Positions 1-64,000 of a stretch of 64,000 nucleotides of DNA are shown here, piece by piece. Both the position numbers and the translations under genes were made by a program. The notes under the pieces are model-generated. The model was not told the DNA's origin. It made no database searches and saw only the letters and a program-made list of their open reading frames with translations. Each line of letters opens with the position of its first letter. Within the stretch, counting starts at the first letter, position 1. Source of the DNA: Amphibalanus amphitrite (lineage: Eukaryota > Arthropoda > Thecostraca > Balanomorpha > Balanidae); contig NW_024882320.1 of NCBI RefSeq assembly GCF_019059575.1, positions 62,001 to 126,000 on the forward strand, in the 5' to 3' direction.

Positions 1-1591
1 GCAGCAAGAGTGAGGCGGTCTCGGGTGATGATTTTAGACAGCGGTTAGAAACAGTGTTGTGCCAGCGCTGGCTGGGTGGCTCCGCCAAGTTTTACCGAAC
101 CGACGTCGGAATGTCCGCCACAGGGAGGGGGATGGGGGAGGGGTGCAGCTGCTGTGCAACAACCATTGTGGAATGGACGGTCGCTGACTTTGACACGCGC
201 CTACAAAGCGGAAAATGATTGTGCGATTACAATAGGTTCCCTCAGAACCAACTCTGCCAATAATATCAGTCTGAGAGGAACAAATGAAACAGCAATAATT
301 GTGTATTTTAAAGTAAAAAGCCAAGACAGCCGATTATTTTCCTTGTATTTTTTTTTCTTTCTAAAAACCGTTGAGTACAGACGGCAGAGCCAAATGCGTG
401 AGGGCCCCTTTCCTTACATATAGGTAACCTCTTGGGGTCAGGAACGTATTCTGCTCGATAAAATTTAAGGAGCAGTCGGTGAGACTTTCAACAAAATGCA
501 TTTAACAGAAGAAGTCATCAATGTTCCTTTTTGCATCAAAAGTTAGAGCTATTACGTTATGCCTACCATGCAAATCTATGAAGTTTAGTCACCTGTCGTC
601 AAACCCCTATAGCCTGTAGTGTTCACACTTTTCAGAAGAGCAAACCACTGCCAAACATTCTTCGCAAGGTCACTGGGACTTCCCGAGAGTGACATGAAAG
701 CCTCGGCTTCACTGACCCCACACTGCAGCGATGTTCCAACATCCCTTAACATCTCAAAGGACAGAGACATGTGTTTTGGAGTGAACGTCACGGGTAGCAC
801 TAACGATCGTTTCTCAATTTCAGTATCAACCTACCCAATATCTTCTTTGGCTTCGATACCGTTCGTTCTGTCTTTCCCACATGAATAATGCATTTCCCCG
901 ACACTCAGCCGCCGAACCCTGCTGACTTCCAAACGACAGGCACATGTGTCAGCCATCGGCAGGTGGACAGGCGCCCTCATCGGATGACTATGTAGCTCCA
1001 ACAGAGGCACGAGACCCCAGTCCTGACCAACAACAATACCGTCGGTTATCCCAGAGGTTACCCGACCCGACCAGTCGACGCTGACCCGTCGATATCGGGC
1101 GTATTTTTAGTCGGCGCTGCTGGAACTCTGGATGTGCCGAGGTCAGGCGGTGGTACGATTCAGCCCCGCCGAAGGACCACCTCAGACTCGGCGCTGGGAC
1201 GCCGAGGGGCGCGCATCGGTGCCGGATACCTCCGGTCAGGAGGGTCAAACACTCCCTCTCAGAACAGTTTCGGGTCACGGAACTTCGGCACACCTGAACC
1301 CGAAAACAAACAAATATTGTTGCTGGTAGCGAAGCGTAAGGAAGACAACTTTGAAGTGCTGGATAAGTAGATACACCTGTGGGAAGTGAAGTGCCTCAAC
1401 GCCCAGACTAAACGTGTCACCGAGTTCTGCGGCTTTCCTACCTGACGTGTCGTCCGGCCGTTCGGAACTCGTCCGCGCCGGGGAACGCGCCGGCCCCAAG
1501 AGTGCCGCTCTCTGCCTCTGCTGCTCTAGGCTTCGTCTGGGTTTGACTCTGAAACCATCTGCCGCCCAGGGCGTCTGACTCAGAAACCACC
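1..1591. other. 5' flank of the P450 gene, no gene supported
   Basis: No coding exon could be supported. Reading frames here are short and disagree between strands. A 71-codon minus-strand frame at 585-800 looks mildly protein-like but was not recognised. The P450 promoter should lie in the right part; I see no convincing TATA box. Confidence 0.5.
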
Positions 1592-4227
1592 ATGTTCGCC
1601 GCCGTGCTCTGCCTCGTGTCCATGGTGGCATTCATCTATGCCACGTGGCAGCGACTCCGCACCCAGCCGCCAGGTAAGACCAAAAGCCGTCACGGGACGG
1701 GACGGAGCGGGACGGGACGGCTTTCTCCTCATGGTGATGCGCCCGCCGCCGCGGCGCGCCGCGGGCCCAGACTCGCCGCTCAGAGACGGGGGAAGGGGGG
1801 GGGGGGAGGGAGCCGCAGTAGCCGAACGGTCACGAACACTTTCGCCGCGCGTCATGTGGATCTCTAGTCGCAGTCGGGCAAGTTTTACCATATGGGCGGT
1901 GATCGTGATAGGTATCAATGTTGGATCACAAACAGAACTAGTTTTTAGTTATGGCCAAACCCTAAGGGAAACTATGAAACGAGACCGGTGTTCCGAATGA
2001 ATAATACCTCCCTATTGTGACTCAGTTGTAGATATGATGGTTGATATCGTGAATAATATTTCAAAAATATGTCATTAGCTTGCTTTTATGGTGAAAAATA
2101 CATCCCATTAGAAAAATATTAAATTCACAAAGTAGTATTAAATTTCTATAGCACGAAAACGGCACACTACATATCAAATCAAGCCAAATAGTGCCTCGAT
2201 ATGACCCACTCAGTGCTCAATTCCGTTCCAAAGTTTTGAACCAGCACCTCGTTGTAAAAATAAGGGGAGTATTTAACTGTGTCCGCAATGTGCCAGCAGG
2301 AGCAGCTTTAATTAGCTGTGTCCTTAGGAACTGGCGGATCCGGAAAGGGGTCTTGTACGCTGCGGGGGAATACCCCGCAAAAAGTGTCTCCAATTTCCAA
2401 AAAAAAACTACCCGAATTTCGACTTCTTACGCACTACTGAGCGGTGTAAAAAACAAACGCTTTCTTATAGTTTTTCATTCTCGAAAACCCGCAAATTTTG
2501 TCGATTTCGGGCGCCGCGGGACGTGGGCATTTGCCCGAAATGCGTCCCCTGGATCTGCCAGCATCCTTAGGAGTTGTTTAGGAAGATAAGATTCGAGTCT
2601 CATTTCTGTCAGTTCTGAGTATCCGGAAGCATGTCTGTGTGACGGTTTTGAGTCTAAGATAGCGTCTCTGAAACGGTCCAGTCTCTCTGATAGCATCTTT
2701 GTGAAGGTTTCGAGGCTTTGAAGGCGTGTCTATGACAAAATCGAGTATCCGGCCTCGCGAGTAATCGACACGTAGCCGGCCTGTGACGAATTCGAGTCTC
2801 TGATAGCGTCTCTGTGACCGTTGTCTGCCGTTGCAGGACCCTGGGGTCTGCCCGTGGTCGGCCACCTGCTGCAGATGGACCAGAAGGCACCCCACGAGCC
2901 GCTGGCGCGCTGGGCTGCCCAATACGGCTCCATCTTCCAGGTGCGTATGGGCGAGCTACCCATCGTGGCCGTCTCCTGCCCCAGCCTGCTGGGAGACCTG
3001 CTGGCCCGGAATGAGGTGACCGGACGACCGGACACTCCGTCCCGCCGCCTGCTGCTGGCCGGGGGACGGCGTGAGGGCATCAGTCAGGCCGACAACGAGC
3101 TCTGGGGCGAGACTCGCCGCCTGCTGACCGTGCAGCTGGAAGGGCTCGGCGGGGAGGGACACTCGAAGTTGGAGCGCTCCATTCAGAGGATGGCCGACGA
3201 GTTTTGCGGCACCTTCTTGGCCAACAACGTCGGCAGGCGCGTCCAGCTGGGCGACGAGCTGGCGGCGGCCGTGGCCAACATCCTCTGGGGCATGCTGACC
3301 GGCGAGCGACGGGACGTCGAGGACACTGAGGTACAGGAGGCGGTGGCGGCTGCCGGCCACATGCTGCAGCGCTGGCACGCGGCGCGTCTGGCCGATGCGT
3401 TTCCCTGGGCCGAGCAGCTGGCGCTGATGCTGTTGCCGCCCGACCTGCCGCGCGAGCTGGACCAGCTGGCCGAGCGTCTCCTCGAGCCGACGCTGACCAA
3501 ACTCCGCGGCGCCGCCGGCGAGGACCCGGACAAAGCGGCGGCGAGTTTCGCGTCGGCCTACCTCCAGGCACAGACGGCGCGACCGCTACTGCTGAGTGAG
3601 CAGCATCTGTCACACACAGTGCTGGACGTGCTGCTGACCGGCGGAGAGCCGACGGCCGCCACCCTCGAGTGGCTCGTCTGCTTCCTGTGCGCGCGGCAGG
3701 ACGTGCAAGAGCGCGCGCAGCAGGAGGTCGACCTCGCCATCGGTCACAAACGCCTACCCACCTACGCCGACCGCGCGCGCATGCCGTTCCTGGAGGCTGT
3801 ACTCATGGAGACCCAACGGCGCGCCGACGTCCTGCCGCTGGGAGAGCCACACACGGCCGCCCGCGACCTGTCTATCGCCGGCTACAGGATCCCCCGCGGC
3901 GCCCAGATCACACCCCTGCTGCGTGCCGTCCACCTAGACCCGCAGCGCTTCCCCGAGCCACTGGCCTTCCGTCCGGAGCGGTTCCTGGACGCCACTGGGA
4001 AGCTGCTGCCCAACGAGGCTCTGCTGCCGTTCCTAGTCGGTCGCCGTCAGTGCCCCGGACAGGCACTCGCCAGTGCTACTCTGTTCATTTTCCTAGCGGC
4101 CATTCTGCAGCGGTTCACACTCCGGTTCCCACCGGGCTTCCAGCACGACTTCGGTGTGCTCTGCGACGGTGCACGCGTTCTGCGACCGAGGCCGTTCAAA
4201 TTCGTACCAGAACTACGTGAGGAGTGA
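1592..4227 (+). CDS. Cytochrome P450, CYP2-clan type, two exons
   Basis: A microsomal haem-thiolate monooxygenase. Exon 1 is 1592-1673 (donor CAG|GTAAGA) and encodes the membrane anchor, ending in the proline-rich hinge. Exon 2 is 2837-4227 (acceptor TTGCAG). The junction falls in a glycine codon and restores PPGPWGLPVVGHL, the usual clan-2 hinge, giving about 490 residues, normal for the family. Also visible are the K-helix ExxR (ETQR), a PERF-type motif (FRPERF) and the haem loop FLVGRRQCPG with its cysteine ligand. The I-helix reads TGGEPTAATLEW, so proline occupies the position where the oxygen-activating threonine is usual. Almost the whole catalytic domain is one exon. The gene lies opposite to and just downstream of POMT2 exon 6, so it is probably nested in a POMT2 intron. 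The clan is clear; family and substrate are not. Confidence 0.93.
2590..2820 (+). repeat. Degenerate tandem repeat at the 3' end of the P450 intron
   Basis: Diverged copies of a roughly 31-bp unit, consensus near GTGACGGTTTCGAGTCTCTG followed by ATAGCGTCTCT, can be followed from about 2636 to 2820. They end just before the P450 exon 2 acceptor and probably occupy the branch-point region. One interval is longer than the rest, so the array is irregular. Confidence 0.5.
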
Positions 4228-4678
4228 GGCATACGACCGCAGCAGAAACGGCTTCTGAGCGTAATGTGATGCATCGCACACGCGGGTCGGCAGAAGTGCT
4301 AAATCGGAGCAGCAGAAGACGATAGTTTTGACGCTTGTACACGAACACTGCTGCCGAGTGCTGTCCTTCCATTGCCTTATACCTACCCAACCCCTTCAGT
4401 TGACTCAACGAGTTTACAGACACCCATGCCGTCTACATGCCGATGTTTATATCCGATCGATCGCGAACCCTGAGCATGCTCTTCCCCTCTCCAGCTCTTT
4501 TAACTCAATCAACAAATCACATACGGCTTCCTTAGAAATAGCGACATGATTAATCTATCTCAGTTTGTCGTACGATGGTGGGCGACGACGACGACGAATG
4601 TTTGATAGTTGTTGACTGGGGGAGTATAATGTATCCCAATCCCTTGTGTATGCAGTCATGCAGCCGTGTATAAGTGAG

Positions 4679-4684
4679 AATAAA
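4679..4684 (+). terminator. Candidate poly(A) signal of the P450 gene
   Basis: AATAAA lies about 450 bases after the P450 stop and 17 bases before the antisense POMT2 exon 6. It is the first canonical hexamer seen downstream. Cleavage here would make the two transcripts nearly abut or overlap. Confidence 0.4.
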
Positions 4685-4700
4685 TGGCAATGCCACTTAC

Positions 4701-7700
4701 TTGTGTCGCTGGTTGTAGAACTTGCTCTGACCCATCGCCGCGCCCATGATGAAGAACATGAGAATGGGATCGAGCAGGATGTACTGGTTCAGTGTCACCA
4801 TTCCGTTGTCTGTAATAGTAAACATGAAACATCGGTGTGTTATTTTCCGTCACCAAAATTACATTTTTTAGTTACACCGAAGATATCAGATAACATTATT
4901 TTGTAACGATTAATCTCAGGCAGCTTTTGCCAAATTGTCAGGAAACTCAGATTTGTTTTTCAATAGAAAAACACAATTCTAACGAATAGTGTTTTAACTA
5001 TTGACAATAAACCTTCGGTTATTTACCGTGAGTCGTAGGTGGCTAGCAGCGGAAAAATTGGTTGTACATTTACAGACATCAAAGGAAGGATGTTATCTAT
5101 GGAAGGACGTATGAATCTCTTCTTTGAGGAAACAAGTAACAACACACTGGATCTCAAAAGTATCCACAGGACTGGTTGTGGTAGCAGGTACAAGCTGAGC
5201 CCACTTACCGAACAGGATGGCGGCGGCGGCGAACGTAGCGGCTGGCAGCGCGTGCGTCAGCTCCCACACGGTGATAAAGGCCATCGGCACCAGCGCAGCG
5301 CCCATCATCGTGCAGCCCTGGCCAGGTATTGGTGCATGGTCAGCCAGGCAGGCTTTAGGTGGCTATTCACCTTCACCCTTACAGAAGCTACTGCTAGGAA
5401 TTAACTTGAAAATGGTGCAAGTAAAAAAGTGAAATGAAATTCCTTGCAAGAAAAAATTAAAGAATACAAAAGTGTGCCAAAGTCTTTTCCTTCATACATA
5501 TGCAATGTTCCTTCTTAAATATGACAAAAACCTTTTAGCCAAATTGTAATTAAATAAAAGTACTGCATCCAAATGGTGAATGAAAGTAAACACAAAAATA
5601 CTTACAAATCTCATGCCCAAGTAGTGTGTTTCATCAAACTTCTGTCCTGGTTTTTCAAACTCAAACTTTCCATCATAGCCAGTCAGATAGCCAAAGGCAG
5701 CAATGAGCATCTGAAAAAGTTATTATGTTCAGGTGAGCATTAACAACTCCAATGCCAGGCAATGATACATTTCACATGCATATTTGAAAGAAATAAACTC
5801 ATGACACTGAGATAAACAAATGCTGGTCATGAATAAGCTCTGAAAATAATGTTATGCAATTAAACAGATATTGTATGTTTACATTTTTGCATTTATCCCA
5901 GATTTTGAATAGCTACTTACCTTTCCAGTGGGAGGATGAACATCAAAGAAAAATGTTCTGTTGATATACCAGCTAGCCATTTTTCCAAAGTGAGTTTCAT
6001 CCCATCTGTAACAGTGGAATGCAGGTGATGTTAGCATAAATGACAGTAACATTCATAACAAACATTTGAAATTGATTTTTTTTAATGATGAACAAGATTA
6101 ATAGTTGCCAGAGTATGACATCAAAAATATATAAGTTGAAAAACTTCAGCAAATAAAAATGATGTGGGTAAAATAAAAACTGATAGGGGAAGGAGGGTGA
6201 ATTGCGCCACCTTAAGAAAAAACGTTAATTGCAAGAAAAGTGCTGGAGATATAAGCATGCACTGGTGACCATTTCAAAGGGGAGCTCATTGGCTACGATT
6301 TAAGAGCCTCCCGATCAATTAAGAATGTTTCGTTTGCTTCTGACAGCTGCTTTTTCAGAAACATGCAAAAGGGCGCATTTGCCAACAACTGCTGTAAATT
6401 GCGCCAGGGGGATGGCGCAATTAGAACCCAATTGCGCCCTATACTTTAACATGGCTAAGTGAATGAGACGGAATGCATACACCCCGCAGTCTAATGTCAT
6501 TGCGGCTTACTTAAACATTTATAATGTTATTCAGGCTGGATGAATAATAAATGTAGATATAAATCGCGATGTTTTTTGCCCAGGTAGATAACTTTACATG
6601 TGTCCGTACGTACGCTTGTAAAAGTGCAACGAAAACGTTTCCTGTAACCGACTAGATATATGTGAACTTATGCGCCTATACAGTTAAATTTTCAATCGGT
6701 TCTCTCAAAATTAGTAATTTTTATCGTTTTGACAACTTAATGACATCAGTTTTTACTTTTTTATCATAGCTGTCACTTCTCACGCCTGAGTCCATGTTGA
6801 AAATGTCGTATTTTGTCAATTACACCACAAGTCGTAGCCTAAATGGCAGCTGCATTATAAGATTGACGATAGAGATAATTTGCGGACTGACGACAGCGGG
6901 CTGCTCCCTTGCCTGACATTAAACTCCTTCTTTATTGCAATCAGTTAATGATGCATTCATACTGTCGTGATACAATGGCTACACCATTATTCTATTTGCG
7001 CCCCCCTGGCGCAATTGCCATGGGCGCAATTAAAATTGAGGTACTTTTTAATAAAAGCATAGAAGTTATCATTAAGATGTTGCAGGAAGTTTACGGTTTC
7101 AGTGAAATACAATGAAAAAAGGGGTTTTCTTTCTAAATATCTCTCTGAAAATCACACAAATAACGTAAATTTTTATAGCCAACGGTTCAAAGTACTGCAA
7201 AAAAGTTAAGAAAACGCCATAACATCTTTGATGGCGTAATGAGCCTTGCTGATTGGCTTCATCGGAGTGTTTGGGCCATAAAATGAACAATCCAGTGGTG
7301 AAAATAATGTTTTCGAACACAAAATTATATACATGCCATTGAATCCGTGGGAATGTTGGTGGGCGCAATTGGTTAGGAGGGCGCAATACACCCACTTTCC
7401 CCTACTGCTTTAACTCTAAGTTAAGTTGACTGGATACACATAAGTCACATCTCAAATACAACCAGGACATAACTTACGCAACATGATCTGGTGAATCAAG
7501 GCGATAGAGCCTTGTTGCCATAGTCAAACAGAGTATGAGACCAAAAGTAGTCCACCACGTATGATCATCCTTGCTTTGCCTGAAATGAAAATGTGTTAGT
7601 TTTTCAATATAGATATAATTGAAGGTTGATGTAATTTAAGGTTTATCAAGACATGACTAAAACAACATTGGCATGAACATAGCAAGCAGTCTGGACTCGG

Positions 7701-7992
7701 AAATCAAAAGAATTTGAATTGGCAAAATAGGTATGTTGTGGGAAAAATTATTTGCTGCGATACCAACTGAGAGCAACACAATCAACTGGGCAAAATAAAA
7801 GTATAAGCTGGCATTTACTAGATGTTTATCATCCACAAATAACATTTAAGCTTCAGCCGACACTGACACGTTGACGTTGACGTAGGCAACCAGTCTTCGA
7901 TATAGGCACACTAAAACTTACCTGAATTTATGAATCCATTTAGATATGCTCACAGGATCACCATCTGAACTTTTCGTAGTTTTTGCTTTCAT
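4701..7992 (-). CDS. POMT2: Protein O-mannosyltransferase 2, first six exons (partial)
   Basis: ER membrane enzyme that transfers mannose from dolichyl-phosphate-mannose to Ser/Thr, acting with POMT1. Exons on the minus strand: 7992-7922, 7579-7478, 6005-5921, 5710-5606, 5317-5209 and 4809-4701, all with AG acceptors and GTAAG-type donors and compatible phases. Together they give 193 residues plus two bases. The start ATG at 7992 opens a short Lys/Ser-rich cytoplasmic tail before the first membrane helix. Diagnostic PMT sequence is present: [20 protein letters not shown] with the essential Asp-Glu pair, [19 protein letters not shown] and [17 protein letters not shown]. No later exon was found down to base 1, so the C-terminal part, including the MIR domains, lies outside the window or is lost. 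The P450 occupies the space where intron 6 should run. Confidence 0.93.
6184..7404. mobile_element. TA-flanked non-autonomous DNA transposon in POMT2 intron 2
   Basis: The ends are imperfect terminal inverted repeats of about 24 bp, left GGGGAAGGAGGGTGAATTGC and right (complement) GGGGAAAGTGGGTGTATTGC, each bordered by TA. GCGCAATT and its complement recur inside, near 6410-6445 and 7006-7034. No transposase frame is present, so this is a 1.2-kb MITE-like element. Superfamily not assigned; a TA duplication fits several. Confidence 0.6.
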
Positions 7993-9484
7993 CTTCGCAC
8001 TCGCAGGTGCTTTTTTCGTAAAGCGGATTACCACACCACACACAAGTCACAACACCCCCAACCGGCCCAGGCGACGTAATGAACTGTATTGAGCGCTGGG
8101 CTGCGGAGAAAGTAGCCGCAGGCTCGCCACGTATGCCTTATTTTGGTAGGTAACTCTTGACAGCAGAACACCTTTTTCTATGGATTTTTTTGACGTATTT
8201 ATAAATTTATCTTGTGTGGTTGCTTTATTCGGATAATAAACAAACAATCACATCATGTTTGTTTGATTTCAAATAATTTTTAGACAAATATATATCAATT
8301 AAATAAATATTGCAACATTTTCTTTAACTTGACGTCATCAAACAACGCTTTTACATGACATCACCAATGTTTTCAACCTGGCTACGAAACGGCAATGACC
8401 TTGAAAGTGAAAGCATTGCGCCGGGGGAAGAAGCGGGGAAGGGTCAGGGTATATTGGGGGAAGGGTTACCTCGTGTGTTTTATCGGTAAGTGTTTTTCTC
8501 GTCGATTTATTTCGGATCGGAGACCGGCGAAAGAAACAGGTGACTGTTGATAGTTAATGAGTGATATATTGATATGTCATTCTAGCATTCAATCGGCTGT
8601 GTAGTGCGCATGAACTTGCAGTTCACCGTTTATAATCATTACTGCACGCTCAGCCTTGATTTGCAAACTTGAACTCAATTTTATCAGAATTTTAGATGAA
8701 AAAATGTGATGGTTTCTGACCCTCAAATTAAAATTAGAAATCATCAGCTTCTTCTCGTCACCGGGGACACCAGCATGCTCGTTTTTTCGCGAAGCTCTAG
8801 CTCAAACGGGGGTTGACCTAGAGGGCCCCATCGATTCAGATTACCCCCTCCCCCCATCATCATCAAGACCCCTACGTGACCCCTACGCTAGCGGTTGGGA
8901 AAGTGTCAATACGAACGAACCCATGGACCATCGGTGAATGTAATGTAAAAAATGTTCACCCATCAGCCATCTTAGTTCAGAAGTCGTATGTGTTGGATGC
9001 TGAATTGCAACCCCTCCCCCCCCATTTCCCATGTGTGGGGGATGTTAGCGTCACTCAAAAGGCCCTCCCAAGTAGGTTTATATTGTGCTCCGTTGTGAGT
9101 TCACACGGGTCACACACTGAATTGGCGGTGATTGTGATTGGAGCCTGCTAAGACATACCAATGGGCGGCCGACCGGCAAGCGGCCGGCCGACCCAAGCGG
9201 CGCCGTTTTGGTCTTCCACCGCAACCGGGGACGGTGGACAGATCATCATGGAACTTGGAAGAGCAGTCTTCTACTTTTCTACATACCTTGGGAAGAGTAA
9301 TACGAGCATGACCTTTGGTCGGGTTCCAACTGATTCGACTCAGTTGCTTGGCGCCGTTGCCTCCGTTATACGGCAGTTGTACTTCTACCGCTGGCGTAGG
9401 ATCATGTTACAGCGTATCTTGTATGATACCTATTATTAGTAAAGTAATCTTGATTGGCCATGACCTCACAACTGCACTGGGCTA
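7993..9484. other. Intergenic region between POMT2 and the gypsy element
   Basis: No gene supported. It holds the POMT2 promoter and 5' leader (just above 7992), several short unrelated reading frames, and purine-rich stretches near 8420-8470. It ends with GGCTA at 9480-9484, the left target duplication of the gypsy element. Confidence 0.5.
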
Positions 9485-9622
9485 TGTAAGGGAGATATCG
9501 TAACGTATACGAGAGCGAGCAAAAGTATATTTTTTAATCCCGACCAAAACAGACACATCAATTTTCTAACGAAAAGACTCGTGCACATTAGCACGTGGTC
9601 TAGGATGTTGAGCACCCCTACA
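9485..9622 (-). repeat. 3' LTR of the gypsy element
   Basis: 138 bp, identical to the other LTR by eye. The polypurine tract adjoins its 5' side in element orientation, and the target duplication GGCTA lies outside it at 9480-9484. Confidence 0.93.
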
Positions 9623-9632
9623 ACCCCCCTCC
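9623..9632 (-). other. Polypurine tract of the gypsy element
   Basis: The element strand reads GGAGGGGGGT directly before the 3' LTR, the expected position for plus-strand priming. Confidence 0.7.
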
Positions 9633-9665
9633 AAGTCGGATAGTCACGCCGACTTCACGAGCACA

Positions 9666-10581
9666 TTACTTCTGTAAGTCTAGTTTCAGGTGACGCCGAT
9701 TACGGATCGTCACGCGGCCAGTGCCCTGCATCTTAACCAAGTAGGTACTTTCGGAACGGAGACTTTTCTACGATGACACCTCGGCGGTCCCAGGCTTTGG
9801 TTCTGGCGTCCTGACAGAGGACGCTGTCGCCGACCGACATTTCGGAGATTTCCTTCGTGCCGACATCATAAGCGGCCTTGCTTTTCTCGCCGCGGGTGAC
9901 CATGGAGAGCTCCCGTCGACGGAGATCCCGGCACCACTCGGGGCTCAGCTTGTACCGCTGTGACGGTGACGGGATGCTGTCGCGGAGGTGCCTGCCCAGC
10001 GCCAGCTGTGCCGGGGACCGACCGCCGTCTCGTAGCGGCGTATTTCTGTACATCAGCAGCGCCTGTGCTGCCTCATCCGTGTTGACATGACCTCCTCTTC
10101 CTGTGTGTTCGCGTATGATGCGCTTGGCTGTCTTAACGGCGGCCTCAGCTCGGCCGTTCGACTGAGGGAAGTGGGCTGACGAGAGGCGCCACCGGACGCC
10201 CCACCTGCGCAGGAACAGCTGGAAGGGCCGCCCTGACAGGTTGGGTCCGCCATCAGACGACAGCTCTTGAGGTGCGCCCCATCTGTGGAACAGCTGGCGG
10301 AATACGCCGCAGAGCGCTTCTGACGTCACAGCTGAGCGAAAATGGTGAACTTCCAGCCAGCCTGTCAGCCGGTCAGCGTAGCTCAGGTACATGTTTCCGT
10401 TGAGCTCAAACATGTCGGCGACCACTTGCTGGAACGGGTAGTCTGGGGCTGGGGAGGGAAGCAGTGGTTCTCTTTGCTGAGACGGCGCGTGGCGACGGCA
10501 CTGCTCACAGTGCCGGGCATGGTCTTGGACGTCATGTTCCATGCCGGGCCAGTAAACAACCTGTCTAGCTCGTGCCAGCAT
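9666..10581 (-). pseudogene. Integrase segment of the gypsy pol, out of frame
   Basis: The frame overlaps the end of the upstream polyprotein by 17 bases and carries the integrase core. The zinc-binding half has HCEQCRRH with its histidines just upstream of the frame break. The catalytic triad is seen as D in VVADMFELNG, D in ELSSDGGPN and E in SNGRAEAAVK. The open frame stops at 9733. The next reading frame continues as YLVKMQGTGRVTIRNRRHL to a stop at 9666-9668, a typical gypsy integrase C-terminus. A second one-base break near 9755, also in an A run, therefore removes the tail. Sequencing error is an alternative to real decay. Confidence 0.85.
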
Positions 10582-13500
10582 GGAAGATGAGCCTTGATGC
10601 GCAGAGTGCAGGTTTTTTTATGATCTGACGGCGGAGGTTCCTGGGAATAACCAGTCTCAGGTCCTTTTCGTCTACGCCGTACATCAAAAGGTCGTCGGCT
10701 ATGCACAGACGGTCTCGGACATTGTAGAAGTCTCGCACTAGTGGGTCTTCTTGGGCCCGAGTATTGGCGAAACTGTCTGACGATACCTTCTGAGACAGCA
10801 GCTGATACTGCTCGTCAGACTGCGCAGCGTCTTTGACGTGTTGGGGATCCATGGCTATGACGTCTTTTGAGGTGGCCGTTAATGCTGCCACAATGGCGCC
10901 CAAGGCCTCCAGATCCTCACTAACGTCCGTGTCATCCTTGTCTGGTTCTAGAGCGCCGACTGGGTACCTCGAGAGCGTGTCTGCGGCCAGATTCTGCTTC
11001 CCAGGCAAGTGCTTGATCCGATAGTCGAACAGCAGCGTCTTCTCCTTGAGACGAAGCAGCCTTGGGTTTGATATGTCACCGAGGGCTCTGTTGCCAAGGA
11101 TTTTCACCAGCGGCCGGTGGTCCACGAGAAGAAGGAAGCCCGGATTACCGAGGAGGAACAGCCTGGCCTTCTTGAAGCACCACGCCACGGCCAGTGCCTC
11201 GCCTTCCACCGCTGAGTAGTTTGATTCCGCCGAAGACAGATGGCGGCTACCACAGAGGGCCAGCTTCCAGCCCCCTGTACAGCAGAACGGCGCTTGATCT
11301 TTGGCACAGCTGCAGTGCTGCTGGAGGATCACGAAGCCAATTCCATTTCTGGACCAGTCGGTCACCACGGCGGTTGGCCGGGACCGGTCGAAGTAGGCGA
11401 GTCCATTTGCCGCCATACTGCATATGGCTTCTTTGGTTTTGTTCAAGATCGTCTGGAGATTCTGATCCCAGTAGACTTTCTTGGAGGCTCCAGGCTTCAG
11501 AAGGTCTCTGAATGGTTCCATCAGGGGTGAGACGGCCATGAACGGCGCGAGCTGGTTCACCAGCCCAAACCAGGATCTGATGTCTGTGATGGATGGCTGC
11601 TCCGGCATAGGGAAGTTCTTTATGGCTGACAGCTTGTCGCCTGTTGGCTTGTAGTCTTCCCATCCTAGGAAATAGCCGACGAACTCGACATCACGACGAC
11701 AGAATTTGAACTTGTCGGGGTTCAATGTCACACCGTTTCTGCCACACAGCGTGAGGTAGTCGAATGTGTGGAAGAACGCTTGTTTGATATCTGCATCGTA
11801 CAGCAGAGTGTCGTCGATGCATTTACACTGTCTTTCCACACCAGCGACTATGTCATCATATCTTTTTGTGTAGGCGTCACCAGCTGAACAGTGACCCTGC
11901 GGTGTACGCAGATACTGATATCGGCCGTACTCAGTGATGAAGGTTGTCAGTTTGCGACTTTCCTCGTCTAGCATCACTTGGTGATACCCATTAAAGGCGT
12001 CTAGAACCGTCTTGTAGCTTTTTGGGGGGATGCTGCTTACCATGTCGAATGGTGGAGGGGTATGGTGAGTCTCGCGGAGACATGCTTTGTTACCGGGCTG
12101 GAAATCCACCGTTCTCCTCGGTTTGCCGTCCTTTTTCGGTACAGTGACCATCCTGAAGCACCACTCCGAGGGCTCTCCGGCAGGAACTGGTCTCAGGATA
12201 CCCCTGGCGACATCGTCATCCAGCTGACGCTTGACCTCTTTCTTCCAGTGATGTGGAATTGGAATGGGTGTGTGAGCGACGAACGGCTCAGCTCCATCCT
12301 TCAGGTGGATGTGGTGTGGCGGCCCCGACATGGCCGGGAGCGGCTGACACGTGGTGTTGAAGGTGCTGTCCGAGAAGTGCTCCTTCAGCCAGGCCTCCAG
12401 CTTTGGTATGTTTCCCTCCGTGGGTGGAAATGGGAGCTGGTTTGGACGATCAGGCAGGTGGTGGGGCCTGTCTGTGGACATGTCGGCGCCTTCAGGAGGA
12501 TGATCAGCGCCAGAGATGGCGCCGATCTGGTGACACGGAAAGTCGGCATGTACGATGCTCAGATTCCTACATGCTGATAGCGAGAGGAACATGTCACTGA
12601 CGCCCGCTACCACAAATATGTCTTCTGTGATTTGCCTGTCTTGAAGGCAAAGCCGCATCCGGATGGTGCCAAGCACTTGCAGACCACCACCGGCTGCATG
12701 CTGCATACGTCTTGGCGTCTTCTTTAAGTGTTTGGGGCTGAGTCCCAGCTGTGTTAGATGTGAGCGACCCATGACGGAGACTTCAGCACCGGTGTCGGCG
12801 ATGGCGCTGAGAACACGCGACTTGCGGCTGCCGGGGTGAGTCACAGTGAGCTGTAGGCGAGGAAGTCCGCGCCCGACACCAGCTACGACGTTAGGCTCAA
12901 CGCGCACCGAGCTGAGCGTTGTCTTGCTTCGACACACAGTGCTGAAGTGGCCTTTCTTACCGCACTGGGTGCAGAATTTGTCGTGCGCCGGACAGCCTTG
13001 TCGACCCTTGGTGTGTGCAGCGCGCCCACAGAAGGAGCATGGGGCTGCCGGCTGGTGGGATTTGCCCTGCTTCTGCCGGGTGTGAGCGGACATCCTGGCG
13101 GCAAGCTCGGGTGCTTGATCTGGATCCGGCTGTTCGATGTCCTCAGCGGTGTCGACTGGAGCTACGGCCGCAGCTACAGAAGTGGCGGAAGCCATCGACA
13201 GCTCATGTTTGTCTCTATATGCTGACTCATGCGCTTCACAGTACGAACGCAGCGCCTCGAAGCTGGAGAAGCTGCTGTGCTTCAGTAGAAGCTCCTGCTG
13301 TAGCGCCTCGCTCTGGACGCCGCAGGTGATCTGGTCAGTCAGCATCCAGTCGGTAAGGTCGCTGTTGCAGGAGGGACACGTGAAGCGGCAGTCGGCGGCA
13401 GTTTGCTTACACCGGACGACGAACTCTCTGATTGGTTCAGTTGGCGTCTGTGCTAGCGCGTGGAAACGTTTGCGAGCCACAGCTGGGTTGCTACTGTGTT

Positions 13501-14035
13501 TGGTGATGTTGCCGATTTCCTGCAGTGCCTGGTCGACGCTGTAGCTCTGCCATTTATCGCCATGAATAGTATCGATGGCCTGCCGTAGCTGTGCGTCACA
13601 CATCAGACGTATGTGCGTCACGGTGGCTGAATTACAGTCCTGTGTAAGACGCTGGTAGTCATGCCAGTCACGGCAGAACGTGCGGTATTCCACGGAGGAC
13701 ATCTCGTACGTGCCGGTCGGTGGCCTGACATTTTTGACTTCTCGCTGTACTGAGCGGTTTGAGGATGACTGATCAGGAGCGCTTGTGTTCGGCGCTTGGG
13801 CAGCCACGATATGAGTCAGCTGCTCCATTAGGGAATCTCGCTGGGCCTCGCGCGCCTGGGATTCGAGGAGCGATGCTCGCAGGTCCGTTAGCTGTTGCTG
13901 CAGGAGCAAGAGCGGTGAGGTCTCTGCAGCTGATGCGGTGTCATCTGCTGGCGTATTGATGTCGCCGCTGGCCCCCTCAAACTCTTCAGCCGCTGTGGCT
14001 AGTTGTAGCAGGGCACTGGGGTCATCACTCGCCAT
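10565..14035 (-). CDS. Gag-protease-RT-RNase H polyprotein of the gypsy element
   Basis: One 1156-codon frame carries gag and most of pol without a gag/pol frameshift. The gag end has a CCHC knuckle, CTQCGKKGHFSTVC, near residues 353-367. The protease motif ADTGAEVSVM follows near 410. RT has CIDDTLLYD near 735 (DD pair preceded by Cys-Ile rather than the usual Tyr-x), and RNase H has TDWSRNG, EGEALAVAW and LLVDHRPLV. The frame ends inside the RNase H-integrase linker at a run of seven A (element strand). Integrase continues in another frame, so one extra A probably caused the break. The capsid region is too diverged to recognise by motif. Confidence 0.9.
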   Translation of the reverse strand: MASDDPSALLQLATAAEEFEGASGDINTPADDTASAAETSPLLLLQQQLTDLRASLLESQAREAQRDSLMEQLTHIVAAQAPNTSAPDQSSSNRSVQREVKNVRPPTGTYEMSSVEYRTFCRDWHDYQRLTQDCNSATVTHIRLMCDAQLRQAIDTIHGDKWQSYSVDQALQEIGNITKHSSNPAVARKRFHALAQTPTEPIREFVVRCKQTAADCRFTCPSCNSDLTDWMLTDQITCGVQSEALQQELLLKHSSFSSFEALRSYCEAHESAYRDKHELSMASATSVAAAVAPVDTAEDIEQPDPDQAPELAARMSAHTRQKQGKSHQPAAPCSFCGRAAHTKGRQGCPAHDKFCTQCGKKGHFSTVCRSKTTLSSVRVEPNVVAGVGRGLPRLQLTVTHPGSRKSRVLSAIADTGAEVSVMGRSHLTQLGLSPKHLKKTPRRMQHAAGGGLQVLGTIRMRLCLQDRQITEDIFVVAGVSDMFLSLSACRNLSIVHADFPCHQIGAISGADHPPEGADMSTDRPHHLPDRPNQLPFPPTEGNIPKLEAWLKEHFSDSTFNTTCQPLPAMSGPPHHIHLKDGAEPFVAHTPIPIPHHWKKEVKRQLDDDVARGILRPVPAGEPSEWCFRMVTVPKKDGKPRRTVDFQPGNKACLRETHHTPPPFDMVSSIPPKSYKTVLDAFNGYHQVMLDEESRKLTTFITEYGRYQYLRTPQGHCSAGDAYTKRYDDIVAGVERQCKCIDDTLLYDADIKQAFFHTFDYLTLCGRNGVTLNPDKFKFCRRDVEFVGYFLGWEDYKPTGDKLSAIKNFPMPEQPSITDIRSWFGLVNQLAPFMAVSPLMEPFRDLLKPGASKKVYWDQNLQTILNKTKEAICSMAANGLAYFDRSRPTAVVTDWSRNGIGFVILQQHCSCAKDQAPFCCTGGWKLALCGSRHLSSAESNYSAVEGEALAVAWCFKKARLFLLGNPGFLLLVDHRPLVKILGNRALGDISNPRLLRLKEKTLLFDYRIKHLPGKQNLAADTLSRYPVGALEPDKDDTDVSEDLEALGAIVAALTATSKDVIAMDPQHVKDAAQSDEQYQLLSQKVSSDSFANTRAQEDPLVRDFYNVRDRLCIADDLLMYGVDEKDLRLVIPRNLRRQIIKKPALCASRLIFHAGTS

Positions 14036-14060
14036 ATTGACACTTTTACTTTAATTAATA

Positions 14061-14071
14061 CGACCGCGCCA
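14061..14071 (-). other. Primer-binding site of the gypsy element
   Basis: Immediately inside the 5' LTR the element strand reads TGGCGCGGTCG. TGG complements the CCA end of a tRNA, as expected for a minus-strand primer. The tRNA was not identified. Confidence 0.7.
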
Positions 14072-14209
14072 TGTAAGGGAGATATCGTAACGTATACGAG
14101 AGCGAGCAAAAGTATATTTTTTAATCCCGACCAAAACAGACACATCAATTTTCTAACGAAAAGACTCGTGCACATTAGCACGTGGTCTAGGATGTTGAGC
14201 ACCCCTACA
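14072..14209 (-). repeat. 5' LTR of the gypsy element
   Basis: 138 bp, TG...CA ends, same sequence as 9485-9622 by eye. It is unusually short for a gypsy LTR. In element orientation it is followed directly by the primer-binding site and, after about 36 bases, by the gag start codon. Confidence 0.93.
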
Positions 14210-15263
14210 GGCTATCTAACTAAACATCGCATTTTACCGAACCATTACAGCTCATTTAGGTACTGATCCCAGAGATCGGTGAATCAATGTCACCAAGAGA
14301 CTGTCAGTGTCGTCTCAGTGCCAATAAGTAAAAAGCGGTGATAACGTTCAACACCGAACAGTCAACTGCGGTGCACGTAGTTTTTTTTTTAGCATTAGGG
14401 CCTTGCGGTACAGGATATATTGAGTGAATTGCAGCTCACCTGCGGAAGCCCCCCTATCATAAAGGTGCCTGGCGGCAATGGAAAATACCACACGGGACCG
14501 GTAAATGGTTTCGCGAGGACGCGCGGTCGTTGTTAATGTTCCGTTGTCGTCTTTCCTTCCAGGAAACAAGGATTTCATATGAGAAGAACTAGCTACCCTT
14601 TACCGAATATCAACGAAGCAGTGTTCTCAGGTGAAGGTAAGTCCTAACTCCTAGTTGCCACGCACGTCCCTAGATAAATGCCGATGTCAGTGGGGGTAGC
14701 ACCGAGCACGTTTGCGGACTCAGAAAGGTGGCAATGAATGTTGCGGAGAGCATGCTTAAAAAGTCTCAAAAACAAAACTGTCATGATTTTACTCCCATAA
14801 GCGTTGCTGTGCGATTTCGCAATTCGTTCTGTGCGAGGAATACGACACAATTTCTTTTTCGGGCGCTGCGGGATATTCAAATGCCCCAATTACCCCCTCC
14901 CTGAATCCGCTAGTATTCGGATACATATTTAGTCATTTCAATTCGGTTTGCGTCTTTTATATTACTTTGTGAATCGGAGAGCGCATATTCTTTCCGGAGA
15001 CCGCATATTCTTTTGTTTACAGTTGTTTTTAGCCAACGTGAGGGGTGCCGTCGTGGCTCAGTAAGTTACACTTCCACAAATTTTACACTCTTAGAACCGG
15101 CTTCACGTGCGCTCTTATCATTGTCTGCCGGCCTCATCCCTGACCGTCCGGTTTCTTCTTGCTGGATGCATGGCCTCCGCTCCCGACCTACTGAATCAGT
15201 CCTTTGTTGGCGTCAGTTTCTACTTCTGGTCGTCTGACTCATTTCCTGGTCGTCTGTCCTCCG
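14210..15263. other. Intergenic, no gene supported
   Basis: No coding exon recognised. The segment at about 14855-14930 resembles sequence near 2500-2580 and 18945-18980 (TCGGGCGCYGCGGG followed by a pyrimidine-rich stretch), a likely dispersed repeat. A T-rich run lies near 14380. Confidence 0.4.
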
Positions 15264-15755
15264 CTATTGGTCCATTTGTCGCCGGACCGATGGCGCAGCG
15301 TCGTCCACTGTGCCGTGATGTTCCTCGATCTGACAGAGGAACCAGGCGCTGCTGAAGTCACAGTCCATGGCAGCCCACTCGCCCTCCTTGCCGTAGTTGA
15401 TGAAGGCGCAGTCACCGAGCGGCTGGCCGTCCCACCAGTTGTCAAAGTCGTACTGGGAGCCGTCAGACCAGCGCCAGGGCGACGTGGTAGCGAGTCGGCT
15501 CAGGCCCAGCCACGCCGCTGTGCCATTGGCCACTGTCTCGGCCAGGAAGGCGTTCTGTAACAGGTCGTGGATGGAGACCGACCGGGCGCCCGGTGTGCCG
15601 TAGTCACAGATGTTGTCCACTGTGTACCACGGCGCGAAGATCTGCACCATGCAGTAGCACATGCCGTTCGTGTAGGGGATCCAGTCGTCGGACGGACAGC
15701 AGGAGCAGGCGACGATAGCCGACAGCAGCAACAACACGCGAGGGCTCGACCTCAT
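15264..15755 (-). CDS. Secreted C-type lectin-like protein
   Basis: Single-exon, 163 residues. The N-terminus MRSSPRVLLLLSAIVACSCC is a clear signal peptide, with the mature chain starting around the CCPSDDW segment. One C-type lectin fold fills the rest: CYC near the first strand, WLGLSR (the WIGL equivalent), WRWSDGSQYDFDNW, and the paired cysteines in DCAFINYG and WAAMDCDFSSAWFLCQ. There is a possible N-glycosylation site, NGT. The usual calcium and sugar motifs EPN/QPD and WND are replaced by QPL and MDC, so calcium-dependent sugar binding by the classical site is doubtful. Such proteins act in arthropod immunity or extracellular matrix; the role here is unknown. Confidence 0.85.
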   Translation of the reverse strand: MRSSPRVLLLLSAIVACSCCPSDDWIPYTNGMCYCMVQIFAPWYTVDNICDYGTPGARSVSIHDLLQNAFLAETVANGTAAWLGLSRLATTSPWRWSDGSQYDFDNWWDGQPLGDCAFINYGKEGEWAAMDCDFSSAWFLCQIEEHHGTVDDAAPSVRRQMDQ

Positions 15756-16690
15756 GGCGAGCGGCTGAGTCTAGACAAACTGTCCAGACGAGGATGACGT
15801 GGTGGGGCGCGTTGCGTACTCCGGACGAGACGCACGGCACCACAAATGCTGTTTGTAGTTTGTCTACCTTCTGTCTGATGCGAGCGGGACTTGACTTCGT
15901 CGAGACTGCTATTCAAACGGTACCTCGTCGGGGCACGTCTGTCTCTGCTTTAGATCACTGATGCCACTCTTTCCGCTCGACTCGTTTGCACCGTTACTGA
16001 AACTCCTGTGAGACGGATCCCTACCATTGCGACAGCTGGTTGCAGGTCGTGAGAATTGCCATGTGTGGAGGGATGGGAGACAGACGCGACCTCAGCTGGG
16101 TGAGAACGGGCGATATGTGAGCACCGCGCTACAGCAGCATGATAGGTATGTTCGTATTGAGCGGGAGGGAGGAGTTTTTTAAATGTCCGCTTTTTTCACC
16201 GATTTTTTTTTTTTCAAATCATGTATTTTTACACGCACAAAATTCATCAAACAACATATAAGTGCCGACTAACTCGCTCATCACCTCACGGCTCACTACA
16301 CGTGACCCTTATTCACCGATTTATCTCCTGAACGGAACTGCATTACCTAGTACTTAGGACGTAAGTGTGTCATACAGCCTAGTTTATTTTTTTATGTCGT
16401 TCAGAGTCCACAGCATCTGTCACAGTCTATGGCAAACCACTCGCTTGCCTGTCACAGTTGATCGCCGTACGCCGTACGGCTGGCCTCCCCAACAGTTACC
16501 GAAGTTCGCCCTTCATATGTTTCCAAAGTAACGTCGATTGCGTGCATAGATATATTTTTCATCGCAACCAGCGTTGCCATATAGATAACTGGCTATGCTG
16601 CTTCCTATACAGGAGTGAGTTTCATTCGAACGAAAACTTTAATCGATCCATGTCATCATCACATTTCACGCAGCGTTGAAGTCATATTGC
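15756..16690. other. Intergenic between the lectin and alkaline phosphatase 1
   Basis: No gene supported. It holds the lectin promoter (no clear TATA) and the 3' end of alkaline phosphatase 1. A TTTATT at 16383-16388 would read AATAAA for the minus-strand phosphatase transcript, about 300 bases after its stop. Confidence 0.45.
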
Positions 16691-18352
16691 CTATTTCTTG
16701 TCGCACACGGTGGCGAAGTCTCCCTGGCAGAGAGCGTAGTTGATGACGTGGTGGATGACGTTCTCCTCCAGACTGCCGCGCAGGAGGTGGGCACCCGGAC
16801 CGCGCGCAAAGATACCCACATCCTCTCCTCCGTGGGTCTCCTTGGGCAGGTAGATGCCGGCGATCTGCTTGTAGTGCGGGTCGCGCCACTCGGCCGTCTC
16901 GCTCATGTCGGTCAGACGAGCGCGCTTGGCCTCGAACTCAGCCCAGTCCTCGGTGCCTCCCGGACCGTTGGCGTACTGCATGATGGGGTAGGGCAGCTTG
17001 GGCGGCGGGCCTCCCTTCTGCATGCCGCCAGCCAGGAAGGAGGACGGGCCGAACATATCCAGGCCGCGCTCCGGGTAGCCGTTGATACCGAATGTGTGCG
17101 AGTGGTCCGAGGAGACCACGATCAGCGTCTCTGACTCATCGGTGTTGTCCATGACGTGCTGGACGACCTCCTCCAGCTCGATGGTCTCGTCGATGGCCGT
17201 GTACGCGTTGCCGTAGTGGTGGCCGTGGTCGATCTTGGCGCCTTCCACAAACAGCACGAAGCCGTTCGGTCCGCGCTTCAGGATCTCCAGAGCCTTCTTC
17301 ACCATCTCGGTCAGGTTGACGTCGTCGGGGGTCTGGAAGGCGCGGTACTGCATATGGCTGCGGCTGAACAGACCCAGCACGTAGTCGGCAGAGGTGGCGT
17401 CGAAGTTGTTCAGCTCATCCTTGGTGGTCAGGTAGGCGTAGCTACGTCCCAGAGAAGCCTGCTTGTCCTTCCACTCCTGGATCAGGTCACGACCGTCCAG
17501 ACGGGAGCCACCCTCGACCTCCTTCGGCGTGAACTTGCCCCAGCCGCCACCGAAGGCGACGTTGATGTCAATGCCCTCACGCTCGACGAACTGGGTAGAC
17601 AGGTCCTTCATGGAGTTCTTGCACGAGTCCTTGACGGGTCCGGTCATCCATTCCATGGCGACGAAGTCGGCGTCGGACTCCCAGGTACGGTAAGCAGTGT
17701 GGCCGAAGGTGGCAGCGGGAGAGGCGTGCGTGATACGGGCGGTGGACACCAGACCGACCCACTTACCGGCCTCCACGCCGTAGCGGAGGATCGACTTGGG
17801 CGAGGAGGCCTCGTTGACAGCATCGCAGTTCCAGATGAGGACGGAGCAGTCGACACCGACCGTGAGGAAGTTGCCCTTGGCGCCGGTCAGGTAGGCAGTG
17901 GCCGTGGAGGCGGAGTCGGCCGTCCAGCGATCGCAGTTGTACGTCTTGGACAGTCCCAGGTAGGGGAAGGTCTCCCAGGAGAGCATGGTGTGCTCGGGCA
18001 CATCAGCGCCGCTAAGGAGACCCTTGCGCTTCCTGGCGGCCGCCAGCGTAGCGATAGACATACCGTCTCCGATGAAGAGCACGGCGTTCTTGGCCTGGTG
18101 GTCGTACACAGGATCGGCCAGCTTGGTCCTCAGAATGTCCTGGGCGATCTCCTTCCAGAACACCGAGTCCAGCACCTTACCGGAGCGGGAGAGGGAGGCG
18201 CCGTCTCCGAGGCCCATCTTCTGCTGCACCTCCTGGTAGGTGGGCGCGTTCATCTCGTGCATCTCCAGCTCGTCCTGGTCCTCGACCCGGGAGTCGAGGG
18301 GCACGGCCACGGCCACGGCCGCCACGCAGGCGGCGACCACAAGCAGCTTCAT
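16691..18352 (-). CDS. Alkaline phosphatase 1, secreted, intronless
   Basis: Metal-dependent phosphomonoesterase, 553 residues. I start at the ATG at 18352 because it opens a signal peptide (MKLLVVAACVAAVAVAVP); the longer upstream frame adds leader sequence. Active-site features: FIGDGMS (metal Asp, about residues 93-99), DRWTADSASTATAYLTG with nucleophile Ser147, HASPAATFGHTAYRTWESD, VEGAKIDHGHH, SSDHSHTF and ETHGGEDVGIFARGPGAHLL. The C-terminus ends CQGDFATVCDKK with no hydrophobic tail, so it is probably soluble rather than GPI-anchored. No intron interrupts it. It is divergently paired with the copy at 26973; residues about 133-400 differ at only two positions while the ends differ more. 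Confidence 0.95.
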   Translation of the reverse strand: MKLLVVAACVAAVAVAVPLDSRVEDQDELEMHEMNAPTYQEVQQKMGLGDGASLSRSGKVLDSVFWKEIAQDILRTKLADPVYDHQAKNAVLFIGDGMSIATLAAARKRKGLLSGADVPEHTMLSWETFPYLGLSKTYNCDRWTADSASTATAYLTGAKGNFLTVGVDCSVLIWNCDAVNEASSPKSILRYGVEAGKWVGLVSTARITHASPAATFGHTAYRTWESDADFVAMEWMTGPVKDSCKNSMKDLSTQFVEREGIDINVAFGGGWGKFTPKEVEGGSRLDGRDLIQEWKDKQASLGRSYAYLTTKDELNNFDATSADYVLGLFSRSHMQYRAFQTPDDVNLTEMVKKALEILKRGPNGFVLFVEGAKIDHGHHYGNAYTAIDETIELEEVVQHVMDNTDESETLIVVSSDHSHTFGINGYPERGLDMFGPSSFLAGGMQKGGPPPKLPYPIMQYANGPGGTEDWAEFEAKRARLTDMSETAEWRDPHYKQIAGIYLPKETHGGEDVGIFARGPGAHLLRGSLEENVIHHVINYALCQGDFATVCDKK

Positions 18353-18426
18353 TGTCAGTTGTGGTTGTGGACTGTTGACACTCACCGTCTCCAGTGAGGC
18401 TGTACCGATACCCAAACCGCATGCCA

Positions 18427-18433
18427 ATATATA
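18427..18433 (-). promoter_or_regulatory. TATA box of alkaline phosphatase 1
   Basis: The minus strand reads TATATAT about 75 bases before the start codon. A TCACT initiator-like site lies about 35 bases further on, near 18397. A similar TATA arrangement precedes the second copy. Confidence 0.6.
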
Positions 18434-19611
18434 CGTGGTCTGAAAATTGAGGACATCTGTGTGCCATGGTATAATTGTAGATATTATTCAATTATCACAT
18501 TATGGTCATGTGCACCGAAGGATTATTGTGGTTAACCACCAGCACATGTTCAGAAAATTGGTGACACTTGGTGCTTGTTCGGATCTATTTAGCATACTTC
18601 TGCTAACCATTCGTGATCGCTTCGGTAAACACGTATTTGTGGCACACTTCTGTGTGATTTCAAATATGTATTGTTTATCAATTTTATATGCATAGGTGAT
18701 TTCGGTTTTTGAATCATTTTTCCTTGATTCACTTCCCTGTTGAAGAAGTGAATCGTGCACCAATACACTAAGCCGTCTTGGTCAGGGATGTCGCACTGAT
18801 GGACGTTGAAACAACTCCACGCTAGGCCATCTTATACATGCTGATGCATCTCAAGCATCTGTCATGTATCCTCTATTTTTCTCGAGTAGTCTCATAGGTG
18901 TAGGGCTGTAGCCTGTAGGCCCATTGAGGAATCAAGATAGACGGCATCGGGCGCTGCGGGGCGTCCGATTCTCCCCAAAAGGTTTTGCCTAATTCAACTA
19001 CCTTAGCTTCCCTTTTGTACGTTGCTGTATGGTTAACCTTCGTCCGGGTGGGGGGCGTTTTTGGCCGGTGACCTCTGAGTTCAAAGCGGCCCAAGGTACG
19101 GGTGCGATTATTGATAAATAAGTTCGCGAAAAACGGTCGCAGCGCCGCGAATTTTGCATCATCGTGTCCGCCTCGCTCAGGCGCGTCGAATGATATACCT
19201 ACTTTTTGTCCGGGTGATGTCAACTTGAGGTGTTGACCAAGGTTATTTCAGAGCCCCCTAGCCTACGAAGCTGGTTGAAGGAGGTCATATTGCATATCAT
19301 TCGATTCGGCAAGTCTTCCTGAGTCCATTGATGGCTTTCCCGACTCGCTAGCTCAATTTAATCGGGAGTTATTGACGAAAAAATGCCCTCGGACGTGTTA
19401 TTTGCCTCGGACGTGGGCCGTGGGAAGCGGCGTGGAGGAGGTGCGGCTGCCGACGCTCGGGGGCCGCTGCCGCTGGCAGATGCGATGCGGCTCCCCCTGG
19501 ATGGCGTCCTACTCTTGGGGGCCGCTCGGCTGTCGGCAGCGGCATTCTGACCCCTTGGGGCTGCTCGACTGCCAGCGGCGGCGGGCCTCCGCCTGCTGGG
19601 GAGTGCGGCGG
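18434..19611. other. Upstream region of alkaline phosphatase 1, no gene
   Basis: No coding exon supported. It contains AT-rich sequence next to the promoter, a copy of the TCGGGCGCTGCGGG repeat near 18946, and GC-rich sequence at 19420-19610 that borders the foldback element. Confidence 0.4.
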
Positions 19612-20240
19612 CCTACTATGGACGTCAAACCCCTTGAGACCCCACTTTTTTGCGATAATTTTTAAATGCGTCAACTCTCGTTGACAATATTCTGGCAATG
19701 TGTGTTTTGGAACCTGCCGAAACTTTTATTACTAAGGTATTTTGACGCCAAACGATTATGAAAGGTACTTCTCATTCACTCGTAATGTTAAATTTCACGG
19801 AACGAATCTGCTGTTTGGGTAGAGGCTACGCGCTCATGGGGCGGAGCCACGCAATGACGTCAGCGCTAAGCTCCGCCCTACCCCTCCGGCGCTCCTTGCC
19901 CGGCGACCGGTCACTCGCGTCTCTCGCTCCATTCAGGCTTGATGGTGGGCGGTAGCTGGTAGCGGTAGCGGGCGCTGGTAGATGGCATTTAGAGCAGATG
20001 GCGCTGGTGGCGGGGCTCGAGTGTGGCCGAGCGCAAGCCTCTGCCCGGGCCTGAATTGACCTTAGCATTACGAGTGAATGAGAAGTACCTTCCATAATCG
20101 CTTGGCGTCAAAATACCTTAGTAATAAAAGTTTCGGCAGGTTCTGAAACATACATTGCCAGAATATTGTCAACGAAAGTTGACGCATTTAAAAATTATCG
20201 CAAAAAGTGGGGTCTCAAGGGGTTTGACGTTCATAGTAGG
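19612..20240. mobile_element. Foldback element with about 180-bp inverted arms
   Basis: The arms 19612-19791 and 20062-20240 are inverted copies with a few mismatches (outer ends CCTACTATG... and ...CATAGTAGG). The spacer of about 270 bp is GC-rich and has no coding frame. The outermost bases pair right to the edge and no clear target duplication was found. It is probably a non-autonomous DNA transposon or a foldback rearrangement. Confidence 0.7.
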
Positions 20241-21789
20241 ACACACTACCCGTGGCCTGGATGGTGTGCGACTACCGGCCCCCTGGTGCCGCTACGAGGA
20301 ACAATGACGTTGCGCCTCTCAAACTAGGTTTGGCCTGGGCCGGGCGTGACGGCCGGTCGAGTTCGGTGTCCGGTCGGCTTGTCGACGACGGGCCTCCGCC
20401 GTCAGGGATAACACCGGGACTGGGGTATTGCGCCTGGACGTTAAACCGCTGGCCGCGGCCAGGATGGCGTGTGGTTGCGGGCGCTCATGGGCCACAATGA
20501 TGGAATTTGTGTTGCGGCTGTCTCTGGTCCTGGACACGGGCCGATAACGGGTGTGATATCTGGTGCGTTCGGCTGTCTGAGGTGGTGGGCCTCGGCCCGT
20601 TGGGGGCTGAGATAGCCTTGTGGCGGGCCGAGCGATGGCGCCCAGATGTGGACCAATGACTGCGCTGGTTGCCATATTGATTGATTGATTGGCACCGTCA
20701 AGCATTCCCTCACAAACCTTTAACACTAACTGTCCTCATTCTAACAATACTAATTACTAACTTGCGAATCCTTTTCCAACCATCCCTGCTTGCTTGGCGG
20801 TGTCACCGATCGGTATATACACGTGTGTTTATATATGCACATTATCAGTTATCCGATGACCTACCTAATACAATACCGGTGACTCCGGACATGCAAAAAA
20901 AACTCATGAGTTAGTGACGTCATGAATGACGTCACGCAAGGTCAACAATGCAAAAGTGAAGCATCGGACCTTGCAAGGAGTGCATGAAATCATGATTCTG
21001 TGTGCTTAATTCCGTTTGAGATCGTTCCCGGCGCCAAAATAACAGTCTTTATGTTTCCCTCTTGACTTATAATGGTGAGGTCACGTGACCGACCTGACTC
21101 GTGTGACCTTGAGGAAAAATCTGAAATATACAAGCTGTGAGACCTCTAGAGGATACTACATCCTGTAAGTTTCATCTTCTTGTGAAAGTTCCTCCGGCAC
21201 TGAGAGCGTTGCGAATTTGCGACATCTGACGATCGTGCGAGGTTCACTTATGACGTGACCTGACCCGACATAAAAATGCGGCTGGTGTCACAAATTCTGG
21301 CTTCAATCAAAGGTCAGTTATGCCAAGTTTCAGCTCTCTATCGCCTGCGTGTTTGGAGCTATCGCGAAAAAAGCCCTGGGGGGAGGGGCTGCACCCCTTC
21401 CCCACCCCCCGCCCGGCGAGGGATAAAAGTCAATGGGAGAAAATTGAAATTTTCTTCTTTTGGACGAAAACGGCATCAAACATCGGGAAACAGGTGAACA
21501 TGGCACACTGAATCGGAAAATTGCACCTTTTACCCTGAGGTCATCTCAGTCATGAAACGTCCCCAACAGTTTGTTTGGGCAATAACCTGATAGGTATAGA
21601 AACATGCTAGAGAGCTGAAACCCCCATGGATGCGTTCAGCTCAGCTGAACGAATCTATTGATATGAAACATGACCTTTTCTGTGACCTTGACCTGAGGTC
21701 AAATTTTTAAGTTGACCTTTTCAGGTTAACTTATAGTTCATTCGACGCGTCTCGACGAGGGAAACTAACACGATGCGGGTAAAATCAAC
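20241..21789. other. Non-coding interval left of the Penelope-like element
   Basis: No gene supported. It carries two CRE-like TGACGTCA sites (20915-20922 and 20928-20935) and many half-sites of the form TGACCT/TGACCTTGACC between 21060 and 21760. The same TGACCT-rich character resumes after the Penelope-like element near 26165-26210, so the element probably split an older repeat. Confidence 0.45.
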
Positions 21790-21803
21790 GCAATACAGAC
21801 TTG

Positions 21804-21988
21804 AAGAAATAGTATGTAGTGCTCTAGCGAGGAACATCTTGATATATGTAGTTAGGATTTCAAATGACCTTTTCCTCGATAATTAATTGGAAATTCAATA
21901 AAAAGTAAATATTATATTGTTTTGGCAAATTTTCGAACAACAGTTCATTCTCAAGCCACATGAAACAATTGACAACGAAGTTTTATAA
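21804..21988 (-). repeat. Downstream pseudo-LTR of the Penelope-like element
   Basis: Same orientation as 25570-25753 and identical by eye except for one extra T in a T run. It continues to about 22096 as sequence shared, inverted, with 25790-26042. Confidence 0.88.
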
Positions 21989-22129
21989 CTGCCGCCAAGC
22001 TACATTTTTTGAATTCTCACACGTGATGTACAAGGTGGTCTTCTTAAAATCAGAAATCTGAACTTAATCGATCATATCCCAAGCTGTTCCGAATCCACCT
22101 ATTCACATATACATACATACATGACCATC

Positions 22130-22505
22130 AAAAGTAATATGCGAGCACAATCACATAAATATATACATGGTTCGTTTTGGTCGTGGTCGTGATGAATAGA
22201 TCGCGTAGCATTAAAAAAAAGGTGACAACAATGACAATATAAACACTTTGGAAGTCTCGTAGCAGATTATGTCGTATAAAGTTCGGTTCGGTTTAAACAA
22301 TCATACAAATGCATACAACTAATATGCGAGCACTCTCAATTCCCATACATGAATATGGTTCGTCTTGGTCGTAGTCGTGCTAAATAGCTGATCGTGTCGC
22401 ATTAAAAAAAAAGAAGAAGACAACAACAATAACAATACAAACACTTCGAAAGTCTCGTAACAGATCGTGTCGTAAAAGGTAGGGTTTACACAATCATACA
22501 TATGT
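22130..22505 (-). repeat. Tandem duplication in the 3' UTR of the Penelope-like element
   Basis: Two diverged copies of a unit of about 190 bp (about 22130-22315 and 22318-22505). Each contains ATATGCGAGCAC, a GGTTCGTYTTGGTCGTRGTCGTG block, an A run and CGAAAGTCTCGTARCAGAT-like sequence. They lie between the ORF stop and the downstream pseudo-LTR. Confidence 0.75.
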
Positions 22506-22600
22506 ATACATCTTCGAATCAAGCGCAGTACCTAACAATTATCCACACATAACAAATTTCAATGACAGCCAGTGGGTAATGAAAACAAACAACTATCATT

Positions 22601-25600
22601 CTATAGTATGGGCCATGAAGACATGTTGGAGTTGAGTTTTGGGCGCTTCTTTTGGATCAGGAGGGATTCCGCGAGTTTCCTATCTGGGTGGTCTTTCGAC
22701 TTATACAAAACACGTACTTTGAGGGGAATGCCTCCTTCGTGGGTGGAGTGGCACTCTTGAAAATGATCTCCCATGGGGGTGTCATGTGTTTTGTTGAGCG
22801 CGTCCCTCAGGTGTTCATTGAATCGTAAGCGCACCGGGCGCTTCGTCTCTCCCACGTATGTTACGGTCATCCCATTGCTTTGACAGACAGTACATGTTAT
22901 CTCATAGACTAAGTTTTTCTGCGTGCAGTCCCCAGAGAACCCCGATCTGCATGTGTGACATCTTTGACCTCCTGGGCATAAGGGCTTACATAGTGCTGAC
23001 CTCACTAGTTTATCTTTTAGTTTTTGTGAATTTGTCCATGCTAACTTTACATTGAGGCCTGATTGTCTCACTTTCCTCTTAACTTCGCATAACAGTCTTT
23101 CATCTACGTAAGGAAGTGTAAGGAATCCATCACAAGGTTCTTGGGTCCTGTTCCTTCTAGTTCTTGACTGAGTCTTATTCCCCCTAGCCTCTCTGAGCAA
23201 CCTGTTCAGGACGTGGTTTGGGTAGCCATTCTTTAAGAGTAACTGCCTTATCTTTTCTACACTTTTCCTCTCCTTCATGCTGCTTGATGAATTCCTGATA
23301 GCCCGTTTAAATTGATTTCTAGCCACGTTGAGTTTGGTCGACTTTGGATGTGCAGAATCGAAATGAAGGATAATGCCCGAGTTCATGGGCTTGATGTAGA
23401 GCTCTGTCTCAATTTTTGTGACATCGTCCTTTTCCTCGACCGTCACCAATGTGTCTAGAAATGGCACTCCTTTTTCTTTGTCAGAGTAGTCTAAAGTGAA
23501 CTTTACCGATGGATGTAGGGAGTTGAGGTAAGCGAGGAAGTCTTTGAGCGTCTGCTCACCGTGAGTCCACACTCCAGCATGATCATCAATGTAGCGTACC
23601 AGGAACGACGGGCTGTGAGTGGCTCCTTCTAGGGCACGCCTTTCAAACTGGTCCAAGAAGAGAATGGCTATGGGAGGAGCACAAGGGTTTCCCATCGCGA
23701 TCCCCAGTGTCTGACGGTAGTACTCATTGTTGAATGAAAAGACGTTCTTTGTGAGGCTTTCTTGCAGCAGTTTCCTAATGTCCTCTACCGACAGCCCAAA
23801 AGTGTCTACATCTTTTAGATGGGTGGCCAGCTTATCACAGACTGCATCAATGGCCTCCGAAATAGGAATGCTGCCGTACAGGTTCACCACATCTATGCTA
23901 AAGAAAATGGAACCTTTTGGGATCCCCTGTTCTTGAGTGTGTTCATCTAGTCTTTTCAAAAAGTGTTCTGTGTCCCACAAGTGTGTTGGAACAAATTGTA
24001 GTAGCTGTTTCAGGACGCGCTCTAAAAGACATGACATCTTTTCAGTAGGACCACCGCAAGCTGAAATAACAGGTCTGAGTGGGACCCCCTCCTTATGGTC
24101 CTTCGGAACACCATAGAAAACCGGTGTCCTGCTGTGGTTCGGGATCAACTCCTTAATCGTGCCCTCTGGTAACTTATCTCTAGAGACATCCTTGAATATC
24201 CTTTTACATTCTGCCTCGACTTTAGGTACTGGGTTCTTGTCTATAGCTTCATAGTTGTTCCGATCGTCTAAAATAGCATGAGATTTGTTGACATACTCCG
24301 TCCTATCCATGATAATAAGACCTTTGCACTTGTCACTCTGCTTTACAACTACGTTGTCGTTTTTCTCGTCCAAGAACTGCATTTCACTCTCAGTTACGTT
24401 GCTCTCAGACACATGGTGCTTTTTGTAACACCTAACTACGTCTTGTTTTAGCTTTTTTAGCTTACATTCAACTTCCATAGCTGAGGGCGGGGGGAATCTT
24501 TTGTCCGTGTCAGGGAATCTGAAAGACAGACCTGACTTTAACCTTGGCATACCATTTGCCGTCATTCCTGGAGGCTGGTCAGCAGACTGACCGGTCGCTG
24601 GAGGTCGGTCGACGGACTGGCTGGTCGCTGGAGGTCGGTCGACAGACTGACCGGTCGCTGGAGGTCGGTCGACGAACTGGCTGGTCGCTGGAGGTCGGTC
24701 GACGGACTGGTTGGTCGCTGGAGGTCGGTCGACAGACTGACCGGTCGCTGGAGGTCGGTTGACAGACTGGCTAGTCGCTCGAGGTCGGTCAGCAGATAGG
24801 CTGGGCGCTGGAGGCTGGTCAGCTGACTGATCGGTCATAGGAGGCCGTTCGGCAGGCTGACCGGTCGTTGGAGGTCCGTTCGAGGCTGGTCGGTGCGTCG
24901 TTGTGTCATTTCGCATTCTTGAATTCGTCCGTCGAATCTCATCTTGCCAGCGTTTGGCGTACGCTAAACGTTCGACTCCCTTTTCCACCTCCAATAGAAT
25001 ATTGCTGGATATCTTTTGTGTGATAGCGAAGTTAGGTCCCTTGGAGAGAAGCGCCAGATCTTGTGCTTGCAAGTCTAGTGACGAAAAGTTTTTAACCCGA
25101 TCTTGAGCCAGAGGTGGACTGCTCCTCTCTTCGTTCTGGTTCGGAGTTTTCACTCCGATCAGTTTCTGAAACTTCCTGAGCAGTCTTGGACGATTCTCTT
25201 GTATGGTGATGTCGAACACCTGGCTGCAGGTTTGTCTGATGTTGTTGACACTTTGAGCTTCGAGAAACTCTTCCGTTTCCGCGAGAAGTCGATTACGTTG
25301 CCTCAAAAGGTAGGCCTTCGTACGGAACGCCTCCGAGATCGACTCGTTCAGCAAGTTAGTCTTAAAGACATCACATCTAGTCTTGACAGAGACATTGTTG
25401 CTAAACAGCTTATTTACAGAACTTAAGGCATCAGTGATGAAACAGGGACTAACCTTTGCTTTGCGGCAGGCAGTTAAAAACTCAATTCTCAACAGCGTTT
25501 TAGCTAGTTTTTCTGGGTTTTTCATCATTTTTGTGAGCACTTCTTGGCGGTCACTTCTTGTTGTGTATGAAGAAATAGTATGTAGTGCTCTAGCGAGGAA

Positions 25601-25603
25601 CAT
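22601..25603 (-). CDS. Penelope-like RT with C-terminal GIY-YIG nuclease
   Basis: A single 1000-residue ORF. A basic N-terminal region is followed by about ten copies of a Pro-rich decapeptide (type RPPATGQSVD) near residues 245-342. The RT follows, with recognisable blocks RPVISACGGPTEKMS, FFSIDVVNLYGSIP, GIAMGNPCAPPIAILFLD and the catalytic RYIDDHAGVW near 671. The C-terminal part has a cysteine cluster (CKPLCPGGQRCHTC) and the GIY-YIG-type endonuclease YVGETKRPVRLRFNEHL near 913. This is the order found in endonuclease-bearing Penelope-like elements, which prime reverse transcription at a nicked target. No internal stop or frameshift was seen. The decapeptide array is not something I know from this family. 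Confidence 0.93.
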   Translation of the reverse strand: MFLARALHTISSYTTRSDRQEVLTKMMKNPEKLAKTLLRIEFLTACRKAKVSPCFITDALSSVNKLFSNNVSVKTRCDVFKTNLLNESISEAFRTKAYLLRQRNRLLAETEEFLEAQSVNNIRQTCSQVFDITIQENRPRLLRKFQKLIGVKTPNQNEERSSPPLAQDRVKNFSSLDLQAQDLALLSKGPNFAITQKISSNILLEVEKGVERLAYAKRWQDEIRRTNSRMRNDTTTHRPASNGPPTTGQPAERPPMTDQSADQPPAPSLSADRPRATSQSVNRPPATGQSVDRPPATNQSVDRPPATSQFVDRPPATGQSVDRPPATSQSVDRPPATGQSADQPPGMTANGMPRLKSGLSFRFPDTDKRFPPPSAMEVECKLKKLKQDVVRCYKKHHVSESNVTESEMQFLDEKNDNVVVKQSDKCKGLIIMDRTEYVNKSHAILDDRNNYEAIDKNPVPKVEAECKRIFKDVSRDKLPEGTIKELIPNHSRTPVFYGVPKDHKEGVPLRPVISACGGPTEKMSCLLERVLKQLLQFVPTHLWDTEHFLKRLDEHTQEQGIPKGSIFFSIDVVNLYGSIPISEAIDAVCDKLATHLKDVDTFGLSVEDIRKLLQESLTKNVFSFNNEYYRQTLGIAMGNPCAPPIAILFLDQFERRALEGATHSPSFLVRYIDDHAGVWTHGEQTLKDFLAYLNSLHPSVKFTLDYSDKEKGVPFLDTLVTVEEKDDVTKIETELYIKPMNSGIILHFDSAHPKSTKLNVARNQFKRAIRNSSSSMKERKSVEKIRQLLLKNGYPNHVLNRLLREARGNKTQSRTRRNRTQEPCDGFLTLPYVDERLLCEVKRKVRQSGLNVKLAWTNSQKLKDKLVRSALCKPLCPGGQRCHTCRSGFSGDCTQKNLVYEITCTVCQSNGMTVTYVGETKRPVRLRFNEHLRDALNKTHDTPMGDHFQECHSTHEGGIPLKVRVLYKSKDHPDRKLAESLLIQKKRPKLNSNMSSWPIL

Positions 25604-25753
25604 CTTGATATATGTAGTTAGGATTTCAAATGACCTTTTCCTCGATAATTAATTGGAAATTCAATAAAAAGTAAATATTATATTGTTTGGCAAATTTTCG
25701 AACAACAGTTCATTCTCAAGCCACATGAAACAATTGACAACGAAGTTTTATAA
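25570..25753 (-). repeat. Upstream pseudo-LTR of the Penelope-like element
   Basis: Contains the ORF start codon (ATG at 25603) and about 150 bases of leader. It is the direct repeat partner of 21804-21988. It is followed at 25754-25789 by an AAGGATTT-rich linker before the inverted copy. Confidence 0.88.
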
Positions 25754-25789
25754 GGATTTAAGGATTTTATAAGGATTTTTATTTTTCAA

Positions 25790-26042
25790 GGATTCGGAAC
25801 AGCTTGGGATATGATCGATTAAGTTCAGATTTCTGATTTTAAGAAGACCACCTTGTACATCACGTGTGAGAATTCAAAAAATGTAGCTTGGCGGCAGTTA
25901 TAAAACTTCGTTGTCAATTGTTTCATGTGGCTTGAGAATGAACTGTTGTTCGAAAATTTGCCAAACAATATAATATTTACTTTTTATTGAATTTCCAATT
26001 AATTATCGAGGAAAAGGTCATTTGAAATCCTAACTACATATA
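25790..26042 (+). repeat. Inverted terminal copy of the pseudo-LTR
   Basis: Reverse complement of about 21843-22096. With the adjacent direct copy it can form a long hairpin at the 5' end of the element. It ends exactly at the right target duplication. Confidence 0.85.
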
Positions 26043-26056
26043 GCAATACAGACTTG

Positions 26057-26972
26057 TCAAAGGTTATTACAGAAAGCTTTGCCGCTCCGCGTCAAATTTT
26101 GAGTTTTTGCCCTCTGGACTCTAGAGGCTAAACCGTTGAACTTGGTCAAATCTGAGACGGCCCTGAGACAAAATTGACCTTAGCAAATTGACCTCCAGTG
26201 ACCTTAGCAATAACCTGATTGAAAAATGTACTGAGTATTTATGAAAGATCTTATAGCGAGCTATCTATTGCTTTTTTTACCGCGTCTTTCTAGCTTGCTT
26301 ACTTTTCGAGGTAACCTGGTGTGGCCAAATTAGACCCCTACCCTCACCCCCACCATGAGAGACCCACCCGGCCGCCGGTTAACATTAAGATTAAGATTAA
26401 TTCAGGATGTAGTCACCACGTGTTTGGTCCCTCATGGAGCTGGAACTCTATGAAAAATGTGTCGTTCTTGACGAGAGGTAAGCAGCAACTAATGACTTCG
26501 GAAAGCATCCAAAAGCCTGTTGTCGATTCTTAATCCCGAAAGCAATCACGCATAGCGTCACCCATTTATGTTGAGTAGTGAGTAGGTATAGGTAGATGTA
26601 TAAGAGATGTCTAAGGCATTACACAATATGCACTTACATATGCAATCTATTTTGTATATATTCAATATATTCTTCATTATTATCCGCAGGCATGAATACC
26701 TATCTGACATACATATAGGTAAGTCCACATGATTCGTTCAAACACTTGTCGCACTGCTCGTGTGCGAACCAGCATTTACCGCAAGTGGAAAACCGCCATC
26801 AATTACACAGCTGGAAGTTATAAGACTAGGCGATTAACTCCCAGTGGTCATGCCAGTCCTGGTTAGCCGAAGTGGACACACTTGTTAACCATTACCCTCG
26901 GTATATAAGCCGCGTTGCCCGTCCGGTCAGCATCATCGTCTGCACATTAGCAGACGGCATCACCACCTCAGG
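26057..26972. other. Intergenic and promoter region of alkaline phosphatase 2
   Basis: No gene supported. The right end is the alkaline phosphatase 2 promoter and leader. The left end carries TGACCT-type repeats resembling those left of the Penelope-like element. Confidence 0.45.
26902..26908 (+). promoter_or_regulatory. TATA box of alkaline phosphatase 2
   Basis: TATATAA lies 71 bases before the start codon. An arthropod-type initiator (TCAG at 26927-26930) sits about 27 bases downstream, a canonical spacing. This predicts a leader of about 44 bases without an intron. Confidence 0.78.
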
Positions 26973-28628
26973 ATGAAGCTGTTCGTGGCTGCCGCTCTCC
27001 TGGCCCTGGTGGCATCCGTGCCACTCGACTCCCAGGTCGAGGACCAGGATGAGCTCGAGATGCACGAGGTCTGGGGCTCCTCCTACAAGGAGGTCCAGGA
27101 GAAGATGGGCCTAAACAACGGCGCCTCGCTCTCCCGCTCCGGTCAGGTGTTGGACTCGGTCTTCTGGAAGAGCATCGCCCAGGAGATCATCCAGACCAAG
27201 CTGAACGACAAGGTGTACCACCACCAGGCCAAGAACGCCATCCTGTTCATCGGTGACGGTATGTCGATCCACACCCTTGCTGCCGCCAGGAAGCAGAAGG
27301 GCCTGCTGCACGGAGCTGATATTCCCGAGCACACCATGCTGTCGTGGGAGAAATTCCCGTACACTGGTCTCTCCAAGACGTACAACTGCGATCGCTGGAC
27401 GGCCGACTCCGCCTCCACGGCCACCGCCTACCTGACCGGCGCCAAGGGCAACTTCCTCACGGTCGGCGTCGACTGCTCCGTCCTCATCTGGAACTGTGAT
27501 GCCGTGAACGAGGCCTCCTCGCCCAAGTCGATCCTCCGCTACGGAGTGGAGGCCGGTAAGTGGGTTGGTCTGGTGTCCACCGCCCGTATCACGCACGCCT
27601 CTCCCGCTGCCACCTTCGGCCACACTGCTTACCGTACCTGGGAGTCGGATGCCGACTTCGTCGCCATGGAATGGATGACTGGACCCGTCAAGGAATCGTG
27701 CAAGAACGTCATGAAGGATCTGTCTACCCAGTTCGTCGAGCGTGAAGGTATCGACATCAACGTCGCCTTCGGTGGCGGCTGGGGCAAGTTCACGCCGAAG
27801 GAGGTCGAGGGTGGCTCCCGTCTGGACGGTCGTGACCTGATCCAGGAGTGGAAGGACAAGCAGGCCTCCCTGGGACGCAGCTACGCCTACCTCACCACCA
27901 AGGATGAGCTGAACAACTTTGACGCCACCTCTGCCGACTACGTGCTGGGTCTGTTCAGCCGCAGCCACATGCAGTACCGCGCTTTCCAGACTCCCGACGA
28001 CGTCAACCTGACGGAGATGGTGAAGAAGGCTCTGGAGATCCTGAAGCGCGGACCGAACGGCTTCGTGCTGTTCGTGGAGGGCGCCAAGATCGACCACGGC
28101 CACCACTACGGCAACGCGTACACGGCCATCGACGAGACCATCGAACTGGAGGAGGTCGTCCAGTACGCTGTGGACAACACCGACGAGTCGGACACCCTCA
28201 TCGTCGTCTCCTCCGATCACGCTCACACCTTCAAGATCAACGGCTACCCGGAGCGCGGCCTGGACATGTACGGACCCGCCTCGTTCCTGGCCGGCGGTAT
28301 GCAGAAGGGCGGTCCGCCGCCCAGCCTGCCGTACCCGATCCTGCAGTACGCCAACGGTCCGGGCGGCACCCGCACCAAGGAGGAGCAGGACGCCAAGCGC
28401 GCCGCCCTCACAGAGACCGGGCCCGACGCCGAGTGGCGCGACCCGCACTACAAACAGTTCGCCGGCATCTACCTGCCCAAGGAGACCCACGGCGGAGATG
28501 ACGTGGGCATCTTCGCGCGCGGTCCGGGCGCCCACCTGCTGCGTGGCAGCCTGGAGGAGAATTACATCCACCACGTCATCAACTGGGCCCTCTGCCAGGG
28601 AGACTACCTCACCGTCTGCGACGAGTAG
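26973..28628 (+). CDS. Alkaline phosphatase 2, secreted, intronless
   Basis: 551 residues, paralogue of the minus-strand copy at 16691-18352. Signal peptide MKLFVAAALLALVASVP; metal Asp in FIGDGMS; nucleophile Ser146 in TADSASTATAYLTG; metal ligands in HASPAATFGHTAYRTW, VEGAKIDHGHH, SSDHAHTF and ETHGGDDVGIF. It ends QGDYLTVCDE with no GPI-attachment tail, so secretion is likely. The two proteins match at all but two positions across residues about 132-400, yet differ clearly in the first 130 and last 150 residues. The core also matches at the DNA level. The TATA box, initiator and absence of introns indicate a compact gene suited to strong expression. Substrate and tissue are unknown; roles in biomineralisation or gut are possible. 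Confidence 0.95.
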   Translation: MKLFVAAALLALVASVPLDSQVEDQDELEMHEVWGSSYKEVQEKMGLNNGASLSRSGQVLDSVFWKSIAQEIIQTKLNDKVYHHQAKNAILFIGDGMSIHTLAAARKQKGLLHGADIPEHTMLSWEKFPYTGLSKTYNCDRWTADSASTATAYLTGAKGNFLTVGVDCSVLIWNCDAVNEASSPKSILRYGVEAGKWVGLVSTARITHASPAATFGHTAYRTWESDADFVAMEWMTGPVKESCKNVMKDLSTQFVEREGIDINVAFGGGWGKFTPKEVEGGSRLDGRDLIQEWKDKQASLGRSYAYLTTKDELNNFDATSADYVLGLFSRSHMQYRAFQTPDDVNLTEMVKKALEILKRGPNGFVLFVEGAKIDHGHHYGNAYTAIDETIELEEVVQYAVDNTDESDTLIVVSSDHAHTFKINGYPERGLDMYGPASFLAGGMQKGGPPPSLPYPILQYANGPGGTRTKEEQDAKRAALTETGPDAEWRDPHYKQFAGIYLPKETHGGDDVGIFARGPGAHLLRGSLEENYIHHVINWALCQGDYLTVCDE

Positions 28629-29164
28629 AACGGAACGGTGATCGGAAATGTATTTAAACTCAATTATCGGTTTTTGACTGTGGCACCTGCTCTGTTTGTA
28701 GTGAATGATGCAATAGATGAAAATAGAAGATCTGCAGCAAATAATGGAGTTTTGGGCATGTTTCATTTCAATTCAGTCCGTTCTGAAGATGGAGAGGCGA
28801 AGCATTTGAGACTGGTCAAGCATAGGTCTACTAAGTTTCAAACGAATTGAAATACTTTATTCAAACTGCATTTGAAATGAATGAAACTCCTAATATTTTG
28901 ACACTCAGTGGACACGGAAGCGAGACGATAGTAGAGCTTGAGTGCTTTGAATGAGTGGGTTTCCGAGATCGTGATCCACACAAGCAGAGCTTGTCGCGCA
29001 GGTCGAGGTAACGGGTGTCCACTAATCATTTGGACAAAAGTCAAGGTGCAATAACTTCAATGTATTTGAACCTCGAGCAATGAAATATTCAGGACTCTTT
29101 CGGCACTCAGTTGTGAATACGCATACTCTCAGTGCAGGAGCTACGTCACGCCGTGTCGATTGAC
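28629..29164. other. 3' flank of alkaline phosphatase 2
   Basis: Nothing recognised beyond the probable 3' UTR. No canonical AATAAA was seen on + before the LINE fragment. Confidence 0.4.
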
Positions 29165-29188
29165 GCGTGGGTGAGCGCGCACGCGCTC

Positions 29189-31503
29189 TTTTTTTTTTTT
29201 TTTTTGCTCGGTCGGCCTAGTGCCATACCCGAGCAGGGGGCAGTTACTCCGGCAATTTTCGACGGGCAGCAAGTCTTACGTTAAACCGGTTTATGTGAAC
29301 CCGGTAGCAAAAACAGCGTGGGATCCTATCTTAATGTGGAATCAAAGCTAAGGGAGGTACTTACGTGTATAGCCAAAGAGCCGAGATGTCTGGAGTCGCA
29401 AACACAACAGTGGGAATGACTTTTATTAACAATACATAATAGACATGAACACTTGTGAGCTGGTGTCAGTGTAATGGAGCCGGGAAGCTTTCATCGCACT
29501 GACAGAAGGTATAAGACCTTCTAGGCTCCAGCCCCCCGGCGGGGCCTTGTTGTGGGGTGTAATGGTCGGGAGAAAAAGTCCTAAATAATAAAAAACCCGA
29601 CGCCTAACGCAAAGGGCAAAAACCTCGCACCTAAGCCAAAACGGCGCGAGGGAAAAAGCCCTGTAACCGCGATTAATTAATGTGTGAGTTTGGGGGTGAG
29701 CCGGAAGACGAGGGCTCTGATTAGCGTTTTAGGGGCGGCAGCCGCGGCCCTAACACGCTAAAGGCTCTTGATGATCCGAGCGTCGGCGAGAAAGACGAAC
29801 AGAAGGTCGTGGATATACGGATGAGTGTCGCCCAGGAGAGTCGGAAGGTCGAGAGAGAGTCCATGTGTGTTAATGTATTGTACTATATGTCTGCGGTGTT
29901 GGTGTAGGTGTGGGCAGTGGAGGAGGAAGTGTGAGATGGTGTAGCGTGGGTGGTCGCGGCAGTGGTGAGTGGTGACATATGGGTGGAGGTGCTCTGTCCA
30001 GGATGTAGTTGTGGGTGAGTTGTGTGTGGCCGAGCCGGAGCCTGGCTAGGACTCTCTCTTTGATCCTTGTGTTTTGATGGGAAGAGTAGAAATGGCAAAA
30101 GTTTCGATTTAATGGAGAAGAGATGTGGTGTATGATCATCTATCCAGCATTTTTGGCGGTATCTCTGGAAGGCACGGAAGAGCGAAGACAGAAAATCCGG
30201 AAGGGGGAGAGCGAGATGATTTCGAGATGGGAGATGAAGACCTTCTTTGGCTAGCTTGTCCGCTTTTTCATTCCCCTGTATTCCAACGTGGGACGGAATC
30301 CACAGGAGAATGACGTGTTTGTTTTCATCGGTAAAGCCAATAATCATCTTTTTTATTTTATAAACGATTTCGTTTTTTTTTCCATTTTTCTGTGAGCTAT
30401 TGCCTTTACCGATGAAGCTGAGTCTGTGCAGATCACAGCCTTTTCTATGTTTTTCGATGAGACATATTTGAGTGCTGAGTGAATGGCTATCAACTCAGCA
30501 CTAAATATGCTATGGTCGTCGTGTAGCCTACTTGTTTTGTTATGATGGTCAGATGTGACACAAACTGAACCATCTGTATATATGTATGCATAGTCTTTAT
30601 GTTCTTCTTTATGCTCATAGAAAAGTTGAATGCTTTCTTCTTTTGTGACTTTTGATTTTGCCTCTGCGTACAGGAATGCAATATTCTCTATGGCTGGCAG
30701 AAAGAAAGAAGAGATGGGTGGCCGATGAAAAATAGATGGAAAATCCAACTGGAAATCACTGAGTGTCCTTTCTATGCGATAGGCGATTATCGGGTATTTG
30801 AGTTGGGCCGTTGTGGGAGGGTCGTCCGTATATCGATTGGAGACAATGCGGTGCGAAGGCGAATAAGGGGACAAGAAAGTGCGCGCATAGAAGCGAAGGA
30901 GTTGGAGTTTACGGCGGTGAGAGAGAAGAGGAATATTACATTCTGCGTGGAGAGCCTTGATATTTGTGGTGCATTGGGCTCCTGTAACTATACGCAGGGC
31001 CTTATTTTGTATAACTTGAAGTGATTCGATCTGATTAGAAGCTATATCATCAAATAGAAAACTGTTGTAATCCAGGATAGGACGGATTAGGGAAGTGTAT
31101 AGGTTAAGGAGGGTGCTGCGATCAGCACCCCAATCCTTTCCTGCTATACACTTAAGTATGTTGAGGCGCCTAGTGCAACGCATTTTAACGTCTTCAAAGT
31201 GATGTTTAAAGGAGAGTCTACTATCTAGTGTGATGCCGAGGTATTTGAACGTTTTAACGTATTTGATAGTTTGGTTCTTTACTTTAAGTTCGGTATCAAA
31301 TTTAAAACGGGACTTATGGGAGAATATAAGTGCTACTGTTTTGCTGGGCGACAAGACTAGGCCCCATTTATCGCACCAGCTATGAATATCCTCCATTGCG
31401 TTTTGAACGGAGGCAAAAGCCGAGTCAATGTTTCTTCGCGTTACCCAAATGGCCACATCATCGGCAAAAATAGAATGCTTAAGGCTACTAGCGCTCGCAC
31501 GCG
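29189..31503 (-). mobile_element. 5'-truncated LINE with RNase H (I-superfamily type)
   Basis: A 24-25-bp target duplication (29164-29188 and 31504-31528) encloses a minus-strand LINE ending in 17 A (T run 29189-29205). The element starts inside RT, just before the FADDVAIW block, so more than half of ORF2 is missing. The target is a near-perfect palindrome of GCGTGGGTGAGCGCG type. RNase H after RT is found in the I, R1, LOA and Tad groups; the exact clade was not resolved. Confidence 0.88.
29758..31503 (-). pseudogene. LINE ORF2 remnant: RT C-terminal half, RNase H, zinc-finger tail
   Basis: From the 5' end: FADDVAIW (RT catalytic block), TFKYLGITLDSRLSFKHH and QNKALRIVTGAQ (RT thumb), then RNase H with YTDGSV, AELIAIHSALK and CTDSASS. 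A break at a run of nine A near 30380 shifts the frame. RNase H then resumes as LLWIPSHVGIQGNEKADKLA. A further shift near 30075 leads to ERVLARLRLGHTQLTHNYIL, and another near 29940 to HFLLHCPHLHQHRRHIVQY, ending at a TAG at 29758-29760. At least three frame breaks mean it is not functional. Confidence 0.85.
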
Positions 31504-31528
31504 CGCGTGGGTGAGCGCGCACGCGCTC

Positions 31529-32870
31529 ACCCACGCGCCGCATCATGGTGGGCATCATGAGATAGTGGACAGTGGACACCCATTAGATCGGAAATTTTGG
31601 GGAGACGGTCGCTAAGCGTGTCCAAGTCCATATAAAGCGCTCTCTGTACCGACCTCATCTGGCCTTTAATGCAACCACTGCGACTAATCTGCCCTGTTAT
31701 TCATCGGGCATACGGACGTAGTCACGGATGTGGATAGTTCAACTCGATAGACGTGAATTTAGTTAGCCTGTCGCCTGTTGCTCTGCATCCCTTACCTACC
31801 ACAGTAGCCATTCAGTGATCTAAATTCCTGCGTGACTTGCAACTTTGCACCACTCCTCAACATCGTCTTCTAATTACACCGTGCACGTTATAAACACACG
31901 GTGTCCAAAGTCCGTTGTGTAACATTGGTTGTTTACTCAGTCGAGTGTCTGTGCCTGTCAGAGATCAGCCGTCGAGTGCTCTGTGGGTAGGTTATCTGGC
32001 CAGTCAAGTGGAGGGGGAGGGTTTCTACGCATGGGACACTAGTCAGTACGGCCCAGCGCTCAGTGGTCGCTGCTCAGTCTCGTGAGTGACGGCTCGGCGA
32101 GCGTTGTGCCTCTCTCCTGACGTGAGGTGAGTTCGAGGCAGAGGACGGTCGCCGTTAAACTATCGGCCTTATCGTGTCCTGTATCTGGCTCCTGTGGCTG
32201 TGTGTGTTCACCGTCCGTTTTTAGAAAAGATCGATATCGCGGGCGCAGATGCGTCGTGGGTATGTGTGCGATGCGATAACCGAGAGAGTTTGCTTACCTT
32301 ACCGTCGAGGTGCCAGCTGTAGCCCGGGGGCAGCTGGCGAGTCGACTCTGTGTCGATCGCGGTTGGCTGCTGGCTGGCAGCTTCGTCGGTATTCTAGTGA
32401 AATGCGATCGGTCTGTTGATCTGTAATGTTCGGCCGCACCCTGGGACAAGAGCCAACTCTGAGCATTGTTGAAGTTTCCGGCAGGGAAGGTTAGTTTGGC
32501 TGGGTATTCAATTTGTAAAATGCGTTTTCCTGCATCTGCATTTCTCCGAGATGCTCGAGGGTTTGAGAGTTTTCAGGTAACATCTCCATCCAGTCTGGGA
32601 TATTGTTGCCGCCTTTCGCATTTGTTGGTCCTGCTGCTGCTGTCATGGAGGGTGGTGCCGACGCTGGGGCTGCAGCGAACCTTTTCGGACGCAGGACGTC
32701 TGCTGTATATCCGTTCCTACTGTGCTACTCTTATTGAGTTGACGTTTATGTTATCCAATTTATGCGGATTGGATATTCGTTTTAGATGTGTAAAAGACTG
32801 TGCTGTTAACTGTGAAGTGTGCGACAGCAATCTCAACTCCCGAGTCCCGCCTTCCCTCAGAGCGGCCACG
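31529..32870. other. Intergenic and 5' region of the selenoprotein L gene
   Basis: No separate gene supported. An in-frame upstream ATG at 32466 would extend the selenoprotein by 135 residues of low-complexity, cysteine-rich sequence with no recognisable domain, so I treat it as 5' UTR. Promoter elements were not identified. Confidence 0.4.
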
Positions 32871-35800
32871 ATGCCGTCGGTGGAGCCAGTGCTGACCGAG
32901 GCAGCGGTCCTCGCCGAAACGATAGAGGCCACCATCGCAGCCGCCGAGCAGGAGCTCACCAAAGGTAGGAGACTAGTCGGCTGAGGAACTTGGCAGAGTT
33001 GGGAGAGACTGGTTGGCTGAGGAGAATAAAACACTTGCTTCCGTGTACGCTGTTCGTTCATTGTTTCTTTAACGAAACTTGACCCGCTTTTTTGCGTCGT
33101 GCCTGGCAATCACGGTGTAAGATGATCGTGTCATGGGCGTATTAGATTGACAATTAATCATGTTTCAGTGACCCTCGATGAATTCATCAGCAACAAGATC
33201 GGAATGTTCGGGAAACTAATCGGGGAGTATGCTCGTCTCTTCGAAAGGTCAGTGGGAGATAGTACTGGGACTAAGTTCTGTAAGATCTGTCAATAAGTCG
33301 ATTTTTATAAAACCGACTGGTCCGTCAAGAGCTAAATCTCGTCAGATTTCTTGCTATATGAACCCCTTGGGTCGTTACGCCTTTCCTGAAAACTTTCCCA
33401 AATATTTACAAGTTCACCGTCTAACTGCGAGTTGCCCCCTGCCCTGCAGCTGTAGGGTCCACCCACTGTCCACCGTCTTACCGTCAGTTGCCCCCTACCC
33501 TGCAGCTGTGGTGTCCACCCACTGTCCACCGTCTTACCGCGAGATGTGTCCCCTCCCCGGCCGCTGTGGGGTCCACTCACTGTCCACCGTCTTACCGCCA
33601 GTTGTCCCTACCCTACAGCTGTGGGGTCCACCCACTGTCCGCCGTCTTACCGCGAAATGTGTCCCCTCCCTGGCAGCTGCGGGGTCCACCCACCGTCCGC
33701 CGTCTTACCGCCAGTTGTCCCCTCCCTGGCAGCTGCGGGGTCCACTCCCGGGAAGAGCTCGATGAGCTGGTCCGACGGCAGGTCGGCCAGCCCGGTAGCC
33801 GGCAGATCTTCTCCGCAATGGAGCACCTGCTGGACATGGAGGTGAGTGATAAAGAGGTTGTGTCGATCTTAAACCGAGCAGAAATGGTTCTACGATGCTT
33901 CCGTAATTTCTAATCGCAGCGACTTTATTTATGCGACGATTGGGAAGTAAAATGTTTAAATTACATGAATTCATTATATTCCAGCATTGTTTCCCTCTCG
34001 TGATATTGTAGCTCGGCCATCGATGTGAGTATAACGGATGCCTTTGCATTAGGGAGCACATACTGTGTTTGTCATGTTGTTTGTTTAGCTGAGTACCGGT
34101 GCAGAGTGCCGGCAGTGTTAAATAGGCCTACCGTTATGTCGCGACTGGAATTGTGCTCCGTCATCCTGACAGGGATTAAGCACTGAATTGACTACGAAAT
34201 AGGATGTTTTTAGGAACAGGGCGAAAACCGTATCACATCAACGCCCATGATTCGCCTTCAGTTCGTTCGCGATCCGGCGTTTTGATCAGGTCACATCAGC
34301 TTGTAGGCCAGTTGCCAGTGTTTTAAACGTCTAAACACATTAACCGCTATGCAACTATGAAACTTCAGCAATGTAATGTACCTAGTGACTCAGTTTGACA
34401 TAGAACGGTAACATTGGGAATGGTGGGCTTTGCTTGCACTATTTATGCAGCACTACCGGCATTATTCGCAACGTTGGCGTCCAAAGTACACAAAGTTCAC
34501 TCCTCAGAATGTTGTCTGTTGATGCTTGTGCAGGCGTGAAGCGTCTGCTAGGCTCTAGAGTAGCCCTAGTGATACGATAGATCACTTCTGGCATAGGAGT
34601 CATTTGCAACGTTTTCGCACTAGCGTTCCCCGATGATTCTCCCTAAACACAGCCCCCTGTGATATCGCCTGACCCCTACCGGTTCCCTTTCAGAGTGAGT
34701 GGGACCACTTTGTGCTCGATCTGGACGGCCGGCTGGGTTCGGACGGCCGCCAGCCGCCCCCGCTGCTCTCTCCCGCTCCGTGCTCTCTGCAGCTGACGGA
34801 CGCGCTCAGCGGAGAGCCGTGCCGCCTGGCGGACACCCCGGGAACTAGGCTGCTGGTGCTGCTCCGCCACTTCGCCTGACTTCCGTGACGAGATCACGTG
34901 GCACAGATACAGCAGCAGAAGGTGGGAAACGGGCAGCTGAGCGGTCCTTCTAATGCTGTGTTCGCTGACATCCCGGGACTTTGTCCTGATTTCTTTTTTT
35001 GCCATCCGGCCTCGAAGCACCGTTCGATAGCCCTAGTGTTTCGGTTGCCCTTTATCGTATCTGTCAGCGTTGGATATGAGCTATTTTTGTTTTCATGTGT
35101 ATATGTTGGCTACCGATAAACACATTCGATGTGTTCCCCCTCCCGTCGTCTCTCCCGTTGAGATAGCACGGCCAGTCTGGCTACTGTCACAGCTTATCCC
35201 TGTGCATACGGTGTGCCGTAAATGTGTCATGAAACCGTGACCGGTATATGACTCCCTATTCCCTAACTCCCTCTCCTTCCGCAGGCCGAGTTCGGTCGTC
35301 TGCGCTGTTCTGTGCTGGTGGTCTCGTTTGGCGCCCGGGAGGGGGCGCTCCGCTGGCTGGCTGATACGGGCTGCGAGTTCCCGCTGCTGCTGGACCCCGA
35401 GCGGCAGCTGTATCGCGCCCTCGGACTGGCCAGGTCCATCGCCAAGGTAGGAGGACGCGCCGACCGCCGTTGCAGTACTAGCGGTAAGGTAGATCATAAT
35501 GGCATGGCATGTCGTGAAGTTAATCTGCCCTCTTTTGATTGGCTACGTACTTTTCGTTTACGGGGAATCGAAGGAGTGGGCCAGTTTTCCCTTTCATGAC
35601 TGATTTTCCTTTTTGACAGCGTTCACCCGTATTCATTCATTTGGCTTGCCTAAGTTATAGCCTGTCATATTTCATCTTCTACCCTGTAACCTGCACTTCC
35701 GATTTTCGCTATATACGATTCCCTTTACCACTCGTGGTTGGTCTGTCGTCATCGGCCAGGCACACACCCCAATGTCTATTTACCCCTGCTACACCCCCAC

Positions 35801-36636
35801 CTCACCTTCCGGTGCACTGTGTTATTTCTCCGCTCCGACCGTCAGTGGACGGTTTATCTCCACACACCGCCCGCCGCGGTCACATGTGGATCTCTAAACT
35901 GAGCCCGGGAAGGAACATCTGTGGTCGACACCGGCCCGATACCGCCGGGGCGTCCGCTCTGCCGCCGCTGCACGGGCCGCTGTGTTTGTGTGAATGGATA
36001 GATCGACTACATACAGAGTCGACGGGAGGTCGGATTCGTAGGGTCGGTTGGGGATGGTGCGAGGTCGGGACTCGGGATGGCGCTTCGGATGGTTGGCTGG
36101 ACAAAGAGCAGTGTCTTTTCGCAGGCTTCTAGCAGCTGCATGCGGTACTCTGACCGGTTTGTCATTTGTTGAACAAAATCGTTTATTGGAATTTGGATGT
36201 AAGCTAGCCGCATTGCCTTCAGCCATGAAGGCTTTTTACGTATTTCCATACAATCTAGCGAATCCATCCCTGTCTGGATCCCGCACAACTCAATTCACCC
36301 CGCCGGTTTTCCTCTTTCCCCTCCCGTTAAGCTTTCCTCCCCTCTTTTCAGCTTCCCTCCCCTCTGTCTTCTCACGTCCTCCCCCCCCCCCCTCCCTCTC
36401 ACCAGGTGTGGCAGCACAGCACTCTCCAGTACTACGGCGGCCAGAAGGCTGCCGGCCGGCCCCTGCCCGCCGCCTACACGGGTGTAGAGGACGACCCTCA
36501 TCAGATGGGCGGCGACTTTATAGTGGACGGCTCCGATCGTCTCGTTCTGGTGCACTGTAGTACCAGCCCGCCGGACCGGCCTACCGTTCCCGCACTGCTC
36601 ACCGCCGTCCGAGCGCTGGATGAACAGAGCCAGTAG
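32871..36636 (+). CDS. SelL: Selenoprotein L with two in-frame UGA (UxxU), six exons
   Basis: Peroxiredoxin/thioredoxin-like redox protein with a diselenide-type UxxU centre. Exons: 32871-32964, 33169-33247, 33733-33841, 34694-34921, 35285-35446 and 36406-36636; all junctions are GT-AG and in phase, giving 903 bases (300 residues plus stop). In exon 4 the conserved LLVLLRHFA is followed by UGA-Leu-Pro-UGA (34877-34888, residues 156 and 159) and then RDHVAQIQQQK, which splices in frame to AEFGRLRCSVLVVSFGAREG. The later exons carry LLLDPERQLYRALGLARS and DPHQMGGDFIVDG...LVLVHCSTSPPDRP, conserved peroxiredoxin-like blocks. Reading either UGA as stop would delete the second half, which is clearly coding. 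SelL is known from aquatic animals and some marine bacteria. The exon 4 donor (GTGGGA) is weak. The SECIS element must be in the 3' UTR; see the candidate entry. Confidence 0.93.
33414..33750 (+). repeat. Six tandem copies of the SelL exon 3 splice acceptor
   Basis: Period 55-58 bp. Each unit has a C/T-rich tract, CAG (CCG in the third copy) and then CTGYRGKGTCCAC, the same as the true exon 3 boundary at 33730-33745. The CAGs end at 33449, 33505, (33563 mutated), 33618, 33676 and 33732. Only the sixth (used) and fourth (114 bases upstream, open throughout) keep the reading frame. Confidence 0.88.
34877..34888 (+). other. Two selenocysteine codons, UGA-CTT-CCG-UGA
   Basis: Positions 34877-34879 and 34886-34888, two codons apart, in frame with exons before and after. 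The pattern matches the UxxU redox motif of selenoprotein L and replaces the CxxC of ordinary thioredoxin-fold relatives. One SECIS must serve both. Confidence 0.9.
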
Positions 36637-38174
36637 GTGGCGCTGAGGAGGTGGGCGGGTTGGTACTGGGGGCGCTAGTAGTGTGGCTCGTGTCGGAGCC
36701 CGGTAGAATGCTAGTCTAGTTCGAGCCCAGAATCGGCTGTGGTGCATAAGGCAATGAAATCAATGGAGAAGCTTCTGTAGAGCTAGCCGCTGCTTCTATA
36801 CGAAGTGCGAACATTTGCTTGCTTGGTTTTATGCTATGCTTGCTATTTTGTTTGCTGTTAAGGCCAATCCGTGTAGCTATAGCAGCTCGATGATTCATCG
36901 TTTGCAATGCTTTTGTCGTTTACGCAAAACCCAAAGGTGGGCATTTGAAAGCCATGCTTTGCTTCTAAATAGGCATGGTCGAAGCCTTGCTCGCCAATGT
37001 GACGCCATTTACGCCAGTAGCGCAGAAGCGTTTGCCTTGTAAAGTTAGTCCGGCTAGTCAGCGTCGAGACGGGATTGCCCGTCCCGTCCCCGAGTTGTCC
37101 GACAGTGGCGCCACGTATGAAGGCTTCTGGACAGCCCCGCCAGGGAGCCGGCAGCTGGAGAAATAGATGTCGCCACTGGCGCAATACTCAGGGATTGGAC
37201 GGGTATGCGATTGCAGCTCGAGGGAGTGTAACTGTGTTTGCAATATCAGGGAGCTTAATATCGGTCAGTAATTTGTAATGGTGTATTTGTTTCTTTTGTG
37301 GTGCATATTGTACTGTATGGTATGCTACCGATGTATAGTATAAGAATTGGTGGCATCTGTTTTCAATGGTTGAAAGGCGCATATCAAGGGTATGTACCTG
37401 CGAATTGCGCCGTCTGATTTTGAAATATAGTCCGGTCATTTTTGAAAATGTGTTCAATGTCTTTAAATGCACCCATTAAGAGAAGTGGAAAATTAAAACA
37501 GGGAAATTGTGTTCACATTCGTTAAAATGTTAAAATATTTATAGTCACCGTGAAAATGTGATTTCGACGTCTCACTCAAAGCGTGAAGTTAAACAGGACC
37601 TAGCTAATAGCTTGAAAGTATGAATGGTCATTGATCATTGATCATTCATGGTCGATACCAATGTCGCATCTATGTACGATTATGAACCACTTTTCATTGT
37701 CCTTTGTTGTTGAAATGAGAAAAAGAAAACAAATTATTAAGACTGACGCACCGATCGAAAGTGAAAACATCGATCGATCCCATTTACCTCTTAGGAATGT
37801 CGCTGTCGATATCGGTCTCCTCATCAACAGAAATCCTTCTACCCCTCCCCTCCCCGTGTGTGCCTTTCCCTGTCTGAGTCCCTTGTTGTCCGCCCGTGCC
37901 GGGTCGTTCCGCCGATAATTACCCGTTCCTCCCCTCTCACCACTATCCCCCTCTCTCTCTCCCTGCAGTCGGCGGAGGCACCGCGCGCATGACAGAGCAC
38001 CTGTGCCTACCTGCCGGGGCGCCGCCCCCTCTGCCCGCCGTCGTCCCTCCGAGCTGCAGACATCCCGAGCCTCTCCCGCCCGTGCGTCGTCGACTGCAGG
38101 GCGGCCGCCGGCGAGCGGCCGTCGCTCCCGAGCCCCCGCACCTGGACACTGGAGCGCCCTACCTGGCCGCTCTG
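36637..38174. other. SelL 3' UTR and gap before bark
   Basis: Contains the SelL 3' UTR, an ATTAAA at 37492-37497 as a possible poly(A) signal, and a TGATCATT-rich palindromic stretch near 37625-37650. The GC-rich block at 37969-38177 has a good acceptor-like start but no recognised protein. Confidence 0.4.
36936..36995 (+). promoter_or_regulatory. Candidate SECIS element in the SelL 3' UTR
   Basis: By hand the segment folds as helix I (GGTGGGC 36936-36942 with GCTCGCC 36989-36995), an internal loop, TGA 36946-36948 opposite GA 36981-36982, and helix II (GCCATGC 36951-36957 with GCATGGT 36973-36979). A 15-base apical loop contains AAA. The layout resembles a SECIS, but the quartet is TTGA rather than ATGA and the AA lies further from it than usual. 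It is 300 bases after the stop codon. Treat as provisional. Confidence 0.3.
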
Positions 38175-38195
38175 TGACGTCACCCGGTCACGTGA
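38175..38195 (+). promoter_or_regulatory. CRE plus E-box upstream of bark
   Basis: TGACGTCA (38175-38182) and TCACGTGA (38188-38195) are two perfect palindromes five bases apart, 150-170 bases before the bark start codon in a GC-rich block. They fit binding sites for bZIP and bHLH factors. Function is inferred from position only. Confidence 0.45.
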
Positions 38196-38347
38196 CCACG
38201 TTTAAACCTCCGCTGCGTACCGGCGGCGCTGGGCGGGCGGGCGGTTGGTCGGCGGCGACGGCTGGGCAGTCGGTCGGACGAGCGGGCAGTGTCGGGTGTC
38301 CGCGCGCGCTCCTGGGAGCACACGGCAGGGTCGTGCGCCGATTGGTG

Positions 38348-38605
38348 ATGGAGGAGGCGGCGCGGCGGCTGGTGCCGCTGTGGGCCGCGCTGCTGGTGGT
38401 GCCGCTGGTGCTGGTGTCTGCTCAGACCGAAGTGGGAGGTATCTACAGCCAACGGACGCGCTGGGAGCGCGCCCGTTCGCCCTATGTGGCCAGCAGCGAT
38501 GTGCTTATCACGGAGACGGGCGAGGTCGAGGTCGAGCCGGGCGTTGTGGTGGAGTTTCGACCCGGTATCGGTGTGACCGTGCGCGGCGGACGACTGGTCG
38601 CTGAG
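38348..38605 (+). CDS. bark: bark beetle/anakonda exon 1: signal peptide and first repeat
   Basis: 86 codons ending in phase 0 at a GTGAGT donor. The chain starts MEEAARRLVPLW, followed by a strongly hydrophobic signal peptide ending at VLVSAQT. The mature part has WERARSPYVASSDVLITETG and EPGVVVEFRPGIGVTVRG, the opening of the bark/anakonda ectodomain, where a beta-helix-type strand follows an acidic EVEVEPG stretch. In Drosophila, bark is a very large type I membrane protein needed for tricellular junctions and septate junction maturation. Phase and sequence join directly to exon 2 at 51746. Only about 138 residues lie in the window, so this is the 5' end of a long gene running right. Confidence 0.85.
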
Positions 38606-39320
38606 GTGAGTCCTCGGGGGGGGGGGGGACTGACACTGACACTGAGTTCTGACACGCTCTGACACTGACACTGACACTGAGACAGACACTGGAAGCGGGT
38701 GGGATTGACTGCTGGAACATTCCAGTTGCAACATACGTTGGCGTGTGATGGATCTGCTACCGAGGACTGTATTCCAGGAGTGTCAAATCATATTCATCTT
38801 TCAGCTGTTCTGGTTCATTTCAAAGCTTTATCACTTAGCTCCAAACTCCCGCTTCAAGAATCCGGGTTCAATGCAGTTGGGCTCATTGACATTTCCGTCA
38901 GCTCTGAAACCCTTCGGTCTCCCCGCATACCTGTAACCCGTATCACTGAGTAATGAGGTGCCGACGTATGGCCCGACTACCGTCCGCCGTTCCCCGTCCG
39001 CGGCCCCGTCAGTGCCGTCTTTGACACCGGGCGACCTTGACTCGCTGTTCGCGGCGGCAGCGACCGAGACCGGCTCGGGAATCCACCTACGTCGTCTCTA
39101 AAACGGTGGACTGTCCACAGTGGACTGAGTGGAAGGGTGCGGTATGCATATATTGGCTGAGGCTGGGGCAGACAGGTGCGGTTGTACGGAATTCGCGGGT
39201 TGAGCGAGTTGGTTTGGCACGTGACAGTTTTGTCAGAACGTCAACGGCCAGTGGATACCGGTTATGTCATGGGACAGACGAGGAAAGTGGCCTGCTGCGC
39301 GGTTCGAGCGGACTGAGTCA

Positions 39321-39367
39321 TGACGTCACGTCACCAAAGGGCTCGCCTAGACGTCACACTGACGTCA
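39321..39367. promoter_or_regulatory. Cluster of CRE-like sites in bark intron 1
   Basis: TGACGTCA at 39321-39328 and 39360-39367, with AGACGTCA between at 39350-39357. Three near-perfect copies in 47 bases exceed chance expectation. Enhancer role is inferred. Confidence 0.4.
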
Positions 39368-40093
39368 TGGGTGACATCTTGTAGATGGATTATTCACTTC
39401 ATAGGAATGTTGATTGAGAAGTATTTTTGATGACTAAGCCTTACCGTAAGCGTTTTTAACGGTTAATTATAATTGGCGTGATCTGTCAATTGTTGAGGAC
39501 AAGAAGATCCCTGGTGCGATTATTCATGAACCCGATTGCTTACTTCGTTCAAACTTTCTTACATTTTTCATCGCCTGACGTTGCATTTCAATGAGCATGA
39601 AGCGGTTGATTATTGTGCCTCCTTATTTGTTTAATGTTCCTAGGATTCATGGGTCTTTTTTATCGTTGATGTCCCTGTCGCCTTCGGCAATTTTGAATGG
39701 ATGCTCTGTTTCAGCGAGAGGCTCTGATGTATAGGTATTGTAACGTTTCATCGCCTGATGCAACTAATTAAGCTCGCTGCTTTACCAGCCTTTCTGCCTA
39801 CCTATAGATACAATGCCATGGGTCATTGCCTGCTCTTTCATTACACTGAAAATTAATTTAGTCATAGCGAGACGGCAACCACCATCCTCCAAATGGCACA
39901 CGAGCTCAGATCACGTGATATATCCCGGGGACGTATGTAATTGCACAGGTAACCTCACGTGACCCTTGCCCTGCCACCTGCTGGCGTGTGGTAGCCGTGC
40001 GGATGTGGGTGGACCAATCACTGATCGCCTGAGGGTGAAAGTACCAGCCAGAGTCGCTCCTGGCCGATGTTTTGTGGCGTGTTCCAACGGACA

Positions 40094-40285
40094 GTCCCAG
40101 TCAACACCCTGCTGGGGTAGAGAGGCCCGGGAAAGGGTTGTTGTTTCGAATAACATCTGAGTAGGACTAAAATCCCGCCCTGTCCAGGCGGCTTGTCCCA
40201 GTCAATACCCTGCTAGAATAAGGCTGGAGAAACGATTGTAGATTCCAATAACATCTGAGTGGAATCAAAATCCCGCTGCCCGGCC
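40094..40285. repeat. Tandem duplication of about 101 bp
   Basis: Two diverged copies begin GTCCCAGTCAAYACCCTGCT (40094 and 40195). Each contains AATAACATCTGAGT and ends in AAAATCCCGC. Nothing coding. Confidence 0.7.
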
Positions 40286-42276
40286 CGTGCGGCGAGTCCC
40301 ACGCCGTGTGCCGTTCTCCGGCCGTTCCCGTCGCGTGACCGGCCGTGGCGGCGTGCTCGCCGTGCACGCGCCGTGCTCGGGTCCCAGTGGCGGCCGTCGG
40401 CTACTGCCGCCCGCCGATCGGTCGACAGCCCACCCGGTCGATGGCCATAGCTCCTCGATCCGACGAACCCTGTCCTTTTTGGATGCGGGGACTCGCGCAA
40501 AAACCGGGGCGTGTGAAGGGCGTCGGCTGAGTCGTGAATATGCGCTCAAGGAGGGGAGGTAGCTTGTTTAGGGACGGAACTGGAGGGTGGCTTTCACGCA
40601 TTTTTGAGGGCGATGTTGCGAATAACGAGTCCGCACGCGCGAAGGAAGGCGCCTTTGTTGTCAAAAGCGGACAAAAAGCTTGTCTCGTTTAGCCGTGGGC
40701 AGCGTTCGTGTTCGGTCCTTTGTTGATTCGTCCGGGACCAAACGGTGCCGCTTATATCTGAAGAACGCCTTGACTGGACCGCGCGCTTTATGACTTCCTG
40801 GCATTGTGTGGAAGATCGGGAGTCGATGATGCATTGTTTGTGAGCTGTGGACAATGGCCCCCGCTCTGGCGCTGTCGGGCTGGAAAATGATAAGCTGGTA
40901 CGGTGGACTCTGGTGCGTTTCGTCTTTTCCTATATCGCTGATAGCCGTTTACTGGACATATGGTCACCAGCCATTGGTTTCAGTTGGGATGCCCATTCGG
41001 TTTTGACCATTTCCTCCATGGTCTGCAGCTGTTGTGTACGTCATCTGTGCACTACCGACCGTGCTGACTTCTGAAAGCAAAATAAGGATGCACTACACAT
41101 GCCAGGTGCATTGCCCACTGACATGCCTGAAAACGTATCGTTCTTTCTGAAATCAAATATAGCCATGTCGGAATTGTACATAAAAAGTTTTTGTGCCACA
41201 TTTCCTCTCACCATTCCCTCAACAGTGCTGATTCCCCAGTCAATCCCTCACCACCCCTCCCTCACGTAGAGGTTCCATGGTCGCAAAGTGCCCAGTGCGG
41301 GCCCGGACACGTGTGTTTGACGAGCTAAGCCAGGTGACAAGGCCGTCCTGTCAGCCACGGTAAGTGGCCGTGAGGGTGAGGCCAAATGTTTGCTGAGACA
41401 GGCCAGGTTACAGCGTCCAGTCGATAGCTGTAATTAGTACATCACCACATTTCGCTGCTATTTGTGAATGCCATTTGACGGCGATATAGAACCGCTCCTT
41501 GCTTCTCGCTAGGATAGTTTCACACGGTTCAAATTATTAAACAAAACCTAATTTAATGTTAAATAAGAAGGAATTGTTCGGTCTTGTCATGGGAACCGCT
41601 GCTGAATTGATTTCTGCGGCCGGGGTCCGGTCGCGCGCACACAATGTGTGCCCACGGGTCGGAACTAAGACGCGTCTTCCGCTCACCTGCCGCAGAGACT
41701 CGATGATTGGGCAGGTGTCGATCCGCTGTGCGGTCTGGACAAAGGGGACCTGAGGAGCTATGTATAATTTGGACAGTTTAGGCTTGACTGGTTGAGGATT
41801 GTGGCGTAGATAATTTAGTAAAGGATGACAAGGTTTCCTCGAGACCTAGAACAACAGGTATTTACTGACCATACATCCTGTGGTCACTATACCAAGTCAC
41901 TTCTTATTCTTTAGTACTCACTTTTCCCCGCCGTCAATAACTTCCATCCAGCCACGTGCCCATCTTGACTTGATACCGAATCCCATGATCCGTTCGATGT
42001 GCCTTATCTGACCGCTCATCTGCCACATTTCTCGCTATTACCTGCCTCAATGACAGCTCACCTGGTGTGCGTCGGTTGGAGTATCGATCTCAATCCCGGG
42101 TCGATGCCCTCCGGTCGCGGTGCGTTCAGCACCACTGAGCCATGTGTATTAGAGCGGGGTAATGTGTACCGTCGCGTCCGCAGGGCATGCGCGCTGAGCC
42201 GATGCGTTGTATAACAGGGAGACAATAAGGCGGGGCGCGGGGGTGGAAATGGAGGATAGGCTGCTGTTCAGGTGTA

Positions 42277-42487
42277 CAGTCTGTCTTAAAAGTACCGCGC
42301 AAAGTGACGGTGGATCCATCAAGCCTGACCGATGAAGGACTGCCAAATTTGAGTCACCGAAGCAATGGACATCCTCGTCCATTCCCCAGCTCCATTGGTT
42401 CGGTGACTTTCAAATTATAGCAGGCCCTTCCTCGGTCAGGCTTGATGGATCCACCGTCACTTTGCGCGGTACTTTTAAGACAGACTG
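42277..42487. mobile_element. TA-flanked hairpin MITE, Tc1/mariner type
   Basis: A nearly complete palindrome with arms of about 95-100 bp and a very small centre near 42370-42385. The ends are CAGTCTGTCTTAAAAGTACC and its complement, flanked by TA on both sides (42275-42276, 42488-42489). TA plus CAGT ends fit the Tc1/mariner superfamily. No transposase. Confidence 0.7.
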
Positions 42488-43539
42488 TACAGCCCACCGC
42501 TAAAGTAATGTAGGGTTTTACCAATCTCAACGGTTGGCTTTGACTGGCGATTGTTTAATGCGGAGTGATCGAAAAGAAGATGTCAATAGCTAAAGTTGCA
42601 GCTGCAAGGGTGACGATACATATAAGCTACATTCAAAGTTTCATTGTAGTCTGGCTAATCGTTCCTAAGCTTCAGAAGCAGAACATACCCATGACTGAAA
42701 CCCCACATTACTTCTGCTGTGGACTGTACCTACTGGGAGTTTGTCGTGATTTGGAGGAGGATGTTATATAGGAGCGTATAAGAGGGTGATGGTAATGATA
42801 AGGCGGTAGGACAGCGAGGATGCTAGTTCAAGGAAGTTATGATGTAGAGAAGAGAATATAACTTTAAAGATAGAAAAGGCGCAATAGAAAGACGACGCCA
42901 TTAGAATAAAGAGGTAAGAAATAGAGAAGGGCGCTGTTGAAAGCAGGAGGCCAGAAGGTAAAGGTCCTATTTCTGCTGTATTGTTGCTCGTGCCCATAAG
43001 TGAGAACTGGGTTACCGAACCCATATCGGCGCTGGCAGCCTGCCGACTGCCCGTGTCGGTCTCAGTGGTCCCTCTCCGTTCCCCCGCTGGCCCCGCTGCA
43101 CTATGCAGTAACCGGTCCCGTCTAGGTCAGTGGTTGCGCAATGATTGGTGCAGATCAGCCCTCAGTCGGTCTCTGTGGCTTTGTAGTAGTCGAGTCAGCT
43201 CAGAGAAGCTATCACTTGGTGGCCAGTCTGAGACATTAATCTCCAGGCTGACATTGAGCCCATAGTAAAAATTGATTCAATGCAGAGTAATTCTGTCAAT
43301 GATAGACAGCAGAGACCGGTTCGGTGTTCATAAATCATATCGCGGCAGACAGAATTCCGAGGTTTCTTGCGCGAATGCGCTACGCCTTTTTTCGACTCCC
43401 CTTGCCTCTCGCTCCTTCAAATACACCTTGTATTCAGGCACCCATGTCCCCTCCCTCCCCTCCCCTCCCTTCCCCTGGTGTGCAGTGACCCGAATCGTTG
43501 TACCGCCGCACGGGGCTCAGCGTCCTTATTATGACCCGC

Positions 43540-43790
43540 CTCGGCCCTCCCTCGCCGGAAATACCCGGTTTCCGGTGGGCGCGCCCGGCGTAACGCTACC
43601 GTCGTCACCGTCGTCGGGCCCGCTGGCCGCCGTCCTGACGCACATGGACGGACTTGTGGATCCACTCGGACGCACATGGTCCAAGGATTCAGGATCCACC
43701 ACTGCAACTGAATACATTGGATCCAGGATCTTCCGGACGATCTTGAAAGGGCCGGGAGCTGATGGAAGCGGACTTCCACTGAAGCTTTTC
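43540..43790 (-). pseudogene. Possible LTR-element pol relic (integrase C-terminus)
   Basis: The minus-strand frame contains GPFKIVRKILDPMYSVAVVD, which resembles the C-terminal tail of retroelement integrases. No core domain, LTR or flanking motif was seen, so identification is weak. Confidence 0.3.
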
Positions 43791-46138
43791 CATTGAGCTA
43801 ATATGCGGTATTGCGTTGTTTCCTGACAATGAGCGACACGATGAACATTGGCGGATGTCCTCCAGTGAATCACCTATTCAGTGCCGAACGCATATTTACA
43901 TGCACTGAGTGATGCAACCTGGATTATCCCGGCACACCTAGCTGCGTGCCTGCAACATTGACTTACGTGTCCAAGGTAACATCGATGATGCACAGTGATG
44001 CAAACTTGCTGTGATCACATCATCGGATATTCTATCTACCCCATACGTATGGTCATTTTGCGTGCGTGTGATTGCGGTTTGATCGTCTTGTTTTGATCCG
44101 ACTGATGTGCTGTAATCATCTTCACTATCATCAGACAGCATAATTTCCGGTGCGTCTTCGCATCACTGGCGTCGGTAATGACTTTGAGACGGCTCCAGGA
44201 ACACGAGGATATTTTGGGAACAGCCTTAAGGACAAAATATCCGGTCCTTTTATTTTCGTTACGGCGATGAGCTACCGCATGCCTATTTTGTATAGACTTT
44301 GCTGGTATAATGGGTTTAAGTTTTCATAGGTGCGTTAGGATTAAAATGCATCTAAGGTGGATCTCCGCTCTACCGTGGATCTTCCACGGTTTAACGTCCA
44401 CCTGTCCGTGCCAGCGATCCGCGTCGGCGGCCCGTCACCGAGGGCTCCTCCGTTTCAGTGGCGCCTCCAGTAATGACCTCCCACTGGGGGCGGAGTGGAG
44501 GGGAGGACGGTGTTCACTGGGCCTGGAGGCAGGTGCGCGTCGGACGGTCACACCCCATTGCTGCCGCCCGCGTCACACTCGCATAACGCCGCGACTGTGT
44601 GCTATGACACGCTGTTGCTAGTCCCTCGCTCCCACATGCTACCCTCCCGTGTTCCTCATAACCCCAACGTCCATTTCCTGACCACCGGACACTCAGGGGT
44701 CGGGTGGCCACTCAGGGCCCAGCACCAGGTCCGTAAACTGAGCGGCCCCGCTGTCATCACGCCTCGTGTGACACCGTAACGGAGCCCGACGACGGGCCGA
44801 ACCGACACCCGTGACGGGAGACGTCACGGAAGCGACACGAGCTGTGACGGACGTTACGTGATGTCGAAATATTTTAATTGGACTACAGTTTGGTATCTTG
44901 AGAGCGATACCTTTGACGATTTTGGACGATTTGAAGCTCGTATTTAATTTGGAACATCTTGACGTCTTTGTTGATGCTTATTACTGCCTATAACTGTCAA
45001 CATTAACATCTTTCCTTGGTTGCTTGATGTTTCGAACTGTCGATTTTTTTATCTACCTTTGAACAGGTTAAAAGATAAATCCCTTATCATCCGTTGGCGT
45101 CACCCATTGTTTCTATATACACGCACCAGAACCTAATTCCTGTCGTCCCACTCCAGCTGACCGTCACCAACCGTGACCGTCGGGGGGGGGGGGGGAGCGG
45201 GTACCGACTGCGGGGGCTCCCTGTTCAGAGAGGCGGGGAGGGGTCGGTGACCCTGCAAGGCCGGACGGGGACGCCGACGGCTCACCACACAGCATGGGCA
45301 GTATATGGTGGGGACGGGGCCGTGGCGGGCGGTAGAGTAATAGCTAATGGGCACCGAAGGACGGACTGCCTGACAACTGCAAGGACGTTGGCTGCCTGTG
45401 AATCAATGGAGAGCAATTTGTCCTCGTATTGAAAGGTTCTTTTTCTCTTGTGGCAGAATCATTCGATTGTTCTTTTCATTTGGAAGTTCTAAATCCGTTG
45501 TTGCGAGGGATTGGCAGCTGAAAGATGCCTAAGCGTATTTTGGCGATTAAGTATTTGTCCACACTTAGGGTAAAGTTGAAAAGGTATCCAATCGATAATC
45601 GTCTTTTGCTGGTGCAGACTCCCTGCTTATGCGGGTATCCATCTTCTTAATATGCAGTTCGAGCTCAAACTGGCCGTTTTATTGTAGCTCTTACCGCCTG
45701 TAGACCTGCAGAGGCACGTGCCTTTTTACCCGTCCTTTATCACGCAATGATCACCTACCTATGCATCGGCATGCGAAAAACGGCTGGTGTGAATCATCCA
45801 TCAATGACTCACTGTATCCGGTGTTAGCGAGGACTGGATAACGGCTGCAGTGTGTGTCTGGAAAATGGCAATGATGAGTCGGAAATGCCCGTTTAGGTGG
45901 GTGCACTTCAGACGACAGTGAGCATAACTTGACTGATGTGTAATTTCCGTCTTAGTTGGGCGAGACGTTTTCATGTTCTCTCATTATGGCCCTGACAGAT
46001 GTGAACCGGCACAGGTGCATACTGTAATTCTTCTTATGCCCAACATGTGCTAACGCTCTCGATTCACCTATCACCTTCCTGCCACATCACCCAATAATAC
46101 CTATCTGACTGACTTCTATCCGGCCGATACGCTGACTT

Positions 46139-46183
46139 TGACGTCATACTGACGTTTGACGTGATAGGTAGTCTTTGACGTCA
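46139..46183. promoter_or_regulatory. Second CRE-like cluster in bark intron 1
   Basis: TGACGTCA at 46139-46146 and 46176-46183, with half-sites TGACGTTTGACGTGA between. It resembles the cluster at 39321-39367. Function inferred only. Confidence 0.35.
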
Positions 46184-48406
46184 GCAGTAATGCATCAATT
46201 CAGCAGTCCGACCAGACTACATGCGTGGCTAAGACCGTTAGATGTATTCCGGTTACTACTTTGAATCAGGTGACCCGGTGACGAGACGGGAGCCGTCCCG
46301 AACCAACTGGTTCCAATGGAACTTTAGGAACGCAGTTGCTCGCTGCTATAGCCCGGCCTACGTCAGCCACGTAGAACACTACGCCGTGGTCGAGTGCTGC
46401 ATATTCCATTGGCACGAGCTGAGACCGATGGCAGCTCGCATACCTCTATACATTTAAGATACTGCGCATGAATAAGTGATCATATCTGCCGTGGGTCAGC
46501 CTTTGTCTCCTGCGCGGCGGACGGGGCTGTGGCGTGGCTATGCCAGACTCCCCGTGATCAGTGACTCAGGGAGCACTCCTAGCGAACGGGAACCGGTTCC
46601 CGGCCGCCTGCCGTCGCCGCCGTCCGCGCTGTTCAGCCCCTGTGTTTGCACAGAGAGTGTTTGCTGGACGCCGATGCGCAGTTAGGACTTGGACGTTTTA
46701 GGCGCCATGAGCTGCAGCGGCCTATGCAGCCCGTCACTGGCTGGAGCTTGTTGGATATGTGGCGGTTAGCCATTGGAAGGCGGGGAAGTGTGAGGCAGGC
46801 TCCGAGTTTTTATAACATAGTTAATCCCTTCATCCATTACTCAGCATTAGCGCAGGAAACGAGCGCGTGTCTGGAATGCCGCCTGCGAACTTGCATTTTA
46901 CTCCATAGATGGCACTAGTGGTAAGCGCCTGTTGTTATGCTGCACCGGATGGCTTGAACTATTGCTTTTCAGTCCGGAACATGGTCATATGCGATTGGTG
47001 GGCTAATAGAGTGACTACATAATGTTCAATGCAGGCTCTGGGTTCGTTAGGAGACGGAGGCTAGATTGTCATGCTTATTGCTTACATTTTGGATGCGATT
47101 GATTGCAGTAGCGGCGAAACACCTTCAATTAAGGGGGCACTGCCGACTTTTGGTCCCATTCTTTCCATGCAACGCCCATAGGGCTAATGTTTAAATGCCA
47201 AAATCAAAGGGGGCACGGTGCCCCGGTGCCCTCCCCGCTCCGCCGCCTATGATTGATTGTCACGCGTGCATTGTAGCGGATGTGCTCTGATGGGCGGTGA
47301 ACCCCAGACGGCTCGGTGTTGGGTCACCGAGCTGCGTCTGTCTGCGGTCAGCGTTCGACGCCGGATACCCGCACTCCTCGGCTCCATTTCCCGCGTGGAA
47401 ACCGCCATCCTGTGACGAAGCTGTTGTGACCGATGATGTGACACCGCCCTGTGACTCCGTGACGACGGCTCTGTGACTGTGACTACTCTGTGACGGCGCG
47501 GCGGTGAGCGCGGAACGGTCACCGAACGGTCCGGTGGTGGCCGCGCCACGGGAACGCCCAGCCACGACCGCCGGACGCAGCGACCGACACGGCTCGGAAA
47601 CCGCTGTCGGAAGCGCCGCGGACGCTGCTCTGTTAGATTCGCCAGCTCGTGGTCACGCGTGCATGGCTCAGATCAGACAGACGGCTCCGTTGCAGATGGG
47701 CTAGCGGTCCGTGGCGAGTCCCGCGGTGATAGGCGGGACATTGACATCTGCTTGTCGAGGTGTAACTATATTTGAGTTCTTTATTTTGTGTGCAGAGGCC
47801 TATGGCTGAGATTGAGCTCCGACCACTAAAGCTTTCAGTAAAATCAATGCTGATTTTACCCACGGTGTCGCGTGCGGCGTGGCTCCAAACACGTGTCGGG
47901 GCGGTTGGACGCGTGTCCCCGGCTGGTGCCTGCCTCCGGCTGTCCCTGTTCCCTGGTCCCTCCCCCCTCCGTCCCCACTCCCCCTGTGTCCAAACCGGGC
48001 GGCACTGCACATGTATGATTCACGGGAGTCTGCTGTTTCCAGCCCATGCGCGTGTGGCTAGCACACGTCACCGGGGCACTCAGGCTGGTTATTAGTGGTG
48101 ATAGGCTCTACCTGTGTCTGATTCAGGACGATTATTGTGGGCGCTGGACGTGCGGTTTGATCAACTGGCGATTGATAAAGGACATTTGGCTAGCAGTTTA
48201 TCTTGTCACTTGGAAATCTCTGTTGGATCGAGCTGGAAATCTCTCGATCGCTTTCAATCGTTTGAATGCAGGAAAACGCTGAACCGTTGAGCTGTTTGCC
48301 TTTGAGTTGTGTAGCTTGGCAGCAATGGCCGAGTCCGGAAGTTCCGCTCTGGGAACTGTGCCATGAAGCAGTTCCGTCCCGAGTAAAATGGCCGTCCGAT
48401 GGCCGC

Positions 48407-48603
48407 TCATGATGCGCAGGGGTGGAGAAATATGCCGAGTTGGGGTTGCACGGGCGCAGCAAATCCGCCGCCGCCCTGGCGGTGACCTTGACCTCCGCCG
48501 TCTGGTGCGGCTCCAAAGCCAAGCCGGCGCAGCCGGCGTGGAATTGGGAAGGCTCGTGCTACCCCAACTCGGCACAATTCTCCACCCCTGATGATGCGGT
48601 CTG
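48407..48603. repeat. Inverted repeat with about 45-bp arms
   Basis: GGGGTGGAGAAATATGCCGA and its imperfect complement (...TCGGCACAATTCTCCACCCC) face each other across about 100 bp of GC-rich sequence. It could be a MITE; no target duplication was resolved. Confidence 0.5.
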
Positions 48604-50850
48604 TGAACCGTGTCAGTATGCACCGGATGTTGACAAAGGCTGACATTTTAGTTACTTACGAGTTACGATATAATCCGAGTGCATAAGTAAAACCCTTTAC
48701 CGGCACACTGTTGTTTTGAGTAGGTAGTTCTTTCTAGATATCGCTCACCGATTACCCTGATTGATTATCCTGCCCAATGATTATCGTGTCTATAAGGGCT
48801 CAATGCGATTGGCAAGGCACCGTTGTATTCCAATGCCCAGCCCCTGGTAACATTGGCACCGCGCATTACTGTCTCACCTTTGTTCCCTTCTTATTCTCAT
48901 TTCCCGCTCCTCTGCGATTGTTGCGTCCACTGTCCATATGTCCACCAGTGTGTCCTGTGTCGTCCCCGTTTGTCCACCTGTCCGTCAGGACGTTCCGCCC
49001 CCATTCACCGTGATCCCATAATGACCCGCTCCCGTATCGTACCGGCGTCGCTGTCCCGCTGCGCCCGCTCGCCTAGTAGCGTCCGCACTGCGCTAATCGG
49101 GACGGTGGGAGCGTCTGCTCCGATCAGCACTGGCCGTGGGAGCGGTCCGGGCTGGGCCGGCCGGCCGACCGCCCCAGGCGCCGGCCGCGCAGGGCTCGGG
49201 TGCAGGGCGAACGCCGCAGGCTCGCTAATCGGTGGACGTTGCTGGATGCCACCCTGCAGACCAGTGCTCGGGGTGATTGTTACGGCTGGTTGGTTGGGAA
49301 GGGGTGCCGTGGGGTCGCCGTGCTATACATGGAACAGCACCCAGCGATAAGGCGGAGATTCCTCATGGAATGGATATGTGCAGACTGCAGAGGTGATGGT
49401 CAGGCTTTGCTGGCCCAGAATGACCAGCAGGGCTTTATGGTTACCTTCTGCCGGACAATTGAAGTCTGCTGAGCACTTAACACGCATAAGAGGAGAGGCT
49501 TTTTATTGGTGTTATTCACACCCCATCAGCAGCATTGTCAACGGATTATTAGTGGCCGTAAATTCTGCTAATTCTTGAAGCAGAATGGCGCTGGTATGTT
49601 CGTTGTTATGCATCAGAGAACTGGCGGCCAAAAGGTATTCTTTGACGATCGCGTCCTTTTCGTGCCGATTAGAGCCTATGTGAACGGCCAACAACCTTAA
49701 GACAACCCACAAAACACAGACTGGCTATCGTGACGGGCCGTAAACGGTCGCCGTGTGCCCATTTCACGGTCTACCACGCCCGGCTCGAGCTGGCGTGCTC
49801 CTCTGTGTTGACTAAGTGACAAAAGTGGCGCGGAACAACACAAAAAGACGATCACGGTGAGACGTGCTGTGCTCGCGGACCGTGCTGGAAGTTAGCTCTC
49901 TGGTCGGCCGGCCGGTCGCCGCGGGTGGTGAGACTGATTGGTCTCTTCCGTCGACGGGTTCTGGGGACGCTTCCTTACACTTCGCCCGCTGCTCGATTCC
50001 TTGGCGGTTATCGAGGTGTCCGCTGTTTGATTATGCGAGTTGTATTCTGCCTATGGAGCACACATCCCCTCCCCAACCCTGCCGGTTATGCCCTCCGTTC
50101 CCCTAAATTTGACCGATCGAGTTGGACCTCGAACTACATAGGCTGCTTGACGGTTTTCAAGTGTCCAGTGAGGCACGGAAGCGGTCGATTTGTCTTACTT
50201 CTGCCGCCTCCGGGTTCTGTTGGGGCCAATAGCCTGTGGTGACACTTTGACAGACCGGAAGGTGGCGTTCAACGATTGTTTGCCCATCGACTTGCCTCCA
50301 TTTCGCCACAAACGGTAATCTAAGCCGACGTGGTAATCGGTGGTAAATCGGGCGGTAATCTGTGCTAACGGGGATGTGATCACGGGGGTAATTGGACTGG
50401 CGCGGCTGTGTTTGACGTCATAAGGTAATTGCTCGCCGTCGGTACTCCACGGGAAAATCGACGGCATATTATAGGCGCAGCTGAAGGTGAACCATTAGTT
50501 TGGAAACTTGAGGTTAATGACATCTTGCGATTTAATTTGTTTTCCTCTAGCTGTAAGGGATGAATGACCTGAAGCTGCTCATCCTTTTCACGTATTTCAT
50601 TCATTTTCATTGAACTGCTCGGGATTGACCGTCACAAATGTCAATCTCATTTGAAAGAGTATGAAACGTCGGGCGAATATCACTGCAAATTCAGAACATC
50701 TGCTCTGGGTACCAAGCGTCTTATCGGCCAAAGATGGGAACCATCCATTGACGTCCACCAGTGGGCCAAATTGGCGAATGGGTTCGAGTGTGACCTTCCC
50801 CCGCCCGATCCGTTTCACTTCGTTTCGTACCGTTTCGTCTCCTTCCCTTC

Positions 50851-51192
50851 TAGAGTTGCAAAGTTTCCCTACCACATTACCGGCATGCCGGTATTTTTTC
50901 ACTACCGCAGGTTTTTTTGTGGTATCTGGCATGTCTTGCCGGTAGCATGCCGGTATTTTTGGTTTTGCACAAAAAAAAATTATCAGCATATGATTCAAAC
51001 TTTGGACACTAAGAGGAAAATGTGGCATCTCTTGTAGGGGTAAACTGGAATCAACAATGCAGGTTTTTTAGTATGCCGGTAATTTGGTGGTGTTTTTGCT
51101 TTGGGCGTGGTAGCATGCCGGTATCCCCCAAAAAAAAATTGTGGGGCGGGGCGGTGCCGGTAGCAGCCTTTGGGGGAAACTTTGCAACTCTA
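50851..51192. mobile_element. hAT-type MITE with 8-bp target duplication
   Basis: Terminal inverted repeats TAGAGTTGCAAAGTTTCCC at both ends, flanked by TTCCCTTC on each side (50843-50850 and 51193-51200). An 8-bp duplication and TAGAG ends are typical of hAT. The 342-bp interior carries repeated GCATGCCGGTA palindromes and no coding frame. Confidence 0.88.
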
Positions 51193-51745
51193 TTCCCTTC
51201 ACTCGGGCGTTGCCAGGCGGCACCGCTCTCTTTGTTCTCGCTCCCCATGGTGACTAGTTACCGTCTGACTCTGAACCTTCTCGCACGGAGCGATCATGAA
51301 CAGCGGAGCGGTCTCGATTGATGGAGAAAACAAACGCATGGTCAGGCAGACAACGGCTGTGTGTAGAGAGTGGAAACTGAGCCGATCAGTCTGGTACCGC
51401 ACGGTGGAGAGAGATTCAGAAAGGTGTCGCTGTTGTGGGCGGATGATGAGAGAAGGAAGTTTCGACATTTAGTTGTGTTAGGTACACAGCTACCTCTCAA
51501 AACAAAATATCGAAAGCTTGCGATTGCTTTTATGCATACGACATCTGGCTCACGCTGACCTGTTTCTCTAGTCTGTTTATCCTCCTGATCCCTGCCGATA
51601 TATACTTTGACTTTGCCCTGACTTTGTGTAACATCAGGTGACATACGTCAACCTCAGGTGGCCTTTTGGTTCTCTGATGACCTATTGTGACCTGGGCCGA
51701 CTACTTTTCTCCTGTGCTGACCTAATGTGACCCGTCTTCCCCCAG

Positions 51746-51903
51746 GGCACCGAGCGGGACCGGATAGTGTTCACGACCTCTGAGGAGCCGCCTCGTCCCC
51801 CTGCACCCAGCCTGCGTCTGGTGGATGGCCCCACCCCCTGGCAGGGACGGGTACAGATCCTGCACAAGGACCACTGGCGCTCCGTCTGCACCAACTCCAG
51901 AAA
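51746..51903 (+). CDS. bark: bark beetle/anakonda exon 2: start of first SRCR domain
   Basis: 52 codons plus two bases, acceptor CCCCCAG, donor AA|GTGAGT. It continues exon 1 in phase: GTERDRIVFTTSEEPPRPP is followed by LRLVDGPTPWQGRVQILH and WRSVCTNSR, the first half of a scavenger receptor cysteine-rich domain as in bark proteins. The split codon AA+ would give Asn in an NSRNW context. The rest of the SRCR domain was not found between 51904 and 64000, so the next exon lies beyond the right edge, or the LINE array has displaced it. Confidence 0.87.
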
Positions 51904-54430
51904 GTGAGTACCGCACTGTGCTATTTGTTACCGTGTCGTGTTGCTGCTGTTTTTTTTTTTTTGGTGGCGGGGGGGGGGGGGGGGGGTAGGCCTGTGGGGC
52001 TCATTGATTGGCCAGCCTTTTTAATACTGTGCTCGTTAATTTGTATTTGGATTGGACAGCAACAATAGCGATCAAGAATGCCGATTTTCCCAGCTTTAGC
52101 TACATGTCCAATGTCTCTTGTTCATCTTTAAACTGCATATATTTGCCACTGTATCATGCCAACCGGTGTTCTGTCCGTTCTAGTGACTCGCTATGGAGCC
52201 GTTGGAAGTCGAGGTAATGGGTGTTTGTTGTGTCTGTGTCCTGTGTGGTGTCCACCTTTTGCTTTACGTGGGCCATCGCTACATTTTAACCGGCTTCGGG
52301 CACTGCCAGCTTCCTTATGGCTGATTGCCGCCACCCATATAACGGTGTGCGACTTTCATAACCGTGTCACTGTGTCCGGTAACCCGCCCTCCATCTGCGG
52401 CTTTATGTTTCCCTCACGTGACCTGTGAGCTCCACTGTGTTTGCCGTTGGGTGCACTCTAATCTGGGCCTAACTCTGCACACCGTTGTGTGCCGAACGTG
52501 CACCTGCCCCTATCGCCCTGCCCTGCACACGTGAGCGGAGAAGGTAATCACGGCCCCGATACACAGCGGTGGGACGCACCGCTCCACTTGGCTCTGTTCC
52601 GGTGGGCTTGTCGGCACCGCTCGGCAGGGCGCCCTCCTGTGAACCGACCCTCGACCCGTAACAAAACCGCCCACCGCGACGGCGAGCCCGCCTCCGCCCC
52701 CCGCCCCTGCCGCCGCTCCCGCCCTCGCCGCTACCTTCGCCGCCGCCGCTCGACCGCTTCCTCCAACTTCCGACTCCGGCGTGAACAATGCCCGCCGAAC
52801 GTGCACAGAATCTAGAACAGCTAGTGAGTCGTGCTCATGAGTTTGCCACATGAACCAGGCGCACGGTTTTGATCGAGCTCACGGCTGAGCTCCACGTAGG
52901 TCGGCGTGGGGACCCGAGCCCGCTCGGGTCCCCACGGGAACTTGAACGGGCCGATACGCTCGGTTGCCGGCGAGTTCCCATGTCAACGTATCATATATTA
53001 CCGAAATTGGCGTGTAAGGCGCCATTACCGGTTTGTGTGATAGCGCGGACATTGGCATCTGGAGGCGTTCAGTGTAGTGGTTCGGGATTTAATTTGGCTT
53101 GGGTTGCGGTGGGGTTGATTGGGTTTGGATAGTTTGACGGGGCCGGAGCACCTGCTCTGTGGACAGTGTTGACTGCGTGCCTTTTGAGACTCCTTCGGGG
53201 CCGACCACGAGTCGACTCGTGATATTTTACCGCTGACGCGAGCAGCTGGTCCGTGAAACCCCACTCCTTTGTCGCTTCTGCTCGTGCCTCGTGGCCATAG
53301 TTCGCCTGTGTTCTGCCTGTTGTGTGGCGACTTGGGCACGACTTTCTGCTAACAATCGACACGGCCGGGAAATTGGCGACGCTCGTGCCCGGAGGCTGTG
53401 ACCTTTGACCTCAGGCCGGCGTGTTTCGCTGGCGTGACTGTGCATTCATTCGGCATCCGTGCGAGCCTCCCCTCCCCTCGCCTCCCCTCCCCGGCCCAGC
53501 TGTCCCGTCCCTCCCCTCCCACGCCGTTCGTTTGGGATGTTTTGTGCTGGACGAGCTCTGGACGAGGATTGGCGCGACGCGCTTGCCTTTCTCTGTTAGT
53601 TGCGGGTGTGGGGTGTTTGTCGCATTGCGCCACCCGCTGGCGAGAAATGTTTGCGCAGAGTTGGCACCGGGGAGATTACAGGGGTGTGCGTTTGTATAGT
53701 GAGCGGGGTCGTTGACCATTTATCTGATAGGGAGGGGAAGGGTAGTGAGGGGGGGGGATAAAGGTGCTCTCCTTTTATCGGTCAATGGAGGAATGCGACG
53801 TTTTGAAACTGACAAACTCTGGATGGGGTGCTATCTGGTTTCGTCAACTAGTTTGTTCCTGGCCATAGAAATTCCTTCGTCGTAAAGGGTCTTTGATAAC
53901 CGATCGGCAGTTTTATGCTTGCCATGTCGCCGTCAGTCTCTACCCAGAAAACAAGACTTTGAAAGCTCGAAGGTGAGGGCTAAAAACATACCTCCAGGCT
54001 GCAGTGGCTTGGTTTTGTGAGCTCTGCCCTCCACTCAAACTTTGGCCTCTGGTCTCGCAAAATGAGTGTCGATCCTGCCTGCAGGGCCTGGCCAAAGGAC
54101 TTTTAAGCCCTCTCTGACCCGACCCGGGTACTCATTCCACGTGCTGTGTGTCTCTCATTACCTCGCCGAGACGTGATCACAACAAGTGCCTCCCCCAGTG
54201 ATGAACGATAGACGACGGCCTTGAGGTGCTGAACTGTAGCGGGGTTTCGCGGCGTTGGGGAGCTAACCGGGCAGTGTCTTTCGATAGTGAGAGCTCCGTC
54301 GGCGCGCTCCATAGAAGCCCTTCTCTGGTAGAGATAGAGAGCAAGAAAGCTCCGTCGGCGCGCTCCTAAAAGCCCTTCTCTGTATCCAGCCCCTCGCGAA
54401 CCCGTTCCGACTCTGACTCTATCTTTCCGG
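51904..54430 (+). other. Start of bark intron 2, no gene
   Basis: No exon recognised. It has adjacent T and G runs (51950-51988), a perfect 15-bp inverted repeat with a 2-base centre at 52905-52936 (CGTGGGGACCCGAGC and complement), pyrimidine-rich sequence at 53460-53520, and a duplicated 50-base segment around 54290-54390 (GCTCCGTCGGCGCGCTCC in both). Confidence 0.5.
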
Positions 54431-55030
54431 GGCGATCAATCATCGGAAACACATAGGCCAGGGTTAAGGAATGGGAGGAGAGATAAATAATAACCCATTA
54501 TCCTTGATCACGTTGAAATAGGAACTCAACTCTACATAACCCAAGGTCCCACTCTCAGACAACAGCGCCCTTCCTAGCTTGAGGGTCATCTCCCACCAGA
54601 TATATGTATCAATCATTCGTCCATTTATCCATCCCCTTACAACCCTGTCATTCGTCCACTTATACCTCGTAATTTACCAGAGTTGACCATCTCCGGTCCC
54701 TCCCCTTTTTCCTAACTTCCCCCGGTGGTGCTAGGGCGCGCAAAGTCGTTATCGAGTCATTGGCCTTAAATTTCATTTAACCGTTATCCCTTCATAACCA
54801 CAATGCTCCGTACATCAGACAAACGCTTCATAATGCTCACGCTACACAATTAGAGATACGACCCACCACAGATTTCGGCACTCGACCTTCGCCTTACGTG
54901 ACTTATTGCGGTCCGTCCCATCACCATGTCGAACTACCTACACAAAAACATAAATGTCTTCGGCCAGCGGTTCCGAGACTACGGCTCGCAGGACACTGTG
55001 TAGTCCGGTTTCCGCGGGGGACTTATTTGA

Positions 55031-55846
55031 AATTTGAGACCGGGGCTGGGTAACTAAGGTCCGTCCGGGCTGCCTGCGTCGTCTCCGTATAGCCGCGGTT
55101 TTCGGGCCAGCCCCCGGTGACCGAAAAGGGTTAGTCGTTCGTCGGCTTTACACGAATCCATGACTACCAGTTTATGCCAAATTGCCTATAATAAAACGAA
55201 AACTAAGCGTATCACGGCCCGCGGTGGGCTTATCTAAAATTTGAAACCGGGCTGGGTAACTAGGTCCGTCCGGGCTGCCTGCATCGTCTCCGTATAGCCA
55301 CGGCTTTTGGAACAGCACCGGCGACCGAACGGGTTAGCCTCCGTTGGCTTCACACTTATCCACGACTACCAGCGTTATAGGTGCCCGAAGCCCTATCTAT
55401 CCGTTGCTGGTAGTTAAGCTGTCGTCACAGACCTATCCGAAATGACCGCTGCACGGCCGGAGTAAATCGACTAACAGCGGGGTGGCCAGTACCGACTTAC
55501 CGCGATCACCCGACTCGCATGCTTTGGTATTTAATGTTCACCCCCGTCCTGCAGCATCACACGTTTCTTCGCGGGACATTACTTAACCGGCGGCATACGT
55601 CTCCTCGCTGGGACGCCTGGGGTCCTAACCATCTCCGAAACTACCTACGTCGCTTATCGAATGTCATCCTGCGCTGATCACTCAATGGACCGATAGCGGA
55701 CCTAACCTATCTTTTAAAACCGGGCGGGGTCACTAGGTCCCTCCGGGCTGCCTGCATCGTCTCCGTATAGCCACGGCTTTATGGGGCCCGCGCCGGCAAC
55801 CGAACGGATTAGCCTTTGTCGGCTATGCACTCATCCTCAATAATCG
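55031..55846 (+). repeat. LINE 5' UTR monomer repeats
   Basis: Three diverged monomers of about 135-140 bp at 55031-55170, 55238-55372 and 55709-55846, sharing TCCGGGCTGCCTGCATCGTC, TCCGTATAGCC and a GGTTAGCC-type block. Spacing is irregular (about 207 and 471 bases). Such monomers often serve as LINE promoters; that role is inferred. Confidence 0.75.
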
Positions 55847-56189
55847 ATCCTCAACTCGCTCTCACCCTTTCTCTTCACTTCGCGACTTATTGCACGTATC
55901 CAGGGCTTACCCAAGCGAGGCCTACTATTTAAGTGGGGTCTATCCGAGCTGAGCTTCATTCAGGAAATCCGATTCCTCTACGTGTACAGTCTTCAATTCC
56001 ATTTCACTCGCTTCTTATCTCCCTCCTAACCCATGGCCGCGTCGGTGGACTTTCCACGCACAGGGGCGTGACGTGCATCATCTATCTCCCCGGTTCCGTC
56101 CCTTGCAGTGTCCCCAGTGTCCATGTGGGGTAAAGTTACAAATATTTCGTGTGCGGCAAGGTCTATGTGTGCTCCTTATATTCGGACCG

Positions 56190-56500
56190 CTGGATAGGGT
56201 AGAGCGCCAGGAAATCCGCTGGCGAGGGCACTTGGGAGTCAACCGGAGAAGCTCCAGTATCGGTTGGGCTAGGGAGGTCCCGTATGTGTTGTGTATAATC
56301 GCTATCATTTGGACCGTGGGATAATTTGGGGAGGATGGAGTGCCAGGAAATCCACTGGCAAGGGCACTTAGGAGTCAACCGGAGAAGCTCCAGTATCGGT
56401 TAGGCTAGGGAGGTCCTGTATGTGTTGTGTGTAATCGCTATTGTTTGGACCGTGGGATAATTTGGGGAGGATGGAGTGCCAGGAAATCCACTGGCAGAGT
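56190..56500 (+). repeat. 136-bp tandem repeat in the LINE leader
   Basis: GCCAGGAAATCC occurs at 56206, 56342 and 56478, exactly 136 bases apart. Two full units and a partial third share CAACCGGAGAAGCTCCAGTA and TTTGGACCGTGGGATAATTT. They end just before ORF1. Confidence 0.88.
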
Positions 56501-56623
56501 TAGTTGACCGGCTGACCCCGGCCCAGTCGGACGCGGGTCGGATCGCTCCGTGCGCGCGGGCTACGACTGGTGGCGGTAACCGGCCCACTGTGCTTAGTGT
56601 GCGCGCGCCCGAGGCGGGTCAGG

Positions 56624-58228
56624 ATGACCAAAAAGAGAAAGGCCGGTTCGCCGGCACAGAGTGGGCAAGGGAACCTGGACTTGAGTGATATGTGTGACGA
56701 ACTTAAAACTTTCATCGCGAGTGAGAACACGAAGTGCGTGCGAGAAGTGAAGGAAGCAAATGATAGGCGCATGCAGGCGGTGGAGGACTCATTATCGTTC
56801 GCCCTCGACTCGGTTACGGCACTGTCCAACCGACAGAAATCAGCGGACTCCGAGCTCATGGAGCTGAAAAGGGAGACGGCAGACCTGAAGATGAGACTGC
56901 AGCAGCTCGAGCTCAAAGAGGACCGTCAGGAGCAGCAGAAGAGACTCAGCTCTCTGATATTCTCCGGTCCGGTGCTGCAGGCTGAGTCTCGCCGGGAGCG
57001 CGCGGCGAACCTCATTGAGTCGCTGATTCGTCAGTACATCCGACACGCCTTGGACCGCACCCAGGTAAAGACACTGATCAGATTCCGGAACGGAAAGGTG
57101 ATGATGGAGTTTACATCATCAGGGCCCGGCTCTGACAGAGATATCGTCTACCGCTCCAGGGCGAGGCTGAGAGGGTCTGGTCTGTTCGTCTCCGAGTCGC
57201 TGACACCCCGTAGGCAAGCAATGTTCATGGACTTGCTAAGTCTGAAAAAGGAGGGCCGAATTTTTTCGGTATTCACCCGGTCAGGAGACATTCTGGCGTG
57301 CAAGTCACGTGACTCGGCGCCTGTCCGGGTTGCGGACCCCGAGGCGGTGCGGCGGCTGGCCGTGTCTGGCGCGCCGCGCCGGCCCGCACAGGGGCGCGCC
57401 CAGGAGGCCGGTCGAGGGGCGCTGCTCGGCTCGCGGTCTGCTCGGGACGCACCGGAGCGCGGCGCGGTGGGAGGGGTCCCTCGTGCCGACCGCGGCGAGA
57501 ACAAAGAGACGGAGGCGGCCTGTCCGACGGATACCGCTGACGCTGTGCGCCGCGATCCACCTCCCGAGCCTCGGGAGCAGCAGCGGCAGCGTGCTGTGGA
57601 CACGTCGGAGCTGGCTGACCGGAGCGATCATCAGAGGTGCGTCTCTTCACTACTGGACTGCGCCCGGGAGTCGCCGGTTCGGCTGGTCCACCTGTCCCCG
57701 CCCCTTTTGGGAGTGGTGGCTGCGGGTGGTGCTGCCGGGCCGTCGGTTGGCGGCGCTGGGGGCGGCTCCCCGACGCTGGACAACGCGTCGGCTGATTCGG
57801 CGGGTCCCCTCAGACGGCGGGCGGAGACGTCCCCGCCCGAGTCGGGGGGCGGCCTGGGCCCGCCTATGGCGGTGACGTCAGCGTCCGGCTCCGGGCAGCT
57901 GGCTGCTGTGCCCGTGCTGAGATCCGGTGGACGGGCGGCGAGCGAGGTGAGTAGCCCGACTGCAGTGCTGCCACCTAGGGAGCGACCTGCGAGTGTAGAG
58001 GGGCTGCGGTCGCCGGAAGGTGGCACTGTTAGCGCAGTGACGCAGCGCGACCGGGCGAGTGACGGGTCGCCGTCGCAGGCGGGAGGGGACATGGGACTGA
58101 CCAGTGTGGCGGGTGCAGCTGCTCCTCAGGAGGGGGCATACGTTGACAGGGACTCAAACTGGTCGGAGGGGGGTAGGAAGAGAAGGTCCAGGAGCTTCGG
58201 CTCCCGAGACATCAGAGAATACTTCTAG
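56624..58228 (+). CDS. LINE ORF1 protein, coiled coil and RNA-binding type
   Basis: About 534 residues from the ATG at 56624 (MTKKRKAG); an earlier in-frame ATG at 56570 would add 18. A basic start precedes a long coiled coil (roughly residues 40-140, with heptad-like ELMELKRETADLKMRLQQLE). A conserved block follows: TLIRFRNGKVMMEF and LFVSESLTPRRQAMFMDLLS with SVFTRSG, typical of LINE ORF1 proteins and the baculoviral FP25K-like fold. The C-terminal 300 residues are Gly/Ala/Pro/Arg-rich and look disordered. It probably binds the element RNA as a multimer. No zinc knuckle was seen. Confidence 0.82.
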   Translation: MTKKRKAGSPAQSGQGNLDLSDMCDELKTFIASENTKCVREVKEANDRRMQAVEDSLSFALDSVTALSNRQKSADSELMELKRETADLKMRLQQLELKEDRQEQQKRLSSLIFSGPVLQAESRRERAANLIESLIRQYIRHALDRTQVKTLIRFRNGKVMMEFTSSGPGSDRDIVYRSRARLRGSGLFVSESLTPRRQAMFMDLLSLKKEGRIFSVFTRSGDILACKSRDSAPVRVADPEAVRRLAVSGAPRRPAQGRAQEAGRGALLGSRSARDAPERGAVGGVPRADRGENKETEAACPTDTADAVRRDPPPEPREQQRQRAVDTSELADRSDHQRCVSSLLDCARESPVRLVHLSPPLLGVVAAGGAAGPSVGGAGGGSPTLDNASADSAGPLRRRAETSPPESGGGLGPPMAVTSASGSGQLAAVPVLRSGGRAASEVSSPTAVLPPRERPASVEGLRSPEGGTVSAVTQRDRASDGSPSQAGGDMGLTSVAGAAAPQEGAYVDRDSNWSEGGRKRRSRSFGSRDIREYF

Positions 58229-58465
58229 TGCACTGTCGTGTGTGTCCAACCATGAGGCAAATCAAAGTGTTTTTTTTTTGTTTTGTTTTTTGTTTTTTGT
58301 TTTTTTTTCTTTCTATGAAGGTCATCTCAAGCGAACATATGAAGTTAACTTATACAGTACATCTCTTTTGTGTATTGCCTCGGCATACCCTGACGTGGCG
58401 TCGTCAACTCGTGCGAGAATACATCATGTGCTTGTTTTTACGTTTGGTACTGTTTTTGTTCAGTT

Positions 58466-61400
58466 TTGTTGTCTGTTCTCTCTCGGTTGTTCTCGCGTTG
58501 CCTCGCAGGAGCCGCGTGGCGGTGCAGTCGGTGGCCGGCCGGTGTTCGCTGGGGGACGGTGGCCGTCCGGCGCTGCTGGTGGCCGGGACTGCTGCGGCGC
58601 GGCTGGTGGCGGCGTTGGCTGTGGCGTCTGGTGGTGCGGCTTCTCCGGTGGCGGAGTCAGTCTCGGTGCTGTCGGCGGCCGGGTCCGTCTCGGCGGCGGT
58701 GGCTGCGTGGCTGGGGTCGGTGGCGGGGTCGGCGACGGCCATCCCTGGACAGTGCATGGGTCATATGCACCTCTATCCTTTCAAATTCAATCACCGTAAG
58801 CGACAAATCCGTAAAAAGAAAAGAAATAGACGAGCTTAAATTGTTATCATTAAACTGTAGGGGGCTGGGAGGAAGTGAAAAGAGACGAGACGTACTTAAT
58901 TATCTTAAAACTTTGTGTTATGACATATATCTATTACAAGACACACACCTGATAGAAAACAAAGAGCCGTTCTTCAACAGTGTATGGGGAGGTAGTTGCT
59001 ACCACTCATTTGGGACTTTCAATAGTCGAGGCACTTCTATCCTCATAAGTCCCCGAATTCAGCACGACCTTCTTCTACTCAAAAGGTGTCCAGAAGGGAA
59101 CTACACCCTGTGTGTGCTAGAGTTGAAAGGCGCCACATATACAATACTAAATATTTACGGACCAAATGAAGACAGGCCAGAATTTTTCCATCAGGTCAGT
59201 GGTACATTGAGCCAAATTACATGTGAGAACCTTATCATTGGTGGCGACTTTAATTTTGTTATCGACTACCGGCGCGATTCGAATTACAATAGGCAGAATA
59301 ATCCCGCAGCTCGGAACGCATTTGTCCAAATATTAGAAGAAGAAGCTTTGACGGATATTTGGCAAAAGATGAATCCCGGAAAACGAGCTTTCACGTGGAC
59401 AAAATTAAATCCATATAAGTATGGGCGATTGGACATGATTTTTGTAAGCGACCATTTGGTAGATAGCGTTTCTTCAAGCGCTATTATCCCTGGATATCGC
59501 TCGGATCATAGCATTGTTACAGTGCAGATGAGGACACCCAGCAACAAACGGGGGCCAGGAATTTGGAAATTTAATAACTCACTCCTTGTAGACGAGTCAT
59601 ATGATCAGGCCATCAAAGAGCTTATAACTAATACGGTAGAACAATATGCTGTTCCAGTTTACACAACAGAATTTGTAAGAGACCAAAACAATTTCTGCAA
59701 AATCGACTTCACCATAAGCAGCCATATCTTCTACGAGACATTGTTAATGATGATTCGTGGTGAGACTGTTAGATTCGCAAAGAGGAAAGCACGAAAATTC
59801 AGGGAAGAGGAGGATAAAATTTGCAAAGAAATATCGCGGATTAGTGATCAGTTAAACAATTATCCCAGCCCTGATACACTTCAGCGCTTAGATCACGCTC
59901 AACAAAAATTAGAAGATAAAAGAAAGGTAAAAATTCAAGGTCTTATAACGAGGTCCAGGGTAAGCTGGCACGAGGAGGGTGAAAGATGCACGAAGTATTT
60001 CCTCTCTCTTGAAAAAAGGAACGCAGTGAAGGGTTCAATACAAATCCTCAGTTTGGATGACCGAGTTATCACTGATAAAAAAGAAATACTTGAATATTTT
60101 TCTGAAGGACTTCGGAAAAAGTATCTCAAAACTCGTTCCGTGATACCAAGCGGTTATCTGAGTAATAATATAAGGAAGAAGTTGAATGAACATGAAAAAA
60201 GAGTCTTAGACGAACCTATTTCTTTGAAAGAACTGAAACAGGCATTGATGAACATGAAAAAGGGCAAAACGCCGGGCTCGAACGGTTTTACATCCGAGTT
60301 TTTTAAACATTTTTGGGAATCATTAGGTATCTTTCTATATCGAGCATGGATTGAGAGATTCGAAGATCACAAAAATCTGAATTCACATAACGAAAGTATT
60401 GTTAAGCTGATTCCTAAACCAGGCGTACCAAAGGATTCGCCTAAAGGCTGGAGACCTATCTCGCTACTAAATGTAGATTTCAAAATTATATCGGCGGCAA
60501 TAGCTAAAAGATTAAAAGCTGTGATACACAAACTCGTTTCACCCTCTCAAACAGCATACATTCCGGGACGTTTCATTGGGGAAAACAGTAGGCTGCTGTA
60601 CGATGTTATTGAGCGCTTGAACAGTCAGGATGGGTCGGGGATTGTGATGGGGGTGGACTTTGAGGCAGCCTTTGATACAGTTTCCTGGGAATTCCTGTCA
60701 AACACGCTTGAGATTTATAATTTTGGTCATTATTTTCGAAAGCTCGTCAATGTGCTTTTTCTTAACCGAGATCTAAACTCACGTATCCTTCTAGATGGCA
60801 ATCTTGGTGCAAAAATATTCATGCAAAGAGGCATTAGACAAGGTGACCCTATATCCGGCTATCTGTTTAATCTTATCATGGAACCTCTCGCGTATCAATT
60901 GAATACCTCTCCTTGTATAAGAGGCATCGATATATCCGATAGAACGGAAGTCCGATTATCACAGTATGCCGACGACCTCATTGTATTCTCAAGCGATAAC
61001 ATCTGTTCCATTAAAGGCATACTACATGAGCTTAATAATTACTCAAAGATAAGTGGATTAAAAGTCAATTTGCAAAAAACAAAATGTCTCCCTATAGGCC
61101 AGGTGCAGACTGACACCCTTGTGGAACTAGGTCTGAGCGTCGTTAGTGAGATGAAGATTCTTGGGATAGTGTATAACAAAAATAATGACAATATAACGTC
61201 TAACAATATCAGAACGATCATACCGAGGATAAAACAAGAGATAGCGCAATGGCGTAGAAGGCACCTAACGTTAATTGGAAAAATAACCGTTATTAAATCT
61301 CTTTTAGTCTCAAAACTAGTTCATTTATTGACATCACTACCAAACCTTGAGGAAGAGACCATTAAAGAGGTAGAGAACATACTATACCGCTTTCTGTGGA

Positions 61401-62626
61401 ACAATGGCCCGGATAAAGTAAAACGTGCGCTAATAACAAAAGAATTTAGCGGGGGTGGCCTTAAAATGATAGATATTCGCTCCTTCATGACAAGTTTAAA
61501 AGTATCCTGGCTTAAAAGATTATACTGGGCACCTAAAGACGTTGGGTGGGCAATTATTGCACAGGATACAATTCCACCACTAGAAAACCTGGTCTGCTTC
61601 GGGTCAGTGAAATTAAGAATGGAGGCCAAAAAGGTAAAGAACAGGTTTTGGGAAGAAGTAATTCGCGGATGGTCGAGTTTCTGCACTGCATATAAACCTG
61701 ACAACGATGAAATACTCGCGGACTTCATATGGTTTTCCGACAGCACAAAATACAAAAAGTCTATCGTTAAAGAATGGAACGAAAAAGGCCTTCGATTTAT
61801 ATCAGACCTGTTCAATCCTTTTGATGGCTCGCTACTGAGCAGAGAGCAGCTTGCAGCCACATATAAAATCAAAATGACATTTTTGTGCTATACCTCCATA
61901 ATAAGAAGCCTGGCATTTGATACTTCCCCCAATGTAGCATGCATAGCTAAACACATATGGTATCCTATTCAACCTTTTAAAATCAAGCTTCTCTCACAAA
62001 ACCTGCATCTTTCCAAAGTGGTATATAAAACCTTAGTAACAGGAATTAAAGTAAATCGCGATTCACACATATCTAAAATAAGTTGTAAGTGGATTCGAGA
62101 TGTTGGTTCTATGCATAATGGAACTTTTTGCGATGTGCGATCGTCTACAAACAACACATATCTTCAAGCACTTCATTATCGAATTATTAACCGCATTGTT
62201 GCGACTAAAACTTTTCTCTGCCGAATCGGAAAAACAGAAACTGCTGCGTGCGACCTTTGTGGTAACGACGATACATTGTTTCACGCTCTGTATACATGCA
62301 ACATAATTCAAAACTTTATACATAATTTAAAATCACATGTTCAAAGTCATTATAATATCAACTTAATAACAACACCTGAAAGCTGGATATTTCCTTGTCG
62401 TGACAAGGAAACAAACATTGAAATACTCATCAAATTGGTAGCAAAACACACAATAATGCGCTCCAAAAATAAGAACCGTCCCCCTAGTATCCCTTTGTTT
62501 ACGTCCCTGCTCTGGGCAGAAGCCATGAAAGAAAAAAAGGCGGCTAAAAACTCTAGGCAATTTGAAAAATTCGAAAACAAATGGGGGAATGTTATAAATA
62601 TTCTACAAAACATAGGCACCGATTGA
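58466..62626 (+). CDS. LINE ORF2: AP endonuclease, reverse transcriptase, zinc finger
   Basis: An open frame of 1386 codons. The first 115 residues are Arg/Trp-rich and unlikely to be real; clear homology starts near 58840 with LKLLSLNCRGLGG. Endonuclease blocks: LLQDTHL (Asp where Glu is usual), NIYGPNED, IIGGDFNFVID, RLDMIFVSDHL and YRSDHSIV. RT blocks: GWRPISLLNVDFKIISAAIA, GVDFEAAFDTVSWEFL, QRGIRQGDPISGYLFNLIME, SQYADDLIVFS and SGLKVNLQKT. The C-terminus has a CCHC finger CDLCGNDDTLFHALYTC. No ATG lies between 58466 and the endonuclease in this frame, so translation start is unclear. RT style places it near L1/Tx1. Confidence 0.93.
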   Translation: MLSVLSRLFSRCLAGAAWRCSRWPAGVRWGTVAVRRCWWPGLLRRGWWRRWLWRLVVRLLRWRSQSRCCRRPGPSRRRWLRGWGRWRGRRRPSLDSAWVICTSILSNSITVSDKSVKRKEIDELKLLSLNCRGLGGSEKRRDVLNYLKTLCYDIYLLQDTHLIENKEPFFNSVWGGSCYHSFGTFNSRGTSILISPRIQHDLLLLKRCPEGNYTLCVLELKGATYTILNIYGPNEDRPEFFHQVSGTLSQITCENLIIGGDFNFVIDYRRDSNYNRQNNPAARNAFVQILEEEALTDIWQKMNPGKRAFTWTKLNPYKYGRLDMIFVSDHLVDSVSSSAIIPGYRSDHSIVTVQMRTPSNKRGPGIWKFNNSLLVDESYDQAIKELITNTVEQYAVPVYTTEFVRDQNNFCKIDFTISSHIFYETLLMMIRGETVRFAKRKARKFREEEDKICKEISRISDQLNNYPSPDTLQRLDHAQQKLEDKRKVKIQGLITRSRVSWHEEGERCTKYFLSLEKRNAVKGSIQILSLDDRVITDKKEILEYFSEGLRKKYLKTRSVIPSGYLSNNIRKKLNEHEKRVLDEPISLKELKQALMNMKKGKTPGSNGFTSEFFKHFWESLGIFLYRAWIERFEDHKNLNSHNESIVKLIPKPGVPKDSPKGWRPISLLNVDFKIISAAIAKRLKAVIHKLVSPSQTAYIPGRFIGENSRLLYDVIERLNSQDGSGIVMGVDFEAAFDTVSWEFLSNTLEIYNFGHYFRKLVNVLFLNRDLNSRILLDGNLGAKIFMQRGIRQGDPISGYLFNLIMEPLAYQLNTSPCIRGIDISDRTEVRLSQYADDLIVFSSDNICSIKGILHELNNYSKISGLKVNLQKTKCLPIGQVQTDTLVELGLSVVSEMKILGIVYNKNNDNITSNNIRTIIPRIKQEIAQWRRRHLTLIGKITVIKSLLVSKLVHLLTSLPNLEEETIKEVENILYRFLWNNGPDKVKRALITKEFSGGGLKMIDIRSFMTSLKVSWLKRLYWAPKDVGWAIIAQDTIPPLENLVCFGSVKLRMEAKKVKNRFWEEVIRGWSSFCTAYKPDNDEILADFIWFSDSTKYKKSIVKEWNEKGLRFISDLFNPFDGSLLSREQLAATYKIKMTFLCYTSIIRSLAFDTSPNVACIAKHIWYPIQPFKIKLLSQNLHLSKVVYKTLVTGIKVNRDSHISKISCKWIRDVGSMHNGTFCDVRSSTNNTYLQALHYRIINRIVATKTFLCRIGKTETAACDLCGNDDTLFHALYTCNIIQNFIHNLKSHVQSHYNINLITTPESWIFPCRDKETNIEILIKLVAKHTIMRSKNKNRPPSIPLFTSLLWAEAMKEKKAAKNSRQFEKFENKWGNVINILQNIGTD

Positions 62627-63350
62627 AATGTGATGGCCGCCGCCGTCACCGCCGCCGTCGTCGCCATCCCGGTCGCTGCTGTCGGGGGGACCTGGGCTGC
62701 CCGCCCTCGCCGCCTCCGGAGAATGGCTGCCGCTGCCTGGCTGCTCGGCCTGCGCTGCCGTCGGCCGCGTTTCGGCTTCCTGCGTCGCCGCGGTGGCCGT
62801 GTTGGTGGCCGTTCCCTGGTGGAGCTGATCCGGCTGCTGTGCGCTGATGTGCGTTCTGACATTTGTAACAGGGACGGACGCCGGCACCGATACCCGAGTG
62901 GTGTCATACCTGTCAGCTGACGCGCCGCGCGTCCGTCTCGCGGTGGGTGGGTGGGGCCCCCACCGTGGGGGAGGGGGCTGTCGACGAGATGAGCTGAACT
63001 CCGCTCTTAATGCGATGTTGCAATGCGTCGTGCGTCAACTCCGTGCTCCGTGCCCGCGCCCCGTGAGAGCCGGGCTGTGGAGGCCGCCGGCGGGCGGGCC
63101 GCGCTTTGGGCGCTGCCGACGACGGGCCATATGTACGTAAATGTCTCCGCGGCCTCTGTATTCGGTTGGTGGTGGGTGACGACCGCTGGCATGCCGGAAG
63201 GGCTTGTGGTTCAGAATGGTGATAATGATCTAGTTGATATGCTATTTATGCAGTTTCATGTGCTCTTTACTGCATCTTTTGTGGGCGGATCGCGGAAGAG
63301 TGGAAGTGTGATGGATGACTGGACTGTGGCAGTAATGCTGTTTATTTGAC

Positions 63351-63356
63351 AATAAA
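63351..63356 (+). terminator. Poly(A) signal of the LINE
   Basis: AATAAA eight bases before the A tail that ends at 63384. Confidence 0.85.
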
Positions 63357-63384
63357 TGCACTTAAAAAAAAAAAAAAAAAAAAA

Positions 63385-64000
63385 TCGACTAACAGCGGGG
63401 TGGCCAGTACCGACTTACCGCGATCACCCGACTCGCATGCTTTGGTATTTAATGTTCACCCCCGTCCTGCAGCATCACACGTTTCTTCGCGGGACATTAC
63501 TTAACCGGCGGCATACGTCTCCTCGCTGGGACGCCTGGGGTCCTAACCATCTCCGAAACTACCTACGTCGCTTATCGAATGTCATCCTGCGCTGATCACT
63601 CAATGGACCGATAGCGGACCTAACCTATCTTTTAAAACCGGGCGGGGTCACTAGGTCCCTCCGGGCTGCCTGCATCGTCTCCGTATAGCCACGGCTTTAT
63701 GGGGCCCGCGCCGGCAACCGAACGGATTAGCCTTTGTCGGCTATGCACTCATCCTCAATAATCGATCCTCAACTCGCTCTCACCCTTTCTCTTCACTTCG
63801 CGACTTATTGCACGTATCCAGGGCTTACCCAAGCGAGGCCTACTATTTAAGTGGGGTCTATCCGAGCTGAGCTTCATTCAGGAAATCCGATTCCTCTACG
63901 TGTACAGTCTTCAATTCCATTTCACTCGCTTCTTATCTCCCTCCTAACCCATGGCCGCGTCGGTGGACTTTCCACGCACAGGGGCGTGTGACGTGCATCA
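63385..64000 (+). mobile_element. Second LINE copy, head to tail, cut by the window edge
   Basis: Matches 55467-56080 base for base by eye, apart from a TG dinucleotide insertion (GGGCGTGTGACG versus GGGCGTGACG). It begins directly after the A tail of the first copy. The first copy has AAA before the matching point, so the junction shares short homology with the A tail. Confidence 0.92.

Follow-up and report, generated by a model that had tools for sequence, protein, structure and literature searches.

The window analysed here, a 64-kb stretch of the genome of the barnacle Amphibalanus amphitrite (contig C823, positions 62001-126000, in an assembly of 807,550,619 bases and 2644 contigs), very probably carries a selenoprotein L (SelL) gene in working order, in which two in-frame UGA codons would both be read as selenocysteine (Sec) under the direction of one SECIS element in the 3′ UTR (37103-37178), giving a product of 300 residues. 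This reading is built on comparisons of sequence, among alleles, between two SelL genes of the same animal, and with relatives in the databases.

Gene structure and conservation of the reading frame

Six exons joined at GT-AG borders span 32871-36636 and amount to 903 nt, a frame of 300 residues (Table 1). The joined frame contains TGA at codon 156 (34877-34879), TGA at codon 159 (34886-34888), and the terminal TAG, and no other stops. The stretch 34877-34888 reads TGACTTCCGTGA; a preliminary description of this DNA had placed the two UGAs of a UxxU motif exactly there, and had held that the six exons stay in frame only if both are read as Sec, as is the case, the two TGAs being the sole internal stops in the 903 nt. 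Taken alone, the open frame 3′ of the second UGA is weak evidence, and a stop-free stretch after this codon was also obtained in 694 of 20000 base shuffles.

Table 1. Features of the SelL locus, with the corresponding hairpin of the second gene (window positions unless a locus is named)
Feature	Position	Strand	Basis or remark
SelL exon 1, from ATG	32871..32964	+	frame joining; identical in C72; matches RefSeq P0140
SelL exon 2	33169..33247	+	frame joining; C72 allele; matches P0140
56-bp tandem array, its units repeating the splice acceptor of exon 3	33415..33745	+	
SelL exon 3, begins at last acceptor of the 56-bp array	33733..33841	+	C72 allele; matches P0140
SelL exon 4, carries both UGA codons	34694..34921	+	frame joining; C72 allele
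UxxU motif, TGA CTT CCG TGA, codons 156-159	34877..34888	+	both TGAs kept in C72, C145 and C1315
SelL exon 5, 3′ of the UGAs	35285..35446	+	C72 allele; matches P0133
SelL exon 6, DPHQMGGDF and terminal TAG	36406..36636	+	C72 allele; matches P0133
Proposed SECIS hairpin	37103..37178	+	helix I 37103-37110 with 37171-37178; AUGA core from 37117
Proposed SECIS, helix II and apical loop	37122-37130 with 37148-37156; loop 37131-37147	+	fold scan, allele, SelL-B model
ATTAAA, possible poly(A) signal	37492..37497	+	sequence inspection
SelL-B SECIS-like hairpin, CC apical	L062 3086-3151 (C145); L002 3070-3135	minus on L062	without Rfam match

Contig C72 holds another copy of the gene, in which every exon border and both TGAs are retained. 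It aligns with the window in blocks, with gaps, from base 1 to 49,760 (50 kb of C72 compared), and the two are 85% identical over 33134-40176. A recent gene duplication was considered as the origin of this copy and set aside on account of that collinearity; C72 is more likely the other haplotype of the window region. The blocks differ by about 5-30% and further loci also occur in pairs, which suggests that the assembly contains very divergent, uncollapsed haplotypes.

Between the two alleles, codons 160-300 differ by 6 synonymous and 0 nonsynonymous changes; for codons 1-155 the respective counts are 10 and 6. The former pair of counts shows protein-level selection on the part that follows the UGAs, and it bears out the earlier claim that the downstream blocks, including DPHQMGGDF of exon 6, are coding.

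A diverged second gene, here called SelL-B, is found on contigs C145 and C1315, which are 99.65% identical to each other over 3.2 kb and are probably its two haplotypes. Counterparts of exons 2-6 were located, and one of five listed candidates for exon 1 is plausible. Over exons 4-6, the alignment of SelL-B with the window gene covers 206 residues. Two of these are the TGA sites; among the remaining 204, identity is found at 102 (about 50%), with the same codon used at 61 of these 102. Both TGAs are retained on C145 and on C1315, within the motif RHLA-U-QP-U-RRHV.

These observations bear on the simplest alternative, namely, that the first UGA is a true stop, the product is a helical protein of 155 residues, and exons 5-6 either belong to another gene or are a relic. 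This is how RefSeq has it. The model P0140 (LOC122366710, 155 aa) matches residues 1-155 at 100% identity and ends ...LLVLLRHFA, directly before the first UGA, while P0133 (LOC122379213), on the allelic contig, is a C-terminal piece that agrees with exons 5-6 from its own sixth residue. The gene of Pollicipes pollicipes is likewise annotated as two records (LOC119099625 and LOC119099623) on one contig of 81,816 bases, P0151, which ends RHFA, and P0135, the C-terminal half. Against this, nonsynonymous changes are absent after the UGAs where six synonymous ones have accumulated, SelL-B keeps both TGAs, and the relatives P0001, P0002, and P0005 have one continuous chain through the site; termination at the first UGA is therefore very improbable. 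With both UGAs read as Sec, public annotation truncates the gene in Amphibalanus and splits it in Pollicipes, the fate that the preliminary description had expected from standard gene prediction.

The surroundings of the gene have features of their own. The unit of the 56-bp minisatellite before exon 3 (5.9 copies) repeats the polypyrimidine tract, the AG acceptor, and the first bases of this exon. Four decoy acceptors upstream of exon 3 fit the motif in the window copy, and splicing to one of them, at 33619, would lengthen the exon by 114 nt and keep the frame; the C72 allele has another set of decoys, one of them likewise 114 nt upstream of exon 3. Just upstream of SelL lies an alkaline phosphatase gene (26973-28628; an uninterrupted frame of 551 codons, Pfam E 4.6e-110), whose best named match is from Pollicipes (86%), with an A. 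amphitrite record at 97% over 23% of the protein. Between the two genes, an open frame of 409 residues on the minus strand (30353-31582) matches reverse transcriptase over the cut-off and RNase H weakly, and from its sequence appears to be a piece of a retroelement. Near SelL-B, a long hairpin at 7368-7485 of L062 has a weak plant MIR169 score (29.1 bits vs a cut-off of 80) and is probably an ordinary inverted repeat.

Relatives, fold, and proposed chemistry

The spliced product matches the Pfam families AhpC-TSA_2 (E 2.5e-12) and AhpC-TSA (E 8.8e-12), and it has named relatives in fish: the gar protein P0003 aligns at 36% identity over 97% of the barnacle query (E 2.6e-40), and the fish relatives found by profile are named selenoprotein L by their sources. 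Alignments to SelL proteins span the whole barnacle product, its N-terminal part included. Both the peroxiredoxin-like, thioredoxin-like context of the motif and the assignment to SelL, as put forward in the preliminary description, are thus upheld by the protein searches, and the former also by the fold of the relative P0001.

How databases treat the UxxU site can be seen from 48 listed relatives, drawn from the only candidates that were scored, 7998 and 8000 sharing most words with the query: 9 end exactly at RHFA, 7 have WLPW, 5 have CLPC, and 27 have no visible site, among them gar P0003, which omits exactly the four motif residues. The seven WLPW entries look as if UGA had been translated as Trp. 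A 2026 survey of vertebrates, in the passage cited, places SELENOL among the families of which less than 1% of the genes are well annotated in Ensembl (PMC12822975). The truncated gene in Amphibalanus and the split one in Pollicipes illustrate how SelL can be lost by annotation, and the records of this biofouling model animal could be corrected.

In the AlphaFold model of the sea-star (Patiria) relative P0001 (mean pLDDT 94.0), a helical part (residues 13 to 113) precedes a thioredoxin-like fold; the motif occupies 164-167, and a helix runs over 165-176. Its sequence entry has CLPC at the UxxU site, which may stand for Cys or for Sec stored as Cys. The best PDB match of this model is the C44S/C47S mutant of human prostamide/prostaglandin F synthase (PGFS; E 2.8e-11, 23% identity), with a TM-score of 0.82 over the target and of 0.43 over the query, the latter because PGFS has no match for the N-terminal helical domain. 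The feature common to both is thus the thioredoxin-like fold with a CxxC-type site.

The barnacle product would accordingly be laid out as an N-terminal helical domain and a peroxiredoxin-like thioredoxin fold. The two Sec would stand where the first helix to follow the first long strand of this fold begins, which is the place of the CxxC in PGFS. The Sec pair probably cycles between a diselenide and two selenols, reducing a peroxide or a disulfide by two electrons. A diselenide between two Sec residues is ascribed to SelL in work cited by PMC2397514, in the part of that paper used here. The gene structure, the protein-level selection after the UGAs, the retention of both UGAs in the allele and in SelL-B, the tRNA-Sec of the genome, and the predicted fold of P0001 are observed; that the hairpin works as a SECIS, that Sec is in fact inserted, that a diselenide forms, and what is reduced are inferred from them.

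The candidate SECIS element and the selenocysteine machinery

The preliminary description did not cover the SECIS, an element that the proposed decoding needs, and the candidate at 37103-37178 is proposed here. It consists of helix I (CAGUGGCG/CGCCACUG), the AUGA core, helix II (GGCUUCUGG/CCGGCAGCU) with one U-C mismatch, GA, and the loop ACAGCCCCGCCAGGGAG, and lies 481 nt past the stop and about 0.9 kb past the first UGA in the spliced mRNA. This single hairpin would direct Sec insertion at both UGAs. Its fold stability is modest (z -1.82), and 9 of 200 shuffles fold as well. The 105 bases around it (37083-37187) are identical in the C72 allele, and three 100-column blocks from 36937 agree in 98, 99, and 99 positions of 100, against a regional level of 85%; allele identity drops sharply from about 37531.

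SelL-B has a very stable 3′ hairpin of its own (z -4.30), with an AUGA core, a helix II of nine pairs, CC opening the apical loop, and a mini-helix. A covariance model built from this element alone finds its best match in the 64 kb, on both strands, at 37107-37174 (18.8 bits, rough E 0.013), the next reaching 12.6 bits (E 0.71); on 102,724 other bases of the genome its best match is the allelic element (18.8 bits), followed by one of 12.0 bits. The score is not strong by itself, because the model gives the antisense of its own hairpin 22.5 bits, more than the window match. In an alignment of the two hairpins set by hand, the nine positions of helix II comprise four in which both partners change and pairing is kept, two in which one partner changes, two unchanged, and one that is the mismatch of the window copy.

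Rfam gave no match in 32000-40000 or 36600-38100 of the window, and in the SelL-B region it gave four weak matches, none of them to SECIS. The apical motif is usually AA and rarely CC, according to the text cited from PMC2874816; the window candidate has AC, neither of the two. A second SECIS scan that required AA or CC missed 37103-37178, which was found by an unconstrained fold scan and by the comparison with SelL-B.

It follows that the gene could be as described and its SECIS be another hairpin of the 3′ UTR, a possibility compatible with the main reading. The AC apex and the helix II mismatch of 37103-37178 are unusual, and a hairpin at 37371-37403 was the only match of the first scan in the 3′ region and the best window match of the second. 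The latter was rejected, its helix II having lost four bases in the allele, whereas 37083-37187 is unchanged there and is where the SelL-B model matches; we therefore consider a different SECIS unlikely. With 37103-37178 as the SECIS, Amphibalanus would have two old, diverged SelL genes, both of the UxxU type and both with non-AA apices (AC in the window, CC in SelL-B), and AC would work beside AA and CC. We put this forward tentatively, at somewhat less than even chances; since the SECIS-like elements of both paralogs escape Rfam, the gene pair is a natural experiment on the apical bases that a SECIS requires.

The preliminary description had also pointed to the Sec machinery as a check, and of this machinery tRNA-Sec and SecS-like exons were seen in the assembly. 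Two tRNA-Sec loci exceed the family cut-off (75.1 bits vs 47) and 11 further matches fall under it, in a search for which each of the 14 control genomes yielded some match and 5 of them yielded one over the cut-off. ARAGORN identifies both top loci as tRNA-Sec (anticodon TCA) and two lower ones as tRNA-Ser, and it reports no tRNA within the 64-kb window. SecS-like exons at contigs C90 and C19 account for 18 matches (3 with internal stops), which jointly cover most of the profile; they stay at exon level, none passing the whole-protein cut-off, because the search runs exon by exon. The larval proteome of A. amphitrite lists selenoprotein M, in the portion of PMC4678614 cited.

Decoding of the UGAs by a near-cognate ordinary tRNA (Trp, Cys, or Arg), without Sec, would equally give a continuous product under selection, and the SECIS assignment is only proposed. 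However, the UGAs coincide exactly with the redox positions that are occupied by Sec codons or Cys in bacterial relatives, the 3′ UTR has a SECIS-like hairpin, and the genome has tRNA-Sec, so that we regard such decoding as highly improbable and retain insertion of Sec at both codons as the very probable reading.

Comparison with known systems

SelL is tabulated for sponge, Trichoplax, Nematostella, Capitella, and amphioxus (PMC3473315, in the table cited, the species being our reading of its column letters) and reported from Ciona (PMC2874816), and among vertebrates it is given for fish only (PMC3316567, passage cited). Crustaceans retain many selenoproteins, as stated in part of PMC5330540. 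The host had been called arthropod-like, and a barnacle it is; the further argument that a UxxU protein, rare in itself, is informative in such a genome because many insects have lost selenoproteins was overstated, the surprise being only moderate because SelL is known in several invertebrate groups and crustaceans keep many selenoproteins. In the open-licence literature, none of the titles or abstract openings among the matches listed describes an arthropod SelL. An earlier report is possible, given this scope and a centipede genome paper whose 20 selenoproteins, by its cited text, are given in a supplement. The barnacle gene pair extends the family to an arthropod.

Bacterial Prx-like thiol:disulfide oxidoreductases with UxxC or UxxU motifs (a class taken from the part of PMC9312934 cited) have a domain homologous to barnacle SelL, but their matches begin at barnacle residue 96 or later and leave the N-terminal domain unmatched. 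The 56 bacterial loci found comprise 49 UxxC, 3 UxxU, 3 CxxC, and 1 UxxY, counts that are not a census since one of the two search patterns required Cys or Trp at both sites. The three UxxU loci (L040, L042, and L043), with TGA at both positions, are from Chloroflexota, and UxxU in this family is therefore not confined to animals. A scan of viral contigs gave 13 pattern matches and no relatives.

PGFS, which as its name implies reduces prostaglandin or prostamide H2, resembles SelL, as modelled for P0001, in fold and in the CxxC spacing (C44/C47 in the entry title) and differs in having Cys for Sec and in lacking a counterpart of the N-terminal helical domain. The closest system is SelL (SELENOL) of fish and aquatic invertebrates, which has the same two Sec two residues apart and aligns over the full length, N-terminal helices included. 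In fish, one 3′ UTR SECIS serves both Sec codons (PMC3316567, as cited above), and a single SECIS is proposed in the barnacle too. The barnacle differs from known SelL in its host, in having two paralogs, and in the apex of the proposed SECIS, AC in the window and CC in SelL-B. What is known, then, is the SelL family; what is new is that a single barnacle has two SelL genes, and that a SECIS candidate has an AC apex.
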